Positions 1 to 64,000 of a DNA stretch of 64,000 nucleotides are shown in pieces. The stretch is taken from positions 186,001 to 250,000 of the forward strand of contig JAJCXN010000039.1 of NCBI GenBank assembly GCA_029263415.1. The letters run 5' to 3'. The stretch's first letter is position 1; every line of letters starts with the position of its first letter. The notes below the pieces were generated by a model. That model was given only the letters and a program-made list of their open reading frames with translations, made no database searches and had not been told where the DNA came from. The stretch comes from Acidobacteriota bacterium (GTDB taxonomy: Bacteria > Acidobacteriota > Thermoanaerobaculia > Multivoradales > Multivoraceae). The translations under genes were made by a program, and so were the position numbers.

Positions 1-315
1 GCTCAGCATGTCGGGTGCGACTTCGATGTCGTTGTTCATCAATAGGACATAGTCGAAGCCTTCATCCAAGGCCCACTGAATACCGTGGTTGAGGCCCCAA
101 GAGATGCCGTGATTCTCGCGCACGCGCAGTTGTCTGATGGTGGGATAGGCCGCGCTGATTGCAGCGAACGAATCGTCAGTAGAGCCGTTGTCCACCACCA
201 CCAGTTCGAGATTTGGGTAGTCGAGCTCAACCAGCGACGACAAGGAGAGCTGCGTGACGTCTCGGCCGTTGTAGTTGAGAACTAGCCCGGCTACTGTTGG
301 TGAAGAGTCAGACAT
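1..315 (-). CDS. Glycosyltransferase family 2, N-terminal fragment
   Basis: The gene starts with ATG at 315 and runs off the left edge, so only the first 105 codons are visible. The fragment begins with the GT-A fold signature of family 2: the first strand VAGLVLNYNGRD, then the nucleotide-sugar binding strand LVVVDNGSTDDS, and near the window edge a LLMNNDIEV stretch that corresponds to the DxD-like metal/sugar-nucleotide site (here NND). These enzymes transfer a sugar from a nucleotide-sugar donor at the cytoplasmic face of the membrane, commonly in O-antigen, exopolysaccharide or rhamnan synthesis. It is divergent from the epimerase gene, with only about 28 bp between starts, so the two probably share a promoter region. 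Acceptor and sugar cannot be told. The family assignment is secure; the exact product is not. Confidence 0.85.
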   Translation of the reverse strand, partial: MSDSSPTVAGLVLNYNGRDVTQLSLSSLVELDYPNLELVVVDNGSTDDSFAAISAAYPTIRQLRVRENHGISWGLNHGIQWALDEGFDYVLLMNNDIEVAPDMLS

Positions 316-343
316 CTGAGGATCAGATCGGGAGTTGGTATCA

Positions 344-1321
344 GTGGAAACGAACGGGCCGGTATCGAAAAGAGATGGGGCGTCGGCGGGAGAGGGAGCG
401 TCTCCGCCAGATTGGGCGAGCAAAGTAGTGCTCGTGACCGGCGGTTCCGGCTTCATTGGCCAGCATCTGCTGGCTCAATTGGTCGCCTCAGGTTGCCGAC
501 CGACGGCCGTTGCTCGAAAACGCCCGCAACGGTTCCTCAGCGCCGCACTTGAATCTGGAGTTGATTGGCAGAGCACCGACCTGATGGAGCCGGGAGCAGC
601 CCGCAGTCTACTGAAGGAGGTAGCTCCGAACGTCATTTTTCACCTTGCCGGCTTAGTCAAGGGTACTCGGGATCGGTCGATGGTGCTGCCTATGCTCGAC
701 GCCAACGTGCGACTGATGGTGGAGCTGATGGATGCCGCGGTCGACTGTGGTTGCGATCGCTTTGTACAAGCTGGATCACTCGAAGAACCGGACGATCTCA
801 AGAGCGCACCTTCATCGCCCTATGCCGCGGCCAAGCTCGCCGCTAGTGCTTATGCGCGGCTTTATCGCGACCAGTACGGTCTTGCGACCGCGGTGGCCCG
901 GATTTTCATGGTCTACGGTCCTGGCGTTCAGGACGAGAACAAGTTGGTTCCCTATGTCATTCGCAGCTTGCTGGCCGCTCAGCCGGTCCAAGTTTCGGGT
1001 GGAACCCGGCCGGTCGATTGGGTGTATGTCGAGGACCTCGCCGCAGGCTTGATTGCCCTCGCGGCCTGCGATGCTGCAAGCGCAGAGTTGGGCAGTGGCG
1101 AACTCCACACGGTGCGATCCGTGGTCGAGAAGATCTACGTTAGCTTGGGCCAAGAGGCTCAGCTGGAGACCTTGTCACCGTTTGGTTCGGTCGCTGACCG
1201 AGCGCACGAGCGGGTTCGCGTGGCGGATCTGTCAGCGAATAGTGCGCTCGGCTGGCGACCTCAGGTGAGTCTTGTGGATGGGCTCGCGCGAACCATTGAG
1301 TGGTTCGACTCTCAGACCTAA
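344..1321 (+). CDS. NAD-dependent epimerase/dehydratase (extended SDR)
   Basis: Extended short-chain dehydrogenase of about 325 residues, the normal length for nucleotide-sugar epimerases and dehydratases. The N-terminal Rossmann motif VTGGSGFIGQHL binds NAD(P). The catalytic dyad lies in SSPYAAAKLAA (YxxxK with the upstream Ser). FHLAGLV is the usual third-strand motif, and RIFMVYGPG plus VDWVYVEDLA are typical substrate-domain motifs of this family. I prefer the GTG start at 344, which has a GGGAG about 9 nt upstream; a TTG three codons earlier is possible. The divergent glycosyltransferase and the nearby flippase suggest a role in making a nucleotide-sugar for a surface glycan. The specific sugar cannot be inferred. 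Confidence 0.85.
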   Translation: METNGPVSKRDGASAGEGASPPDWASKVVLVTGGSGFIGQHLLAQLVASGCRPTAVARKRPQRFLSAALESGVDWQSTDLMEPGAARSLLKEVAPNVIFHLAGLVKGTRDRSMVLPMLDANVRLMVELMDAAVDCGCDRFVQAGSLEEPDDLKSAPSSPYAAAKLAASAYARLYRDQYGLATAVARIFMVYGPGVQDENKLVPYVIRSLLAAQPVQVSGGTRPVDWVYVEDLAAGLIALAACDAASAELGSGELHTVRSVVEKIYVSLGQEAQLETLSPFGSVADRAHERVRVADLSANSALGWRPQVSLVDGLARTIEWFDSQT

Positions 1322-1354
1322 GCCTCTGCCGCCTCTGCCGCCTCTGCCGCCTCC
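1322..1354. repeat. 9-bp tandem repeat directly after a stop codon
   Basis: Three perfect copies of GCCTCTGCC (1322-1330, 1331-1339, 1340-1348) and a partial fourth begin at the first base after the TAA of the epimerase gene. They fill part of the gap between the convergent epimerase and MATE genes. Similar short post-stop repeats occur elsewhere in the window (10367, 30808, 35197, 57113). Confidence 0.9.
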
Positions 1355-1401
1355 GACGTCATCTGACGCCTCAGATCAGCCGCCTCAGACCTGAACGGGC
1401 C

Positions 1402-2847
1402 TTAGGCCTTTACGCTGCGGTTCGACCACCACCAGCCGACTGCGCCAGTAACCAGGTTGGCGAGCGCGGCGCCCGCGAAGATACCGCCGACGCCATAGAG
1501 CCGGCTGCCGAGCCAGGCTAGCGGCAGGTACAGCGCCACCATCCGCACAGTCGATACCAACACCGCGCGCATGGGCCGATCGAGCGCGTTGAAGACCGCG
1601 TTGACCTGCATCACCACGCCGTAGGTGCCGTAGCTCACCGGCACGATCAAGAGGTAGAGCGCCGTCATGCGCAGGACCTCTGGGTCCTTGGAAAAGATGG
1701 CGGCGACTGGATTGCGTAGCAGCGCGAGCAGCAGCGCTGCGAGTAGGCCAAAGCCCATGCAGAACAGGAACGAGGAGCGCAGGGCTGTTACCACACGCGA
1801 CCACAGTCCAGCGCCCGCATTTTGACCAACGACGGGACCGATGACCGACGACAGTGCATAGAAGAAGATGAGCGCCATCGATTCCACTCGGCTGGCAGCG
1901 CCGAACGCAGCCACCGCTGCGGTTCCGTAGACAGCGAGCATTGGCTGCACTACCGCTGTGGACGCAGGAACGATCATGTTGGTGGCCGCTGCAGGGATGC
2001 CGATCTTCAGAATTCTCTTTGCCGACCTAGAGAACTCCGCCCAGCTCGGAATCTCGAAGGAGAGGAGGTCCTCGCGTCGCATCGCCCACAATGCCGCGAC
2101 CAACATCCCGGCGCGCGAAATGACCGTGGCCCAAGCGGCGCCGGCGAGTCCTAGTGCTGGCATTCCGGCGTAGCCAAAGATGAAGATGGGATCGAGAATC
2201 ACGTTGGCGATCGCCGCAGCGATCATCACCAGGCCCGGTCCTTTGGCGTTGCCGGTTGCCCTGACTGCAGACAGTCCGACCATGGGCACGATCATCAACC
2301 CGATGCCGGCATACCAAATGGTCATGTATTCGCGGATCATCGGCATCACATCGTCGGTGGCGCCGAGTGCACGAAACAGCGGGTCGATGGTCAAGAACCC
2401 AACGGTCGAGCAGACCACCACGGCGATCGTGGTGAGGATCATTGAGTCGGTCGACAGACGCTGGATACTGCGTTGTGATTCGCCGCCGATCGCGCGCGCT
2501 ACCACCGAGGCAGCACCAGCGCCGAGGCCAATGCCCACACTGATCAGCACCATGATGACCGGGAAGGCGAAGCTCAGCGCCGCCAAGGGCTCAGTACCCA
2601 GACGGCTAACGAACACGGTGTCGGCCAGGTTAAAGGCCATAGTGGCCGCGATGCCAGCGAGCATCGGCACCGACATTCGGATTAGGTGTTGATCGACTGA
2701 TCCAGTGGTCAACTTAGCGGCGGAGGGGACCCCCTCGACGAGTGTGGTGCCGTCGGCCGCTACCGGTGAGCTGGCCGCTGAAGCAACGGCTGAGGAGACG
2801 GGTGTCGAGATGTTGGGTTCTGGGGTTCTTAGAAGTTTGTCAGCCAA
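1402..2847 (-). CDS. MATE family efflux transporter
   Basis: A 481-residue integral membrane protein with about 12 hydrophobic segments, the usual size of multidrug and toxic compound extrusion (MATE) proteins. After a variable 45-residue N-terminus it has the family pattern IRMSVPMLAGIAATMAFNLADTVFVSRLG, of which the ADTVFVSRLG motif is diagnostic. An internal pseudo-repeat follows at KIGIPAAATNMIVPAS. MATE proteins export cationic drugs or metabolites in exchange for Na+ or H+. The stop codon of the upstream 98-residue gene lies 19 bp inside this ORF, so the two are probably translated from one message, although a start further in is possible. The substrate cannot be predicted. Confidence 0.9.
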   Translation of the reverse strand: MADKLLRTPEPNISTPVSSAVASAASSPVAADGTTLVEGVPSAAKLTTGSVDQHLIRMSVPMLAGIAATMAFNLADTVFVSRLGTEPLAALSFAFPVIMVLISVGIGLGAGAASVVARAIGGESQRSIQRLSTDSMILTTIAVVVCSTVGFLTIDPLFRALGATDDVMPMIREYMTIWYAGIGLMIVPMVGLSAVRATGNAKGPGLVMIAAAIANVILDPIFIFGYAGMPALGLAGAAWATVISRAGMLVAALWAMRREDLLSFEIPSWAEFSRSAKRILKIGIPAAATNMIVPASTAVVQPMLAVYGTAAVAAFGAASRVESMALIFFYALSSVIGPVVGQNAGAGLWSRVVTALRSSFLFCMGFGLLAALLLALLRNPVAAIFSKDPEVLRMTALYLLIVPVSYGTYGVVMQVNAVFNALDRPMRAVLVSTVRMVALYLPLAWLGSRLYGVGGIFAGAALANLVTGAVGWWWSNRSVKA

Positions 2848-3125
2848 CGCTGGACCTCGGCGTCAACGGTCTTCTTGATTTTTGGTTTGAACGGGAGGAA
2901 CAACCACGGCACGTCGAAATCTAGGTCGTAGCAGTCGGGTGTGATCTGAATGGTGCCTTGCACTTCGCGACCTTGGATGCTCATGCCAACGTTGGCTGTT
3001 TCGTCATCGGCCCAGTCTGCTTGAATGTCGAATTCGGCGTAATGCGAGCGGTAAGTGTCGAGCAGCGATCGCAGCATCTTCTTGGCCTTGCTCAGTTCAA
3101 GGTCGTGGCGAACGGTATGTTTCAT
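2829..3125 (-). CDS. Polyhydroxyalkanoate-system-like small protein
   Basis: A 98-residue acidic/basic soluble protein. It resembles the polyhydroxyalkanoic acid system (PHA_gran_rgn) family in layout: an N-terminal H..L....A..ML..L helix, a central strand pair with W-x-D-D, then GREVQGTIQIT, and an aliphatic segment DVPWLFLPFKPKIKKTVDAEV leading to a terminal helix. Family members are found on or near PHA granules, but biochemical roles are poorly known. No PHA synthase or phasin is visible in this window, so the name should be taken as family resemblance only. It overlaps the start of the MATE gene and is probably co-transcribed with it. START/VOC-like small lipid-binding proteins are an alternative. 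Confidence 0.55.
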   Translation of the reverse strand: MKHTVRHDLELSKAKKMLRSLLDTYRSHYAEFDIQADWADDETANVGMSIQGREVQGTIQITPDCYDLDFDVPWLFLPFKPKIKKTVDAEVQRWLTNF

Positions 3126-3300
3126 CTGATGAGCGTCCAGTGGTTGTGATCGGCGCTTTGGGGCCTTAAGAGCGGTGCCCGGTGCCGCATCTCTAGAGTA
3201 CCGTCTAAGAGACCAGCTGATCGCTCCGTTGTAGTGATGAGATCAATCTTGCTGTGGTGGTCAGCGGGGTCGTTGAAGTCGCTGACTCAAGTTGGGCTTC

Positions 3301-4740
3301 TTAAGTCCATTGCAGGAAGCTGCGCAGGTCCTGACCATGCCGTCGGTAGGCAAGAACAAGGAACACCAAACCGGCGACGGCAGAGGTGACGAAGATTGTT
3401 GCGCTGGAGCCGGAGGGGATCAGCCAGACTGCGGCGAACGACACTAAGCCCAGCAGGTACAGCGAGAGCATTTCGCGAATCAACAGCAGGAAGGGCTTGG
3501 GCGCCAACTGCCATAACCCCCAGGCCAAGAACAAGGTGCCAAGAGGGAAGTATCCCGCGACCGCCATGCCGAGTTCATTGAGTTCTGTGAACTTGATCAG
3601 TACATAACCGAGGCCACCCAGGCTCACCAGATTGGTGACGGTGTAGGCGATCAAGAGTCGATCGCGATGCGCGGCGAGTAGGTACTCACGACCGAACATG
3701 GTCAGCGGCCGAACGAACGGCACGAATGCTGCGATCGCAATGTACGAGGCCGCCCCGGTCCATTCGGTGCCGCCCAAGAAGTAGGCGACTACTTCGGCGT
3801 TGTGGTGCAGGAAGAAGGCCATCGGCACAAAGCAACACATGAGAAACAGGGTCGCGACGCGGTAGAGCCCGAATGCACGCTCGGGTTGGTGGCGATAGGC
3901 GAAGATAGCGGGGTAGACGGCGCGGCCGATCGAGTCTGCTATCAATCTAGAGAAGAAGAATAGCGCGTAGATGGAAAGACCGGCTTCGCCGACTTGCTCC
4001 GGGTCAAGAACGAGCCCGAGCAGCAGAATGTCGAGATTGAGCACTGCTTGCTCGAGTAGCGAGAGGGCAGCCAACGGCAGACTGTCCTTGATCAAACCTG
4101 GGATCTCAGCGACTTTGATGTGTACCGCCATGCGCCCATCAGGCTCCCCGGTGCGACTGCTCAACCAAAGCACTGTTGTGAAGACGATCGATCCCAAGAG
4201 ATGTCCAAAGACCACCCCCCAGACGCCGTGGCCGACCCACACCAAGTAGACCGCAGTGACTGCGAACACCGCGTTGCGAGTGAGCTCAGCAGGGATCGCG
4301 CGCGTGAGTCGGTGCTCGGCTTCAAAGAAGGTCATCGGTATCAGGCCCAGGCCCTGGACCCAGAGAAACACGGCTAGGACGCGGATGATCTCAACGGTTT
4401 GTGCGTCGTGCCCCTTGAACAGTTGTGCGAGCCAAGGCGCCGTTAGCGCGACGCCAGCCGCGAACAGCCCACCCCAAACCGCGACGATCAACAGAAAGTT
4501 GCCATAGCGTCGTCGCTCGATGCGCACCAGATGGCCGTTGATGCCGAGGTCTCGGGTGATCGACAACAAGATGAAGAGCGGTTCCGCCCACTGCCACACA
4601 GCCAGTTCCTCAGGACCCATCATGCGGCGGATCAGCCACATCGAGAGGAAAGTCAGTGCTAGCCGCCACACCTGAGACAAAGTAGCGGCGGAGGCGGATT
4701 GGATGACCCGCAAGGAGGTCGGTTTTTGTAGGTCAGTCAT
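3301..4740 (-). CDS. Wzx/MATE-like polysaccharide flippase
   Basis: A 479-residue polytopic membrane protein with roughly 12-14 hydrophobic stretches and few charged loops, matching oligosaccharide flippases of the MOP superfamily (RfbX/Wzx, polysaccharide biosynthesis protein). Near the N-terminus it has ATLSQVWRLALTFLSMWLIRRMMGPEELAVW, where the R-x-M/L-G-P-E-E-x-A pattern is typical of the family. These proteins move lipid-linked sugars from the cytoplasmic to the periplasmic face of the inner membrane. A glycosyltransferase, an epimerase and this flippase lie within 5 kb, which suggests part of a surface polysaccharide locus. It is transcribed away from the carboxylase gene, with a 286-bp divergent intergenic region. 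Confidence 0.8.
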   Translation of the reverse strand: MTDLQKPTSLRVIQSASAATLSQVWRLALTFLSMWLIRRMMGPEELAVWQWAEPLFILLSITRDLGINGHLVRIERRRYGNFLLIVAVWGGLFAAGVALTAPWLAQLFKGHDAQTVEIIRVLAVFLWVQGLGLIPMTFFEAEHRLTRAIPAELTRNAVFAVTAVYLVWVGHGVWGVVFGHLLGSIVFTTVLWLSSRTGEPDGRMAVHIKVAEIPGLIKDSLPLAALSLLEQAVLNLDILLLGLVLDPEQVGEAGLSIYALFFFSRLIADSIGRAVYPAIFAYRHQPERAFGLYRVATLFLMCCFVPMAFFLHHNAEVVAYFLGGTEWTGAASYIAIAAFVPFVRPLTMFGREYLLAAHRDRLLIAYTVTNLVSLGGLGYVLIKFTELNELGMAVAGYFPLGTLFLAWGLWQLAPKPFLLLIREMLSLYLLGLVSFAAVWLIPSGSSATIFVTSAVAGLVFLVLAYRRHGQDLRSFLQWT

Positions 4741-4872
4741 CGACGACTTCGCGACTCATTGTCGACTCTGGGTGCTGGCGGTACGGGCTCGCTGCTGGAT
4801 GTGGAACACGTTGGCCTGACTCTAAGAGTGCGCTGTTCGCAGAATTGCGGTTGACGATTGAGATCCTGTGAT

Positions 4873-4885
4873 GGTGTGTCACACC
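4873..4885. promoter_or_regulatory. Short palindrome upstream of the carboxylase gene
   Basis: GGTGTGTCACACC is a perfect inverted repeat (six-base arms around one base) in the 286-bp divergent region between the flippase and carboxylase genes, about 140 bp before the carboxylase start. It could be an operator for either gene. No convincing -35/-10 pair was found beside it, so the role is conjectural. Confidence 0.3.
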
Positions 4886-5026
4886 CTGCCGCTCTGCCAC
4901 CCTGCCAACCTGGGCGGTCAGATGGCCCTTTTGGCGGACTAACCAATCTTCGTGGTCGGTCACACTTGGCAGAAGGGTGCTTGAGGGGTGAAGATTGTCT
5001 CCCAACTTTCGAGAAGGTATTAGAGC

Positions 5027-8000
5027 ATGAAGTTGCTGATCGCAAATCGAGGAGAGATCGCAGTACGCATCGCACGGGCTGCGGCGGACCTGGCAATCCC
5101 AACGGTGGCGGTCTACTCGCAGTGCGACACTGCGGCCCGCCATCGGGACGTCACCGACGAAGCCCTGCCGTTAAGCGGCGTGGGAGTGAAGGCCTATCTC
5201 GCTTGCGAGCAGATGATTGCCGCCGCACAAGATGCTGGTTGCAGTGCGATTCATCCAGGGTACGGCTTTTTAAGCGAGCGCTCTACGTTTGCAGAGCAGT
5301 GCATTGACGCCGGACTGATTTTCATTGGGCCAACTCCATCGAACCTCGAGCTGTTCGGTGACAAGGCTCAAGGAAGAGCGTTGGCGGGAGCGTGCGGTGT
5401 TCCGGCGGTGCCTGGGTCAGCGGGTAACGTCAGTCTCGATGAGGCTCGGTCGTTTCTCGCGGAACTGCGCGTTTCGGGATCTGCGCGGGGCGCCGAGCCG
5501 GCCATGATGATCAAGGCTTTATGTGGCGGTGGTGGCCGAGGGATGCGCGTGGTGCGCCGAGCTTCGGAGATTGACGAGGCCTACGCTCGGGCGCGGTCAG
5601 AGGCGCAAGCCGTATTCGGTTCGGATGAGGTCCTGGTGGAGCAGTTGATCGGCCGCGCTCGCCACATCGAAGTGCAGGTCGCGGTCGATGACGACGGCCA
5701 GGTGCTGATCGTTGGCGATCGTGATTGCAGTTTGCAACGGCGCAATCAGAAGCTGATCGAGGTAGCGCCAGCCCCAGATCTCGATTCGACCACTCGCGAG
5801 GCACTGTTCGCCGCTGCTCGGAAGATGGCCGAAGCGTCTGACTATCGCAACCTGGGTACCTTCGAGTTCTTGGTCTCAACGGAGCTTGAACATGGGTTCG
5901 CGTTCATTGAGGCGAACGCTCGGCTGCAAGTGGAACATACGGTGACCGAAGAGGTCACTGGTATCGACCTGGTGCAGCTTCAGATCCGCTTGGCCCAAGG
6001 AGCCAGTTTGGTTGATCTCGGGTTGGACAGTACACGGGTTCCTCGCTCGCGCGGTTTTGCGGTTCAGTGCCGAGTGAACAGTGAGACGATGACGGCGAAG
6101 GGTGATGTCCGTCCAAGCGGAGGAACACTCCGGGTGTTCGAGGTACCAACGGGTCCCGGGGTGCGCACCGACACCTACGGCTACGCTGGCTACCCGATGA
6201 ACAGCAACTTCGATTCGTTGTTGGCGAAGGTCATTGTGCAATACGCAGGCGCTGGCCCCGCCGCCGCCTTTATGGGGGCGGTGCGGCGCACGCAACGCGC
6301 GCTGGCCGATCTTCGTATTGAGGGGGTGGCGACCAACTTGTCCTTCCTCGAAGCCTTGCTCGCGAGCGATGCGGTGGCTGACTGGTCAGTCGACACCCGA
6401 TTGATCGACCGCCAGATCGCCGCGCTAATGGAGCAAGCGCAAGGCTTCGAGCGAGAAGCGCCGGTTGAGGCGAGTAGCCAGAACGTTGCTCTGAGCGCAC
6501 CGCTAGAACAGGCTGGGGCAACGATCGACTCTCTCGATCCGCTGGCGGTGCTCGAACACGGTAAGCGTGGAGCCGCTAGTCACGCGGTTGAGACTCAGGA
6601 GTTCTCCAGCGAAGCCGTCTTGGCGAGTGCCGCAGCCAAGGGACCGGTCGGTACAGTATCTGTGGTGGCGCCTATGCAAGGCACGATCGTCTCAGTCGAA
6701 ACGGCCGTTGGCTCGAAGGTGGGCTCGAGTTCCACCGTCTTCATCATGGAAGCGATGAAGATGGAGCATGAGATCCGAGCGACATCAGCGGGAATCGTGC
6801 GCGAGATTGCCGTGGCCTCAGGAGATACCGTCTACCAAGATCATCCGCTGATGTTCTTGGAACCCGGCACAGACGACTTAGACGAGACGGGTCTGGTCGA
6901 AGAGATCGATCTCGAATTGGTTCGCGATGACCTGCGCGAGGTCCACGAGCGCCATGCCGTAACCCTGGACGCGGCGCGGCCTGATGCAGTGGCGAAGCGC
7001 AGGGCCACGCAGCAGCGGACCGCACGCGAGAACATCGATGACCTGTGTGACGCTGACAGCTTCACCGAGCATGGGCAACTTGTGCTCACTCCTGGCAGCG
7101 GGTTGTCGCGCGAAGAAGTGATCAAGAAGTTCCCGACCGACGGCATGATCACTGGCTTTGGTGACATCAACGGCGCCGACTTTGCGGGCGAGGCCTCACG
7201 GTGCGTGGTGATGTCCTATGACTACACCGTTCTTGCGGGAACTCAAGGCGCAATCAATCACCCGAAGACCGACCGGATGCTGGAGCTAGCAAAGCGGTGG
7301 CGTCGGCCGGTGGTGTTGTTTGCCGAGGGTGGTGGCGGTCGCGCGGGCACGGGCGGCAAGCGCGAGGGGGGAGAGAGCACCACGGGTGCGGGACAGGGCC
7401 GCAGCGACGAGGTCTACCGTCCACTCGATACGTCGACGTTCACCTCGATGGCGCGGTTGAGTGGCTTGGTGCCGCTGATTGGCATCACCTCCCGCTTCTG
7501 CTTTGCCGGCAACGCAGCGCTGTTGGGTTGCTGTGACGTCATCATCGCAACCGCGGATTCAAGCATTGGCATGGGCGGCCCCGCGTTGATCGAAGGTGGC
7601 GGCCTAGGAGTTTTTCGTCCTGAAGAAGTGGGGCCGATGGACGTTCAGGCCCCCAACGGCGTGGTGGACGTGGCGGTCCAGGACGAGGCCGCGGCAGTCG
7701 AGGTGGCCAAGCAGTACCTGTCGTACTTTCAAGGGCGCCTTGCTGACTGGGACTGTGTAGACCAACGGTTGCTGCGACCAATCGTGCCGGAGAACCGACT
7801 GCGCGTTTATGACGTGCGGTCGGTGATCATGACCCTTGCTGATGCCGGCAGCGTCTTGGAACTCAGGCCGACATTCGGCCCTGGAATGATCACCGCGTTC
7901 GCTCGCGTTGAGGGCCGGCCGATTGGCATCCTGGCGAACAATCCGCAGCATCTCTCGGGTGCGATCGACAGCCCGGGAGCGGACAAGGCGGCTCGGTTCA

Positions 8001-8521
8001 TGCAGCTGTGCGACGCTTTCGATCTGCCCATCGTGGTGTTGTGCGACACTCCCGGCATGATGGTCGGCCCTGAGATCGAACGCACGGCTTTGGTGAGGCA
8101 CTGCTCTCGACTGTTTGTCACCGGCGCCAACGTCACCGTGCCTATGCTCACCATCGTGTTGCGCAAGGCCTACGGTCTCGGTGCACAGGCAATGGTCGGT
8201 GGCGACTTCAAGGTGCCGATGTTCACCGTAGCGTGGCCGACCGGTGAGTTTGGCGGTATGGGCATAGAAGGCCAAGTCAAGCTTGGGTTTCGCAATGAAC
8301 TCGCCGCGATCGATGATCGGGCCGAGCGCGCGACGCGCTATCAAGAACTGGTCGACTCGGCGTACGAGCGTGGTCGTGCTTTGAACGCCGGTGCGTCGTT
8401 TGCGGTCGACGATGTGATCGATCCCGCCGACTCGCGGCGGTGGATCTCCGGAGCCCTAGGCTCGGTTCCCGATCCGCCCAAAAGAGACGGCAAGAAGCGA
8501 GCCAACATAGATACCTGGTAG
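5027..8521 (+). CDS. Single-chain biotin-dependent acyl-CoA carboxylase
   Basis: One 1164-residue polypeptide holds all parts of an acyl-CoA carboxylase. Residues 1-450 are a biotin carboxylase: MKLLIANRGEIAVRIARAA at the start, the ATP-grasp glycine-rich loop KALCGGGGRGMR near K163, and the catalytic segment EANARLQVEHTVTEE around 295-310. A biotin carrier domain follows, with the biotinylation motif MEAMKMEH placing the biotin lysine at K578. Residues from about 625 to the end are a carboxyltransferase of the acetyl/propionyl-CoA beta-subunit type (GTQGAINHPKTDRM, GNAALLGCCDVII, GADKAARFMQLCDAF). It carboxylates an acyl-CoA using bicarbonate and ATP. The fused layout resembles the long-chain acyl-CoA carboxylases described from Actinobacteria; substrate length here is inferred, not shown. 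The ATG is preceded by GAGAAGG. Confidence 0.92.
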   Translation: MKLLIANRGEIAVRIARAAADLAIPTVAVYSQCDTAARHRDVTDEALPLSGVGVKAYLACEQMIAAAQDAGCSAIHPGYGFLSERSTFAEQCIDAGLIFIGPTPSNLELFGDKAQGRALAGACGVPAVPGSAGNVSLDEARSFLAELRVSGSARGAEPAMMIKALCGGGGRGMRVVRRASEIDEAYARARSEAQAVFGSDEVLVEQLIGRARHIEVQVAVDDDGQVLIVGDRDCSLQRRNQKLIEVAPAPDLDSTTREALFAAARKMAEASDYRNLGTFEFLVSTELEHGFAFIEANARLQVEHTVTEEVTGIDLVQLQIRLAQGASLVDLGLDSTRVPRSRGFAVQCRVNSETMTAKGDVRPSGGTLRVFEVPTGPGVRTDTYGYAGYPMNSNFDSLLAKVIVQYAGAGPAAAFMGAVRRTQRALADLRIEGVATNLSFLEALLASDAVADWSVDTRLIDRQIAALMEQAQGFEREAPVEASSQNVALSAPLEQAGATIDSLDPLAVLEHGKRGAASHAVETQEFSSEAVLASAAAKGPVGTVSVVAPMQGTIVSVETAVGSKVGSSSTVFIMEAMKMEHEIRATSAGIVREIAVASGDTVYQDHPLMFLEPGTDDLDETGLVEEIDLELVRDDLREVHERHAVTLDAARPDAVAKRRATQQRTARENIDDLCDADSFTEHGQLVLTPGSGLSREEVIKKFPTDGMITGFGDINGADFAGEASRCVVMSYDYTVLAGTQGAINHPKTDRMLELAKRWRRPVVLFAEGGGGRAGTGGKREGGESTTGAGQGRSDEVYRPLDTSTFTSMARLSGLVPLIGITSRFCFAGNAALLGCCDVIIATADSSIGMGGPALIEGGGLGVFRPEEVGPMDVQAPNGVVDVAVQDEAAAVEVAKQYLSYFQGRLADWDCVDQRLLRPIVPENRLRVYDVRSVIMTLADAGSVLELRPTFGPGMITAFARVEGRPIGILANNPQHLSGAIDSPGADKAARFMQLCDAFDLPIVVLCDTPGMMVGPEIERTALVRHCSRLFVTGANVTVPMLTIVLRKAYGLGAQAMVGGDFKVPMFTVAWPTGEFGGMGIEGQVKLGFRNELAAIDDRAERATRYQELVDSAYERGRALNAGASFAVDDVIDPADSRRWISGALGSVPDPPKRDGKKRANIDTW

Positions 8522-8529
8522 CGAGGTGG

Positions 8530-9315
8530 CTACTGCGCCTCCGCAGCAGCTGCCTCGGCAACCGCCGCTGCTGTCGTCGGTGCTGTTTCGGGATTGGCCG
8601 TATCGCGCAAGACCCAACCATCGCGCAGCTCGATCAGGCGATCACCAAACCCGGCGTTCTCTTCGGAGTGCGTCACCTGGATGATGGTGGTGCCCTCGTC
8701 GTTGAGCTCCTTGAACAGTTCCATGATCTCCCGACCCTGAGATGAGTGCAAGTTGCCGGTTGGCTCGTCAGCGAGGATGACCTTGGGCTCGATGATCAAT
8801 GCGCGCGCGACGCCCACCAACTGTTGTTGGCCACCCGAAAGCTGGCTGGGGTAGAGGTCGCGCTTGCCTACCATTTGGAATCGATCGAGCACGTCGGCGA
8901 CCAGGGCTTCGCGCTCGGCCTTCTTGATGTTGCGATAGGACAACGGGACTTCGAGGTTTTCGTAGACAGTGAGATCGTCGATCAAGTGATATGCCTGGAA
9001 TACGAAGCCGATGTTCTCTTTGTGCAGCTGATTCCGGTGCTTGGGCTTGAGCTGCGTGACTTCGTGGCCTAGAAATCGATACGAGCCTTCGAATTCGGAA
9101 TCCAACATGCCCATGACACTGAGTAGGGTCGATTTGCCAGCTCCAGACGGGCCCATGACGGTGACGAATTCGCCCGGCTTGAAATCGAGGTCGACCTTGC
9201 GCAGCACGTAAGTGCGGCCGAAACCCGAGTCGTAGTACCGGTTCACGCCCCGCAGCGAGATGAGCGGCTCGTTGGGGTTGAAGTGGTCGTCGAGACCGCG
9301 ATTGAAAAACGCCAT
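8530..9315 (-). CDS. ABC transporter ATP-binding protein, LolD/MacB type
   Basis: A 261-residue nucleotide-binding subunit. It has the Walker A motif [11 protein letters not shown], a Q-loop in FVFQAYHL, a slightly divergent signature [15 protein letters not shown], Walker [12 protein letters not shown] and the switch His in QVTHSEE. The pattern [18 protein letters not shown] is characteristic of the LolD/MacB/FtsE group, which drives lipoprotein release, macrolide or peptide efflux through FtsX-type permeases. The last 20 or so residues form an Ala-rich tail that is not part of the fold. No permease gene is adjacent: it converges on the carboxylase gene with only 8 bp between stops, and upstream is a divergent thioesterase gene. 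It may serve a permease encoded elsewhere, or a paralogous one such as that at 52396. Confidence 0.9.
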
Positions 9316-9454
9316 GTTACGTACCTTGCTTGAGTGTCTAAGTTGAGGGAGGCACCTGTCTCCTGTGAGAACTGTACGACAGCTTGCCCCTAACTGTTGC
9401 GCGGCATCGCAAGTGCGGTGCGCACACGTTGAGATCCGCTATGGTTGCGCGGCT

Positions 9455-10366
9455 ATGAACCGAGACCTCAAGAAGCTGGTCGATCTGCTCGACCTCGAAC
9501 GGATCGAAAGGGACCACTATCGTGGCCAAGGACCGACCGAAGGCTGGCAGCGCGTGTACGGTGGGCAAGTCCTTGGACAAGCGCTGGTGGCAGCGTCGAG
9601 GACGGTTGAATCTGGAGAAGTTGGTGCCGAGGGCTCACTAGCGTCCGAGCGGCTTGCGCATTCGCTGCATGGGTACTTTTTGCGCCCCGGCGATCCTCAG
9701 GTGCCGATTCTTTACGTGGTAGACCGGATCCGCGATGGTCGTAGTTTCAATACTCGGCGAGTGGTCGCGATCCAACACGGTCGCGCCATCTTCAATATGT
9801 CGATCTCGTTTCAAGTGCAGGAAGCCGGTCTCAGCCACCAAAGCGAGATGCCGGATGTTCCGCCGCCGGAAGATCTCGAGGACGAGATGGAGGTGCGGCT
9901 CAGGCATGCGCGCGACGCTGGAGCAGAAGAAGAGCTGGTGTCACAGTACACGCGCTTTCGCCCGATGGAGCTGCGACCGGTTCCGGGCGAGTTGGGTTCG
10001 AGGAACGACTTCGAGCCGAAGAAGCGTCCGCCCCAGCAGAGTTGCTGGATCAAGACCTCGGATGTGCTGCCGGACGACGTGCAAGTTCACCAGTGCGCCC
10101 TAGCCTATTTGTCAGATTGGTCGTTGCTCGACACTTGCATGTACCCACATGGGTTGTCGTTTCTCAATCCCAAGATGCAGGTCGCGAGCCTTGATCACGC
10201 GATGTGGTTTCATCGCCCGTTCCGGGCAGATGAGTGGCTCTTGTATGTCCAGGACAGCCCGAGTTCAAGCGGCGGACGAGGATTGAACCGTGGTCTGTTT
10301 TACAGTCGCAGCGGCGAACTGGTGGCCTCTGTGGCTCAAGAAGGGCTGATCCGCGTTTGGGACTGA
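9455..10366 (+). CDS. tesB: Acyl-CoA thioesterase II (TesB-like)
   Basis: A protein of about 303 residues with the double hot-dog fold of TesB thioesterases, which hydrolyse medium- and long-chain acyl-CoA to the free acid and CoA. Recognisable segments are QRVYGGQVLGQALVAA near the N-terminus, LHGYFLRPGDP and GRSFNTRRVVAIQHG in the first hot-dog unit, and SLDHAMWFHRPFRADEWLLY near the C-terminus, where the Asp belongs to the active site. The open frame extends 30 codons upstream, but that extension is unlike the family; the ATG at 9455 (MNRDLKKLVDLLDLERIE) fits homologues. It sits among acyl-CoA genes and could recycle CoA from lipid breakdown. The stop codon is followed at once by a 7-bp tandem repeat. 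Confidence 0.9.
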   Translation: MNRDLKKLVDLLDLERIERDHYRGQGPTEGWQRVYGGQVLGQALVAASRTVESGEVGAEGSLASERLAHSLHGYFLRPGDPQVPILYVVDRIRDGRSFNTRRVVAIQHGRAIFNMSISFQVQEAGLSHQSEMPDVPPPEDLEDEMEVRLRHARDAGAEEELVSQYTRFRPMELRPVPGELGSRNDFEPKKRPPQQSCWIKTSDVLPDDVQVHQCALAYLSDWSLLDTCMYPHGLSFLNPKMQVASLDHAMWFHRPFRADEWLLYVQDSPSSSGGRGLNRGLFYSRSGELVASVAQEGLIRVWD

Positions 10367-10408
10367 GTCCTAAGTCCCAAGTCCCAAGTCCCAAGCCCCA
10401 AGCCCAAA
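10367..10408. repeat. 7-bp tandem repeat directly after a stop codon
   Basis: Six consecutive 7-base units related to GTCCCAA start at the first base after the TGA of the thioesterase gene: one GTCCTAA, three perfect GTCCCAA, then GCCCCAA and GCCCAAA. No hairpin is formed. It is the second of several post-stop microsatellite-like arrays in the window. Confidence 0.9.
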
Positions 10409-10497
10409 GGCCGCGTGAAGTTTGTAGGCGTACTCTGAGGGTGCTCGTTCACCTGTACTAAGCCGCCAAAGATAGAGAATTACTGAAGGAGTTACCG

Positions 10498-10818
10498 TTG
10501 CCCAAGATCACTTTCGTTGAGCCCGGCGGAGATCGCAAGACTGTTGAGATCGCCGTTGGCACTTCTGTTATGGAGGGTGCGGTCGACCATGGCATCGACG
10601 GCATCGTCGCAGCTTGCGGCGGCTCCTGCTCCTGCAGTACCTGCCACGTGCACGTCGATGCTGAGTGGGTGGAGCGCGTGGGCGTAGCCCACGAGGCTGA
10701 GCAAGACGTGCTCGAGTTCGCCATCGATCCCGATGAGCGCAGCCGATTGAGTTGCCAGCTCGAGGTCTCCGAGGCTTTGGATGGCCTGGTGGTTCACGTT
10801 CCCAGCGAGCAGGCCTAG
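10498..10818 (+). CDS. fdx: 2Fe-2S ferredoxin, adrenodoxin type
   Basis: A 106-residue electron carrier. The cluster ligands follow the adrenodoxin/Fdx spacing C-x5-C-x2-C then a distant Cys: C40, C46, C49 and C86; C44 is an extra cysteine inside the loop. The flanks CSTCHVHV and SRLSCQLEVS are typical, and the N-terminus (PKITFVEPGG) forms the first beta-hairpin of the ubiquitin-like fold. The start is TTG at 10498, supported by AAGGAG about 7 nt upstream. Such ferredoxins serve Fe-S cluster assembly or cytochrome P450/dioxygenase electron supply. No isc gene or P450 is adjacent, so the partner is unknown. Confidence 0.9.
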   Translation: MPKITFVEPGGDRKTVEIAVGTSVMEGAVDHGIDGIVAACGGSCSCSTCHVHVDAEWVERVGVAHEAEQDVLEFAIDPDERSRLSCQLEVSEALDGLVVHVPSEQA

Positions 10819-10882
10819 AGACCCAGTTGGGCTGACCCCGAGTGCAGGCGGCCTCAGAGCCGCTAGCGCTTCCTGGCGTTGG

Positions 10883-11806
10883 CTAGTCGTCGTTCGCAGC
10901 ACTTAGTCGACAGATCAAGCTCGAGGTATCCCACCGACTCCCGCCCATCGCTTCGACGTCGGCGTAGAACTGGTCAACCAAGGCGGTCACCGGCAACCGA
11001 GCCCCGGACACTTTTGCCTGATCGAGAGCGATGCTTAGGTCTTTGCGCATCCACTCGACGGCAAAGCCATAGTCGAATTTGCCGTCGACCATGGTTGAGG
11101 ACCGATTCTCCATCTGCCACGATTGGGCGGCCCCCTTAGAAATCGCGGAGATCACCTGCTTCGCATCGAGACCGACTGTCTGGGCAAAGTGGAGCCCTTC
11201 GGCTAGTCCCTGGACCAGGCCTGCGATGCAGATTTGATTGACCATCTTGGTGAGCTGGCCTGCTCCCGCCGGCCCAAGCAAGGTGGTCGCTTTGGCATAA
11301 GCGTCCATGACCCTTTCGGCGCTGGCGAAGTCCTCATCGGAGCCGCCGCACATGACGGTGAGCTGCCCGTTCTCAGCTCCAGCTTGCCCGCCAGAAACAG
11401 GAGCGTCGATGAAGCCCGCTTCGTGTGCCCGGCAGAGTGTGTCGAGCTCGCGAGCGAGCTTGGCAGAGGCGGTGGTGTGATCGATCAAGACCGCACCTGT
11501 TTTGAGACCAGCTATGGCTCCATCGGGACCGTGGGTTACCGAGCGTACGTCGTCGTCATTGCCGACGCAGACCATGACAAAGTCGCAGTCGCTAGCTGCA
11601 TCGCGCGGCAGCGTGGCGCTCGCAACTGTGCCCGCTGCCTCCGCATGCGCCTTGACCCAGCGCTCGGCGATCGCCTGAGTACGGTTGTAAACGGTGAGCG
11701 CATAGCCGGCCCGAGCAAGGTGGCCAGCCATGGGGTAGCCCATGACTCCGAGGCCGATGAACGCGATTTTCTTAGGAGAGGCAGACAATGGTTGGTGGCG
11801 ATTCAT
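10883..11806 (-). CDS. 3-hydroxyisobutyrate dehydrogenase-like NAD(P) oxidoreductase
   Basis: A 307-residue beta-hydroxyacid dehydrogenase. The N-terminal Rossmann motif IAFIGLGVMGYPMAGHL binds the cofactor, and the next strand ends in VYNRT, an Asn/Arg arrangement often linked to NADP. The substrate motif APVSGGQAGAENG and the catalytic lysine motif GAGQLTKMVNQ are both intact. The C-terminal half is the all-helical domain of the family (KGAAQSWQMENR). Family members oxidise 3-hydroxyisobutyrate (valine breakdown) or reduce tartronate or succinic semialdehyde; the sequence alone does not separate these. It converges on the ferredoxin gene. A role in branched-chain or propionate-linked metabolism would suit the carboxylase nearby, but that is inference. 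Confidence 0.88.
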   Translation of the reverse strand: MNRHQPLSASPKKIAFIGLGVMGYPMAGHLARAGYALTVYNRTQAIAERWVKAHAEAAGTVASATLPRDAASDCDFVMVCVGNDDDVRSVTHGPDGAIAGLKTGAVLIDHTTASAKLARELDTLCRAHEAGFIDAPVSGGQAGAENGQLTVMCGGSDEDFASAERVMDAYAKATTLLGPAGAGQLTKMVNQICIAGLVQGLAEGLHFAQTVGLDAKQVISAISKGAAQSWQMENRSSTMVDGKFDYGFAVEWMRKDLSIALDQAKVSGARLPVTALVDQFYADVEAMGGSRWDTSSLICRLSAANDD

Positions 11807-11975
11807 GCTTGTGATTCCTCGCTGGGCTGCGAAAAGAGATGAAGACGGTTGTGCTTGAGTCGGCGACTAGTCGCTTGCATGAGGAAACCCTCCTCTACCC
11901 GGACGGTTTAGCCGCCCTACAGGGCTTCGTCAGCAAGCTCTTGCCGTTGATGCTGCCACATAGGGCAAGACGCCA

Positions 11976-12590
11976 ATGATCTTGCCGCGCACGTTCTTCG
12001 ATCGCCCCGCGTGCGAGTTGGCGCCAGTGCTGCTCAACAAGCTGCTGCTCGTCGGTGACCCAGGTTCGAGTCGCTCTGCCAGCTGCTCTGCCAGTTGCGT
12101 TGGCGGTCGCATCGCGGAGGTCGAGGCGTACGATCAGTCGGAACCAGCGAGCCATTCGTTCAACGGTCCGACTCCGCGTTGCGAAGTGATGTTTGGTGCT
12201 GCAGGATTCCTCTATGTCTACCGGAGCTATGGGATTCATTGGTGTGCCAACGTTGTTTGTGGAGATCCAGGGTGGGGCGCCGCGATTCTGATTCGGGCAC
12301 TGGTGCCGACCCACGGGTTGCATGACCAACGCCAGCGCCGCGAAAAGGCGAAGACCGACTTCGATCTGTGTTCGGGACCTGGAAAGCTGTGTGCAGCACT
12401 CGGCCTCAGCGACGCCGACAACGGCGCCGACTTGGCGAACCGTACCTCTCGTGTTGCGATCTTTGACGACGGCACTGCGCCACCTCGCGCTCCGCGGCAG
12501 GGGCCCCGCATCGGCATCACCAAAGCGGTCGAGCGCCCCTGGCGTTGGTGGCTAGCCGACTGTAAGCACGTGTCCTCTCCGCGCCGCTAG
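11976..12590 (+). CDS. DNA-3-methyladenine glycosylase (AAG/MPG family)
   Basis: A 204-residue base-excision repair enzyme of the mammalian-type (Aag/MPG) family, which removes 3-methyladenine, hypoxanthine and related lesions. The N-terminus LPRTFFDRPACELAPVLLNKLL is characteristic. The catalytic Glu and intercalating Tyr region is GGRIAEVEAYDQ, followed by SFNGPTPRCEVMFG and the lesion-pocket motif YVYRSYGIHWCANVV. Near the C-terminus GPGKLCAALGL is also a family signature. Length is normal for bacterial members. It starts at ATG 11976 with no clear ribosome-binding site and converges on the kinase gene. No linked repair gene is seen. Confidence 0.92.
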   Translation: MILPRTFFDRPACELAPVLLNKLLLVGDPGSSRSASCSASCVGGRIAEVEAYDQSEPASHSFNGPTPRCEVMFGAAGFLYVYRSYGIHWCANVVCGDPGWGAAILIRALVPTHGLHDQRQRREKAKTDFDLCSGPGKLCAALGLSDADNGADLANRTSRVAIFDDGTAPPRAPRQGPRIGITKAVERPWRWWLADCKHVSSPRR

Positions 12591-12605
12591 GTGCCGCCGC
12601 GGTAG

Positions 12606-14927
12606 CTAGTCGCGTGTGCTTGTTCGCAGGTCTGCGAGACGTTGTTGCAGATCAGCGACTGCCGAAAGGGCAGAGCGGCCTTGTTCTAGTTCGATCAGAG
12701 TCTCGAGAACCCGGACTCGGATGAAGGTGCCTCCGCTCCGCTGCAGGAGTCGATCAGCTTCAACCAGGTATCGTTTGGCCGGGTTGAGATCTTGCTGTAG
12801 GAGGTGAGCTCGACCGGCTTGCAGTAGCGCTTCGCCGAGGGGAATGTCGGCACCGCTGTTGCGACCAATATCGATGGCTCTAGTGGCGCTGTTCAATGCT
12901 TCCGAGGCTGCTTCACGTTGATTGTAAGCGCGCGCCCTCAGCGTCCAAGCGATCATGTTTTGATTGCGGTCTTCGCTCGGAATCTCGTCGAGTACCGCGA
13001 GCGCTTCGTCGGCTTCGCGTAGTTCTATCAGCACCGCAGCGCGCCGGAGCTTGATCGCCGGATCATCGGAGTAGCTACGCTGCAGTTCCGCATAGTAATC
13101 CGCGGCACCCATGAGATCGCCTGCAGCCCACGCCACCGCCGCTTGCGCCGACAGTTGACCTCTGCGGTCGCTCGCATCAGTCGCCATAGCGCGTCGTGCA
13201 GCTTGCAAAGCGGCATCACGGTTGCCTGCTTGCAGCAAGACGTATGACAGTTCTGCGAGCAGGGCGCCGCTTGGTGGATCGGCGTTGCGACCCTGCTCTA
13301 AGAGCCTCAGGCCAGCCAGATTGCGGCCGCTGTTGAGTTCACGCGCTGCGACCCGCAGGAGCAACGCGCTGGGGTCAGGGCGCTGGGTATTGAGGGAGCT
13401 ACTGAGGCCGGCCGCACTCCGAATCCGCGCCGCTGCTTCGGTCGCGACCTCGACCAGTTGATGGGCTGATCCTTGCACCCAGATCTCACTCTCGATCGAG
13501 TCGTCGACGAAGGTCAGTTCCAGCGTGATCAGTTCGAGGGCTGGGTCAAGGAGGTAGCTACCGCCGACATAAAGGGGCGCGTGCAAAGCGGCGCGCTGAG
13601 AGGGCGGGTCGGCGGCGTCACTTAGATCGCTGGAGGGGACCCACGAAACGTCGATGCCGTCGCCGTGCAGGGCGTGCGCGAGGATGCCGGTGATTGCAGT
13701 GGTCATCCAACGATAGGCCTGGGGTACGACATCCGGCTGAATCGTGCCGATGGTGAGTGGGGCAGCGCCGCGATCGGCGATCAGAGACTGCGTCAGGCTT
13801 TCGGCGGTGAACAGTCGCTTCGACAGTTCTGGTCCGGCTTGGCTCAATGCAAGCGCCACTAAGACGACCCCGCCAGCGGTGAACAAGACGCTCGGTCGTA
13901 CCGGCCGCCTAACGGCGCCGCCGCCCGGCAATGCGACTGGCATGGTGGTGCCCACCAAGGTGTGGAGGATGTCATCTAGGCGCGCGAATCGTTGGCCTGG
14001 TTCGACGTCCAACATGCGCAAGACTGTGCGTTCCCAATGGACATCGAGTTCGGGCACGATTGCACGAGGCGATGGTGGCGGTTCAGTCAGCCGCTTCACT
14101 GCCGTCGAAACTTCGTTCTCACCTCGGAAAGGCCTTTCTCCGGTGAGCATCTCGAACAAGACGATGCCGAGTGAATACTGGTCAACCGCCGGGGTGATTT
14201 CGCCGCCAGTGAGCTGCTCTGGCGACATGTAGTTTGGAGTGCCGACGACCACTCCGCTGTTGGTGAGCGGATTGGGATCGTCGGGGTCACGAGCTCGATC
14301 TTGAGCAAGTCCGAAATCCATGATCACTGCGCGGACTTCGTCGCCGTTGCGTGCCAGCATGATGTTGGCGCTCTTGAGATCGCGGTGGATGACGCCGGCG
14401 CGGTGAGCTGCCTTGAGTCCCTCGATGATGTCGATCACCAGGGGTAGCGCCTGAGTCTGGCTCAACGGGCCGAGTCGGTGCAGCCGTGCTGCCAGGCTTT
14501 CGCCAACCAGCAGCTCCATCGACAAGAACAAAGTGTTCACCGGCCGTTGGCCTGAGTGAGTCGACGGTAGTTCGACTCGAAATACGTCAAAGATGCGGCT
14601 TACGTTCGGATGAGTGACCTGGCGTGCGAGGGCAATCTCTCGACGAAACCGATCGACCGCTCTCTCGTTCGTGGCCACTTCGGGGCGGACCAGCTTGATC
14701 GCTACAGGGCAGCGCAGCTCGGTGTCGAACGCTTCATACACTTCGCCGGCGCCGCCGCGGGCGAGGAAGCGCAGGACGCGGAACCGATCCTTGAGCACTG
14801 AGCCCGGAGCGAAGGTTGACTGCTCGCGGTAGGGATCGCCGACCGCGGCACCCATACGGCGTGCGCCTCGATTTCCGCGTGGATCTGGAGCACCCTTGGC
14901 TGTTGGGGGTTGAGCGGAGTTTCGCAT
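12606..14927 (-). CDS. Membrane Ser/Thr protein kinase with C-terminal TPR repeats
   Basis: A eukaryotic-like (Hanks-type) kinase fused to a sensor region. Kinase motifs are complete: the glycine-rich loop GGAGEVYEAFD, the lysine in VAIKLVRPE, the catalytic loop HRDLKSANIML, DFGLAQ with its metal-binding Asp, and GTPNYMSPEQL in the activation segment. After the kinase domain a hydrophobic stretch (LFTAGGVVLVALALSQ) is a single transmembrane helix. The C-terminal half, outside the membrane, has a FlgO/TolB-like region and then TPR-like helical repeats rich in A, L and R. The open frame reaches back to 15122, but those 65 residues look non-coding in composition; I chose the ATG at 14927, though its ribosome-binding site is weak. 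Targets are unknown. Confidence 0.88.
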   Translation of the reverse strand: MRNSAQPPTAKGAPDPRGNRGARRMGAAVGDPYREQSTFAPGSVLKDRFRVLRFLARGGAGEVYEAFDTELRCPVAIKLVRPEVATNERAVDRFRREIALARQVTHPNVSRIFDVFRVELPSTHSGQRPVNTLFLSMELLVGESLAARLHRLGPLSQTQALPLVIDIIEGLKAAHRAGVIHRDLKSANIMLARNGDEVRAVIMDFGLAQDRARDPDDPNPLTNSGVVVGTPNYMSPEQLTGGEITPAVDQYSLGIVLFEMLTGERPFRGENEVSTAVKRLTEPPPSPRAIVPELDVHWERTVLRMLDVEPGQRFARLDDILHTLVGTTMPVALPGGGAVRRPVRPSVLFTAGGVVLVALALSQAGPELSKRLFTAESLTQSLIADRGAAPLTIGTIQPDVVPQAYRWMTTAITGILAHALHGDGIDVSWVPSSDLSDAADPPSQRAALHAPLYVGGSYLLDPALELITLELTFVDDSIESEIWVQGSAHQLVEVATEAAARIRSAAGLSSSLNTQRPDPSALLLRVAARELNSGRNLAGLRLLEQGRNADPPSGALLAELSYVLLQAGNRDAALQAARRAMATDASDRRGQLSAQAAVAWAAGDLMGAADYYAELQRSYSDDPAIKLRRAAVLIELREADEALAVLDEIPSEDRNQNMIAWTLRARAYNQREAASEALNSATRAIDIGRNSGADIPLGEALLQAGRAHLLQQDLNPAKRYLVEADRLLQRSGGTFIRVRVLETLIELEQGRSALSAVADLQQRLADLRTSTRD

Positions 14928-15211
14928 GACGATTTCAGCAAGGCTGACCGAGCCGATCGACTGAATGGACGACTTGGCGCCCCTGCCGTGTCGGATCCCA
15001 GCGAATCGGGCGGCACTGAGCCTGCACCCGCGACGATGCTCAATCGGTCGAAGTCGCAGGGTTAGCGAATTCGCGCTAGATCCGATAACGAAGCATGCAG
15101 CAGTCGCTCGGTAGTCCATCATAATCGAATACGGTTTCGGCTCCTTAGCTTTCTGCAGAGCCGGGACCGCGGCCAGGCGTATCTCTTTTGGTCAACCTTG
15201 GAGCGCTGCGG

Positions 15212-16093
15212 GTGGAGTCAGCAAGAGTAAAAGCTCTGGGTGGGGTGGCCGTTGTCGGCATCTTGTTCTCGACCGGCGGTGCGGCGATCAAGATGGCGTC
15301 GATGACGGCCTGGCAGACCGCGGGCCTGCGGTCACTGATCGCTTTCGCCGTGCTCTGGCTTCTAGCGCCAGCGCTCAGGCGAAAACCGCAGCCGGTGGCC
15401 TTTCTGTTGGCGGTGCCTTATGCCGGCGTCATGCTCTTGTTTGTGCACGCCAACACCATGGCAAGTGCGGTCAGCGTAACCTTGTTACAAGCCAGTGCGC
15501 CGGTGTATGTCTTGCTGCTAGCGCCGTGGCTGCTCGGTGAGAGACTGAGCTCGCGCCTGCTGGTCCTGCTGCCACTGTTTCTGCTCGGCATGCTGATCTT
15601 GCTCGGGGCTGGCGACCCAGTCTCGGTGACGGCAACATCGCCGTTGTTAGGACGAGGACTGGCCGCTGGGGCGGGGTTTTGCTTCGGGCTGATTATTTTG
15701 GGATTGTCTGCGGTGCAACGGGCAGCGCCCAAGGAAGGATCTCGGAACTCAGACGCGGCAATGCAGGCTGTGGCCTACGGCAATCTGCTCGCGGCGATCA
15801 TCGCAGCTCCGTTCGCGGTAGCACTGTGGCAACCACTCAGCGTGGTAGATGTTGGAGTGGCGGTATACCTTGGTGCAGTTCAGATCGGTTTGGCCTACGC
15901 GATCTTGTTGCCAGCGATGCGGGCACTAAAGGCGGTGGAAGTGTCGCTCTTGTTGCTGATTGAACTGGTGGCAAGCCCGGTGTTCGCAGCTCTGCTGCAC
16001 GCAGAGATCCCGGCGTCGCGGACCATCCTCGGCGGCCTGATTGTGGTGTTCGCCTGCGGTTTGGAGAGCCTCTGGGGTCGTGAGCGATCGTGA
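15212..16093 (+). CDS. DMT/EamA family permease
   Basis: A polytopic membrane protein of about 293 residues with ten predicted hydrophobic segments arranged as two EamA repeats, the usual form of drug/metabolite transporters (RhaT/YdcZ-like). Typical features are STGGAAIKMASMTAWQTAGLRS in the first repeat, LLQASAPVYVLLLAPWLLGERLS ahead of the Glu/Arg motif, and EVSLLLLIELVASPVFAALL in the second repeat. I prefer the GTG at 15212 with GGAG about 9 nt upstream; a TTG at 15188 is the alternative. It is divergent from the kinase gene. The substrate, perhaps an amino acid or other metabolite, is not predictable. Confidence 0.85.
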   Translation: MESARVKALGGVAVVGILFSTGGAAIKMASMTAWQTAGLRSLIAFAVLWLLAPALRRKPQPVAFLLAVPYAGVMLLFVHANTMASAVSVTLLQASAPVYVLLLAPWLLGERLSSRLLVLLPLFLLGMLILLGAGDPVSVTATSPLLGRGLAAGAGFCFGLIILGLSAVQRAAPKEGSRNSDAAMQAVAYGNLLAAIIAAPFAVALWQPLSVVDVGVAVYLGAVQIGLAYAILLPAMRALKAVEVSLLLLIELVASPVFAALLHAEIPASRTILGGLIVVFACGLESLWGRERS

Positions 16094-16254
16094 TGGGTCG
16101 GTGCCGATAGCCCAAGAAAGTGGAGAATCGACGTTAATCGAGTGGAGATAGCGTCGTTTTCAGGTTGTAGTCCCGCTAAGGATGAAGCCTGAGCCCAGCA
16201 GACCAGGCGTTTGAGACGATAGACCGAGATCATTGGCATCGGAGATCACAGAAA

Positions 16255-16809
16255 ATGATGGCGGCAGCAACGCAGGAACCCACAAGCGGAGTGAGATCGG
16301 GGACGATCGAGCAGCTGTTCGATCAGCACTCTCCGCGCATGTTTAGAGCCGCATACCGGGTGACCGGGGATATGACGGACGCCGAAGATGTTCTGCAAAC
16401 CGTCTTTGTGCGGCTCTTGAAACGGGAGTCGATCCCAGATCTTGGTGATAGCGCGGGCAGTTACTTGCATCGTGCGGCAGTGAACGCTGGGCTGGACCTT
16501 CTGCGCAGCCGTAAGCGGAATCCCTCAGTGCCGCTCGATGAAGACCAGGATGACGATCCTCGGCACGCTCTGAAGAGTTCAGCTGCTCCATTGGCCGAAG
16601 CAGAACGCTCCGAGATCAGGGATCAAGTGCGGCACGCGGTGTCCAAGCTCAATGAGCGCGCCGCAGAAATTTTCGCCTTGCGCTATTTCGAGGGCTACGG
16701 CAACACCGAGATCGCAGAGTTGATCGGGACCTCTCGCTCTGCGGTGGCCGTCACCTTGCACCGGAGTCGCGAGCGTCTGAAGGGCGACCTACGCCCCGTA
16801 GTCGCATAG
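16255..16809 (+). CDS. ECF sigma-70 family sigma factor
   Basis: A 184-residue extracytoplasmic-function sigma factor. Region 2 is seen in LFDQHSPRMFRAAYRVTGDMTDAEDVLQ, with the DAEDVLQ motif that contacts the -10 element, and region 4 in LNERAAEIFALRYFEGYGNTEIAELIGTS, a helix-turn-helix for the -35 element. The linker is acidic (DEDQDDD). The next gene, 99 bp downstream, encodes a membrane protein with an anti-sigma-type zinc finger, so the two form a likely sigma/anti-sigma pair in one transcript. Release from the anti-sigma factor would set activity; the inducing signal is unknown. Confidence 0.92.
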   Translation: MMAAATQEPTSGVRSGTIEQLFDQHSPRMFRAAYRVTGDMTDAEDVLQTVFVRLLKRESIPDLGDSAGSYLHRAAVNAGLDLLRSRKRNPSVPLDEDQDDDPRHALKSSAAPLAEAERSEIRDQVRHAVSKLNERAAEIFALRYFEGYGNTEIAELIGTSRSAVAVTLHRSRERLKGDLRPVVA

Positions 16810-16908
16810 AACTCTAAGCCTTCAGCTACCTTTGACCTGAGTACTCCATAGACCGCTTCCAGCACAGTATTAATGCCCTATCGAAGGGCTCACAACGGAA
16901 GAATGATG

Positions 16909-19596
16909 ATGAGCAAAGAAAACAAAACTGAAAACGCCAACGCCGCGATGGCTGCTGAAGATGTTCGGCTAGACGATGCGCTGGCGGCGATCCGCAAGGA
17001 CATTCCGGACGACACGGAGTCGGTCACGCGTGTACGCGCCAGACTGCAGCGCGAGGCGGGTTGGTCGGAGATGAGCCAAGCCGTTGTGCTACCGATCGAG
17101 TCGGAGAGCGAGCTGCGGACCTGTGAGGATTTCTCTGAGTTGTTACCCGCTTACTACGCGGGCGAGCTGAGCGAAGGCCGAGCCCTGTTGGTCGAAGACC
17201 ATGTCAGGCACTGCATTCCTTGCCGGCGGGCGGCGCAAGCGCTCCGGACTGGTGCCGCTGAGGCACCGGCGGGCCGTGCGGCTAACGGCAATAGCGGGCT
17301 ACGGTCCTTTGCTGCCGCAGCCGCTGTGATGTTGACGCTGTTCGCTAGCTTTCTGGCTTGGCGGCAATTCTGGCCCACCGGCCAGTCCGAGCTGTTGCAG
17401 GTGAAGAGCATCGATGGCCAGCTGTTCGCTTTGAACGACGGTGAACTCGCGCCGCTCTTCCCGGGCGATTGGATCGATGGTGGACAGGAAATCCGGACCG
17501 CAAAGGGGAGCGGTGCGCTGCTCGAACTCGCGGACGGTTCGCGCATTGAGGTCAACGAGCGAGCGGCGCTCGAGGTCTTGCGCAAGCGTTCGGGATACCG
17601 CGTTCGCGTGGATCGCGGCGATATCATCGTAGAGGCAGCGAAACAGCGCGAAGGCACTCTAGACGTCACCACCGACGAGATGTTGGTCTCGGTCAAGGGA
17701 ACGATTTTTGCGGTTAGCCACGGCACCAAGGGGTCTCGGGTTTCCGTGATCGAGGGTGAAGTTCAAGTCGAGCAGGCGCGTCTACGTACGTCGCTCTATC
17801 CCGGCGATCAGTTGGGTTCAAGAGTGACGCTGACAGCCCATCCTTTGGCTCAAGAGATTGGCTGGAGTGGTGATGTGAATCGCTACTTGTCGATGCTCGA
17901 AGAGTTCGGAGAACTGAGGGATAGCCTCAACCAAGTACTTGCTTCGGCGCAGCCACGTTACTCCTCCGAATTGCTCGAGCAAGTACCCGTGAATACCGCG
18001 GTGTACATTGCACTGCCCAATCCCACCGCCACTCTCACCGAGATCTATGGGCTGATCCGCGAGCGTGTCGCAGCAAACCCGGCACTGGCTGGCCAGTGGG
18101 CACAGATGGGGCAGGGCGGCGCCGATCATGTTGATCGGTTCATCGACGCGGTCCGCGAGCTGTCCGAGTTCTTGGGCGAAGAGACGGTGGTCGCTCTTGG
18201 GTTCGATCCCATCAACAGTGGCGAGCCAACCCCGATGGTGCTGTCGCAAGTCGACAACGCCTCTGGATTGCACGCCGCTCTGGCCGAAAAGATCGCCGAG
18301 TTGCAGGCGGAGTTGGATGAACAAGGAGCTGGTGAGATCGATATCGTTCTGCTCGATGAGAGCACGACTACGGTCAGCGCCTCGGGTGAAGCGCTGTACG
18401 TGATGGTCGCTAACGACATGCTGGTCGCGACCACGGAGATCTCGGAGATCAACCGGATTGCGAGTGGCACGAGCAGTGGCTTTGCGGGTAGTGATTTCCA
18501 CGGCACGGTGACCGATGCCTACGATCGTGGCGCCGAGTATCTGGGTGCCGTTGATCTCTCAGCGTTGCTGGGTAGTCAGTTCTCAGATAGCGACGACATG
18601 GCTTTGGAGTTCACCGGGCTCGGTTCGATCCAGTACTTGGTGGTGGAGCGCAATCAAGATGAAGAGCGCGCTTACACCGCAGCAGATCTGACCTTTTCTG
18701 GGGAACGTCAAGGGGTGGCGGCTTGGCTTGCTAACCCCGGCGCGATGGAGTCGCTGGAGTTCGTCTCGGCGAACGCTACATTCGCGAGCGGCGCGGTCCA
18801 CAAGGATCCAGTTTTGATCCTCGATGAGGTGCTGGCGATGGCCTTGGCAAACGGCGAGGTTAACGGCTTGGACGAGGTCGAGGCCGAACTCGGTTTCAGT
18901 CTGCGCGACGATCTGGCAGCCGCTTTGGGTGGCGAAGTTACGGTGGCTGTCGACGGTCCGCTGCTGCCGACGCCGTCTTGGAAGCTAATCCTCGAGGTCT
19001 ACGATGAGCGCCTCCTGCAGGCCACACTCGAGACCTTGGTGCAGCGCATCAACGAAGAGGTTGAAGAGGGCGGTGTGACCCTGGTCGAGTCTGAAGGCAA
19101 CGGTGGACGTGTTTTCTACTCGGTGGAGATTGATCGCCCGACGGTGGAGGGTTTCGATCTCAGTCCCAACTTCACCTACACCTATGTGGATGGCTTCATG
19201 GTCGCAGGGCCCAGCCGGGCACTGGTTGAACAGGCCATCATGGTGCGTGAAGGCGGAGCCTCGTTGGTGACTTCTGAAGAGTTCCAAGAACTGCTGCCGA
19301 GCGACGGCTATGTCGACTTTTCAGCGGTGGTATTCAACCGACTGGGGGAGACGTTGGCCAGTCTGGCCGACAAACTGCCCATCCCTGATGGTGTCACCGA
19401 AGAGCAGCGTCAACGGATCGATGGCTTTTTGGATGACATGGCCGACGATGGCCCTGGGCTCTACTGCTTCTACGGCGAGGATGACCGTATTCGTATGGTC
19501 AGCAACAGTCCTGCCTTCCTGCCGCTCGGGGGCCTGAGTTCACTGGTTGGTTTGGGCGGGTTGCCCGGCGTCATGTCCGGGATCCCCGGGATCTAG
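16909..19596 (+). CDS. Large anti-sigma-like protein with zinc finger, TM helix and FecR domain
   Basis: An 895-residue membrane protein. Residues 1-130 are cytoplasmic and hold an anti-sigma zinc finger H98-x3-C102-x2-C105 (HVRHCIPC). One transmembrane helix spans about 132-151. Residues 160-310 form a FecR-type domain (GDWIDGGQEIRTAKGSGALLEL, SVKGTIFAVSHG). The remaining 580 residues are an acidic, Ser/Thr-rich periplasmic region with two related halves containing VPVNTAVYIALPNP and RDDLAAALGGEVTVAVDGP; it resembles DUF3352-type proteins. The partner is the ECF sigma factor just upstream. The ATG at 16909 fits a GGAAGA 7-8 nt upstream better than the ATG at 16873. It ends in a Gly-rich tail. 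Ordinary FecR anti-sigma proteins are about 300-350 residues, so this is unusually large. Confidence 0.8.
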   Translation: MSKENKTENANAAMAAEDVRLDDALAAIRKDIPDDTESVTRVRARLQREAGWSEMSQAVVLPIESESELRTCEDFSELLPAYYAGELSEGRALLVEDHVRHCIPCRRAAQALRTGAAEAPAGRAANGNSGLRSFAAAAAVMLTLFASFLAWRQFWPTGQSELLQVKSIDGQLFALNDGELAPLFPGDWIDGGQEIRTAKGSGALLELADGSRIEVNERAALEVLRKRSGYRVRVDRGDIIVEAAKQREGTLDVTTDEMLVSVKGTIFAVSHGTKGSRVSVIEGEVQVEQARLRTSLYPGDQLGSRVTLTAHPLAQEIGWSGDVNRYLSMLEEFGELRDSLNQVLASAQPRYSSELLEQVPVNTAVYIALPNPTATLTEIYGLIRERVAANPALAGQWAQMGQGGADHVDRFIDAVRELSEFLGEETVVALGFDPINSGEPTPMVLSQVDNASGLHAALAEKIAELQAELDEQGAGEIDIVLLDESTTTVSASGEALYVMVANDMLVATTEISEINRIASGTSSGFAGSDFHGTVTDAYDRGAEYLGAVDLSALLGSQFSDSDDMALEFTGLGSIQYLVVERNQDEERAYTAADLTFSGERQGVAAWLANPGAMESLEFVSANATFASGAVHKDPVLILDEVLAMALANGEVNGLDEVEAELGFSLRDDLAAALGGEVTVAVDGPLLPTPSWKLILEVYDERLLQATLETLVQRINEEVEEGGVTLVESEGNGGRVFYSVEIDRPTVEGFDLSPNFTYTYVDGFMVAGPSRALVEQAIMVREGGASLVTSEEFQELLPSDGYVDFSAVVFNRLGETLASLADKLPIPDGVTEEQRQRIDGFLDDMADDGPGLYCFYGEDDRIRMVSNSPAFLPLGGLSSLVGLGGLPGVMSGIPGI

Positions 19597-19941
19597 ACTG
19601 CAGGTTGATCGGTGCCTCGACCCAGTGGTTCAGACGGGCTTGAGACCGACGATTCGGAGCCGGCGATGCCGGCTTCGAATCGGCATTTCTGTGTCTGGAC
19701 AACATGATCGAAGCCCCAAGACTCTGACCGTAAAAGTTATGGCGCTATGCGTGATAATTGCGAAACAGCAAGCCGGTCGAGTGCGTAGGGTGGGGCAAGT
19801 GCAAACCAGCTTTTGCTTGTGACATTCGCTCGCTAGGGTGCGGTTCTCGAGCCTCCCAGCGCTGCGCTAGTTGAGCGCTGAAGTTCAGGTCAGTGAAAGA
19901 GCCTCGATCTCCTCAAACCTCTTCTCAACAGGAAACATCTT
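19597..19941. other. Intergenic region (345 bp) with one terminator
   Basis: This gap between the anti-sigma gene and the ABC operon holds one strong hairpin (annotated separately) and no credible ORF. An AGGAAA ribosome-binding site precedes the GTG at 19942. No clear promoter or operator was recognised. Confidence 0.6.
19650..19682 (+). terminator. Probable intrinsic terminator after the sigma/anti-sigma operon
   Basis: Two 15-base arms, CGATTCGGAGCCGGC and GCCGGCTTCGAATCG, pair with a single mismatch around a GAT loop, and are followed by GCATTTCTG. The hairpin is 54 bp after the anti-sigma stop codon. The U-tract is short, so termination efficiency is uncertain. Confidence 0.6.
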
Positions 19942-21012
19942 GTGACCATCGCAGCCCGGGAAGCTTCCGGACAAGACAGCAACACACAGCGGCCTAGGCC
20001 GGTGGCTGATGCACCGGTGATCGAGCTGGATGGCTTGAGCATGAGCTTCGGCTCCCATCAAGTTCTGCAGTCGCTCAGCGGGTCCTTCAATGGTCGATGC
20101 ATTGGCCTGTTGGGACCTAACGGCGCGGGCAAGACAACCTTGCTTCACACCCTGCTGGGGTTTTACGCACCCACCGCAGGGACCGCCAGCATTCTTGGTC
20201 GAGACATCGGTCGGGAAGGCAAGGCAATTCGCGAGTTGATCGGCTACATGCCCGAACGCGACGCCTTCATCGCGGGCATGTCTGGCGTGCGCTTCGTTCG
20301 GCTGATGGCAGAGTTGTCTGGCCTGCCGAGTAAGCAAGCGTTGGAGCGCGCTCACGAGGTGTTTTTCTATGTCGGCCTGGGCGAAGCGCGGTATCGCAAG
20401 CTGGAATCGTACTCTCTGGGCATGAAGCAACTTGCCAAGCTTGCTCAAGCGATCGTTCATGGCCCACGACTCCTTTTCCTTGATGAGCCGACCAATGGCC
20501 TTGATCCACCGGCGCGCGTGCGCATGCTGCGCTTGATTCGCGAGATCCGGGATTCAGGTTCAGCCAACCTCGTGGTGTCGTCGCACTTGTTGCGGGACGT
20601 TGAGGAGTGCTGTGACGAAGTGTTGATTCTCAAAGATGGGCACATAGCCAACTACTGCAACCTCGAAGAAGAGCGGAAGACGAATCGCAAATTTCTTGAG
20701 ATCGAGGTGCGCCACTCCGTCAGCAGCGATCGGCGGAGTGAGTCGGCACAAGACATCTTCTCTGCGGCTCTGCGGACTCGAGGATGCGAAGTCGCGATTC
20801 AGAATCGCCGACGAATGAAAGCGGTGCTTCCTGAGACCGTGGAGATCGCCGATCTCTACGTGGCAGCCCAAGACGAGCATCTTCAGATTCGTAAGCTCGA
20901 CTACAAGCGAGACTCGCTTGAAGATATCTTCTTAAAGGCCATGGACGACGAGCCCCCCTCGTCAAGGGCGGCCAACGGTGCGGCCGCCAACACTGCGGAG
21001 GGTCAAGCCTAA
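19942..21012 (+). CDS. ABC-2 type exporter ATP-binding protein (first)
   Basis: A 356-residue ATPase of the CcmA/GldA-like ABC-2 group. It has Walker [12 protein letters not shown], a Q-loop region [10 protein letters not shown], the relaxed signature [15 protein letters not shown] common in this group, Walker [14 protein letters not shown] and the switch His in [10 protein letters not shown]. The final 110 residues are a C-terminal regulatory extension with little similarity to the core. It starts with GTG at 19942 preceded by AGGAAA. The next gene overlaps by one base (TAATG), so it and the three following genes form one operon with the order ATPase-permease-ATPase-permease. The exported substrate is unknown. 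Confidence 0.9.
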
Positions 21013-21878
21013 TGTCTGTCTACGATCGCACCTACCACGGTTACAAGGGGCCTAGCACTCCGACGTGGTCACGTTTCACGGTGCTGTCCCGCTACGCCTT
21101 GCAAGAGGTGTTTCGGTCGCGCTTGTTTGTGGCGTACTTCGTTGCTTGCTTTCTGCCGACCTTGGTGAGCACGGTGATCATCTACCTGCGCTACAACGTC
21201 GAGGCGATGTCGCTGCTGCAGCTTGATGCGCTAGACATCGTCACTATAGACAGCACGTTTTTCTACTACGGCGTGGTCGTGCCGCACACCTTCTTGAGCC
21301 TGGTGTTGGTGATGCTGGTCGGGCCCGCGCTAATTTCGCCAGACTTGCGCAACGCGGCCTTACCGCTCTACCTTTCAAGACCGGTCAACAAGACCGACTA
21401 CGTGTTGGGCAAACTCACCGTACTCTTGGGCCTAGCGGCGGCGATCACAATCGTTCCGAGCCTGTTCTTGTTCTTCTTGCAGTCGGCGCTCGCCGGGGGT
21501 GAGTGGATCCAGGAGCACGGAAGGATCGGACCCGCGATGCTCATCGGATTCTCGGTCTGGATTGTGGTGCTGTCGATCTATGCGCTGGCAGTCTCAGCAT
21601 GGGTCAAGTGGAAGCCGTTCGCTCGGATTCTGTTCTTGGGCTCCATCTTGGTCACCGCCGCTGTCGGTAACGTATTCAAGGCGCTCTACGGCGCTTGGTG
21701 GGGCAGCATCATCGTGCTCAACGACTTGATGATCCGGATTTGGAATCAACTCTTGGGCAGAGAGATTCAGGCTGGGGTAGTGCCGTGGATGGTGGCCTGG
21801 ATATGCCTCGGTTTGTTCGCCGCTTTCAGCCTATTCATGCTCTACCGACGCATCCGCGCCTTCGAGGTGATCTCATGA
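21012..21878 (+). CDS. ABC-2 type permease (first)
   Basis: A 288-residue membrane protein with about six hydrophobic segments. Its start (YDRTYHGYKG) is a motif often found in ABC-2 permeases linked to GldA-like ATPases, followed by FRSRLFVAYFVACFLPTLVS as the first membrane helix. Further helices include VVPHTFLSLVLVMLVGPALIS and the LSRPVNKTDYVLGK loop, which is the coupling region of ABC-2 permeases (compare xxSRPIxRxxYxxGK). It overlaps the preceding ATPase by one base, and the next ATPase start lies inside its stop (ATGATG/TGA), so expression is coupled. It probably forms a heteromeric exporter with the second permease of the operon. Confidence 0.85.
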   Translation: MSVYDRTYHGYKGPSTPTWSRFTVLSRYALQEVFRSRLFVAYFVACFLPTLVSTVIIYLRYNVEAMSLLQLDALDIVTIDSTFFYYGVVVPHTFLSLVLVMLVGPALISPDLRNAALPLYLSRPVNKTDYVLGKLTVLLGLAAAITIVPSLFLFFLQSALAGGEWIQEHGRIGPAMLIGFSVWIVVLSIYALAVSAWVKWKPFARILFLGSILVTAAVGNVFKALYGAWWGSIIVLNDLMIRIWNQLLGREIQAGVVPWMVAWICLGLFAAFSLFMLYRRIRAFEVIS

Positions 21879-22855
21879 TGGGTGTCAACGATCCGACCGG
21901 GCTCGGCGAGAACAGCGGACACACCGGCATTCGCCTGGAGAATGTCTCGAAGTTCTACGGCGAGGTGCTCGGAATCAACCAGGTCAACCTCGAGATCGGA
22001 CCTGGTATCACCAGCTTGGTTGGGCCCAACGGCTCAGGTAAGACCACGCTGATGAACTTGGTGTCTGGTCTGATCGCTCCAACCGAAGGCAGACTGACGA
22101 TCCTCGATGTCGAACCGACCCATCCTGAGAGCATGTTTCGCCAAGTGGGCTACTGCACGCAGTTCGATTCGTTTCCGCGCGGCGTCACTGGCCGGGTATT
22201 CGTTCGCGACACGCTCAGGATTCATGGATACTCATTGAAGGATGCAGACGATCTGGCCATGGCTGCTATCGAGCAAGTCGGTCTGACCAAGGCCGCCGAT
22301 CGTAAGGCCGACGGATACAGCAAGGGCATGCGCCAGCGAATTCGTTTGGCGCAGGCGCTGGCCCACAACCCCAGAGTCTTGGTTCTCGACGAGCCGCTCA
22401 ATGGTCTAGATCCCATGGCTCGCGCCGAAGTCATCGCCATCTTCCGAGAGAAGGCTGATCAAGGCATGCACCTCTTGATCTCGAGTCACATCCTGCACGA
22501 GGTCGACATGCTCTCGGATCGGGTGGTGTTCATCTCTAACGGCTACATCGTCGCCGAAGGTCAGATCGAAGGTGTGCGCAACGAGGTTACGGAGCAGCCG
22601 CTGCAGATCTATGTGCGCTGCGATCGGCCGGCGGAACTGGCCGCGCAGATTCTTCAACGCAGTGAACCAACCGAGATTCAGATGCACGACGACGGTGGGG
22701 GCTTTCACCTGCGTACTCGTCGAGCGAATGAGCTCTACGACTTGATCACCGAGTTGGTGGTCGAGGGTGGTTATCGCTTGGAGGGGATCGGTCCCGCAGA
22801 TGAGAACGTCCAAGCCGTTTACCAATACTTGGTCGGTGACGAAGGAGTCGCATGA
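21875..22855 (+). CDS. ABC-2 type exporter ATP-binding protein (second)
   Basis: A protein of about 326 residues starting at the ATG that overlaps the preceding stop codon (ATGATGA); the longer open frame upstream lies inside the permease gene in another frame. Motifs are Walker A GPNGSGKTTLM, signature YSKGMRQRIRLAQAL, Walker B VLVLDEPLNGLDP (Leu in place of the common Thr) and SSHILHEVD. About 90 C-terminal residues form an extension similar in layout to that of the first ATPase. The two ATPases share the same organisation but differ in sequence, which suggests an old duplication and a heterodimeric exporter, or two exporters made in fixed ratio. Confidence 0.9.
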   Translation: MMGVNDPTGLGENSGHTGIRLENVSKFYGEVLGINQVNLEIGPGITSLVGPNGSGKTTLMNLVSGLIAPTEGRLTILDVEPTHPESMFRQVGYCTQFDSFPRGVTGRVFVRDTLRIHGYSLKDADDLAMAAIEQVGLTKAADRKADGYSKGMRQRIRLAQALAHNPRVLVLDEPLNGLDPMARAEVIAIFREKADQGMHLLISSHILHEVDMLSDRVVFISNGYIVAEGQIEGVRNEVTEQPLQIYVRCDRPAELAAQILQRSEPTEIQMHDDGGGFHLRTRRANELYDLITELVVEGGYRLEGIGPADENVQAVYQYLVGDEGVA

Positions 22856-23733
22856 TGAGCGTCGCAGAGACAGAGCAAACTCCGAGCAAAGCGATGCCCC
22901 AGCTACCCAGTGGCGTGCAACTCTGGCGTCGACAGACCCAGGCCTTGGTGATGATCAGTTTGCGCAAGGCACTCACCGGTCGGCGATCGCTTGCGTACTA
23001 CGCTGTTGCCGCGGCGCCTGTTCTCATTATGCTGGTCCTGGTGGTGATCAAACGACCGGGCGGCGAGCCGTTGTTTTCGACCCTCGGCGATGCCCGCCGT
23101 GCTTACGCGATGATCTTCCAAACGGTGATGCTGCGAGGGCTGATCTTCTTTGGCTGCGTCGGTATCTTCACCACACTGTTCAGAGGTGAGGTCTTAGAGC
23201 GCAGCTTGCACTACCTGTTGCTCTCGCCGCTGCGCCGCGACGTGATGGTGGTCGGCAAGTACCTGGCGGGCTTGTCCCTTGCGATCTTCTTGTTCTGTAG
23301 CAGCGTGATGCTGAGCTACTTGCTGATCTATCCGTCATTTGGTATCTCGCGGGCGCTTGAGGATCTGACCTCGGGCCCGGGAGGCGGGCAGTTGTTCGCC
23401 TACCTCAGCGTCACCGTGCTCGCTTGTTTGGGCTACGGCGCGGTCTTCCTGATTCTTGGATTGTTGTTCAAGAATCCGATCGTTCCGGCCGGTGCCGTGC
23501 TCGGTTGGGAATCGCTCAACTTTCTACTCCCACCAGCACTCAAGAAGATCAGCGTCATCCACTATCTCAAGGGCATGGTGCCCCTGCCAATGTCAGAGGG
23601 TCCTTTTGCCGTGGTCGCTGAGCCGCCGTCGGTCTGGTTGTCTGTTGCTGGCCTGTTGGTTCTGACGGTGGCAGTGCTTGCTCTAGCAAGCTTCATGCTG
23701 CGCCGCTTCGAGATCCGATACGGCGACGACTGA
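22852..23733 (+). CDS. ABC-2 type permease (second)
   Basis: A 293-residue membrane protein with about six hydrophobic segments (for example SLAYYAVAAAPVLIMLVLVVI, LIFFGCVGIFTTLF, LAIFLFCSSVMLSYLLIY). The segment RGEVLERSLHYLLLSPLRRDVMVVGKYLAG is the cytosolic coupling loop plus following helix of ABC-2 permeases. The ATG overlaps the stop of the second ATPase by four bases (ATGA), giving a tightly coupled four-gene operon. It differs from the first permease, and the substrate is unknown. A 7-bp inverted repeat 79 bp downstream (23812-23834) may help end the transcript, but it has no U-tract. Confidence 0.85.
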   Translation: MMSVAETEQTPSKAMPQLPSGVQLWRRQTQALVMISLRKALTGRRSLAYYAVAAAPVLIMLVLVVIKRPGGEPLFSTLGDARRAYAMIFQTVMLRGLIFFGCVGIFTTLFRGEVLERSLHYLLLSPLRRDVMVVGKYLAGLSLAIFLFCSSVMLSYLLIYPSFGISRALEDLTSGPGGGQLFAYLSVTVLACLGYGAVFLILGLLFKNPIVPAGAVLGWESLNFLLPPALKKISVIHYLKGMVPLPMSEGPFAVVAEPPSVWLSVAGLLVLTVAVLALASFMLRRFEIRYGDD

Positions 23734-23983
23734 GTCGGTCTGCGCTCGTGGCTCGAAGCGTGATTGCGAGCGCTCTTTAGCGACTGTGCGCAAACGCGCA
23801 ACGTGAGCAGTTGGAGCCTGAGGCTTTGGCTCCATGGTTGCTCCATGGTGCCGGAGTCGGTTTTTGTTGTGGCGCCAATCTGTGCCGCTTGGGGAAAGAG
23901 CCGGGCTGCAGTGAACAAGCGCTCTGGCGTAGAACTCGCGTCCGAGCCACACCACTCCTAGGCCTGCTAAGGTTTTCGGTTCG

Positions 23984-25447
23984 ATGTCATCTAGCGATTC
24001 GTATCGCGCCCCTCAGACGGCGCAGTTCAATCTTAAGAGCAGTCGTGCGCGCATCGAGGTTGACAGCGCCGAAGAGGCTCAAGTCTGGCTCGACAAGGCG
24101 GCTGCCGGAGACTTCATTGTTCGCTTAGAACAGCGTCTGGATGAAGGTGTTGAGATCGAAGTCTTGTTGGTTTCGGGCGTCCTCGAAGTATCAATGCGCT
24201 GCCGGGTGAAACAGGTGTTCCGTTCCGGCGCTGATCGGTACGGAACGATGGTCGAATGGCTTGATCGAGAAGGAGCGCCCGAGCACCTGGCGACTGAGTC
24301 GAAGCCGGTGCGCTCGAGTCGAAGTCTCTTTGAGCCGTCGCGCCCGCAATACCCGAACGAGGATCCCGAGCCGGGATCTGACGCCTTTGAGCTGCCGAGC
24401 CTGAAGGTGAAAGATGGCGAGCCGGAGGTGAATCTCAATTCGCCTGAGAGTTGGGCCGCGCAGCATTTTCCAGAGGTAGAAGATCTACGTCTAGAGGTTC
24501 GAGCGCCCGCACCTGAGAAGGTGGAGAGTGCGCAGAATGCACCAGACACAGTTGTCGAGCCGGTCGAGGATGCACCCTCGTCGACCTCCAGGAGTATGGT
24601 GTTGAAGCGGAAGACGCCGCGGTCGCCGGATGACAGTACCGATGTCTTCGACGTCGCATCGCTTAATCCCGACAGTAGTCCAGACCTCTCCCTCGAGTTC
24701 GGCGCAGAGCAAGATGTGGAGTCTCACAGCGAAGAGGACCGAGCTGCAGGCGAGGTCGCGGCCATCGCAGAGCGAGGCGCTGACGAACTTGAGGTGTTGT
24801 TGAGCCAATCAGGGGAGTGGCGTGCACGTGTTCAGGACGGTCGGCTGACCTCGCTTGAAGTGGCCGAGAGTGGCGCGGGCAGTGCTCCTGCCGACGATGC
24901 ACCGGCCGCCGATGGGCCGCTCGATGACGCTCCGGCCGACAACGCTCCTGCCGACAACGCTCCTGTCGACGATGCTCCGCCCGATGAGAAACTCAGCCCT
25001 GAGGCTAAGAAGGCGATCACGTTTAACGAGTCACGCGGAGTCTCTCTGGCACATTCGCTCGGCCAGATGAACCCCAATGAGAAGGCGCGACTCGCCACCA
25101 GGGCGTCGCGCCAAGAGCGTCAGCTGCTGCTGCGGGATCACACGTTCTCAGTTCAGATGGGATTGCTCAACAATCCGCGCATCGAGAACAAAGAGATCAT
25201 CAAGATTGCCAAGCATCCGCAGACCACGGGCGGCATTCTGAAGCGTCTAGCGAGCGATCGAAAGTGGGCAGGCAACTACGAAGTGCAAGTTGCGTTGGTC
25301 AAACATCCGGGAACGCCCTCGCCCATGGCTATTCGGTTGCTGGAGCAAATGCGAATCTCCGACCTGCGGGCCATGGCCAAGAGTCAGGCTTTGCGCGAGA
25401 ACGTTCGTAAGGCCGCGTTGAGACTGTACCTGCAGCGCAGCGGCTAA
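23984..25447 (+). CDS. Modular protein: PilZ-like N-terminus, acidic linker, HEAT-like C-terminus
   Basis: A 487-residue soluble protein not assignable to a named family. Residues 10-100 form a small beta-rich domain resembling PilZ (ARIEVDSAEEAQVWL ... LVSGVLEVSMRCRVKQVFRSG ... YGTMVEWLDREG), but the RxxxR and D/NxSxxG c-di-GMP motifs are not clear. Residues 110-345 are an acidic, Pro-rich, low-complexity linker that ends in imperfect repeats of APADN/DDAP. Residues 350-487 are helical, rich in R, L and K, with repeated units such as LLLRDHTFSVQMGLLNNPRI and VQVALVKHPGTPSPMAI that look like HEAT or leucine-rich-variant repeats. The ABC operon ends 250 bp upstream. It may be a scaffold or regulator; no function is claimed. 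Confidence 0.65.
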   Translation: MSSSDSYRAPQTAQFNLKSSRARIEVDSAEEAQVWLDKAAAGDFIVRLEQRLDEGVEIEVLLVSGVLEVSMRCRVKQVFRSGADRYGTMVEWLDREGAPEHLATESKPVRSSRSLFEPSRPQYPNEDPEPGSDAFELPSLKVKDGEPEVNLNSPESWAAQHFPEVEDLRLEVRAPAPEKVESAQNAPDTVVEPVEDAPSSTSRSMVLKRKTPRSPDDSTDVFDVASLNPDSSPDLSLEFGAEQDVESHSEEDRAAGEVAAIAERGADELEVLLSQSGEWRARVQDGRLTSLEVAESGAGSAPADDAPAADGPLDDAPADNAPADNAPVDDAPPDEKLSPEAKKAITFNESRGVSLAHSLGQMNPNEKARLATRASRQERQLLLRDHTFSVQMGLLNNPRIENKEIIKIAKHPQTTGGILKRLASDRKWAGNYEVQVALVKHPGTPSPMAIRLLEQMRISDLRAMAKSQALRENVRKAALRLYLQRSG

Positions 25448-25486
25448 GGGGCGCAGCGGATAGGGGGGTACGGTGGGTTGAGGGGT

Positions 25487-25519
25487 GGCGGTGGCAGTGA
25501 ACGAAGTCTCGCCACCGCC
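25487..25519. terminator. Hairpin between convergent genes
   Basis: GGCGGTGGC (25487-25495) pairs perfectly with GCCACCGCC (25511-25519) around a 15-base loop, between the convergent PilZ-like and MFS genes. No poly-U follows on either strand, so a bidirectional terminator is only likely. Confidence 0.4.
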
Positions 25520-25530
25520 CCCAACGATTG

Positions 25531-27162
25531 TTAGATGACTTCTCCGGCTGCCTGGGCTCGTTCGAGCCTGCTCTCTTCCTCCTCGACCACCGAGCGGCTG
25601 GCGATGAAGAGGAAAATGAGAGCGAGACCGTAGGCGCATAGACCGATTTGGATGCCGTTGCGTAGGGCGAGGGTTGGGTCTTGGCCTGCCGCTGTGAGTC
25701 GGGTGCTGATCTGCCCCATGGTGAAAGGACCAAGAGCTAGACCGACATAGGTCATCGCGAGGACATAGTAGGCGGAGGCAGTGGCGCGCATCCTCGGCAT
25801 CACCATCTCGTTCGAGAGGGCGGCGGCAGAGCCGATCCAGAAGGAGGAGAGGGCGTTGAAGATGAAGACGAGCACATAGGCTGTGGTTGTGTCCTCAGCG
25901 TAAATGAAGCCGAACCCTGCTGGGAGGGAAAGGGCAGCGGTGAGCATGCCGACGATCAAGCGTCCCTTCTTGTGTCGACGTCGGAGCCAATCCGAAAAGA
26001 AGCCGCCGGAGGCAACGCCGATCAGGCCGCCAAGAGCTGAGAGCGGACCCAGAACCGCGCCGACTTCGCCAGCGGTGAGGCCATGCGCGCGCTGCAGGTA
26101 GGGCGCCGACCAGAAGCCGAGACCGTAGCCGACGAAGGCGAGCCAGCCGAAGCCGATCATGCCGAGAACCACCGTGCGGCTCTTGTAGATCATGTTGAAG
26201 GCTGCCTTGTCGCGGAGCGCTAGGCCTTGCAACCAAGAGAAGAAGGCGTAGAGGCCGATCGACAAAGCGATCCATTGAACGGTTGCGCCGACGGTAGCAA
26301 TCAGCAGCCAGGCGCCCGCCGCGCAGGCGGCTGCGATAGCGAGGTTGGTGCCGATCATCTTAGAGGCGCTACGGTTGTACGCCTTGGCGGTTGATGCGAG
26401 CGAGAAGAGTGTGAACGGTGGAAGCACCGCCATCAATTCCTTGAAGGCCTCGCGGAAGGGGCTCGGGTGGTTCTCTCTTGCAGGTAGTCCTTCGGTTAAG
26501 CCGCGGATCGGTTCGCGTAGGGTCCAGACCCAGATCGCGAGCAGCATGCCCGGGATGCCGACCGCGAAGAAGGCTGCCTGCCAACCGGCAAGTCCGAACG
26601 GAGCGCCACCGTCTGCGTAGGCTTCGTTCCAGTTGTCGACCACTAAGCCACCAATGACAATGCCGACGCCTGAGCCGATGTACACACCTGTTGAGTAGAG
26701 CGCCATGGCGGTGGCCCGGAGCTTTGGCGAGAAGTAGTCGCCGAGCATCGAGAACGCAGACGGGGTTGCCGTCGATTCACCGATGCCAACGCCGATGCGA
26801 AAGGTTGCGAGGCTCGCGAAGCTCTTGGCGGTGCCCGAGAGTGCGGTCATTGCGCTCCACCCGACCAGGCCAATGGCGATGAGGTTCTTGCGCGTCCAGA
26901 TGTCGGCAAGCCGTCCGAGCGGAATGCCAAAAATCGCGTAGAAGACAGCGAACACTGTGCCGTAGAGAAACGCGATGTTGGCGTCTGTGAGACCAAGATC
27001 AGCTTTGATGTCCTCAGCCAGGATCGAGATGATTTGCCGATCAACGAAGTTGAAAACGTAGACCAGAATCAAGATAACAAGAACGTAGTTCGAGTACGCC
27101 TTGCTGGGTACTTCCGCTGAGTCGGTTGCTTCGGTTGCCTGAGGTGTTGGGTCTGGTGCCAT
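25531..27162 (-). CDS. MFS transporter, Spinster-like (first of two paralogues)
   Basis: A 543-residue major facilitator protein with 12 or more hydrophobic segments. The N-terminal pattern LVYVFNFVDRQIISILAEDIK, with FVDRQI in the first helix, and FGIPLGRLADIWTRKNLIAIG in the loop between helices 2 and 3, place it in the Spinster-like group, along with GVGIGESTATPSAFSMLGDYF in helix 4. It is longer than the usual 420-480 residues because of an insertion in the centre around the cytoplasmic loop and helix 7. A second protein of the same group is encoded at 50094-51464. Spinster homologues carry lipids or sugar-like solutes; the bacterial substrates are mostly unknown. The gene has its own upstream region of 157 bp. 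Confidence 0.9.
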   Translation of the reverse strand: MAPDPTPQATEATDSAEVPSKAYSNYVLVILILVYVFNFVDRQIISILAEDIKADLGLTDANIAFLYGTVFAVFYAIFGIPLGRLADIWTRKNLIAIGLVGWSAMTALSGTAKSFASLATFRIGVGIGESTATPSAFSMLGDYFSPKLRATAMALYSTGVYIGSGVGIVIGGLVVDNWNEAYADGGAPFGLAGWQAAFFAVGIPGMLLAIWVWTLREPIRGLTEGLPARENHPSPFREAFKELMAVLPPFTLFSLASTAKAYNRSASKMIGTNLAIAAACAAGAWLLIATVGATVQWIALSIGLYAFFSWLQGLALRDKAAFNMIYKSRTVVLGMIGFGWLAFVGYGLGFWSAPYLQRAHGLTAGEVGAVLGPLSALGGLIGVASGGFFSDWLRRRHKKGRLIVGMLTAALSLPAGFGFIYAEDTTTAYVLVFIFNALSSFWIGSAAALSNEMVMPRMRATASAYYVLAMTYVGLALGPFTMGQISTRLTAAGQDPTLALRNGIQIGLCAYGLALIFLFIASRSVVEEEESRLERAQAAGEVI

Positions 27163-27319
27163 CTGTGGATCCTCTTGAGCCTTCGAGACGAACGACCGCA
27201 GCGAGGCGCGCGTTCAGGGGTGCTCCAACGGGCTCAGTGATCGACGCTTTGCTAGCGGCGCTGAACAAGTGAGAGCGATTCAGTCGTGGACGGCTGTCGA
27301 GTGTACAGGGTTTACGGTG

Positions 27320-28000
27320 CTAGCTACCCAGCGCAGCAATGGTGGTTCTGCATAGAGGAAAATCTGAGGCGACCACCAAGACGTTGTCCCAATCGCGGAA
27401 GCTGCGATCACAAACCGTGTTGAAGTGCTTGAGGATCCGTTGTCGCTGTTGGTCAAGCGAGAGGTCGTCTTGATCGAGCAGGTTGCGTGCGTAGATTCCG
27501 TTGGGCGACAGGTGCGTTTTCGACAGTTCGGGCAGAACCTCTAGCTTGGGCGGCCGGTAGGGTACCTGCTCGCCGCTCACGTCGGCGGTCACCACAAAGC
27601 AGTCGTCCAGGATGAGATCGAATGTCTCGTTGGTTCGGCGTAGAAAACTCATTGCGTCCGATCGACGCAGCGTCACATCAGGAGTGAGTGCTGCTGTCGC
27701 TGCTTTGTGTAGCTTTCGATCGGGCTCAATGCCTACGATTTTGGCGGACGGCATGCGAGTCTTCATCATCGAGCCCATCGCGCCCATGCCAAACCCGAGG
27801 ATTAGTACACGGGGCGCGTTGAAGGCTTGGAGCAGATCGATGGTTGCCGCTGCCGCTCGGAAGGGGAGCGGAATAGGACCGCTCCAGTCCGGACGGAAGG
27901 TGAAGAAATGGGTGCCATCTGGACTGGCAACGAGGCGCTCCGAATCACGCAGTGCCTTCTGATCGCGCTGCTTCTGGAGATTCACATGGATTGGGCTCAA
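27320..28000 (-). CDS. Spermidine-synthase-like SAM-binding protein
   Basis: A 226-residue protein with a Rossmann-like methyltransferase/aminopropyltransferase fold. The nucleotide motif is VLILGFGMGAMGSMM, followed by the acidic ribose-binding residue in IVGIEPDRKL and by FDLILDDCFV, in the position of the DxxDP-type catalytic segment of spermidine synthases. It lacks the N-terminal beta-hairpin domain of true spermidine synthase and is shorter (usual length about 280-300), so aminopropyl transfer is doubtful. The TTG start overlaps the stop of the upstream glutamate-synthase-like gene (TTGA), a translational-coupling arrangement. A GTG five codons further in is the main alternative. Function unknown. 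Confidence 0.7.
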   Translation of the reverse strand: MSPIHVNLQKQRDQKALRDSERLVASPDGTHFFTFRPDWSGPIPLPFRAAAATIDLLQAFNAPRVLILGFGMGAMGSMMKTRMPSAKIVGIEPDRKLHKAATAALTPDVTLRRSDAMSFLRRTNETFDLILDDCFVVTADVSGEQVPYRPPKLEVLPELSKTHLSPNGIYARNLLDQDDLSLDQQRQRILKHFNTVCDRSFRDWDNVLVVASDFPLCRTTIAALGS

Positions 28001-29547
28001 GCGCGATCCAGACCCGAAGTGGTCACTAGATCACTGGTCGAATCGGCGCTGTCGAATGTGGCGCGGGCTGAGGTGTGGCCCATCTGCCCGTCGAGGATGG
28101 CGAAGTCGTCGAGGGTGAACTGCGACGGGTGGTCGTAGCCGCAGGCGTGCGAGAGCCAGAGAAGTTCCTTACGCAGGGTCGCGAGGTAGTTGGCGCATCG
28201 AGCACCCTTGTCGGCGGGGTCGAGGCCGCGCATAAGCCACTTGCTTTGAGTAGCGACGCCGGTCGGGCAACGGCCGCTGTGACACACCTGAGCTTGAATA
28301 CAACCGACTGCGAGCATCGCCTCCCGCGCGACGCTGACGGCATCGCAACCGAGGGCGAATGCGAGCAAGGCCTTCTCCGGGAAGCCGAGCTTGCCTGAAC
28401 CGATGAACAGCACGCGGTCGTCGACTCCGTGCTCAACGAAGGTGCGATGCACTTGGTTCATGGCGCTGCGGAACGGCAGCCCGACATGATCGCTGAAGGT
28501 CAATGGTGCAGCACCAGTGCCGCCCTCGCCGCCGTCGACGGTGATGAAGTCAACGCCGCGTTGACCGCTTTGCATGGCTTGGGCGAGCTGATGCCAGAAT
28601 TGGCGTTCGCCGACAGCTGACTTGATGCCCACCGGGAGGCCGGTTGCGTCGGCTAAGCGCTCAACGAAGTCGAGCATCTCGTCGACGTTGCTGAATGCGC
28701 TATGACCGGCCGGGCTTTGACAGTTGCGACCCATCGGGATGCCACGGATGCTGGCGATCTCAGGAGTGATCTTGGCGGCGGGCAGGACACCACCGAGGCC
28801 GGGTTTAGCTCCTTGAGAGAGCTTCACCTCGATCGCGCGCACCTCGAAGCGGTCGCAAACTTCCAAGAAATGTTTCTCGGAGAAGTTGCCCTGTTCGTCG
28901 CGACAGCCGAAGTAGCCAGTGCCGATCTGCCAGATCAGCTCACCGCCGTGGTCGTGATGACGGCTAACACCACCTTCGCCAGTGTTGTGCCATGCCCCTG
29001 CGATCGCACAACCGCGGTTCATCGCTTCCACTGCTGGGGCGCTGAGCGAGCCGTAGCTCATGGCTGAGATGTTGACCACTGAGGGCAGTATCGTCGCCCG
29101 GGCCCGATTGCGAGCCTCTCCCATCACCTTCGCGGAGGCAAGCGCATATTCGCCTTGGCGAGCTCGCCAGCCGTAGTCACCAGTGTTGGGTGATGCTGCT
29201 GCGACCGGCTTGGCGGCTTCAATCTTGGGGAAGGCTGCGTGACGAATGATCAGGTGATGGTTCGATCCCTCGAGGTCGTCGTCGGTGCCGAACCCGAAGT
29301 AGTTGTTCGCCTTTTTTGCCGAAGCGTAGACCCATCGCCGTTCGTCTCGGGTGAACGGGCGTTCCTCGTCATTTGAGGCGATGAAGTATTGGCGAATCTC
29401 GGGGCCGATGCTCTCAAGAATGTAGCGCAGGTGGCCGACCACGGGGAAGTTCCGCAGGATCGCATGGCGACGCTGGGTGAGGTCGTAGACGACGAGTGCT
29501 CCCAGTAGCACCGAGATGGCCACTAGGCCGATGGTGATCACAGTCAT
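27997..29547 (-). CDS. FMN-binding glutamate synthase family protein
   Basis: A 516-residue protein with one N-terminal transmembrane helix ([18 protein letters not shown]) and then the FMN/glutamate-synthase domain, a TIM barrel like that of GltB. FMN and substrate motifs include SAMSYGSLSAPAVEAMNRG, KPGLGGVLPAAKI, GIKSAVGERQFW, and TVDGGEGGTGAAPLTFSDHVG. The three cysteines of the 3Fe-4S cluster are present with the glutamate-synthase spacing (C416-x5-C422-x4-C427) in the motif CIQAQVCHSGRCPTG. There is no amidotransferase domain, so it does not make ammonia from glutamine by itself. Members of this family are widespread but their reactions are not well defined. It forms a two-gene unit with the spermidine-synthase-like gene. 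Confidence 0.88.
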   Translation of the reverse strand: MTVITIGLVAISVLLGALVVYDLTQRRHAILRNFPVVGHLRYILESIGPEIRQYFIASNDEERPFTRDERRWVYASAKKANNYFGFGTDDDLEGSNHHLIIRHAAFPKIEAAKPVAAASPNTGDYGWRARQGEYALASAKVMGEARNRARATILPSVVNISAMSYGSLSAPAVEAMNRGCAIAGAWHNTGEGGVSRHHDHGGELIWQIGTGYFGCRDEQGNFSEKHFLEVCDRFEVRAIEVKLSQGAKPGLGGVLPAAKITPEIASIRGIPMGRNCQSPAGHSAFSNVDEMLDFVERLADATGLPVGIKSAVGERQFWHQLAQAMQSGQRGVDFITVDGGEGGTGAAPLTFSDHVGLPFRSAMNQVHRTFVEHGVDDRVLFIGSGKLGFPEKALLAFALGCDAVSVAREAMLAVGCIQAQVCHSGRCPTGVATQSKWLMRGLDPADKGARCANYLATLRKELLWLSHACGYDHPSQFTLDDFAILDGQMGHTSARATFDSADSTSDLVTTSGLDRA

Positions 29548-29654
29548 GAGTTGAGTTTAGCGAGGTTGATAGTCCGCCGGTGCTGGACCAGTCCTGGGCT
29601 TCTCGAGTCGAGTACGATGAGACGTACCCAAATGAATCCTGGAAGGAAGAACTC

Positions 29655-30770
29655 ATGGTTGATCGTGACAAGCAATCGGGCTTAGGTGCTGATGAAGAGA
29701 CCATGGCCACAAGCGGCTTGTCGCGCCGGGCTGCGCTTGGCCTCGGAGCAGCGGCTTTCGGAATGGCTGCCGCCGGTCGATCTTCAGCGCAAGTTGGTTC
29801 CAGCGGCCCGCTCGCGGTTGCCTCAGCGAATGGAATGCGCGGGGTGAAGTTGGCTGTGGAGCTGATGGCCTCCGGCACCGATCCTCTGGACGCTGCGATC
29901 GAAGGCGTCGCGATTCAAGAGCGTGATCCGAAGGATCGGAGCGTTGGGCTTGGCGGCCTGCCCAACGCTGATGGTGTGGTTCAACTGGATGCATCCTGTA
30001 TGCACGGTCCTACCAGGCGCGCTGGAGCGGTCGGCGCGCTGGAGGGCATCGTCAATGCGTCGCGAGTAGCTAAGGCTGTTCTCGAGCACACCGATCACAT
30101 CTATCTGATGGGCGAGGGGGCCAAACGGTTTGCAACAGATTTGGGTTTCAAAGAAGAAGACTTGCTGACGCCCGAAAGTCGTCGCTCATGGTTACGTTGG
30201 AAGGGACGCCTTAACCCCAACGACGCGTGGCTCGAGTTCGATCAGGAACATCTAGAGTCGACCCACGGCACCATCAATATGTGTGCGATGGACCAACAAC
30301 GCAATATTGGATCGGTGACCACCACCAGTGGTCTGTCGTGGAAGATTCCTGGCCGCGTCGGAGACAGTCCGATGATCGGTGCGGGTCAGTACTGCGACAA
30401 CTCGGTCGGTGCTGCCGGTTCGACCGGTCGGGGTGAGGCCAACATCAAGGTCTGCGGCGCTTTCCTGACGGTCGAGGCGATGCGCAACGGCGCCTCTCCT
30501 GAAGAGGCTTGTCTTGCCACGTTGCGTAGGGTGGTAGAGATGACCGAGGACCGCTTGCTCGAAGGCGGCAAGCCGCTGTTCGGGCTCAACTTCTATGCCA
30601 TCGACAAGCAGGGTCGGTACGGTTCGGCGGCTCTTTATGAACCGACTGCCGAGCGGAAGGCGCGTTCGGATGTAGCGGGCAAATTCGCAGTCGCCGACGG
30701 CAAAGGGGCTCGGTTGGAGGACATGGCTTTCCTCTACTCGGTACAGCAACGGCCTGCAGCGATGGGCTAA
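29655..30770 (+). CDS. N4-(beta-N-acetylglucosaminyl)-L-asparaginase (glycosylasparaginase)
   Basis: An Ntn-hydrolase of about 371 residues that cleaves the GlcNAc-Asn bond of glycoasparagines. The twin-arginine signal LSRRAALGLGAAAFGMAAA (R24-R25) indicates export as a folded protein to the periplasm. The precursor should cleave itself before Thr206 in the motif THGTINM, making Thr206 the N-terminal nucleophile of the beta chain; downstream signatures SVTTTSGLSWKIPGRVGDSP and GAGQYCDNSVGAAGSTGRGE match the family. The start at ATG 29655 has GGAAGGAAG just upstream; the open frame extends 25 codons further without support. Its location suggests use of exogenous glycopeptides, but no linked peptidase is seen. 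Confidence 0.92.
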   Translation: MVDRDKQSGLGADEETMATSGLSRRAALGLGAAAFGMAAAGRSSAQVGSSGPLAVASANGMRGVKLAVELMASGTDPLDAAIEGVAIQERDPKDRSVGLGGLPNADGVVQLDASCMHGPTRRAGAVGALEGIVNASRVAKAVLEHTDHIYLMGEGAKRFATDLGFKEEDLLTPESRRSWLRWKGRLNPNDAWLEFDQEHLESTHGTINMCAMDQQRNIGSVTTTSGLSWKIPGRVGDSPMIGAGQYCDNSVGAAGSTGRGEANIKVCGAFLTVEAMRNGASPEEACLATLRRVVEMTEDRLLEGGKPLFGLNFYAIDKQGRYGSAALYEPTAERKARSDVAGKFAVADGKGARLEDMAFLYSVQQRPAAMG

Positions 30771-30807
30771 GGCCGAATAGTAGGCTGGCCGCCGCCGTAA
30801 GTTTGGC

Positions 30808-30841
30808 CAGTGGTCTTGCACAGTGGTCTTGCACAGTGGTT
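30808..30841. repeat. 13-bp tandem repeat downstream of a stop codon
   Basis: CAGTGGTCTTGCA occurs twice in tandem (30808-30820, 30821-30833) followed by a partial third copy (CAGTGGTT), about 38 bp after the glycosylasparaginase stop and 54 bp before the LemA start. The same 13-bp period is seen in the array at 57113. Confidence 0.9.
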
Positions 30842-30894
30842 CGGCCTCGTGGGTCGAAGACGATTCCTTGAGTGAGTGAAGAGGTAAGCCTTAG

Positions 30895-31488
30895 ATGAAG
30901 AAAGTAGCTTTGATCGGATGTCTCGGGCTGCTCGCCGTTGGTCTCTTTTTGGGCCTACTGGTGAGTGGGCAGTACAACCGCTTGGTTGGGCTCGAAGAGG
31001 GTGTGGCCGCGGCTTGGGCACAGGTCGAAAACACCTACCAACGCCGAGTCGACTTGATCCCCAATTTGGTTGAAACAGTGAAGGGTGCGCGCGATTTCGA
31101 ACGGGAGACCTTCGAGGCGGTGTCAAAAGCGCGTTCATCGGTTGGTCAGACCAACATTCAAGGAACTCCGAACGCCGAGCAGCTGAGCCAGTTCCAGCAG
31201 TCTCAAGGAGCATTGAGCTCGGCGTTGTCGCGATTGCTGTTGGTGGTCGAGCGCTACCCTGAGCTCAAGGCGACTGAGGCGTTTCGTGATCTGCAAGCGC
31301 AGATCGAAGGTACCGAGAATCGCATATCGGTCGAACGCCGACGATTCAACGACGTAGCACGGCAGTACAACACTGCTGCACGGTCGTTTCCGACCGTTCT
31401 GGTCGCTCGGATGATGGGGTTCAATGAGAAGCCCTACTTCGAAGCAGACGCGGGTGCGGACCAAGCACCGGCTGTCGACTTTGGTTGA
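30895..31488 (+). CDS. lemA: LemA family membrane protein
   Basis: A 197-residue protein with an N-terminal transmembrane helix (KVALIGCLGLLAVGLFLGLLV) and a long helical extracytoplasmic domain. The family pattern YNRLVGLEEGVAAAWAQVENTYQRRVDLIPNLVETVKG is complete, as is the later RFNDVARQYNTAARSFPTVLVARMMGF segment with the FNDAVxxYN-like motif. LemA proteins have no established molecular function; they frequently sit beside TPM-domain proteins, as here with two TPM genes directly downstream. The short gaps (52 bp, then an overlap) suggest one operon. A 13-bp repeat lies before the start. Confidence 0.92.
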   Translation: MKKVALIGCLGLLAVGLFLGLLVSGQYNRLVGLEEGVAAAWAQVENTYQRRVDLIPNLVETVKGARDFERETFEAVSKARSSVGQTNIQGTPNAEQLSQFQQSQGALSSALSRLLLVVERYPELKATEAFRDLQAQIEGTENRISVERRRFNDVARQYNTAARSFPTVLVARMMGFNEKPYFEADAGADQAPAVDFG

Positions 31489-31540
31489 TTCTCGACTTGG
31501 ACTGAGGCTCGACCTTGTTGGATGCTAGGACGCAAACGCT

Positions 31541-32209
31541 GTGAAGGTGCTTGATCGCTTTCGAGAGCGAGAGCTCGAGCGCATTCGAGACGCGGTCGGC
31601 CAGGCCGAGCAACGCACCAGTGGCGAGATCGTTACCTACATCGTGCTTGAGTGCGACGCCTACCCGGAGGCTGCATGGCGCGGCGCTAGCCTTGGGGCGC
31701 TCGTGGGCATGGGTGCGGGGTTTGCTGCTCAGCACTACCAAGAGATGGTGGTGTCAGCACTGTGGGTGTCTACGGTTTGGTGGGTGTTGGTGCCGACCTT
31801 CATAGGGTTGCTTTTGGGTTTGCTGCTGGGTGGCGCAGTGGATGCGATCCGTCGGCGACTAGTGCACGCGGAGGTACTGGCTCATCGGGTTGGCCTGCGC
31901 GCGGAGTCCGCTTTCTTGGAAGAACAGGTCTTTGACACTCGCGAGCGCACCGGGATTCTGCTGTTCGTGGCTTTGTTCGAGCGCCGGGTCGTCGTGCTTG
32001 GAGATGAAGGCATCAATTCTCGCGTGGAGCAGGCAGAGTGGACCGCGATCATCGAGCGCATGATCGCCGAACTCAAGCAGGCCAGACCAGCCGAGGCGAT
32101 TCTGGGTGGCGTTGAGGACTGCGGCTTGTTGCTGGAGCGGCACGGCGTAGCTCGACGCGCTGACGATACCGACGAACTCGACAATGAACCGAGGCTGCGG
32201 GAGCGATGA
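31541..32209 (+). CDS. TPM-domain membrane protein
   Basis: A 222-residue protein with GTG start at 31541. It opens with helices bearing the TPM fold pattern IRDAVGQAEQRTSGEIVTYIVLECDAYPEAAWRG and has two central hydrophobic segments (ASLGALVGMGAGFAAQHY and VSTVWWVLVPTFIGLLLGLLLG). The second half of the fold follows: VFDTRERTGILLFVALFERRVVVLGDEGIN, in which RERTGILLFV and ERRVVVLGDEGI are TPM signatures. TPM-domain proteins of this type (YgcG group) are membrane-linked and sometimes described as putative phosphatases; that activity is not proven here. The downstream TPM gene overlaps by four bases. Confidence 0.85.
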   Translation: MKVLDRFRERELERIRDAVGQAEQRTSGEIVTYIVLECDAYPEAAWRGASLGALVGMGAGFAAQHYQEMVVSALWVSTVWWVLVPTFIGLLLGLLLGGAVDAIRRRLVHAEVLAHRVGLRAESAFLEEQVFDTRERTGILLFVALFERRVVVLGDEGINSRVEQAEWTAIIERMIAELKQARPAEAILGGVEDCGLLLERHGVARRADDTDELDNEPRLRER

Positions 32210-33024
32210 GCCTGCGACGAAGACTCAGGCACTCAATCTTGGTTCGGGTCTTGGTTCCAGTCTTGGTTCGTGTTGCCCTGATCGTCACACTTGGGGTCTG
32301 TGGACTAGTTGCGATGCCCGCGACCGCAGCTCTTGAGGTGCCACACCTCTCTGGCCAGGTGGTGGATCTCGCCTCGATGATGCCAACTGCCAGTCGTCAG
32401 CGGATCGTGCAGAAGCTCGCTGCGCTGGAGGCGGCGACAGGCGCCCAGGTGGTGGTGCTCACCGTGCCATCTCTTGAGCGCGAGTCGCTCGAAGAATTCA
32501 CGATCCGGGTGCTCGAGACGTGGAAGCTGGGGCGTGCAGATCAGGACAACGGTGCTCTGCTGTTTGTGGCGCAACAGGAACGGCGCTTACGTCTTGAAGT
32601 CGGCTATGGCCTTGAAGGCCAGCTGACGGACGCAATGAGTCGCCGTATTCTGGACAACATCGTTACTCCTGCGTTCAAGCAAGGTGATTTTGCCGGCGGC
32701 TTAGAGCGCGCAGTCGACGCCATCGTTGCGCTGATCGGCGGCGGCGAACCGCCCCGTTCGTTGCAGCCGACCGAAAGTGCACCCGTACCCTTGGGCTGCT
32801 TAATCATCTTCGTGAGCGTCGTCATCGCCTTCAAGCTTTTTGGGTTCATCCGCATACTGCACCGTCGCGCCCACGGTGGCGGTTGGAGCTCCAGGAGGGA
32901 CGGGATCAGCCCTTGGATCATTGGCGGCGGTGGTCGTAGTAGCGGTTGGGGCGGAGGTGGGTTTGGTGGTTTCTCTGGCGGTGGTGGTGGGTTCGGTGGT
33001 GGCGGCGCTTCAGGCGGCTGGTAG
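32206..33024 (+). CDS. Secreted/membrane TPM-domain protein with Gly-rich tail
   Basis: A 272-residue YgcG-like protein. An N-terminal signal/anchor rich in Val-Leu (encoded by a 12-bp DNA repeat at 32238-32273 giving LVRV-LVPV-LVRV) is followed by the TPM domain: GQVVDLASMMPTASRQRIVQKL, TGAQVVVLTVPSLERESLEEF, DNGALLFVAQQERRLRLEVGYGLEG, and DNIVTPAFKQGDFAGGLERAV, all canonical. A second membrane helix (LIIFVSVVIAFKLFGFIRIL) leads to a Gly/Ser-rich tail of about 45 residues ending in GGGASGGW, a hallmark of this family. Together with LemA and the other TPM gene it forms an envelope-associated cluster of unknown function. Confidence 0.88.
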   Translation: MSLRRRLRHSILVRVLVPVLVRVALIVTLGVCGLVAMPATAALEVPHLSGQVVDLASMMPTASRQRIVQKLAALEAATGAQVVVLTVPSLERESLEEFTIRVLETWKLGRADQDNGALLFVAQQERRLRLEVGYGLEGQLTDAMSRRILDNIVTPAFKQGDFAGGLERAVDAIVALIGGGEPPRSLQPTESAPVPLGCLIIFVSVVIAFKLFGFIRILHRRAHGGGWSSRRDGISPWIIGGGGRSSGWGGGGFGGFSGGGGGFGGGGASGGW

Positions 33025-33280
33025 CGCGCCGGAGATTCCAGATACGCTAGCCTGTTCTAGTGACGGTGCTCGGGCTTGCTTGAGCCTGCCCGGGTACAGA
33101 TGTCGGCCAAGGATTGATCCAACGAACACCGCGGGACTTTTTCAGCAAGCTTATGCTTGAGCTTCGGCTCACAAACCGGGACCCTCCGGTGAAATTCACT
33201 GCGGGCTGCTAGCGTTTCGGGTATCGGCCGGGGCCTTCCGGTCGGCGCCATCTCTTTTCCTAAGATCCAAAGGACCCTCA

Positions 33281-34132
33281 ATGCCTGAAGCAGCCCCCAC
33301 AATGATCATCCCTGCGGGGACTTCGATCGAAGTGGATCAACATGGCCAGCTCTCGGTTCGCACGCCTGGCAACTTGGTCCTGCAGAACTCTGGCAGCTAC
33401 GGCACTATCGAGTCGACCAACGGTTCGATCCGGATTGAACCGGACGTTCAGGTCGAAGCGGTCAACGTTCGGTGTTCCAAGGTCTGCTACGTCCAGGGTA
33501 GTTTGACCGCGTGGAAGGTCGAGGCAGAAGCGATCCAGCTGGAGGAATCGGCGCGCGCTCACATTATCTTGCAGGAAACGCGAAGCCTTCAGGTCGGCAA
33601 GGAGGCTCGCCTGGTTGGGAACTTCTCCTCTGAGAAGGAACTGTTTCTGTTGTTTTCGCGCTTTGCGAGCCAAATGCGATCGCTGCCCTTTGGGCGTCGT
33701 GACGATCCTGAACCCAGCGAGATGAACGCCGGTGGTGAGGCTCTCAGGCACTTGATGAACGCGGGAGGCGCCGACGAGACTCAACAACAGCTGCGCCGCT
33801 CGCTGGATGCGTCGCAGACTGCTAGTCAAGTGATTGATGCCGAGCCTCTGGCTGTGCCGAACAGCCCCGCGGCCACCACGGCCGAGCAGCTGCCGGACAC
33901 GCTGTTTTATGCCCAAGTCCTCTTAGAGCGCGAGTCGCACAAGGTTGGTGCTGGCCCCAACACCCAGCGCGTGGTGCAGGATCTGTTGAGGTTGCTGCGT
34001 GACGGCCAGGTTGCGCGCCTCGGTCAGACGCACCCGGCGCTTTTTTCCGAAGTGGTTCGCCCTAGTGCAGACCTGAGGCGTGCCATGGGCATGATCGGCA
34101 GTCACTTCGGTACTCAGGTGGATGTGTCGTGA
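33281..34132 (+). CDS. Hypothetical beta-helix protein, bactofilin-like N-terminus
   Basis: A 283-residue soluble protein without a named family. The first 125 residues are short beta-strand repeats with periodic hydrophobic residues (IPAGTSIEVDQHGQLSV, PGNLVLQNSGSYGTIES, GSIRIEPDVQVEAVNV, VQGSLTAWKVEAEAIQL), a layout like bactofilin-type polymer-forming cytoskeletal domains, though I cannot confirm the family. Residues 125-283 are mostly helical with a Gln/Ala-rich centre. There is no signal peptide or membrane helix. It ends at TGATG, overlapping the start of the paraoxonase-like gene, so the two are probably co-translated; a link between them is suggested only by this arrangement. Confidence 0.6.
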   Translation: MPEAAPTMIIPAGTSIEVDQHGQLSVRTPGNLVLQNSGSYGTIESTNGSIRIEPDVQVEAVNVRCSKVCYVQGSLTAWKVEAEAIQLEESARAHIILQETRSLQVGKEARLVGNFSSEKELFLLFSRFASQMRSLPFGRRDDPEPSEMNAGGEALRHLMNAGGADETQQQLRRSLDASQTASQVIDAEPLAVPNSPAATTAEQLPDTLFYAQVLLERESHKVGAGPNTQRVVQDLLRLLRDGQVARLGQTHPALFSEVVRPSADLRRAMGMIGSHFGTQVDVS

Positions 34133-35211
34133 TGCGGTACCTACTGAGATTCACGGTTGTCTTGGCGTTGCTCGGTGTTGCTGGCTACATCTATTTGAGC
34201 GGACTCGCTGGTGAGTTCAAGACCGTTGATGTCGTCGAGCAGGACGAGTGTTATCGGATCAACGGAGTGCCGGGGTCCGAAGACATCGATTTGGATCGGC
34301 TTTCAGGCGTGGCGTTGTTCTCGTCCGATGATCGGGCCGCTGTGCAGGCTGGCCGTCAGCGCACCGGCGGAATCTACGCCTGGAACTTCGATGTCAACGC
34401 CCAAGGCGAGCCTCGGCTCTTGACCGCCGAGGATCCCGAGCTTCGACCCCATGGCATCTCGTTGGTTGAAGATCCTCGAGGTGGTGGCGCCCTGTTTGTT
34501 GTCGACCATCGGGCGAATGCTGATGGCGGCGAGTCATCGGTTGAGAATTCAATCAGGCGTTATACCTGGAACGGAGCAGAGCTTGCATTCGCCGAGGCCT
34601 ATGCAGACGACACATTCTTGATCAGTCCTAACGACGTGGCGGGTGTTTCGGATGGGACCTTCTACGTCACCAACGATCACGGCTCCCGCGGCGGTCTCGA
34701 GCGGATGATGGAGGACTACTTTCGCGTTGGCGCTGGATCGGTCGTCTATTTCGACGGCGAATCGTTCAGGACTGTCGTCGATGCCGTTAAGTATGCCAAC
34801 GGCATAGCAGTTGATGAGGAACAACAGCTGGTGTACGTGGCGTCGACCACCACTGGCAAGATTCTCGTCTACGATCGAGATGAGTCAACCGGTGACCTCT
34901 CGCTAAGAGAAGAGATCGAAACCGGGACCGGGGTCGACAATATCGATCTCGATCGCCACGGCAATCTGTGGGTCGCAGCACACCCGAAGCTATTGACCTT
35001 CGTTAAGCACGCGGGCGACGTGAGCAAGCGATCACCGTCGGAAGTTCTGTGGATTGCCAAGGACGGATTCACCGACCCAAGAGTGCGTCCGATGTGGCGC
35101 AATCTGGGTGAAGAGCTCTCCGGTTCGAGCGTAGCGGTCCCTGTTGGCGCACGCTTCTTGGTCGGTTCGGTGTTTGAACCGTTTGTCCTGGTTTGTAAAA
35201 GGGCGTTCTAA
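34132..35211 (+). CDS. Membrane-anchored paraoxonase-like lactonase/arylesterase
   Basis: A 359-residue six-bladed beta-propeller of the paraoxonase (PON) family with an N-terminal signal anchor (LRFTVVLALLGVAGYIYL). All metal ligands of PON1 have counterparts: E50-D51 in GSEDID, N167 in SPNDV, N223 in YANGI and D269-N270 in VDNID. The His dyad is also present (H107 in RPHGIS, H126 in VVDHR). C40 and C355 match the PON1 disulfide Cys42-Cys353. PONs bind two calcium ions and hydrolyse lactones, including acyl-homoserine lactones, as well as aryl esters. Such complete conservation in a bacterium is notable. Start is ATG 34132 (or GTG at 34129), overlapping the upstream stop. Substrate is inferred, not shown. 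Confidence 0.85.
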   Translation: MRYLLRFTVVLALLGVAGYIYLSGLAGEFKTVDVVEQDECYRINGVPGSEDIDLDRLSGVALFSSDDRAAVQAGRQRTGGIYAWNFDVNAQGEPRLLTAEDPELRPHGISLVEDPRGGGALFVVDHRANADGGESSVENSIRRYTWNGAELAFAEAYADDTFLISPNDVAGVSDGTFYVTNDHGSRGGLERMMEDYFRVGAGSVVYFDGESFRTVVDAVKYANGIAVDEEQQLVYVASTTTGKILVYDRDESTGDLSLREEIETGTGVDNIDLDRHGNLWVAAHPKLLTFVKHAGDVSKRSPSEVLWIAKDGFTDPRVRPMWRNLGEELSGSSVAVPVGARFLVGSVFEPFVLVCKRAF

Positions 35212-35269
35212 GAAGGCCCCTCTGGACAAGGGCGTTCTGACGGGACGCGCCTCCGAAAAAGGGCGTTCT
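35197..35269. repeat. Three spaced direct repeats around a stop codon
   Basis: GGGCGTTCT preceded by A-rich bases occurs at 35201, 35230 and 35261, spacings 29 and 31 bp. The second and third copies extend to AAGGGCGTTCTGAC followed by similar G+C-rich bases ending CGCG/CGCGTC. The first copy encodes the last residues of the paraoxonase-like protein (KRAF-stop). Confidence 0.8.
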
Positions 35270-35329
35270 GACTGGCCGCGTCCCCGCGTTGGCGGATGCC
35301 CGAGCTAAGCTAGCCCCTCCGCTCTGCAC

Positions 35330-35995
35330 TCAGCTAGTGAGCGCCAGCCCCAGCACCTGCTCGAGCTCGGTCAGAGCAACAGCTGGATCATCCACTTTGA
35401 TGGTCCGCATGCCTAAAGCTCTGGCCGCCTTCAGGTTGGTGCCGATGTCATCGAGAAACACCGCCTCTCCGAATTCGACGCCGAGCTGGTGGCAGGCGTG
35501 CTGGTAGATCCTAGGGTCGGGCTTGCGCATTCCCAGCACAGCAGATTCAAGAAAGATGTCGAAACGGCCCCTGAGGTCGGAGCGGCGGTAGCCGTTGGAT
35601 TCGTCGGTCTCAGGAGAAGACTCCTCCGCGCTCCAGTTGTTGGTCAATGCCGCCACCGTTAGTCCTGCGGCGCGCAGGGCGTCGATGGCTTGGAGCATTT
35701 CGGGGCGAGGCTTCGAAATCTCGGTGACCCCCGTCATCATTTCTTCGCTTGAGACGGGATAGCCCAGGTCTCTGAGTTCCGCATCGAAATCGCGGTAGAA
35801 GGCCCGGCCCATCGATAGCTCACCGCGCTCTAGTCGGTGCCACGCTCCGTCGGGTGCGCTGCTGGCGACCCATCGATTGATCGTGTTGTTCGGGATCGAA
35901 TGCCGTTGCTCGAACGCAGCGATGGCGTGGAGGGGAGAACCGAGAACAACACCGCCGAGGTCGAAGATGACGGCGCGGTAAGGGGATTGAGACAT
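35330..35995 (-). CDS. HAD superfamily hydrolase, subfamily IA
   Basis: A protein of about 221 residues, typical for HAD-IA phosphatases related to the N-terminal domain of epoxide hydrolase and to YihX. Motif I is VIFDLGGVVLG: the nucleophilic Asp is present and the second position is Gly rather than Asp, as is usual in the FDLGGV subgroup. Motif II is AALTNNW, motif III has the Lys of GMRKPDPRIY, and motif IV is EAVFLDDIGTNLKAA. The start at ATG 35995 has AAGGAG 5 nt upstream; the open frame continues 56 codons further without support. A monophosphate ester is the expected substrate. The gene stands alone and is transcribed away from the respiratory operon. Confidence 0.9.
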   Translation of the reverse strand: MSQSPYRAVIFDLGGVVLGSPLHAIAAFEQRHSIPNNTINRWVASSAPDGAWHRLERGELSMGRAFYRDFDAELRDLGYPVSSEEMMTGVTEISKPRPEMLQAIDALRAAGLTVAALTNNWSAEESSPETDESNGYRRSDLRGRFDIFLESAVLGMRKPDPRIYQHACHQLGVEFGEAVFLDDIGTNLKAARALGMRTIKVDDPAVALTELEQVLGLALTS

Positions 35996-36310
35996 GGAGA
36001 CTCCTTGACGGTGCAAACTAGCGAGCAAAGGTCGACGCTTCAGTATCGGCGCGCGAGGATGGCGCAGCCGAGCACGATTGTCGAGCAAGGAATGCTGAGC
36101 TACCAAGTTCGCTGGTGCCTTTCTGCGAGGATCCTGTAGGATCGGCTTTGTTCCGTCTCCCAATTGATGTGTCGTCGTCTAAGCCTGAGTGGTCCTCGGA
36201 GTGCTGCTCTAGGCTTAAGAAGCCCTCGGCTACATCTGGCGGGTAGCGAAGTTCCCTTTGAGGAGGTCGCTAAGTGACTCCTAGAACCCTCGATATTGGG
36301 TGTTCGTGGA

Positions 36311-36332
36311 GCTTGTGAAATTTTTCACAAGC
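36311..36332. promoter_or_regulatory. Rex-type (or CRP-type) operator upstream of actA
   Basis: TTGTGAAATTTTTCACAA (36313-36330) agrees at every fixed position with the Rex consensus TTGTGAA-W4-TTCACAA; one further G/C pair on each side extends the palindrome to 22 bp. Rex represses respiratory genes until NADH/NAD+ rises, and this site precedes a quinol-to-oxygen operon by about 350 bp. The core TGTGA-N6-TCACA also fits CRP, so the identity of the regulator is inferred. No rex or crp gene is in the window. Confidence 0.65.
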
Positions 36333-36462
36333 GGTTATTCTCCCGCGCAGAAGGCCACCGGAGTGACCCCTGCATGCCTCCAGAAGGGGCGCCGGGAGAC
36401 GAGAGCAAGGGATCAGCGAAACTGCTTGAGCCCTGTATCCCCCAAAAGGTCCGTTTGGCAGA

Positions 36463-36504
36463 TCAGTTTGCGAGAGATCTGGCTCAGTTTGCGAAAGATC
36501 TAGC
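36463..36504. repeat. 21-bp tandem duplication in the act operon leader
   Basis: Two adjacent 21-base units, TCAGTTTGCGAGAGATCTGGC and a copy differing at two positions (G to A at positions 12 and 19), lie 176 bp before actA and 130 bp after the Rex-type palindrome. A regulatory role is possible but unproven. Confidence 0.85.
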
Positions 36505-36679
36505 GGGGAAAAGCCGCGCACGCAAGGCAGCTACCCTCAGGCGGTAAGAGCTTATTCGTCCGCTCGGTGACGAAAACCGGGCTCGAAACCAAGACTGCCC
36601 AACACCGAATTCCACCTGCACTCTTCACCATGGCCCGTATCTCTGAGGCTTCGATGAATCCACAGCTCGAGGTCGTCTT

Positions 36680-37360
36680 ATGACCGACAACAAACCAGAA
36701 ACAGCGCAAATCTTCGGTAAGGGGTCCAACCAGGTAGTCTGGTTGACCATTATCCTGGGTCTCGCCGGCGTCGCCGGTGCGGGCGCTCTCTTGTTCATCA
36801 TCGACCGTGGCCCGTTGCACACCAACCAGGGTGTGTACGTGAACCAGGACGTACCGTTCTCTCACGATCACCACACTGAGGGGCTCGGGCTCGACTGCCG
36901 GTACTGCCACACCTCGGTCGAGGACTCGGCGTTCGCAGGCATCCCGCCAACGGCCACGTGCATGAACTGCCACAAGACGGTCTGGGCTAACACTGAGATG
37001 TTAGAGCCGGTGAGGGACAGCTGGCAGACCGGGCAGCCGCTGGAATGGAACAGGGTCAATGATCTGCCGGACTTTGTCTACTTCAACCACAGCATCCATG
37101 TGAGTAGCGGTGTGGGTTGCGAGTCCTGTCACGGTCCGGTCAACGAAATGCCGTTGGTGTACCAAGAGCACTCGCTGCAGATGCGCTGGTGCCTTGAATG
37201 CCATCGCAGTCCTGAAGATTTCGTGCGCCCCAAAGACGAGGTGTTCAACCTTGATTGGGAGCCCAGTGACGAAGGCATGAGCCAGAAGGAACTGGGCAAG
37301 AAGCTGGTCGCGGAGTATGGCCTTGAGCCGAAACAGAACTGTTCGACCTGCCACCGGTAG
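36680..37360 (+). CDS. actA: ACIII subunit ActA, pentahaem cytochrome c
   Basis: A 226-residue membrane-anchored multihaem cytochrome c, the first subunit of alternative complex III, which oxidises quinol and passes electrons to cytochrome c or directly to an oxidase. One transmembrane helix lies at about 20-42. Five CxxCH haem c sites follow: C73, C94, C147, C171 and C221 (CRYCH, CMNCH, CESCH, CLECH, CSTCH). His and Met residues between them can serve as sixth ligands. It resembles NrfH/cytochrome c7-type proteins, and the set of five haems is what is expected for ActA. It opens a 12-gene operon and is followed by actB after 57 bp. Confidence 0.93.
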   Translation: MTDNKPETAQIFGKGSNQVVWLTIILGLAGVAGAGALLFIIDRGPLHTNQGVYVNQDVPFSHDHHTEGLGLDCRYCHTSVEDSAFAGIPPTATCMNCHKTVWANTEMLEPVRDSWQTGQPLEWNRVNDLPDFVYFNHSIHVSSGVGCESCHGPVNEMPLVYQEHSLQMRWCLECHRSPEDFVRPKDEVFNLDWEPSDEGMSQKELGKKLVAEYGLEPKQNCSTCHR

Positions 37361-37417
37361 ATTTGAACCAATGAACGAATCAACTCTCACGATGGTTGAA
37401 GAGGCCTAGCTGACGTT

Positions 37418-40400
37418 ATGGGCAAAGAACAACTGATTCCCCTACAAGTGACCTCCTCGCAGGTGGGCTTGGCGCCAGTGTCTTCCGAAGATGCCGTGCC
37501 GGCCACCGCGATTGAGCCAACTGCCGCGCAGGTCACGTTTGACGAGGCTCGAGATCGCCAGCGAGCGTTGGTCGCCAACGGTGTCGACAGTACGCCTTGG
37601 CGGACGCTCGACGAGCTGGCTGGTTCTGATCAGTTCGAGCAGGTCGTTGCTAGCGAGTTCCCGCGCTATGCGCCGTCGACTTGGGAAGACGGCGCATCGC
37701 GTCGGTCCTTCATGCAATTGGCAGGCGCTTCGGTCGGTCTTGCTGGACTCACCGCTTGCACTCGCCAGCCTCGCGAGAAGATCGTTCCGTATGTTCAGCA
37801 GCCCGAGCACGTTGTGCCTGGCAAGCCGGTTTACTACGCAACCTCAATGACGCAGGCCGGGATCGGGCAACCTCTGCTGGCCGAAAGCCACATGGGGCGC
37901 CCCACCAAGGTTGCAGGCAACCCCGATCATCCGGCATCGTCTGGCGCAGCGGATTTGTTTGCGCAAGCTTCAATTCTCGGGCTCTACGATCCTGATCGCT
38001 CGCGTGGCGTGCAACAGGATGGTCGCGAAACAGGCTGGGAAGCGTTCTTGGAGAAGATTCAGCCTGCGATGAAAGCCCAGGAAGCTCTGGGCGGCACTGG
38101 ATTGCGGATTCTTTCTGGCGCTGTGAGTTCGCCGACCTTGGTTGACCAGATCAATCGGTTGCGCGAGCGCTTTCCGCAGGCCAAGTGGGTCCAGTACGAA
38201 GCTGTGAACAACGATGAGGCTGTCGCCGCGAGTCGTTCAGCGTTCGGTGGGGTGGTGGATACCGCCTATGATTTGACCAAGGCAGACGTGATCGTTTCGC
38301 TGGACTCTGAGTTCCTTAGCTCCGGTCCGGCACACGTGAAGATCGCCGCTGATTTCGCATCCCGCCGCCAAGTGGTGCGCGAGGATGGTGATGGCGGACA
38401 TGGAGACGGTGCAGCAACCTCTGCGGACGCGGGCGCTCCCCATGGTTCCTCTGATGCGATCAGCATGAACCGCTTGTACGCGCTCGAGTGCGTGCCGTCA
38501 CCAACGGGTGCGGTTGCTGATCATCTGGTTGGTGTGACGCCAGCAGAGCTGGGGCAGTTCGCAGCGGCGCTTGCCTCCAAGGTGGGCGTTGACGTAGCAG
38601 CACCGGAGCTGCACAAGCCAAAGCTTGCTCAGTGGGTTGACGCGATCGCAGACGATCTGCGCGCTCACGCGGGAGCCTCGGTTGTTATTCCTGGCCAGTT
38701 TGCTAGCGCGGCCGTTCACGTCATGGCGCACGCCATCAACGCAGCCTTGGGCAACACCGGGCTCACCGTGACCTATCGCGAGTCAGCGCTGGCTGAACCC
38801 GCTTCAAACGCACAGGCTCTGGCTGAACTCGCGCACGACATGCACCAAGGGGTGGTCGATGTCCTGGTGGTGCTCGGCGCAAACCCGGTCTACACCGCGC
38901 CCGGCAACCTCCAGTTTGCAACCGCCCTTTCCAAGGTTGCAACCACTGTCCATGCCGGGTTGCACGAAGATGAAACGCGGTATCACTGCTCGTGGCATGT
39001 TCCGCTCGCTCACTACCTCGAAGGCTGGGGCGACTGTCGCTCATTCGACGGCACCGTGGGGCTGCAACAGCCACTGATTGAGCCCTTGTTCGCTGGCAAG
39101 ACCGAGGCTGAGATCGTTTCTGGGTTGCTCGGTGAAGATTCGGATAGCTACGACTTGGTCCGGGCCTCGTGGCTCGCGCGGCTCGGAGTTCCTGGCTTCG
39201 ACACCGCGTGGCGCAAAGCGCTCCATGATGGCTACCTCGAGGGCTCCCGTTCGCCCGTCGCAAGCCCCTCCATCAACACCGCAAGTGTTACTGCTGCTGC
39301 GGCTGCCTTGGCCGGCGCGCACGAAGAAGGTCTGACCCTCATCGTACGGCCCGACCCAAGCCTGTTCGACGGTCGCTATGCCAACAACGGCTGGCTTCAG
39401 GAAACCCCCAAGCCGATTACTAAGGTCACCTGGGATCAGGTCGCTTTAGTGGCGCCTTCAACCATGAAGGAACTCGGCTTCGAACCGAACACCAAGATCG
39501 AGCGCGTGATCAAGGTTGAAGCGAACGGTCAGTCGATCGAGTTGCCGATTCTTCTTAGTGTTGGCCAGGCTCCCAATACAGTGGCGATCGCCATGGGGCA
39601 CGGTCGTACGCGTGCCGGGTCTGTGGGCAACCGTGAAGAGAACGGCGCCAACGTTCAAACGTTGCTGACCGCTGACTCAGGCTTCTCCGTGACCGGCGTC
39701 ACGATCGCCGATACCGGCCGTGAGTACAAGGTCGCCGCGACCCAGGAACACTTTCAGATCGAGGTGCAAAAGGAGCAGGCGCATGGTCGGCACTTGGTCA
39801 AGCAAGGCACCAAGGCTCAGTACCAAGAGGATCCGCACTTCGCGGGCCACATCGGACACCACGTGCCCGAGAACGCGTCCCTGTTCCCTGATTGGGAGTA
39901 CAAGTCGTACGCGTGGGGCATGGCGATCAATCTCAACTCGTGCACTGGTTGCAACGCCTGCTTGCTCGCTTGCCAGGCCGAGAACAACATTCCGGTTGTC
40001 GGGCGCGATCAGGTGATCAAGGGTCGCGAGATGCACTGGCTACGGATCGATCGCTACTACGACGGTGACGTCGATAGCCCGAAGATCCATCATCAGCCAG
40101 TAGCGTGCATGCACTGCGAACGCGCCCCCTGCGAGCTAGTTTGCCCGGTTGGCGCAACCACCCACAGTGACGAAGGCCTCAACGACATGGCCTACAACCG
40201 TTGCATTGGCACTCGCTACTGCTCAAACAACTGCCCCTACAAGGTGCGTCGTTTCAACTTCTTGAAGTACAACGACACCACCACCCCGATCCTGAAGTTG
40301 GCGCGTAATCCCGACGTCTCCGTTCGGACACGCGGTGTGATGGAGAAGTGCACGTACTGCACGCAGCGAATCTCCAAGGCGCGGATTGCGGCACAAGTTG

Positions 40401-40651
40401 AAGGCCGCAAGATCCAGGACGGCGAGATCAAGACCGCTTGTCAGGAAACGTGCCCAACGGGTGCCATCACTTTCGGCGATATCAACGATTCGCATTCAGA
40501 GGTTTCGCGTTGGAAGCGATCGGGACTCAACTACCAGCTCCTCGAGGAGCTTGCGACTGCGCCACGTACGACGTACCTCGCAAAGTTGATGAATCCCAAT
40601 CCCGCGCTGGCCGCTCATGACACCCACGGCGCCGCCGCCGCAGAGCACTAG
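37418..40651 (+). CDS. actB: ACIII subunit ActB, molybdopterin-oxidoreductase-like iron-sulfur protein
   Basis: A 1077-residue fusion typical of ActB. A twin-arginine motif [20 protein letters not shown] (R95-R96) lies after a long N-terminal stretch, with a following Cys (C114) that could be lipidated, as in other ActB proteins. Residues 120-780 resemble the catalytic subunit of complex iron-sulfur molybdoenzymes, but these ActB domains are known to lack the molybdopterin cofactor. From C842 the C-terminal domain is a four-cluster ferredoxin-like module ([56 protein letters not shown]) that carries electrons from ActC towards the haems. The protein sits on the periplasmic side. Confidence 0.93.
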
Positions 40652-40668
40652 GTTAGGAGACCCGTTCG

Positions 40669-42051
40669 ATGACCCTTCGCGACGTCGACGTCCACAATCG
40701 AGAAAATCTCGGTAAGCCTGACTTCATCGCTCAAGATGAAGACCCGGGCTCTATTACCGAAACGATCTCTGGCGTCATCTTCGGTAAGACCTATTTGTGG
40801 TGGATCACTGCAATGGGTCTGTCATTCGGCCTCCTGTCGATAGGCATGGTTGGCTTCGTTTGGTTGCTAGCCAAGGGTGTTGGAGTCTGGGGTATCCAGG
40901 TTCCCAATGCTTGGGGCTTTGCGATCGTCAACTTCGTTTGGTGGATCGGTATTGGCCACGCCGGCACCCTAATCTCTGCGATCCTCCTTCTCATGCGACA
41001 AGAGTGGCGCACCTCGATCAACCGGTTCGCCGAGGCGATGACCCTGTTCGCCGTGGCTTGCGCAGGTTTGTTCCCGGTCTTTCACACCGGCCGGCCTTGG
41101 TTGGCCTATTGGATGCTGCCGCTACCGAATACCATGCGTGTCTGGCCGCAGTTCAGAAGCCCGTTGATCTGGGACGTCTTCGCAGTCTCGACCTACGCCA
41201 CGATTTCCTTGGTGTTCTGGTACGTCGGTTTGGTTCCTGATCTTGCGGCTTTGCGTGATCGTGCCAAGACCTTGCTCTCGCGCCGCATCTACGGCATCGC
41301 CGCGCTGGGCTGGCGCGGTGCGGCAGACCACTGGCACAACTACGAGAAGGCATACCTGCTGCTCGCTGGCTTGTCGACGCCACTGGTGCTCTCGGTTCAC
41401 TCCGTCATTAGTTTCGATTTCGCCGTGTCCCAATTGCCAGGCTGGCATGCCACTATCTTCCCGCCGTACTTTGTTGCGGGCGCGGTCTACGCTGGCTTCG
41501 CGATGGTGTTGACCTTGATGATCCCGCTGCGAGCGATCTTCAACCTGCACGCCTACATCACCGAGCGTCACCTTGAGAACATGGGCAAGGTCATGCTGGT
41601 CACCGGCTTGATCGTTGGCTGGGGCTACGCCACCGAGCTCTTCATGGCTTGGTACTCGGGCAACATCTTCGAACGCTTCATGATGTACAACCGGATCTTC
41701 GGCCCCTACTGGATGGCCTACTGGGGCCTCATCCTGTGCAACATCTTGGTGCCTCAGATCATGTGGAGCAAGCGCTGCCGAACCAACGCGTTCTGGCTGT
41801 TCTTTGCTTCGCAGTTCGTCAACGTTGGCATGTGGCTGGAACGCTACGTCATCGTTATCACCAGCTTGACCCGTGACTTCCTGGTTGGTTCGTGGGGCAC
41901 GTACCACGGCACCATCTGGGACTGGGCGGTCTACCTCGGCACATTCGGCCTGTTCTTAAGCCTGATCTTTCTATTCATCCGCATCCTGCCTGCGCTTTCG
42001 ATGACCGAGCTCAAGATGATCTCGCCCGAAGGCAAGAAGACTGGGCACTAA
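40669..42051 (+). CDS. actC: ACIII subunit ActC, NrfD/PsrC-like quinol-binding protein
   Basis: A 460-residue polytopic membrane protein with about ten hydrophobic segments, of the NrfD/PsrC family. It supplies a quinol-binding site at the periplasmic side next to the ActB ferredoxin domain. Identifying stretches are the N-terminal [52 protein letters not shown] and HYASWALV-like helical segments later; [31 protein letters not shown] is well conserved in ActC/ActF. The ATG has AGGAG 10 nt upstream and lies 18 bp after actB. A paralogous subunit, ActF, is encoded later in the operon. Confidence 0.93.
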
Positions 42052-42063
42052 GGAGGGCGTACA

Positions 42064-42615
42064 GTGAATTCTACGGACACATACCACACCTCTGGATTGC
42101 ACGGCCTGATGGCCGAGTTCGACGATCCGGAGAAGCTCGTTGCTGCGGCTGAGGCCACACGCGATGCGGGCTACAGCAAGATGAACTGCTACTCGCCGTA
42201 TCCGATCGAGGGTGCCTGGGAAGCAATGGGGCACAAGTCCCCAATGTCCAAACTGGTCCTCTTGGGCGGCGTCACAGGGTGCCTTCTGGGCTTCAGCTTC
42301 ATCACCTGGACCCAAGTGATCGACTACCCCTGGAACATCGGTGGTCGCCCCACGTTCTCGTGGCCGTCCTTTATCCCGCCGATCTTTGAGACAACCATCA
42401 TGTTCGCTGGCTTGACTGCTGCCATCGGAATGTTCTTGGTGAACGGGCTGCCGAGGCCCTATCACCCAGTGTTCAACGTTCCCGCTTTCATCCGCGCCAG
42501 CAAGGATCGCTACTTCTTGGTGATCGAGGCTTCGGATTCCAACTTTGATCAGACCGCTACCAGGTCCTTTCTGCAGGGTCTCGAACCGCTCGAGGTGAAC
42601 GACGTTGAAGAATAG
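42064..42615 (+). CDS. actD: ACIII subunit ActD (DUF3341)
   Basis: A 183-residue protein with two transmembrane helices (KLVLLGGVTGCLLGFSFITW and FETTIMFAGLTAAIGMFLVN) and a cytosolic N-terminal domain beginning LHGLMAEFDDPEKLVAAAE, matching the DUF3341 family to which ActD belongs. The segment MNCYSPYPIEG is strongly conserved in the family. The start is GTG at 42064 with a perfect AGGAGG 8 nt upstream. ActD carries no cofactor and is thought to be structural. The next gene overlaps by 11 bases. Confidence 0.92.
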   Translation: MNSTDTYHTSGLHGLMAEFDDPEKLVAAAEATRDAGYSKMNCYSPYPIEGAWEAMGHKSPMSKLVLLGGVTGCLLGFSFITWTQVIDYPWNIGGRPTFSWPSFIPPIFETTIMFAGLTAAIGMFLVNGLPRPYHPVFNVPAFIRASKDRYFLVIEASDSNFDQTATRSFLQGLEPLEVNDVEE

Positions 42616-43258
42616 TCTCCCAGTCGTTGGAGCACGGACCAGCACTTGCATGTTCGGCCTGCTGGCGTTGGCCGCGCTGGTCTTGGTCGGGTGCCGCCAA
42701 GACATGCACAACCAGGCGAAGTTCGAGCCCTATGAGAAGTCTGACTTCTTCTTGGACGGTTCATCCGCCCGTGTTCCTCCTGCATTCACCGTCGCCCGTG
42801 ATTCGGTAGATCCAACGAGTTCGATCTACACCGGCGAAGATGACAATGGCTGGATGTCCGCTGTGCCCTATGTGGTCGATGAGGCGTTCCTGCATCGCGG
42901 TCAACAGCGCTTCGACATTTACTGCTCGCCCTGCCACGACAACACCGGTGCTGGTAACGGCATGATTGTGCAACGCGGCTTCAAGCAACCGCCGTCGTAC
43001 CACGAGCAGCGTCTGCGCGACATGCCCATTGGCTACTTCTACAACGTAGCCACCAACGGTTACGGCTTGATGTCCGGGTATAAGGCGCAGGTCAAGCTGC
43101 AGGATCGCTGGGCAATCGCTGCTTGGGTCCGAGTGCTCCAGCGAAGCCAGAATGTGCCTGAAGGCAGCCTTTCGGCTCCGGATCGCGAGCAACTCCGTCA
43201 CGACTTACAGAACGCTGAATCTTCCACCGCTTCCGCGCACGCGGCAGGTGCCCCATGA
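42605..43258 (+). CDS. actE: ACIII subunit ActE, monohaem cytochrome c lipoprotein
   Basis: A 217-residue exported cytochrome c. It begins with TTG at 42605, inside the end of actD and preceded by GAGGTG. A lipoprotein signal, LLALAALVLVGC, gives a lipidated Cys that anchors it to the membrane. One haem c site, CSPCHD at about residue 107, is followed by TGAGNGMIVQRGFKQPPSYHEQRLRDMPIGYFYNV, the typical ActE pattern in which a downstream Met is the sixth ligand. It is likely the exit point for electrons towards the oxidase. The stop overlaps the actF start by four bases (ATGA). Confidence 0.92.
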   Translation: MKNSLPVVGARTSTCMFGLLALAALVLVGCRQDMHNQAKFEPYEKSDFFLDGSSARVPPAFTVARDSVDPTSSIYTGEDDNGWMSAVPYVVDEAFLHRGQQRFDIYCSPCHDNTGAGNGMIVQRGFKQPPSYHEQRLRDMPIGYFYNVATNGYGLMSGYKAQVKLQDRWAIAAWVRVLQRSQNVPEGSLSAPDREQLRHDLQNAESSTASAHAAGAP

Positions 43259-44445
43259 GCGAAGTTACCTCCACTGAAACTCGGAGCTGGGATCCGCCCG
43301 CGAGCCTAGACAAAGTGCAGAACACTGCGCTGATCGTCGGGTTGGTTGGTGTCGCTGTGAGCGTCTTCGGTTACCTGTCGTCGCCAGATCAGTTCTTCCA
43401 GTCCTATCTGGTCGGCTGGATCTTCTGGTTGACCATTGCCCTCGGTTGCCTTGGCTGGCTGACCGTTCAACACCTGACCGCCGGCACTTGGAGCCTCGTG
43501 CTGAGGCGCGTTATGGAGGCGGGTGCGCGCACGCTGCCGTTCCTATTCCTTTTGTTCTTGCCCATCATGCTGATGGGCATGGGTACGCTTTACTCCTGGG
43601 CACGACCCGAAGCTGTGAATGACGCTCTCATTCAGACCAAGGCCGGGTACCTCAACGTGGAGTTCTTCTGGGGCCGAGCAGTCCTCTACTTCTTGATCTG
43701 GTCCGGATTGGCATACCTGCTCTCGAAGAATTCCCGGTTACAGGATGAGACTGGTGACCCCGCAGCCACGGTGCGCATGCGAATGCTCTCTGGGCCCGGC
43801 TTGGTTTTGTTGATCTTGACCGCCTCCTTCGCTAGCTGGGACTGGCTGATGTCGCTGGACCCACACTGGTTCTCGAGTCTTTACGCGTTCTACTTCGTCA
43901 CCAACCTCGCCTTGACGTCACTCTTGTTCTTGACGGTTGTGGCGTGGTACCTGCACAAGCGCAAGCCACTGGATGATGTCTTTGTGTCACGGCACTTCCA
44001 TGACTACGGCAAGCTCACCATGGCGCTGACCATGTTCTGGGCGTACATGGCTCTGTCGCAGTTCCTGATCACGTACTCGGGCAACATTCCTGAGTTCACT
44101 ACGTGGTACGTGCGGCGCAACGCCGGTGGCTGGCAGTACTACACGGTGCCATTGATCATCCTCCACTTCTTTGTGCCCTTCTTACTTCTGCTCTCTGCTG
44201 GATTGAAGAAGCAGCCGAGCAAGTTGGTTGTGGTCGCGCTCTACATGTTGGTAACGCGTTTCCTTGACCTCTACTGGCAAGCCGCACCGACCTTCCACTC
44301 GGAGGTCACCTTCCATTGGCTCGATATCGCAACAGTGGTTGGCGTTGGCGGTGTTTGGACCTTTCTCTTTGTTCGAGAACTCAAGCGCCGCAGTCTCTTG
44401 CCGCCGAACGACCCGTATCTACCGGAGCTCATTGGCCATGGCTGA
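43255..44445 (+). CDS. actF: ACIII subunit ActF, NrfD/PsrC-like membrane protein
   Basis: A 396-residue polytopic membrane protein with about ten hydrophobic segments, paralogous to ActC. It resembles the quinol:cytochrome c oxidoreductase second quinone-binding subunit (SFASWDWLMSLDPHWFSSLYAFYFVTN, FHDYGKLTMALTMFWAYMALSQFLITYSGNIPEFTTWY), and these stretches are characteristic of ActF. It contributes a proton channel and perhaps a second quinol site; the exact role is debated. It overlaps actE by four bases and the following small gene by eight. Confidence 0.93.
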   Translation: MSEVTSTETRSWDPPASLDKVQNTALIVGLVGVAVSVFGYLSSPDQFFQSYLVGWIFWLTIALGCLGWLTVQHLTAGTWSLVLRRVMEAGARTLPFLFLLFLPIMLMGMGTLYSWARPEAVNDALIQTKAGYLNVEFFWGRAVLYFLIWSGLAYLLSKNSRLQDETGDPAATVRMRMLSGPGLVLLILTASFASWDWLMSLDPHWFSSLYAFYFVTNLALTSLLFLTVVAWYLHKRKPLDDVFVSRHFHDYGKLTMALTMFWAYMALSQFLITYSGNIPEFTTWYVRRNAGGWQYYTVPLIILHFFVPFLLLLSAGLKKQPSKLVVVALYMLVTRFLDLYWQAAPTFHSEVTFHWLDIATVVGVGGVWTFLFVRELKRRSLLPPNDPYLPELIGHG

Positions 44446-44974
44446 TCAAGACAACCAGTTGACGCCTCCCCTCGCCGACAGTTCCCTTGAGAACTACACG
44501 GGTTCGGAACTGCCCTACAAGATGCTCTACATCTCGGGGATCGCGCTGGCGGTGACCGCAGTCGTCTTCGCTTTGGCTTTGGTCCCCATGCGGGATGCCA
44601 TGATCAAATCTGCAGATGAGCGAAATGCCGGTGCGATCATTCCGAGTTCGGAACGGGCCGCTAGGGCGCGTTTGCAGCAGGATCCTGAATCCGTGTGGCA
44701 GGCGCACGAAGCCGTCATGGCGGACCAGACCTCCACGTTCGGCTGGCATGACCAGCCGCATGGCATTGTTCGGGTCCCAGTTGCCCGCGCACTAGAGATG
44801 ATTCTGGCTGAGGGGGCCATCGCTAGCACCCCAGACGCCACTGTTGCCGTCTTGCATGGCACTTTGAGTCACGCCTCAGGCGGCGATCACGAGGGCGCTG
44901 ATCACGGCGGCACTGAACACGGCGGTACTGGCCCTGAAGAAGATGCTGAAACCGAAGACGAGGCTGCCCACTGA
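44438..44974 (+). CDS. Small single-TM protein of the act-cox operon
   Basis: A protein of about 178 residues with one transmembrane helix (MLYISGIALAVTAVVFALALV) close to the N-terminus and a periplasmic domain ending in a His/Glu/Asp/Gly-rich tail (about residues 143-178; repeated HGG and DHEG). The His-rich tail could bind copper or other metals for the adjacent Sco/Cox proteins, but this is inference. The ATG overlaps the actF stop by eight bases, so the longer open frame inside actF is not used. A position after actF fits accessory ACIII subunits found in some species, yet I do not recognise a specific family, so I leave it unnamed. Confidence 0.75.
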   Translation: MADQDNQLTPPLADSSLENYTGSELPYKMLYISGIALAVTAVVFALALVPMRDAMIKSADERNAGAIIPSSERAARARLQQDPESVWQAHEAVMADQTSTFGWHDQPHGIVRVPVARALEMILAEGAIASTPDATVAVLHGTLSHASGGDHEGADHGGTEHGGTGPEEDAETEDEAAH

Positions 44975-45879
44975 TGCGCCAGAGTCGCCACATTCAAGCC
45001 CACGGTTCCTTCGGGACGTTGACAACCACCATGACCCTGCTGGGTCTTTTGGTTGCGGCTTCTGTGTGTGCGCAAACCCAGAGCCTGACGGTGTCCCGAA
45101 CCAAAGTGACGCCTGATCCGGAGCAAGAGGCCCGCTTGCCCAAGCCACTGCGCGATCTCGGTTGGGATCAACAGATGGGAGCGGAGCTGCCGCTCGACGC
45201 ACAGTTTGTCGATCAGAACGGCAAAGCCGTTCAGATTGGTGATTTCTTTGGCGACAAGCCGGTGCTGATCGCGCCCGTGTATTTCAACTGTCCGATGCTC
45301 TGCTCGCTGGTGCTGGATGGCGTCGTGCGCGGACTCAAGCCGCTCAAATTCGTCGCGGGTGAAGAGTTCGAGGTTCTGGCGGTCAGCTTTGATGCTCGCG
45401 AACGCCCTCAAGACGCAGAGCGGTCTCGCAAGACCGCTCTGGCGCGCTACGGCCGCGAGGTCGAGGGTGGTGGCGGCTGGAACTTCCTGACCGGTGATCA
45501 GGAAAACATCGACACGCTGATGTCCGCCATCGGTTTCAAGTACGACTGGGAAGAGAGCACCGAGCAGTTCGCTCATGCCGGTGGAGTTCTCCTGGCCACG
45601 CCAGACGGTCAGATTTCCCGCTACTTCTATGGTGTGGATTTTGCCACGAAGGACCTGCGGCTCGGCTTTGTTGAAGCCTCCGCAGGGCGGATCGGAAATG
45701 TGGTCGACCAAGTACTTCTGTTTTGCTATCAGTACGACCCGATCATCGGGAAGTACAGCGCCTTGACCCTAAGACTGGTGCGCCTGGGGGGCATCGTCAC
45801 CGTGCTGCTGCTCGGAGGTTGGGTGTTTCTTATGTTCCGTCGCGAAGGTCGTCGCCGCGAGGCCGTCGCAACCGTCTAG
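44974..45879 (+). CDS. SCO1/SenC/PrrC family copper chaperone
   Basis: A 301-residue thioredoxin-fold protein that delivers copper to the CuA site of cytochrome oxidase. It has an N-terminal signal sequence (TTMTLLGLLVAASVCA), then the CxxxC copper motif CPMLC (C106, C110) after VYFNC, and the third ligand His201 in FAHAGGVLLATPDG. A C-terminal membrane helix (LGGIVTVLLLGGWVFLMF) is longer than in typical Sco proteins and probably anchors the domain. It lies immediately upstream of the oxidase subunit genes, as expected for an assembly factor. The ATG starts at the last base of the preceding gene's stop codon (TGATG), implying coupling. Confidence 0.92.
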   Translation: MRQSRHIQAHGSFGTLTTTMTLLGLLVAASVCAQTQSLTVSRTKVTPDPEQEARLPKPLRDLGWDQQMGAELPLDAQFVDQNGKAVQIGDFFGDKPVLIAPVYFNCPMLCSLVLDGVVRGLKPLKFVAGEEFEVLAVSFDARERPQDAERSRKTALARYGREVEGGGGWNFLTGDQENIDTLMSAIGFKYDWEESTEQFAHAGGVLLATPDGQISRYFYGVDFATKDLRLGFVEASAGRIGNVVDQVLLFCYQYDPIIGKYSALTLRLVRLGGIVTVLLLGGWVFLMFRREGRRREAVATV

Positions 45880-45943
45880 TTCGCTTCGCAATTCGTATGA
45901 ACCGTTTTCGCTTGAGACCCGGTAGCCGGGAAAGGACAAGAAA

Positions 45944-47062
45944 GTGATCGAGATGCTCAAGGGCTACCTGCCCGAGATGCTAGACAACCTGCCGCTGTTC
46001 CCGCCGCAGGCGTCGACGATGGCTGGGGAGGTCGATGCTTTGACCTTCGTCTGGACGGCGATCAGCCTTGTCTCTACGGTAATCATCGTCGCCGCGATTA
46101 TCTTCTTCATGGTCCGCTACCGCCGGCGGTCCTTCGACGAGCTGGGCGGCGGTGAGCTGCATGCTCCCATGGTTGAGGTGGTCTCGATGGCGATCCCCTT
46201 CGTTATCTGCATGGCAATGTTCGTTTGGGGCGCCAAGATCTTCATCGATCTCGAACGCACACCGAAGAATGCCGTTGAGTACCTAGCCTTCGGCAAGCAG
46301 TGGATGTGGAAGTACCAACACCCGAACGGTTTGCGCGAGATCAACAACCTTACGGTTCCGGTGGATACCCCGATTCAGCTGACCATGACCTCCGAGGACG
46401 TGATCCACTCGTTCTTCGTGCCGGCATTCCGGGTGAAACAAGATGTTCTGCCGGGCAGGTACACCACCATCTGGTTCGAAGCGACCAAGACGGGCGTCTT
46501 CCGGATGTTCTGCGCAGAGTACTGCGGCAGTGAACACTCGCTGATGGGTGGCAAGGTCACAGTCCTACCTAAGAACGAGTACGACGCCTGGCTCCGCCAG
46601 GAGGAACCCGAGCGTGCTGACCCGGTCTCGTCCGGCGAGCAGCTCTTCACCTCGCTGTCTTGCACCACCTGCCACACCGGTGATTCGCCACGCGGTCCGG
46701 CCCTGCACAACCTCTTCGGCTCCGAAGTGAAGTTAGCTTCCGGCGAATCAGTCACCGCAGACGAGACCTACATCCGCGACTCGATCGTCAACCCGCGCAG
46801 CCAGATCAAGGAAGGCTACGCAGCGTTGATGCCGACGTTCGAAGGGCAGGTTTCCGAAGAGCAGCTGCGCGACATCATCGCCTACATCAGGACCCTAGAG
46901 GGCCCTCCGGTTGCTGCACCGGCAGGCTCTGACGCTGAGGTCGCGCTGGCCATCTCAGCAGATGGCCCGTCAGCAGAGCCCAAGACCACCGTTCCGAATA
47001 GCACTGAACCGACCGAAGCCGCGCTCAGCTATGCGAGCGCTGCCATGGTCGGAGGACAATAA
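45944..47062 (+). CDS. coxB: Cytochrome c oxidase subunit II with fused cytochrome c (caa3 type)
   Basis: A 372-residue subunit II with two transmembrane helices, a CuA domain and a C-terminal cytochrome c domain. The CuA ligands are in FCAEYCGSEHSLMGG (C190, C194, H198, M201) with the upstream His in VIHSFFVPAFR, and the aromatic-rich segment YGKQWMWKYQHP-like (FGKQWMWKYQHPNG) is present. The haem c site CTTCH lies at 240-244, making this a caa3-type enzyme that accepts electrons directly. A tail of about 45 residues after the haem domain is Ala/Pro-rich. GTG start at 45944 follows AAAGGAC. Four residues separate it from coxA. Confidence 0.93.
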   Translation: MIEMLKGYLPEMLDNLPLFPPQASTMAGEVDALTFVWTAISLVSTVIIVAAIIFFMVRYRRRSFDELGGGELHAPMVEVVSMAIPFVICMAMFVWGAKIFIDLERTPKNAVEYLAFGKQWMWKYQHPNGLREINNLTVPVDTPIQLTMTSEDVIHSFFVPAFRVKQDVLPGRYTTIWFEATKTGVFRMFCAEYCGSEHSLMGGKVTVLPKNEYDAWLRQEEPERADPVSSGEQLFTSLSCTTCHTGDSPRGPALHNLFGSEVKLASGESVTADETYIRDSIVNPRSQIKEGYAALMPTFEGQVSEEQLRDIIAYIRTLEGPPVAAPAGSDAEVALAISADGPSAEPKTTVPNSTEPTEAALSYASAAMVGGQ

Positions 47063-47065
47063 GCC

Positions 47066-48733
47066 ATGTCTGCGCACGCCGAATCCTACGATCCCAACGT
47101 CAACTATCTAAACCGCGACTGGTCCTTGAAGTCGTGGTTACTGACCCTTGATCACAAGCGCATCGCTTGGTTGTACCTGATTTCGGTCAGTGTCTTCTTC
47201 GCGATCGGTGGCTTCTTCGCCATGCTGATTCGCATGGAGTTGTTGACACCCCAGGGCGATCTGCTCTCACCCGACACCTACAACCGTGTGTTCACGCAGC
47301 ACGGTGTGGTGATGATCTTCCTGTTCCTAATCCCATCGATTCCTGCGGTGCTGGGAAACTTCCTGGTGCCGCTGATGGTGGGTGCAGTCGACGTTGCGTT
47401 CCCCAGACTCAACCTGTTGAGTTGGTACATCTACACGGTTGCGGGCATCCTCGTCATCCTCGCACTGATCACTGGTGGTGTTGACACAGGCTGGACCTTC
47501 TACACGCCACTGAGTTCCACGTACGCCAACAGTCAGGTCATGCTGGTAGCGATCGCGGTGTTCGTCAATGGCTTCGCGTCGATCCTCACCGGGCTCAACT
47601 TCCTGGTCACGATTCACACCATGCGGGCCAAGAACCTGACCTGGGGCAAGTTGCCGCTGTTCATCTGGGCGATGTACGCCACAAGTTTGATCAATGTGTT
47701 GGGAACACCAGTCGTTGCGATCACCCTGCTGATGGCGGGCGCTGAAAGGGTTCTGGGGTTAGGCATCTTCGACCCTGCGCTGGGTGGTGACCCCATCCTG
47801 TTTCAGCATCTGTTCTGGTTCTACTCGCATCCGGCGGTGTACATCATGATCCTGCCGGCGTTCGGCGTGATCAGTGAGTTGATCGCAGCGTTCTCGCGCA
47901 AGAAGATCTTCGGTTATACGTTCATCGCCGCATCGTCGGTTGGCATCGCGATCCTAGGCTTCATCGTCTGGGCGCACCACATGTTCACTACCGGCATGTC
48001 GGCCTACGCGGCGACCGTGTTCTCGGCTCTCACGATGCTGATCGCGGTCCCCACGGCAGTGAAGGTCATCAACTGGACTGCCACGATGTACCAAGGATCG
48101 GTCAGCTGGGAGACCCCGATGCTGTACGCGGTCGGTTTCCTTGGCCTCTTCCTGATCGGCGGTCTCACTGGTGTGATGCTCGCGACGCTCGGTCTCGATA
48201 TCCACGTGCACGACACATACTTTGTGGTCGCTCACTTTCACTATGTGATGGTAGGCGGTGCGATCATGGGATTCTTAGGGGGCATCCATTACTGGTGGCC
48301 TAAGATGACCGGACGCTTGTACAACGGTTCGATCTCGAAGGTCTCCGCGATCTTGGTGTTCGTCGGTTTCAACCTGACCTTCTTCCCGCAGTTCCTGCTG
48401 GGCTACATGGGCATGCCGCGTCGCTACCACGCGTACCCAGAGGAGTTCCAGGCGCTCAATGTCTTCTCAACGGCCGGTGCCACGGTCTTGGGGCTGGGCT
48501 ACATCCTGCCCGCTTTCTACCTGACCTACTCGTTGTTCAAGGGTGAGAAGGCGCCGGCAAACCCTTGGGGTGCGATGAGTATCGAATGGCAGACGCCGTC
48601 ACCACCACCGCTACACAACTTCGTGACACCACCTGTCATCACCGAACCGTACGACTACGAGCATGAGTTGATCAAGGAACAGATCGCCGAGCTCAAAAAG
48701 CATGTGAAGCCTCAGGAGGTTCCCCTTGGCTAA
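47066..48733 (+). CDS. coxA: Cytochrome c oxidase subunit I, A2 type
   Basis: A 555-residue haem-copper oxidase core subunit with 12 or more membrane helices. Ligand motifs are present: [13 protein letters not shown] for low-spin haem, [18 protein letters not shown] for CuB, and [19 protein letters not shown] for high-spin haem and haem a. The D-pathway glutamate of A1 oxidases (GHPEV) is replaced by Y253-S254-H255-P-A-V, the YS motif that defines A2-type enzymes. K-pathway residues ([16 protein letters not shown]) follow. It reduces oxygen to water and pumps protons. It is located between subunits II and III. Confidence 0.94.
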
Positions 48734-49436
48734 CGGTCACTCAACGACGCTCCATCATCACTTTGAGAGCTATGACCAGCAGCGCAATGCGTCGTCGCTG
48801 GGCATGTGGTTCTTCCTCGCTCAGGAGGTCATGTTCTTCGGTGGTTTGTTCACCGCCTACATGATCTATCGCACCCAGAACGGTCTGGATTTCGCGGTTG
48901 CTAGCTCGCACTTGAACATTCCGCTGGGTGCGCTTAACACCGCGATCCTGATCGCCTCTTCGTTCACCATGGCGATGGCGGTGAAGAAGTCAGTGCTCGC
49001 ACAACGCAAGGCGATCGTGGGCTACCTGATCTTGACCTTGATCCTCGGTTGTGGCTTCTTGGTCGTCAAGTATTTTGAATACGCCGAGAAGTTCGAGCAC
49101 AACACGGTTCCTGGTTCGAGCTTCGAGTTCCACGTCGAACCGGAACTCATCGCTCAATACGATCTCAGCCCCGAGCGCGTGGTGACCATGGAGAAACGAG
49201 CAGAGATCTTCTTCTCGCTCTACTTCATGATGACTGGCCTGCACGCGCTCCACATGGTCATTGGGGTCGGTATTGGCATCTGGTTGATGTTTCCGGCGAT
49301 GGCGGGCAAGTTCAATATGGACTACCACAACCCCGTGGAGAACTTCGGGCTCTACTGGCATTTCGTGGATCTTGTCTGGATCTTCCTCTTTCCACTGCTC
49401 TATCTGTTGGGCGGAAACGCGTTAGCTGGCGGCTAG
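48726..49436 (+). CDS. coxC: Cytochrome c oxidase subunit III
   Basis: A 236-residue subunit III with five or more membrane helices. It starts with TTG at 48726, strongly supported by AGGAGG 6 nt upstream, and its first bases overlap the end of coxA (8 bp). Hallmarks are [26 protein letters not shown] near the N-terminus and [19 protein letters not shown] near the C-terminus, which are conserved in this subunit family. It stabilises subunit I and may help oxygen entry. The N-terminus carries [12 protein letters not shown], an unusual His-rich start. Confidence 0.92.
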
Positions 49437-49478
49437 GCTTCGCAGCCTTAGGCCCCCCGGACTACCACGGAGAACACT

Positions 49479-49901
49479 ATGTCTTCACACGGCGATCACA
49501 CGAACCCCGGCCATCAGGTTCACGTCTCATCGACCTCGATGTATCTCACCATCCTGGGCGCACTGATTGTGCTTACTGGGCTCACCGTTTGGGTGGCCTT
49601 CCAGGACCTCGGCTGGGCCAACGATATCGTGGCGCTCGGCATCGCCTTCACCAAGGCGACTCTTGTCGTCTTGTTCTTCATGCACGTCAAGTACAGCGGC
49701 CGCATCATCAAGTTTGTTGTGCTCTGCGCGGTGTCCTGGTTGTTTGTGATGCTCTCGCTCACCTACATCGACTACGGTTCACGCGACATCATCAAGCCGG
49801 CGGCCACGCCGGTTGATGCCGAGTACCAAGATCTGGTCGATCGGGGTTACGCTAAAAAGGCTAAGGCCTCGGCTAGTCACGGCAAGGAAACTGGGCACTG
49901 A
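49479..49901 (+). CDS. coxD: Cytochrome c oxidase subunit IV
   Basis: A 140-residue protein with three hydrophobic segments and a His-rich N-terminus, matching prokaryotic subunit IV of caa3 oxidases (MYLTILGALIVLTGLTVWVAF, ALGIAFTKATLVVLFFMHVKYSGR, VVLCAVSWLFVMLSLTYIDYGSR). The FMHVKYS motif is diagnostic. It probably assists folding or stability of the oxidase. It ends the 12-gene operon that begins with actA. A weak hairpin (GCCGC-TCA-GCGGC, 49941-49953) follows at 40 bp but lacks a U-tract. Confidence 0.92.
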   Translation: MSSHGDHTNPGHQVHVSSTSMYLTILGALIVLTGLTVWVAFQDLGWANDIVALGIAFTKATLVVLFFMHVKYSGRIIKFVVLCAVSWLFVMLSLTYIDYGSRDIIKPAATPVDAEYQDLVDRGYAKKAKASASHGKETGH

Positions 49902-50093
49902 GACTCAGCCGATCCGGGTCCACCGAACTAGCTGCTCGGCGCCGCTCAGCGGCCAGGTTTGACCACCGTCGCCCGTTGGCGAGAGAGTTCAGCCGCCCGG
50001 CGGCGAGAGACTTCCGCTTTCCGGTCTCGCCGGGACCGCCGCACGTTCCTTCTCACACGGGCGGTCTCGTGGTGCAAACGGCGCTCCAGGCGC

Positions 50094-51464
50094 CTACGAC
50101 TCTGCTGCCAGCCACTCGTCTCGGTACTTGAGGCTCTTGCGGAACGGCTTGAGGCCACCCCAGAGCAAGAGCGCGGATGCTAGATGTGCGAGCGCAGCGA
50201 CCACCAAGAGTGAGTAGCCGATCGCGCCATCGTCCTTGAACACAAAGTCGGTGGTCATGGCCACGGCAGTCGGTCCTATGCCTAGACCAATCAGGTTCAC
50301 GACAAACAAGTAGAGCGCCGAGGCTTGTCCCCGCATGGCGTTCGGCATCATCTCCTGAATGGCAGCGGGCGCACAGCCGAACGGCATGCTGGCAGTGAAC
50401 ACCGTAGGCACCATCAACGCCAGCGACCAATTCATTGACGGCATCAGGGGATAAAGCAACCCCGCAGGCAGCCACACTAGAGCGGCTATCAGCCCAGTTC
50501 GCATCTTGGCGTCCTTGTAGCCCTTGGCGGTGAGCCAGTCTGCGATCCGGCCCCCACAGACGATGCCCAAGGTGCCTGCGAACACCACAATGGTGCCGTA
50601 AGTCAGACCTGCCTCACGCTGGGTTGCGCCGTAGTGTCGCTGCAGAAAGGTGGGAATCCAAGCAGAGCTCCCGTAGCTTGAGAAGGACAACAGTGCGAAG
50701 CCAACGTTGTGGCATAAGAATGTCTTCCAGTTCTCGCGCAAGTACTTGATCACCTTGGGCATGGGCACGGCGACCACGCTGCCCGTCTTGCTGAGGGCCA
50801 TCCCCCGCCTGACTGGTTCCTTGAAGGTCAGCAGCAGCAATGCGAGCAGAATGCCCGGCAAGCCGACTATGAAAAAGACCACCTGCCAGGGCCTGGTCGT
50901 GCCGATTAACGGCAGCGTGAGATCGCCTTGACCGGACGCCCAACCCACCACCAACCCGCCGAGAATGTAGGCAAGTCCCGAGCCGATGTAGATGCCCATG
51001 CTGTAGACACTGATCGCCGTGGCCAGATAGCGCTTGGGAAAGGAGTCGGTGATCAAGGAGTACGCAGACGGCGATAGCGCCGCTTCGCCAACGCCCACAC
51101 CCATGCGCAACAGCAGGAACTGCCAAAACCGCTGCGCGAGGCCGCAGGCTGCAGTCATCGCGCTCCAAACGACCAGCCCGACAGCGATAATCCCGCGTCT
51201 TGACTTAGTGTCTGCCAGGCGGCCGAGTGGAATACCAAAGAAGGTATAGAACAGGGCAAAGCTGAAGCCCATGAGCAGGCTCATCTGAGTGTCAGAAATC
51301 CCGAGGTCGCTACGAATGGGCCCAACAAGCAACCCTAGGATCTGTCGATCGATGAACGACAGCACGTAGATCACCATCAAAACAGCGACCACGTACCACG
51401 ACTTTCCAAGCGAGGGGTAAGGCGCTTCGGCGGTCTCGGCTGATCCGGCAGTGGCGTCAGGCAT
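50094..51464 (-). CDS. MFS transporter, Spinster-like (second paralogue)
   Basis: A protein of about 456 residues with 12 hydrophobic segments. Motifs are VIYVLSFIDRQILGLLVGPI in helix 1 and FGIPLGRLADTKSRRGIIAVGLVVWS between helices 2 and 3, matching its paralogue at 25531 in almost every diagnostic position, and GVGVGEAALSPSAYSLITDSF in helix 4. It lacks the central insertion of the other copy and has the normal length. The ATG at 51464 has GAGAGGAG 7 nt upstream; the open frame extends 25 codons further. It converges on the respiratory operon. Substrate unknown, but two divergent members close together suggest separate roles. Confidence 0.9.
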   Translation of the reverse strand: MPDATAGSAETAEAPYPSLGKSWYVVAVLMVIYVLSFIDRQILGLLVGPIRSDLGISDTQMSLLMGFSFALFYTFFGIPLGRLADTKSRRGIIAVGLVVWSAMTAACGLAQRFWQFLLLRMGVGVGEAALSPSAYSLITDSFPKRYLATAISVYSMGIYIGSGLAYILGGLVVGWASGQGDLTLPLIGTTRPWQVVFFIVGLPGILLALLLLTFKEPVRRGMALSKTGSVVAVPMPKVIKYLRENWKTFLCHNVGFALLSFSSYGSSAWIPTFLQRHYGATQREAGLTYGTIVVFAGTLGIVCGGRIADWLTAKGYKDAKMRTGLIAALVWLPAGLLYPLMPSMNWSLALMVPTVFTASMPFGCAPAAIQEMMPNAMRGQASALYLFVVNLIGLGIGPTAVAMTTDFVFKDDGAIGYSLLVVAALAHLASALLLWGGLKPFRKSLKYRDEWLAAES

Positions 51465-51620
51465 GGCTGGCTCCTCTCTTTCGTGCGAGTTTAGGATTTG
51501 GGTGAGAAGCGCGAATTGTACTTGGAACACTCCTTTCACCTCGCCAGCACCGCCCTAGAGTTGATAGGAATGACCATCAACCGCTGAAATGCGGGCTCAT
51601 CGCTACTGGACGAACTATCA

Positions 51621-52391
51621 ATGGACGCGGCTGCAGCAAGCACACAGGCAGGGGAGCCGTACGCACCGACGGTTGCCGGTCAAGACGAGCAGCCGCTGTT
51701 TCGAGCGCGAGGGCTGTCGAAAATCTACCGAATGGGCGAGGTCGAAGTGCACGCTCTGAGGGGAGTGGACTTCGAGGTCAGGCGCGGTGAGTTCCTGGTC
51801 TTGCTCGGTCCTTCGGGCAGTGGCAAGTCGACGCTTCTTAACATCTTAGGTGGGCTCGATACGCCAACTCATGGCTCGGTGTTCTACCGCGATCAGGAAC
51901 TCTCCAAGGCGAGTGAAGGCGAGCTCACTCAGTATCGGCGTGCTCACGTCGGCTTCGTCTTTCAGTTCTACAACCTGATTCCAAGTCTGACCGCGCGCGA
52001 AAACGTTGAGTTGGTGACCGAGATCGCGACCAACCCTATGGAAGCGGCCGACGCTCTACGGTTGGTTGACATGGGCGATCGCCTCGACCACTTTCCCGCG
52101 CAGCTTTCAGGCGGCGAGCAGCAACGTGTGGCGATCGCACGTGCGATCGCCAAGCAGCCGGCGGTTCTCTTGTGCGATGAACCGACCGGTGCACTCGACG
52201 TGTCCACCGGCGGCATCGTACTGAGGGCCATCGATCGCATCCATCGCGAGCTGGGCACCGCCGTGGCGGTGATTACCCACAACGCTGTTATTGCAGAAAT
52301 GGCACACCGCGTGGTGAGCCTGTCCGATGGACAAGTTGCCAGCGAAGTGGTGAACGCTAGCCGTCGAGGCGTCGAAGAACTCGAGTGGTAA
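51621..52391 (+). CDS. ABC transporter ATP-binding protein, LolD/MacB type
   Basis: A 256-residue ATPase with complete motifs: Walker [13 protein letters not shown]-loop FVFQFYNL, signature [15 protein letters not shown], Walker [13 protein letters not shown] and switch His in ITHNAVI. The first 30 residues form a variable extension. The permease gene starts 4 bp downstream and a HlyD-type adaptor gene follows, so this trio forms a MacAB-like efflux or lipoprotein-type transporter. It is more canonical in its signature than the orphan ATPase at 8530. Confidence 0.93.
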
Positions 52392-52395
52392 GTCA

Positions 52396-54768
52396 ATGAG
52401 TCGCAACTCGAAACTGTTCTCGCCACTATTCTTGAAGCTGGTTCGAGATCTGTGGGGAATTCGCTCGCAGGCGATTGCGATCGCACTCGTGATTGGCTCA
52501 GGCATTGGCCTCTTCTTCGGGTCTCGAGCGACGTTTGATTCGCTCTTCTACACTCGCGACACCTACTACCGGGAGTACCGTTTTGCCGATGTTTTCGCAT
52601 CAGCAAAGCGCGCACCGGATCGGTTGCTAGCTGAGATTCGGGAGATCCCCGGAGTCAGTGTCGCTGAAAGCCGAGTGGTGGTGGATGTGACGCTCGATGT
52701 CCCGGGCATGGATGCACCGGCGAAGGGTCGGCTGATCTCAGTGCCTGAGGAAAGCCGGCCGCAGCTAAACAACGTCGCCGTGCTCCGTGGCCGTTGGGTC
52801 GACTCTAAGCGCCCGGACGAGGCGGTGGTTTCGGAAGCATTTGCCACCGCACATGGCTTCGACTTGGGTGATTCCGTCTACGCTGTGATCAACGGCCGTA
52901 GGCGTTCGTTGGTGATCGTTGGCGTCGGGCAGTCTCCTGAGTATGTGTACCTGATCAGCGGTAATGATCTCTTTCCTGACGTGAAGCGCTTCGGCGTGTT
53001 CTGGGTGGCACGCAGGCCCCTGGCCACTGCTTTCGATATGGAGGGTGGCTTCAACGATCTGGCTCTCGCTCTTGCTCCGGGAGCCTCGGAGCAGGAGGTT
53101 CTGACTCGCCTTGATGAAGTGCTCGAACCGTACGGCGGTTTCGGCGCAATGGGTAGGAGCGAGCAGGTGTCGAACTGGTACCTGCAAAATGAGTTGACTC
53201 AGTTGGCGTCTATGGGGCGCGCTGTTCCAACCCTGTTCTTGTTGGTCGCAGTCTTCCTCTTGAATGTTGTACTGACCCGGGTGATCGCGGTGCAGCGCCA
53301 ACAGATTGCGGCGCTTAAGGCGCTGGGGAGGACCAACTTTGAGATCGGGCTGCACTACGCATCTTGGGCGCTGGTGATTGGACTGACCGGTTGTGTTTTC
53401 GGCGTTCTTTTCGGCGTGGGGATCACGCGTGCCATGCTCGAGATGTATCGGACCTATTTCTCCTTTCCCGAACTGCACTACGATCCGGCTCTTAAGCACT
53501 TGTGGAGCGCTGTGCTGCTAGCCATCGCCGGTTCCCTTGCGGGAGCCTTCAACGCTATCCGCAGTGCTGTGCGGCTGCCGCCAGCGCAGGCCATGCGTCC
53601 CCCGACACCGCCGAGCTTCAAGCGAGCGTGGATCGGCGGGCGGTGGCTCGATCAACCGTCAAAGATCATCTTGCGCAATGTCATTCGCGTTCCCGCTCGA
53701 ACCTCGCTGTCCGTCCTGGGGATCGCGATGGCAGTCGCAGTCATGCTGGTCGGTACCGGCATGATGGATTCGATCGACGAGTTGGCCGATGTGCAGTTCG
53801 ACTTGGTCCAACGGCAAGACGTGATGGTTACCTTCGCCGAACCGGTGTCGAGCGCCGCTCTGTTCGAGTTGCAGCGCATGCCCGGCGTCGAGTCGGTTGA
53901 GGCGATGCGCAGCGTTCCAGTCGTACTGCGAGCGGGACCTCGATCGAAACAGACGGCACTGCTTGGACTACCCCAGAATCCGAGGTTGATGCGGGCGGTT
54001 GATACCTCGCGGGAGGCACAGCCGATGCCGACACATGGTCTGATGCTGTCGAAGGCGCTGGCAAGTCAGCTGGGTGTTAAACCGGGCGATACTTTGGTCG
54101 CCGAGGTCAGGGAAGGGCGCAGGCCGCACTTGACTATGACCGTTGCCAGCACAATCGATGACTACATGGGGACCTCCGCTTATCTCGAGATCGAGGCCTT
54201 GCATCGAGTGATGCAGGAGGCCGGGACCCTGTCCGCTGCTCTGCTGGAGGTGGACACCTTGGCCGGTGAGAAGCTCTACCGGGAACTCAAGGATGCCCCT
54301 CGGGTGGCCGGCGTGGCTCTGCGCCAGGCGTCGATCGACAACTTCAATACCTTCTTGAAGGACAACATGTCGGGGATGATGGGGATCAACCTTCTGTTTG
54401 CCGGAATCATCGCTTTTGGCGTGGTTTACAACACCGCACGCATCTCGCTCTCCGAGCGGGCGCGTGATCTCGCTAGCTTGCGTGTTCTCGGCTTCAGGAA
54501 GGGAGAGATTTCCTACATTCTCCTTGGCGAACAAGCTGTACTCGTTTTGATTGCCTTACCGCTCGGGTTGCTCATTGGGCGCTGGATGATGGCCGCCCTG
54601 GTGGCTTCAATGACCAGTGAACTCTATCGAGTTCCTTTTGTTCTTCACGGGGACACGCACGTCATCGCCACTGTAACGGTGGTTGTGGCTGCGGCGGTTT
54701 CAGCAATTGTGGTGCGGCGCCGCCTGGATGGACTCGACCTCGTTGAGGTTCTCAAGAGTCGCGAATAG
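52396..54768 (+). CDS. FtsX-like ABC permease
   Basis: A 790-residue permease with two FtsX repeats, each with a large periplasmic domain followed by three or four membrane helices. The first helix is [22 protein letters not shown]. The coupling/transmembrane region [28 protein letters not shown] is the FtsX signature, and it recurs near the C-terminus as [27 protein letters not shown]. The length (about 790) and doubled domain match YbbP/LolE-type permeases that work with LolD-like ATPases. The partner ATPase ends 4 bp upstream. It likely moves lipids, lipoproteins or peptides out of the inner membrane; the substrate is not clear. Confidence 0.9.
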
Positions 54769-54796
54769 GTCCCAGACCTGAAAGATTGCATAGACG

Positions 54797-55981
54797 ATGA
54801 AGAAGTACATTGGTTTTGGTGCGTTGGCACTACTCATTGCCCTCGCCGTAGTTGCGTCGCGCCCTCAGCCGACGGAGGTGGAGCTGTCTGAAGTGAACCG
54901 AGCAGCCCTGTCTGTCGTGCTGGAAGAGGAGGGTGAAACGCGCGTCCGCGATCGGTTCGAAGTCTCGGCGCCGGTCAGCGGCCGAGTGCTGCGAATCCTG
55001 CTCGAACCGGGAGATCCGGTGATCGCGGGTGAGACCGTCTTGGCCCGGTTCTCTCCGGCGAGCCCGGTGCTGCTTGATGCAAGATCGAAGGCTGAGGCAG
55101 GCGCTGCAGTGCGGGCGGCAGAGTCGGCGCTGGGCCGAGCGCGGGCTGATAGCAAACGAGCTTCGAGCCAGCTGGAGTTTTCGTCCTCGGAGCGTGAGCG
55201 CTATCAACGGCTCCAAAGGGAAGGCGTTGTGGCTTCCGAGGACTTTGATCGTGCCGCCCTTGCATTTGACACCAATACCGAGGCTCTAAGAGGTGCCGAG
55301 TTCGCGGTCGCCGCGGCCCACGGCGAGTTGCAAGTTGCACAGGCTCGCTTACTGCAGGGCTCTGTGAATAGCTCGGGAAGTGTTGCCATTGACCTCTATT
55401 CGCCAGTGGACGGTGTGGTGTTACGGCGATTGCGGGAGAGCGAAGCGGTGGTTGGACCGGGCGAGCTACTGATCGAGGTCGGCGACCCCTCGAGTCTCGA
55501 GATCGTCGCCGACTTCTTGTCGAGCGACGCGGTCCAGATGCGAGCAGGGCAGACAACCATCATCGATGGCTGGGGCGGCGATTCCTTGACCGCTACCGTA
55601 CGTCGCATCGAACCCTCAGGTTTTACCAAGATTTCCGCGTTGGGCGTGGAAGAACAGCGGGTCAACGTGATCGTCGATCTTGATCCTGGCCAGGCCGGCG
55701 CGGGCCAGCTCGGTGACAATTTCAGAGTGGAAGTGAGTGTTGAGGTTTGGCAGTCAGACGACGAACTCACAATTGACAACGGCGCCCTGTTCCGTCGGGG
55801 AGCAAGCTGGGCCGTGTTCTTTGTCGAGGATGGCAGGGCGGTAGAACGCGAAGTGCAAATCGAGCGGCGCGGTAGTCGTCGTTCCCAAGTGATCGACGGA
55901 CTCGCTGCGGGCGACACGGTGATTGTCTATCCCCCGTCCGGCCTGGAGAATGGCGCGGCGGTGCGCGCCGCTGATGCTTAG
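54797..55981 (+). CDS. HlyD/MacA-like periplasmic adaptor
   Basis: A 394-residue membrane-fusion protein. The N-terminal anchor (FGALALLIALAVVASRP) is followed by the biotinyl-lipoyl fold VSAPVSGRVLRILLEPGDPV, then a helical hairpin rich in Ala, Arg and Glu (about residues 95-190), and the second half of the lipoyl domain IDLYSPVDGVVLRRL. A beta-barrel domain and a C-terminal RSQVIDGLAAGDTVIVYPPSG close the protein. It links the FtsX permease to an outer-membrane channel, but no TolC-like gene is adjacent. It begins 28 bp after the permease stop codon. Confidence 0.92.
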   Translation: MKKYIGFGALALLIALAVVASRPQPTEVELSEVNRAALSVVLEEEGETRVRDRFEVSAPVSGRVLRILLEPGDPVIAGETVLARFSPASPVLLDARSKAEAGAAVRAAESALGRARADSKRASSQLEFSSSERERYQRLQREGVVASEDFDRAALAFDTNTEALRGAEFAVAAAHGELQVAQARLLQGSVNSSGSVAIDLYSPVDGVVLRRLRESEAVVGPGELLIEVGDPSSLEIVADFLSSDAVQMRAGQTTIIDGWGGDSLTATVRRIEPSGFTKISALGVEEQRVNVIVDLDPGQAGAGQLGDNFRVEVSVEVWQSDDELTIDNGALFRRGASWAVFFVEDGRAVEREVQIERRGSRRSQVIDGLAAGDTVIVYPPSGLENGAAVRAADA

Positions 55982-56744
55982 GTCTGGTGCCCCGCGTGGC
56001 GACCTTCGATGCGAGGCGGCCTAAACTCCTTGGCACTAGAACTCACTCGAGCCCTGCTGCTTTTGAACAGGTACCGAGCAAGCAGAGGCCGGCAAGGAGG
56101 TCGAGCAACAGCTTCAACTGCAGCCGCTTCGACCGTTGCCGCGGGATCTAAGCTTGGGTTCGAGGGCGGACCGCAGCCGTGCGAAAACACGTTTGGTTGG
56201 TGAGCGGGCTCTGTGGGGCTCTCTGTTCCCCTAGCGCCGTGCTTCTTGGTGGGTCTACGGAACAGAGATCGACCACGCCGGAGTGACGCTCTCGAAGTTG
56301 CCAGCTCAATTGAATGATATGGCCGCGCTGCGGGAACTTTTCAACGAAGCCGATCGCGGGTCCAAGGTCTCGCTTCAGCGCCTGCACCGGATCGGCAGGT
56401 GGCTGAAGTTCTCGAGATTCGGGAGCGCGAGCTTTGGTCGAAAGCGGGCTTGTGGTTGAGGCCACGCGCTGTTCCGACTCCGTTCTGGCTGGGCTGGTGG
56501 TGCCCGATGCAGTGCTCGCGGGCTTAGCGTCAACAAAGTGTGGCGCTCAAGGCGTGGGACGGAGCAGCTCGAAATCGGCCAACAGTCCGCGTCGTGGCAA
56601 CCATTGCTTAGACCTAGGACAGCAGTGGTGTCCCCAACTGGGATTGGGAGAATCGTGCACGGTGTGCTCCGCAAACACGTAGACTTGGCTCCCCTCACGC
56701 GGCCTTCGATATACGGAGGTCTACGTTCTTGGAAGTGGAACCTC
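55982..56744. other. 763-bp region without a recognisable gene
   Basis: The gap between the adaptor gene and the YhbY gene has only short, overlapping open frames on both strands with unnatural composition (Arg/Pro/Ser-rich). I find no tRNA-like T-arm with matching stem, no terminator and no promoter that I would defend. It could be a decayed gene, or contain a small RNA that only expression data would reveal. Confidence 0.5.
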
Positions 56745-57068
56745 ATGCCAAGCCTGCAACTCACTAGCTCCCAACAAAAATACCTTCGCGGCCTTGGTCA
56801 CTCACTCAAAGTGGTTGTGACGGTCGGACGCAAAGGAGTTGGCGACAGCGCAATCAAGGAGATCGACTCGGCCTTGTCGTTTCACGAGCTGATCAAGATC
56901 CGACTCGGTGACGGTGGAGACCTGAGCAAGGCAGAGCGGCGCGAGTTGTGTGCAGCAATTGCCGGGCAGGTTGAGTGTGGTCTAGCCGGGCTGGTCGGTC
57001 ATGTGGCGGTCCTCTATCGGCCCCATCCCGATCCTGAGAAGCGACGTGTGAGGCTACCTGCTGCTTAG
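56745..57068 (+). CDS. yhbY: YhbY family RNA-binding protein (CRM domain)
   Basis: A protein of about 107 residues containing a single CRM domain, as in YhbY, which associates with the large ribosomal subunit precursor. The pattern LTSSQQKYLRGLGHSLKVVVTVGRKGV (the GxxG loop is GRKGV-G), FHELIKIRLGDGG and GHVAVLYRPHPD is canonical. The ATG at 56745 follows GGAA about 9 nt upstream; the open frame extends 69 codons further into the empty region and is not used. A 13-bp tandem repeat lies downstream of the stop. Confidence 0.92.
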   Translation: MPSLQLTSSQQKYLRGLGHSLKVVVTVGRKGVGDSAIKEIDSALSFHELIKIRLGDGGDLSKAERRELCAAIAGQVECGLAGLVGHVAVLYRPHPDPEKRRVRLPAA

Positions 57069-57112
57069 AGCGCCTGAGACTGAGCAACCCGGCCCGAGGT
57101 TTGGAGTTGGCG

Positions 57113-57162
57113 GTCCCGAGTGCCAGTCCCGAGTGCCAGTCCCGACTGCCAGTCCCGACTGG
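57113..57162. repeat. 13-bp tandem repeat downstream of yhbY
   Basis: Four consecutive copies of a 13-base unit, GTCCCGAGTGCCA: two perfect, one with a single change (GTCCCGACTGCCA) and a partial fourth (GTCCCGACTGG). They lie 44 bp after the yhbY stop and 23 bp before the stop of the convergent glycosyltransferase gene. Confidence 0.9.
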
Positions 57163-57184
57163 CGCCCTCGGCCGTCTAAGGCCC

Positions 57185-58330
57185 TTAGGGCGCTCGGTAA
57201 AGTTCCCAGTGAGTCCGTGCGACTTTCTCCCAAGACGTGGTCCGAGCACGCACCTTTGCTTCGTCGACTCTGGTGGCTCGCAGATCCTTGTCGCGATGGA
57301 GCTTGAGGATCGCGCTGGCCCAGGACGACGGTTCGTCTTCGCCAGGAACCACTAGGCTGGAGCCCAGCAATTCGAGTGCGCCGCAGCGTGTGCCGACAAT
57401 TGCAGGTACACCGATCGAAGCCGCCTCCAGAATCGCGGTTCCGTACGTGTAGTCGAGGCCGGGGTGGAGCAAGAACTTGGACCCCGTGTAAAGAGCGGGA
57501 AGCTCTTCGGTACTGATCTCTTCCATCACTAAGAGGCGCCCGTCCATACCCTCGAAGGTTGCGAGCACTTCGGCAACCGGTTCGACCTGCTCTTCGGGCG
57601 CAACAAAGACCAACGCTGGCAATGAGTCATCAGCGGCGATGGCTTCACGGTAGGCCTGAGCAAGGAGCGGTGCGGATCGTTGTGCTTCTGAGGCCGCGCC
57701 AGCAGCGAGTAGGTAGGGCTCTTCCAGGAATGGAAAGCGTTGGCAGAGCACTTCGATCGTGGCTCTCTTGGGGGGCTCCAGGTAGCGTTCGTGAACCGCA
57801 GGCGGGATGATGTGAAACTTGTCGGCGATCCTTTCTGGCGCGAGCTTGGGGTTCGCCGCGAGCAGCCTGCGTTGCAGTTCCTCAGCGAGCCGGCGGCTTG
57901 GGGTGATGACGGCTCCTGCTTGGATCAGCGAACGTTTGAGTCCAGCGGACAGTTGATCTTCGTCATCGGTCGAAACACCGTGCAAAGTAACCACTCTCCT
58001 CCGTGCGTTCGATGGCATCAGAGGCGGGTTGAGAGAGTGGCAGACGTCTAGGTGACCAGACAAACTCTCGGTCTTGACCAGCCGTTCCACTGCAGGAAAC
58101 CGAAGGCTGCGCCAGAGCTTGCCGCTGCCGAACGGGGCGCTTACTCCATGCAGCTTCTCAGCGCGAAGGAGGAATGGGAGTGGCTCTGCATCGTCGTCGT
58201 CGGCGCTGAACACGTATAGCTCATCCGACTCCTCGGTTTGCTGCAGCAATGCCGGTAGCAGTTCAAGGAAGTACGTTGCGGCCCCACTGGGCTCAGAGAG
58301 AATGGAATTGGTGTCGAATCCGACGTGCAT
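57185..58330 (-). CDS. Glycosyltransferase, GT4 (GT-B) type
   Basis: A 381-residue retaining GT-B glycosyltransferase. It opens with HVGFDTNSILSEPSGAATYFLELLPAL, in which the Gly/Thr-rich loop after strand 1 is typical of GT4, then VVTLHGVST and GAVITPSRRLAEEL, and the donor-binding region HIIPPAVHERYL. The E-x7-E-like nucleotide-sugar motif is in YGTAILEAASIGVPAIVGTRCGALELLG. Family members add sugars to lipid-linked or cell-surface acceptors. It lies 57 bp after the UGSC selenoprotein gene on the same strand and could share its transcript, but a functional link is not evident. Confidence 0.87.
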   Translation of the reverse strand: MHVGFDTNSILSEPSGAATYFLELLPALLQQTEESDELYVFSADDDDAEPLPFLLRAEKLHGVSAPFGSGKLWRSLRFPAVERLVKTESLSGHLDVCHSLNPPLMPSNARRRVVTLHGVSTDDEDQLSAGLKRSLIQAGAVITPSRRLAEELQRRLLAANPKLAPERIADKFHIIPPAVHERYLEPPKRATIEVLCQRFPFLEEPYLLAAGAASEAQRSAPLLAQAYREAIAADDSLPALVFVAPEEQVEPVAEVLATFEGMDGRLLVMEEISTEELPALYTGSKFLLHPGLDYTYGTAILEAASIGVPAIVGTRCGALELLGSSLVVPGEDEPSSWASAILKLHRDKDLRATRVDEAKVRARTTSWEKVARTHWELYRAP

Positions 58331-58387
58331 GGCGAACAGGTGCTCTAGCGGTTGGGGAAAAAGTAGATGAACAAAAGGTAAGAGAGC

Positions 58388-58897
58388 TCACTGAGTCAGA
58401 GCGGAGACGATCTCGTCGAGGGCGCTGTCTGCCAGGGCACTGATTTCCTCATCGGTTCGGTCCTGGATCGGGTGCGGGATGAGGACCGCGCTGGGAGTTG
58501 TTCCTAAGGACTTGGCCTGCGCGGCCGCAGCGTCTTTGAAGACTTCTGAGGCTACGAACGCCGTGGCGAGTCCCATTTCTTCCAAGGCAGCCGTGTCGTG
58601 CACACTGCACGACGTGCAAGATCCTCAGTCAGCGAGCGCTTCGATGACCGCGTCACAAGTCTCTGAGATCTTCGCTCGGAGGTCCTGCGGTGCGTTTTTG
58701 GTGAACGTGGGCTTGCGGTAACGCTCAATGCGGGCGCCCCTTTTCGCGAGATGCTCAGAAACCCGGTCCAAGAAGACGTCACCACGTGGCTTCGAGATAT
58801 CGAGAAGTCCGATGACTGCACCGTCGAGACTCTCGAGTCGCGGCGAGCGTGGACGGTGAGTGGGCTTGAGCTCGCTTGAGGGGTCGAGTAACTGCAT
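58388..58897 (-). CDS. UGSC family selenoprotein with in-frame TGA as Sec91
   Basis: Two open frames that appear separate are in the same reading frame and join through TGA at 58627-58625 to give one 169-residue protein. The joined sequence contains ALAD-U-G-S-C-T-S-C-SVHDTAALE, which is the motif of UGSC (seleno)proteins, in which Sec or Cys occupies the first position; here Sec91 is followed by C94 and C97. The ATG at 58897 has AAAGGAC 7 nt upstream. Cys replaces Sec in some homologues, and the family was noted in marine metagenomes; its function is not established. The genuine stop is also TGA, at 58390-58388. A hairpin with SECIS geometry follows the TGA. Upstream is a thioredoxin-fold protein that may be its partner. 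Confidence 0.9.
58595..58613 (-). promoter_or_regulatory. SECIS-like hairpin just after the Sec TGA
   Basis: On the mRNA, GUCGUGCA and UGCACGAC pair perfectly over 8 bp around a GUG loop. The stem begins 12 nt and the loop 20 nt after the TGA, and the loop starts with GU, as bacterial SECIS elements require for SelB binding. The element lies within the coding sequence and constrains codons CTS-C-SVHD. Confidence 0.7.
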
Positions 58898-58985
58898 GAT
58901 CGTCGTCCTTTGGTGATTACGCATCGATACCGCGAAGGGTGCGGTTGCCGAGGATACTCCCATTGCGGGGTCGCTGGAACCTTAG

Positions 58986-60479
58986 CTATTGCACGATCCG
59001 TTTGGTAACCGGTGTGCTGCCAATGTCACCGTTGACCCAACCCCCGATGATTGCTGAGAATAGCCCCGCTTGACCCCCGGCATGGACAATGAGCAGACCG
59101 TCAGGTTTGAACTTGGGCAGCGCATCAGCTTCGGCTAGGGCCGCTGGCACGCCTTCCGCACAGCCGCCCGCTCCGCGCAGGAGTTCTTTGGGGGGCGATG
59201 TCAGCAGGCTGTGGAGTCGGGAGGTCAGGTCGGAGCGGCTCCAACCCGCCTCCTTAAAAACGCGCGCGTGCTCAGGTGAGACCACCAGAACGGCATCGAA
59301 TCCCAGGATCAGCTTGGGGTGGGCGACCGTCTTTAGAGTCATGGCAAACGATGTCGACAAGGATTCAGGCTCCCGCGAAAGCTGGTCAATCAGTCCTCGT
59401 GGGCCCTCTCCTGCGAACAGGGTCACCGCCGAATCACCTACGGCAATCCCGCGCGACTGCGCCAAGGATGGCCAGGGTGACTGCTCCTCGTTCTCAGCGA
59501 AACAGAACGAGAGTTTGCCCGGATTGCCCAGAGTCGCTCGATCGATCTCGCCTGGACGCGCACCGCCGACATTACGCAGGGTCAAGTTCAGCGCTCGGCC
59601 GATGGTCATGTTGGCTCGGTTACCTTGTCCGAGCGCGTTGATGCCCGAGTTCATTCCTAGCTTCTCAGCGATTGGACCGTTGACCATCACCACCGGTCCC
59701 GAAAAGTATGTGGTGGCTGCGAGACCGTGCCAATTGAAAACTGGATCGCAGGCAGCCTCCACCGCGGTCAGCACCACCGGCAGGTACTCGGGCAAACAGC
59801 CCGCCATGACCGCATTAATCGCGACCTTCTCGACTGTGCAGTCGACGTGGTCAGGCGCAATCTTGGCGACGAGCTCCGTCGGCGCTCGATCAGTCCCTCG
59901 AAGCATGCGATAGACCCGTTCTGGCGTCGGCGGCACAACCGGAAGGCCGTCGGTCCAGCCTCGTGCGAACGCCGCCTCGAACTCGTCTTCCTGGTCACCC
60001 AGTTCAATGCGCCGAGAGGCGAACTCTTTGGTTTGGAGTTCGAGTCGTTCGAGATGGGCGGGTTCAAGATTGAGCGAGCCGCAGCCGGGTCGCGATTCGG
60101 GCAAGGATGCACCCAGGTCATCGAGGTTGGTCAACTGTCGCCACTCAGCTCGGTTCCATCCGATCGCACATTCCGTGGCCACTCCGTCGTGAATTACGTA
60201 GAGCGTCGGTACGATCTCAGTTTTCAGCCTGTGCGATCGTTCGAGCGAAGAGTCGAAGCTTTGGCCGCAGCGTCCGTCGACGTCGCTGAGTTGGGGGAAC
60301 GCGGGGTCGTCCTGGCTGAGGACGGTGAGCTTGAGACCGCCGTCAATCATCTCCTGCAACGCAGGCACGACCAACTGACAGGTTGGGCAGTCATGCTTGA
60401 CCACCAACAGCAAACCGTCGGGTTCACGCCTTGGGGGTGTGCCGTCTGCCGCTGACGATTGCTGGTGAGTGTTTTGCAT
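58986..60479 (-). CDS. Thioredoxin-fold (CPTC) protein with large uncharacterised C-terminal domain
   Basis: A protein of about 497 residues upstream of the selenoprotein gene, on the same strand and 88 bp away. Residues 20-105 have a thioredoxin-like fold: LLLVVKHDCPTCQLVVPAL with the redox motif C31-P-T-C34, and the cis-proline loop EIVPTLYVIHDG. From about residue 175 a second domain starts with GWTDGLPVVPPTPERV and includes INAVMAGCLPEYLPVVLTAV, FSGPVVMVNGPIAEKLGMNSG and GNRANMTIGRALNLTLRNVGG; I cannot assign it to a known family. ATG 60479 was chosen because the longer frame (to 60665) shows no homologous pattern; its ribosome-binding site is weak. The adjacency implies a disulfide-exchange partner for the UGSC protein. 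Confidence 0.75.
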   Translation of the reverse strand: MQNTHQQSSAADGTPPRREPDGLLLVVKHDCPTCQLVVPALQEMIDGGLKLTVLSQDDPAFPQLSDVDGRCGQSFDSSLERSHRLKTEIVPTLYVIHDGVATECAIGWNRAEWRQLTNLDDLGASLPESRPGCGSLNLEPAHLERLELQTKEFASRRIELGDQEDEFEAAFARGWTDGLPVVPPTPERVYRMLRGTDRAPTELVAKIAPDHVDCTVEKVAINAVMAGCLPEYLPVVLTAVEAACDPVFNWHGLAATTYFSGPVVMVNGPIAEKLGMNSGINALGQGNRANMTIGRALNLTLRNVGGARPGEIDRATLGNPGKLSFCFAENEEQSPWPSLAQSRGIAVGDSAVTLFAGEGPRGLIDQLSREPESLSTSFAMTLKTVAHPKLILGFDAVLVVSPEHARVFKEAGWSRSDLTSRLHSLLTSPPKELLRGAGGCAEGVPAALAEADALPKFKPDGLLIVHAGGQAGLFSAIIGGWVNGDIGSTPVTKRIVQ

Positions 60480-60881
60480 TCGATGGTGCCACAGGGATTC
60501 GTTGGAGGGGGCATTCGTCCACGCTTCGGCGACGGAAGCAGAACGCTCAGTGCGAGCCGACGAGCATAGATGACCTGGTGGCTGATGAATAGGCGAATGC
60601 AGCCTTGCTTGAAGAAGTGGGCAAATCGGCACGACTATTGGTGGATCTGATGGCGTACATGGCATAGATTTCTATGTTCGAGTACGTGGAGAGTGGCCGA
60701 GCCGTTCCGGTTCTGGCAGAATTCTTGCTTATCCCAATGAGTGTCCACGTCTCGTGTTGCGCGCTGCAGTCCTGTGCGACATCAATCGCTTCAACTTAAG
60801 GCGCATTCCGCGATTCTGGCCGCTGCCGAATTGCGACGCCACAGCCCACAGCGGCTTACATCACTGAAGGAGTTCAGCCCC
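60480..60881. other. 402-bp divergent intergenic region
   Basis: This gap separates the divergent thioredoxin-fold and substrate-binding protein genes. It must hold both promoters, but I saw no clear -35/-10 pair, palindrome or riboswitch. A strong AAGGAG ribosome-binding site precedes the ATG at 60882. Open frames extending into it from both sides lack coding character. Confidence 0.5.
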
Positions 60882-62141
60882 ATGAATCCCCGACAAACCT
60901 CCACAAGTCTGCCGTTGCGATCCTTCACGTCTCGCGCGAAGTCGCTCGCCGTTCTAGCAGTCCTGCTCAGCTTCGGTCTGTTGTTCAGCGCCTGCCCGCC
61001 GTCCAACGAATCGAAGATCAGTGTCATTCTGCCGCTCTCAGGCGAGTACTCCCAGTACGGTCAGGCCATTCGCAATGGCATCAAGCTCGCTGAGGAGGAA
61101 ATGCTCGCAGCCAAGCCTGGACTGGGGTTGACCCTTGAGTACCTCGACTCGGAAAGCGACGCCGCTAAGGGTAAAGCGCTGCTTGAAGAGGCTTACAAGA
61201 CCTCGATTGCAGCGATCGGTGGAGCCACCAGCTCCGAGGCGCTAGAACAGATCCAAGCTGCTGAGGTTGCTGAGCGGGCACTCATTTCGCCCACAGCGTC
61301 GAGCCCGGCCCTATCTGGTGCGTCGAGGAACTTCTTCCGCATATTCCCCAGTGCCGACGTGGAATCCGCCGTTTTGGCCGGCTACGTGACGAACCAACTG
61401 GCGTCTCGGCGCCTGGCCATCCTCTACCAGAACGATGCTTACGGCTCCGCCACTTCAGAGTCGCTGAAGAAGGTGTTCACTGGCGAGGTTGTTCAGGAGG
61501 TTCCTTTTGTGATCGCGGGAGACTTGGGCGAGGCGGTCGCGGCGATTGTCGAGTCGGATCCTCAAGCCGTGTACGTTGCGGCGATTGGTGAGGACCTCGC
61601 TCGTGCCATTCGGGCCCTTCGCGATGCTGGCATTGTCGACGACGAAGAGAAGAAGCAGTGGATTCTGACCAGTTCTGCTTTGGTCAGCCCGCAGGTTCTT
61701 GCATCGGCTGGCAGTGCCGCGAACCGTGTGTTTCTCGCGCAGACGGAGTTCGATCTTGACTCGCAAGAGGAACCGATCGCATCGTTCATCCCAGCGTTTG
61801 AGGCGAAGTACAACACCAAGCCTGGTTACTACGCCGCTCACGGCTACGACGCCATGCTGGTTGCAGTCGCAGCCCTCGAAGAGGCTGGCGCCAACGCCTT
61901 GCCGGTCGACTTCATCAAGGCCCTGCGCAACATCAACAATCTGCCCGGCGTAACTGGAAGCATCCAGTTTCGTGAGAGCGGGGACGTGCAGAAGTTCACC
62001 AAGGGGTACTGGATTGTCGACGGAGTGCCTATTGACTATGAAGCGTACGTCAAGAAGAGGGCGGACGAGATCAAGGCGCTGCAGAACGAGCTTCGCAAAA
62101 AAATGGATGCAAACGCTCGGAAGCTTCGCGACGCTGGCTAG
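60882..62141 (+). CDS. Lipoprotein branched-chain amino acid type substrate-binding protein
   Basis: A periplasmic binding protein of about 419 residues (type I fold, LivJ/AmiC-like). A lipoprotein signal VLAVLLSFGLLFSAC leads to a lipidated Cys. Hallmarks are ISVILPLSGEYSQYGQAIRNGIKLAEEEM, VEYLDSESDAAKGK-like (LEYLDSESDAAKGKALLEEAY), AIGGATSSEALEQI, ISPTASSPALSGASRNFFRIFPSADVES, and RLAILYQNDAYG. The C-terminal helical tail (KKRADEIKALQNELRKKM) is longer than usual. No permease or ATPase gene is adjacent in either direction, so it may be an orphan receptor or serve a transporter elsewhere. The start is fixed by AAGGAG 10 nt before ATG 60882. Confidence 0.9.
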   Translation: MNPRQTSTSLPLRSFTSRAKSLAVLAVLLSFGLLFSACPPSNESKISVILPLSGEYSQYGQAIRNGIKLAEEEMLAAKPGLGLTLEYLDSESDAAKGKALLEEAYKTSIAAIGGATSSEALEQIQAAEVAERALISPTASSPALSGASRNFFRIFPSADVESAVLAGYVTNQLASRRLAILYQNDAYGSATSESLKKVFTGEVVQEVPFVIAGDLGEAVAAIVESDPQAVYVAAIGEDLARAIRALRDAGIVDDEEKKQWILTSSALVSPQVLASAGSAANRVFLAQTEFDLDSQEEPIASFIPAFEAKYNTKPGYYAAHGYDAMLVAVAALEEAGANALPVDFIKALRNINNLPGVTGSIQFRESGDVQKFTKGYWIVDGVPIDYEAYVKKRADEIKALQNELRKKMDANARKLRDAG

Positions 62142-62167
62142 CGAGCAGCTGACTTGCCTCGAAGGGA

Positions 62168-62198
62168 ACGGTCGGCCTAGCGCCGGCCGTTTCTCGTT
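62168..62198 (+). terminator. Intrinsic terminator after the substrate-binding protein gene
   Basis: ACGGTCGGC (62168-62176) pairs with GCCGGCCGT (62182-62190) across a CTAGC loop with one G-U pair, followed by TTCTCGTT. The hairpin is 27 bp after the stop codon and has the stem/U-run arrangement of a Rho-independent terminator. Confidence 0.75.
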
Positions 62199-62382
62199 GG
62201 GGCTATGACTGGTGCTGGTAGAACCCCGACGGGGTGGATGTTCGCCGGGCAGGAGGCGGGACGATGCGGTCGCTCGGGGCGATCGCCTGGGGCACCGTGC
62301 GGTAGGATGCCGCCTCTTGATGACAGGTTGAAGTGATGGTGGGCGGCCTCGCGGCCCCTTCAGACTCGTGGAGGAGATTCCA

Positions 62383-63774
62383 GTGGCAGGTATTCAACGG
62401 TACGGCAGCTACGTTCCCTTTTGTCGGTTGCAACGGTCGGCGATTGGCGCAGGCAAGGGTGAGCGCGCCGCGGCCAGCTATGACGAAGATGCTGTGTCGA
62501 TGGCAGTCGAGGCCTCGCGCGAAGCAATGCGTGCCTTCGAAGGTGGGATCGATCGCTTGGTCTTCGCAACCACTAGTGCGCCCTACCTCGAGAAGCTGAA
62601 CGCCACCACAATCCATGCCGCCCTAGATCTTGACTCTGCGGTGAGTGCTTCAGATATGACGACTTCCAGCCGCTCAGGCGTGGTCGCCTTGAGCGACGCG
62701 TTGGACGCGTCGCATGCCGGTCGTACCACGTTGGTGGCGGCTTCGGATGTGGTGGTGGGAGCGCCGGGCGGACCCCGGGAGTCGCAGGGCGGAGACGCTG
62801 CAGCGACGGTCGTGGTGGGTCCTGGAGATGGAATCGCCAAGCTGATTGGGCGCGCGTCGCGCACTGAGGAAGTGCTCGACGTCTGGCGCTCTGAAGGTAT
62901 GGCGTTCGCTAGCCAGTGGGAAGAGCGCTTTGGAGCTGAGGTCTTTGTGCCGATGTTCGCGTCAACCATCCAAGCAGCGCTCGCCGATGCCGGAATCAGC
63001 GCCGACGATCTTGATGCAGCGCTTATCGATAGCACCAATGCGCGCGTTAACCGCGCAATCCCCAAGGCGACCGGGATCGCAGCTGAGAAGTTTTTGGGAG
63101 CTGCGGAGTTTGCTGGTTCAGTGGGTCGCGCCGGGGCGGCAAATGCGGCCTTGCTGCTCGCCAACGCCTTGGATCAAGCCAAGCCGGGCGACAAGATCCT
63201 GGTGGGAGTCGCAGCGGACGGAGCGGATGTGCTGATCTTCGAGGCGACCGATGCACTTGCTGATGCGCGACCGAAGCACTCGGTTGCTGATTGGCTGGCT
63301 TCGAAGAAAGACGACTTGGCCTACACCGCTTATCTCAAATGGCGCGGAGTATTGCCGTTCGAGCCACCACGCCGGCCAGACCCAGATCGTCCGGCCTCAC
63401 CGCCAATGATGCGCGCGGAGCGGTGGAAGTACGCCTTTGTGGGCTCGAAGTGCACCAAGTGTTCGGCGGTCAACCTGCCACCTCAACGAGTGTGTGTGGC
63501 GTGTCAGGCAGTTGATGAGATGGAGCCAGTTCAGTGTGCGGATGCACAGTGCCGAGTCGCGACATACACCATCGACCGGCTCGCCTATTCGCTGCAACCG
63601 CCTGTCGTTGCTGCGGTGGTAGACTTTTCTGAAGGTGGCCGCCTCAATTGCCAGCTCACCGATGTCGACCCCGAGAGCGTCGGCATTGGCGATGAACTGG
63701 AGATGACCTTTCGCCGTTTCTTCGTGGCGGGAGGCGTGCACAACTATTTTTGGAAGGCGCGGCCCCAGCGCTAG
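62383..63774 (+). CDS. Thiolase-like (HMG-CoA synthase family) protein fused to a DUF35 domain
   Basis: A 463-residue fusion. Residues 1-320 have the thiolase-like fold of hydroxymethylglutaryl-CoA synthase/KAS III (MAGIQRYGSYVPFCRL, GIDRLVFATTSAPYLEKLNATTIHAALDL, AAEFAGSVGRAGAANAALLLANAL). The position of the catalytic Cys is occupied by Ser in SASDMTTSSRSGVVAL, so condensation activity is unlikely. Residues 340-463 are a DUF35 module: a zinc ribbon with C357-x2-C360 and C371-x2-C374, then an OB-fold ending FFVAGGVHNYFW. Such modules hold CoA for thiolase partners; the next gene encodes one. The GTG at 62383 is preceded by GGAGG 8 nt upstream; a GTG five codons earlier is less likely. Confidence 0.87.
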   Translation: MAGIQRYGSYVPFCRLQRSAIGAGKGERAAASYDEDAVSMAVEASREAMRAFEGGIDRLVFATTSAPYLEKLNATTIHAALDLDSAVSASDMTTSSRSGVVALSDALDASHAGRTTLVAASDVVVGAPGGPRESQGGDAAATVVVGPGDGIAKLIGRASRTEEVLDVWRSEGMAFASQWEERFGAEVFVPMFASTIQAALADAGISADDLDAALIDSTNARVNRAIPKATGIAAEKFLGAAEFAGSVGRAGAANAALLLANALDQAKPGDKILVGVAADGADVLIFEATDALADARPKHSVADWLASKKDDLAYTAYLKWRGVLPFEPPRRPDPDRPASPPMMRAERWKYAFVGSKCTKCSAVNLPPQRVCVACQAVDEMEPVQCADAQCRVATYTIDRLAYSLQPPVVAAVVDFSEGGRLNCQLTDVDPESVGIGDELEMTFRRFFVAGGVHNYFWKARPQR

Positions 63775-63869
63775 CGCCTCGTGTCGAAAGCGACCTCAAG
63801 ATCAAAGGCTCCACGGACGGAATAGCATCGACATCGCGGCTTAGCATCGAGAACGAGAAGGAGAGAGCA

Positions 63870-64000
63870 ATGGGCAGCAAGGGAATTTGTGATCGCGTAG
63901 CCATCGTCGGGATGGGTTGCACCAAATTCGGTGAGCACTGGGGCAAGAGCGTTAGCGATCTCTTGGTCGACGCAGCGCACGATGCCTACCATTCCGCGGG
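63870..64000 (+). CDS. Thiolase (SCP-x type acetyl-CoA acetyltransferase), N-terminal fragment
   Basis: The gene starts with ATG at 63870, with AAGGAG 8-9 nt upstream, and continues past the right edge; 43 codons are visible. The N-terminus DRVAIVGMGCTKFGEHWGKSVSDLLVDAAHDA is the pattern of SCP-x/lipid-transfer thiolases (AIVGxGxTxFGxxxxxSxxDLxxxA), which work with DUF35 proteins. Pairing with the fusion gene 95 bp upstream strongly suggests a complex acting on acyl-CoA in sterol/fatty acid side-chain or related degradation. The catalytic region lies outside the window. Confidence 0.85.
   Translation, partial: MGSKGICDRVAIVGMGCTKFGEHWGKSVSDLLVDAAHDAYHSA

Follow-up and report, generated by a model that had tools for sequence, protein, structure and literature searches.

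The 64,000-nucleotide stretch of Acidobacteriota DNA analysed here (hereafter the window) carries on its minus strand, at 58388-58897, what its sequence identifies as a genuine selenoprotein gene of the known UGSC family, and this family is tied to that of a partner protein encoded upstream. Profile comparisons place UGSC as a remote relative of the selenocysteine (Sec) domain of GrdB and PrdB. We lean slightly towards a reading in which UGSC and its partner would form a two-part, thioredoxin-fed reductase with a mode of action like that of the glycine or D-proline reductase B component. The features of the selenoprotein gene are:

58388..58897, minus strand: UGSC-family selenoprotein, 169 amino acids, ATG at 58897, terminal stop TGA at 58390-58388.
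58625..58627, minus strand: in-frame TGA assigned to Sec91 from the translation with TGA as Sec and from relatives.
58586..58624, minus strand: UxxC stretch GSCTSCSVHDTAA, in which Cys94 (58618-58616) would pair with Sec91 and Cys97 is variable in the family.
58595..58613, minus strand: putative SECIS hairpin of bacterial type, with a stem of 8 bp and a 3-nt GUG loop, located 11 nt downstream of the TGA.

Translation of the minus strand from 58897 to 58391, with TGA as Sec, gave one frame of 169 residues, made of 90 residues, Sec91 and then GSCTSCSVHDTAALE..., with a Shine-Dalgarno-like AAGGA recognized by eye 5' of the ATG. The open reading frame listing cuts this gene in two (58625-58963 and 58388-58603). 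The UGSC profile PF24696 spans both halves (residues 3-169, profile positions 2-172 of 172, E 7.2e-44), and the joined protein scored 150.4 bits against a curated cut-off of 25 bits with PF24696 and 150.8 against 125 bits with NF041046. The earlier note had described a single selenoprotein gene split into two open reading frames by a Sec TGA, with the frame resuming unshifted behind it; its coordinates proved right, the strand (minus) having been left unstated, and both the translation and the end-to-end PF24696 match bore out the unshifted frame. With the same whole length, the UxxC motif and a Sec that has Cys homologues, the protein shows no family-level difference from the PF24696/NF041046 family; the window copy is unfused and adjoined by a thioredoxin-bearing partner.

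The motif of the window, Sec91-G-S-Cys94, is the one that names the family. Both Sec91 and Cys94 are kept in 20/20 members of alignment A2, whereas in some of them W, S, A or F takes the place of Cys97. Either C94 or C97 had been put forward as the residue resolving Sec91; because C94 is invariant in this alignment and C97 variable, C94 is the likelier candidate. Relatives continue past the TGA rather than ending at it, with homologous sequence in 33/33 frames (the window, 29 loci and 3 further frames), these rows having been retrieved with a whole-family model, which favours full-length matches. In the phylum sample of 297 genomes, 32 of which contain UGSC matches, each of the 34 best matches, all above 120 bits, has exactly one internal TGA, and about fifteen weaker matches have none (e.g. 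a partial match in G176 covering positions 2-75).

Homologues with Cys at the Sec site, which the earlier note had suggested aligning, were found at 52 loci in named genomes by a Cys-only pattern, Cys being at the Sec place by pattern design. Among them are Alpha-, Beta- and Gammaproteobacteria, Bacteroidota, Actinomycetota, Clostridiales and Methanobacteriota. For 89 rows, of which 35 are Sec and 54 Cys, a tree requires at least seven switches between Sec and Cys, three of them forced by well-supported branches, so that Sec and Cys have repeatedly taken each other's place. In Geodermatophilaceae, selenoproteins with the UGSC motif are reported to use a reassigned Sec codon matching a tRNA-Sec with anticodon CUA (PMC5330540).

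Analysis of the source genome (6.89 Mb in 60 contigs, 99.2% complete) supported the claim that this organism decodes UGA as Sec. It encodes a tRNA-Sec with anticodon TCA (Rfam tRNA-Sec, 71.1 bits; ARAGORN call tRNA-Sec (tca)), selB (329 bits), selA (457.7 bits) and selD, all over their cut-offs; selB and tRNA-Sec, the two components by which the earlier note proposed to judge Sec decoding, are thus both present. The selD gene (G000:C23:163515-164576) lies within an 833-aa open frame and is perhaps a fusion. The tRNA-Sec match was dropped as a means of sorting genomes: 297/297 genomes match at E 0.001, presumably via serine tRNAs, and 229 are over the cut-off. Since the terminal codon of the UGSC gene (58388-58390, minus strand) is also TGA, with no hairpin obvious by eye behind it, UGA serves both as Sec and as stop within one gene.

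The sequence following the in-frame TGA, GTCGTGCA-GTG-TGCACGAC, forms a perfect 8-bp stem and is a putative bacterial SECIS hairpin. Its folding energy is not special (z -1.48; P 0.23 against synonymous recodings); its 8/8 stem pairs are reached by just 1.3% of synonymous recodings. The same pair-count test gave values below 5% for 9/12 Sec and 3/12 Cys sequences. All eight pairs were present in 16/31 distinct Sec genes versus 0/54 Cys genes, with seven pairs in 4/54 of the latter, and 10/31 Sec genes, which are divergent fused paralogues, do not fit the hairpin register; this set was limited to frames that stay open for 25 codons beyond the site, with identical 75-base stretches collapsed, and by such selection cannot alone prove that relatives read on. 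For covariation, 14 Sec genes out of the 31 were used, a choice that excluded near-copies and the 10 divergent paralogues, along with 14 of the 54 Cys genes. In the Sec set 94.6% of cells pair and 4 cells are altered on both sides; shuffles gave 4 double-changed cells in 0/500 cases and 2 pairs so changed in 24/500, figures that serve as a guide and carry no probability, related sequences sharing history. Three of the double-changed cells convert G-C to A-U in columns 12 and 30, at third codon positions and synonymously, and the fourth (L022) turns C-G into G-C and thereby replaces a Cys by Trp. In the Cys set 68.8% of cells pair and covariation is at shuffle level (126/500). The stem covaries in Sec, and not in Cys, relatives. 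An Rfam scan for SECIS elements over 48-64 kb of the window returned two weak matches, both to other families.

It is extremely improbable that the TGA is a true stop or an error, leaving two short genes or a pseudogene. Ordinary gene-caller output does give two open reading frames for the 58388-58897 region, and by energy alone the window hairpin is not significant; against this stand the full-length PF24696 match across the TGA, the Sec machinery in the same genome, the TGA or Cys found at the equivalent site throughout the family and the restriction of hairpin covariation to Sec genes.

UGSC is reported among the commonest selenoproteins of aquatic metagenomes, with 255 Sec sequences (PMC2398784). 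The earlier statement that these proteins are abundant in marine metagenomes thus holds as regards a major family overall, and less well as regards habitat, the nonmarine frequency in the same source being higher than the marine one. In the literature consulted, UGSC is listed separately from GrdB and PrdB. Full-text searches of open-licence papers revealed no function for UGSC, no partner beyond a note on a domain named 'Unknown_1' fused to it (PMC2398784), and no statement of kinship between UGSC and GrdB. As fusions also occur in our data, 'Unknown_1' is possibly the partner domain described below, an identity that we offer as a guess.

The partner comprises the following features:

58986..60479, minus strand: partner protein, 497 amino acids in the form used, upstream of UGSC on the same strand and 88 nt apart; its start is inferred, the open frame extending to 60665.
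60123..60422, minus strand: thioredoxin-like domain of the partner, with CPTC, assigned by predicted structure and structure comparison.
58989..60023, minus strand: C-terminal partner domain, about 340 amino acids (DGLPVVPPT...), common to the aligned partners.

The UGSC family is tied to the family of this upstream protein. A partner lies beside or is fused to UGSC in 51/52 Cys loci (upstream in 41, downstream in 6 and within the same frame in 4), and was found in 17/20 UGSC regions fetched from the phylum, of which two (L063 and L065) were selected for, and hold only, Sec-less copies; no partner was in reach in the other three (L048, L051, L058). Among the 297 genomes, both families occur in 30, UGSC only in 2, the partner only in 1 and neither in 264, so that 30 of the 33 genomes having either have both (Fisher p 1.2e-37 by genome and 2.6e-16 by genus, with counts of 12, 1, 1 and 153, kinship above genus being ignored). 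The two UGSC-only genomes (G134, G151) contain partial matches without a TGA and the partner-only genome (G121) a match of 44 positions where a contig ends; the count retains all three. In genus g2 the two genes are divergent in the three regions seen (L052, L059, L060), so that the association outlasts gene order. Two UGSC and two partner genes were found in 10/11 genomes of this genus, the members of the second pair being non-adjacent and far apart. In the remaining genome, G176, each gene is present once, and a UGSC remnant of 75 positions (C1:1661252-1661470) is located at the site of the second full copy of sister genomes; the second partner is also missing.

The predicted structure of the partner (pLDDT 90.8) confirmed an N-terminal thioredoxin-like domain with CPTC, whose best structural match is chain 1z5y_E (Z 9.6, rmsd 2.8, 102 residues). 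No acceptable Pfam or NCBIfam family was obtained for the C-terminal domain among 39 members scanned, 29 aligned partner rows contain no invariant Cys, and comparison of the partner with solved structures by sequence gave 0 matches at E up to 1. Structurally, the C-terminal domain bears a faint likeness to class I fumarate hydratase (best Foldseek E 6.2e-4, TM 0.22), with no clear fold match. Where annotated, the PLSDB plasmid copies are called 'hypothetical protein' (24 records). A relation of the partner to GrdE was considered, one of the 39 members matching at E 0.093 and one, in Pfam, at 0.02, and was rejected: the match at 0.02 is attributed to chance because the partner-GrdE profile probability is 0.07%.

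To which known proteins UGSC itself is related was addressed by an NCBIfam scan of 20 members at E up to 1. It matched GrdF in 14, GrdB in 13 (best 3.6e-5), GrdH in 6 and PrdB in 3, and the general selenoprotein-B model in 6/20; six unrelated families were matched in the same scan, by one member each. Against eight GrdB sequences, a UGSC profile reached a probability of 94.0% (single-comparison E 1.4e-7), Sec being aligned on Sec; against five PrdB sequences it reached 73%. Control comparisons gave 0.1% for partner-GrdB, 0.3% for UGSC-partner and 12% for UGSC-GrdE. UGSC thus appears as a remote relative of the GrdB/PrdB Sec domain. We do not file it as GrdB, because the match is remote and under the family cut-offs (14.9 against 800 bits for GrdF, 12.8 against 300 bits for PrdB). 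With the Sec domain of GrdB, GrdF, GrdH and PrdB it shares the Sec position and UxxC, and likely feeding by thioredoxin; it differs from GrdB and PrdB in lying far under their cut-offs, in being much shorter than GrdB, in having an unrelated partner, and in coming from a genome with no match to the GrdE/PrdA pyruvoyl subunit (PF09338), which was matched in 1/297 genomes of the phylum sample. That sole genome also has a GrdB with an in-frame TGA (L128:7612-8964, plus strand). A GrdB search in the Clostridiales genome of L093 gave no match, though control queries there matched nothing either.

An AlphaFold model of UGSC with Cys for Sec (pLDDT 93.6) displays five strands alternating with helices, an arrangement that we take to differ from the thioredoxin order. 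Residue 91 is located between strand 83-89 and helix 92-107. The fold matches of the model are of Rossmann/flavodoxin-like type, and thioredoxins are absent among its best 50 structural matches, a listing that does not exclude a thioredoxin fold; such a fold was thought likely for UGSC in PMC2398784. The best VIA match is 8s7v_H, from the methyl-CoM reductase activation complex (Z 12.2, 127 residues), which scores within 1 of a designed protein and ranks second in Foldseek after lumazine synthase. By sequence, comparison with solved structures gave nothing useful (best E 0.28, talin).

In D-proline reductase, the selenolate of PrdB is proposed to attack proline at its alpha carbon while the substrate is bound to the PrdA pyruvoyl group, a Cys of PrdB itself then releasing the product as a mixed selenide-sulfide that PrdC reduces (PMC3091704); the same Sec-then-Cys-then-reductant chemistry is proposed there for GrdB. 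By analogy, and from the pairing and the kinship with GrdB, we infer a reductase role for UGSC and its partner. First, the C-terminal domain of the partner would hold the substrate, standing in for the pyruvoyl subunit. Secondly, the selenolate of Sec91, at the start of a helix, would attack an activated bond, and Cys94 would free the product through a selenenylsulfide. Thirdly, this selenenylsulfide would be re-reduced by the partner's own thioredoxin domain or by a separate TrxA, with electrons supplied by NADPH through thioredoxin reductase. The product, possibly a small carboxylate or acyl unit, would be handed to CoA-ester enzymes. Such chemistry need not be limited to amino acids, because a GrdB-type pair has been proposed to cleave the carbon-fluorine bond of fluoroacetate (PMC10838667). 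That pair, farB/farE, resembles our reading of UGSC in that a GrdB-type Sec protein is proposed to cleave a non-amino-acid reductively, and differs in consisting of a GrdE homologue and GrdB proper, from a rumen anaerobe.

On the other side of the partner, the window contains two further genes:

60741..62141, plus strand: periplasmic binding protein (PF13458), divergent; also a neighbour in three same-family genomes.
62368..63774, plus strand: HMG-CoA-synthase-like protein with an OB-fold domain; also a neighbour in three same-family genomes.

A thiolase gene that follows the latter runs off the window, the order having been checked in two genomes of the family (window 60741-64000, L164, L165). 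A search of 79 regions (20 from the phylum, the 52 Cys loci, 6 plasmid regions and the window) found as neighbours the partner (75), a CaiB-type CoA transferase (22), LysR (20), a TrxB-like protein (18) and a tripartite-tricarboxylate binding protein (17); several of the query proteins had been taken from those same plasmid regions. The CaiB, LysR, TrxB and tripartite-tricarboxylate binding families are common in Alcaligenaceae. The TrxB-like gene occurs in 14/52 Cys loci, each at least 48% identical to the query, as a raw count of a minority clustered in few lineages, with three of the query proteins derived from regions counted, and an annotated trxB was present in 3 of the 6 plasmid regions opened, once with trxA. 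A LarA lactate racemase gene (PF09861; L048:5309-6616, minus strand) adjoins the UGSC copy of L048, which has no partner in reach. In actinobacteria and a haloarchaeon (L123, L124, L106, L107), phosphosulfolactate-synthase-like genes occur close to the pair, a possible hint to the substrate.

The UxxC redox motif, the thioredoxin domain and the TrxB neighbours would equally suit a thioredoxin-dependent peroxidase or thiol repair protein, with the partner as a docking or regulatory subunit, and among the titles cited in PMC3091704 is one on the peroxidase activity of GrdB. We consider this quite unlikely: the recurrent neighbours are catabolic (CaiB, binding proteins, LysR), a large conserved partner domain without an invariant Cys is unexpected for a peroxidase, and the many paralogues of genus g52 suggest substrate diversification.

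In this genus (L053, L063-L066; G113, G037, G274, G122), UGSC and partner are fused in paralogues, with at least 7 to 11 matches listed per genome; several of them have N-termini that resemble signal peptides by eye. Among the fused frames looked at, 9/13 carry something other than Sec or Cys at this position and keep the partner domain. Likewise, in the fused proteins of Vibrio and Sporomusa plasmids (L126:7323-9008 and L127:7281-9005), MGTS replaces UGSC and the partner domain is kept. Aconitase X genes lie near these MGTS fusions. Because some fused relatives have no UxxC pair, not every UGSC member can be a redox enzyme; in these members either the function has changed or the partner contributes its own chemistry.

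An alternative reading is a lyase, isomerase or hydratase with its main active site in the partner domain, Sec or Cys acting as nucleophile or base without net reduction, or being dispensable in some members, and thioredoxin keeping it reduced. Retention of the partner domain in fused relatives without Sec or Cys, its faint fumarate hydratase likeness and the aconitase X, lyase or thiolase genes near some copies are consistent with such an enzyme. It nevertheless seems unlikely to us, since the UxxC motif kept in 20/20 A2 members would be superfluous for a non-redox nucleophile, the GrdB/PrdB kin are reductases, and the thioredoxin domain and TrxB context speak for redox chemistry. Our leaning towards the two-part reductase stays slight mainly because the fused relatives lacking UxxC keep the partner domain; the remoteness of the GrdB kinship, the source genome's lack of a PF09338 match, the partner's lack of an invariant Cys and of a clear C-terminal fold match, the minority of TrxB neighbours, the three phylum regions with no partner in reach and the widely separated second pair of genus g2 also count against it.

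A possible, if doubtful, extension of the reductase reading is that UGSC and its partner represent a third, pyruvoyl-free branch of the Stickland-type selenoprotein reductases. Served by a built-in or neighbouring thioredoxin, this branch would cleave a bond in small carboxylates before their CoA-linked catabolism. It would have spread over proteobacteria, Bacteroidota, actinobacteria, haloarchaea and methanogens, and multiplied in genus g52 together with fused variants, some no longer redox. Many of the groups bearing UGSC are, to our knowledge, not known as amino-acid fermenters. Beyond the earlier note, the present analysis adds the partner gene next door, the relation to GrdB and PrdB and the thioredoxin reductase neighbours. 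By linking UGSC to a partner, to thioredoxin and to GrdB/PrdB, it makes the function of this family testable on its Cys versions, without selenium machinery.
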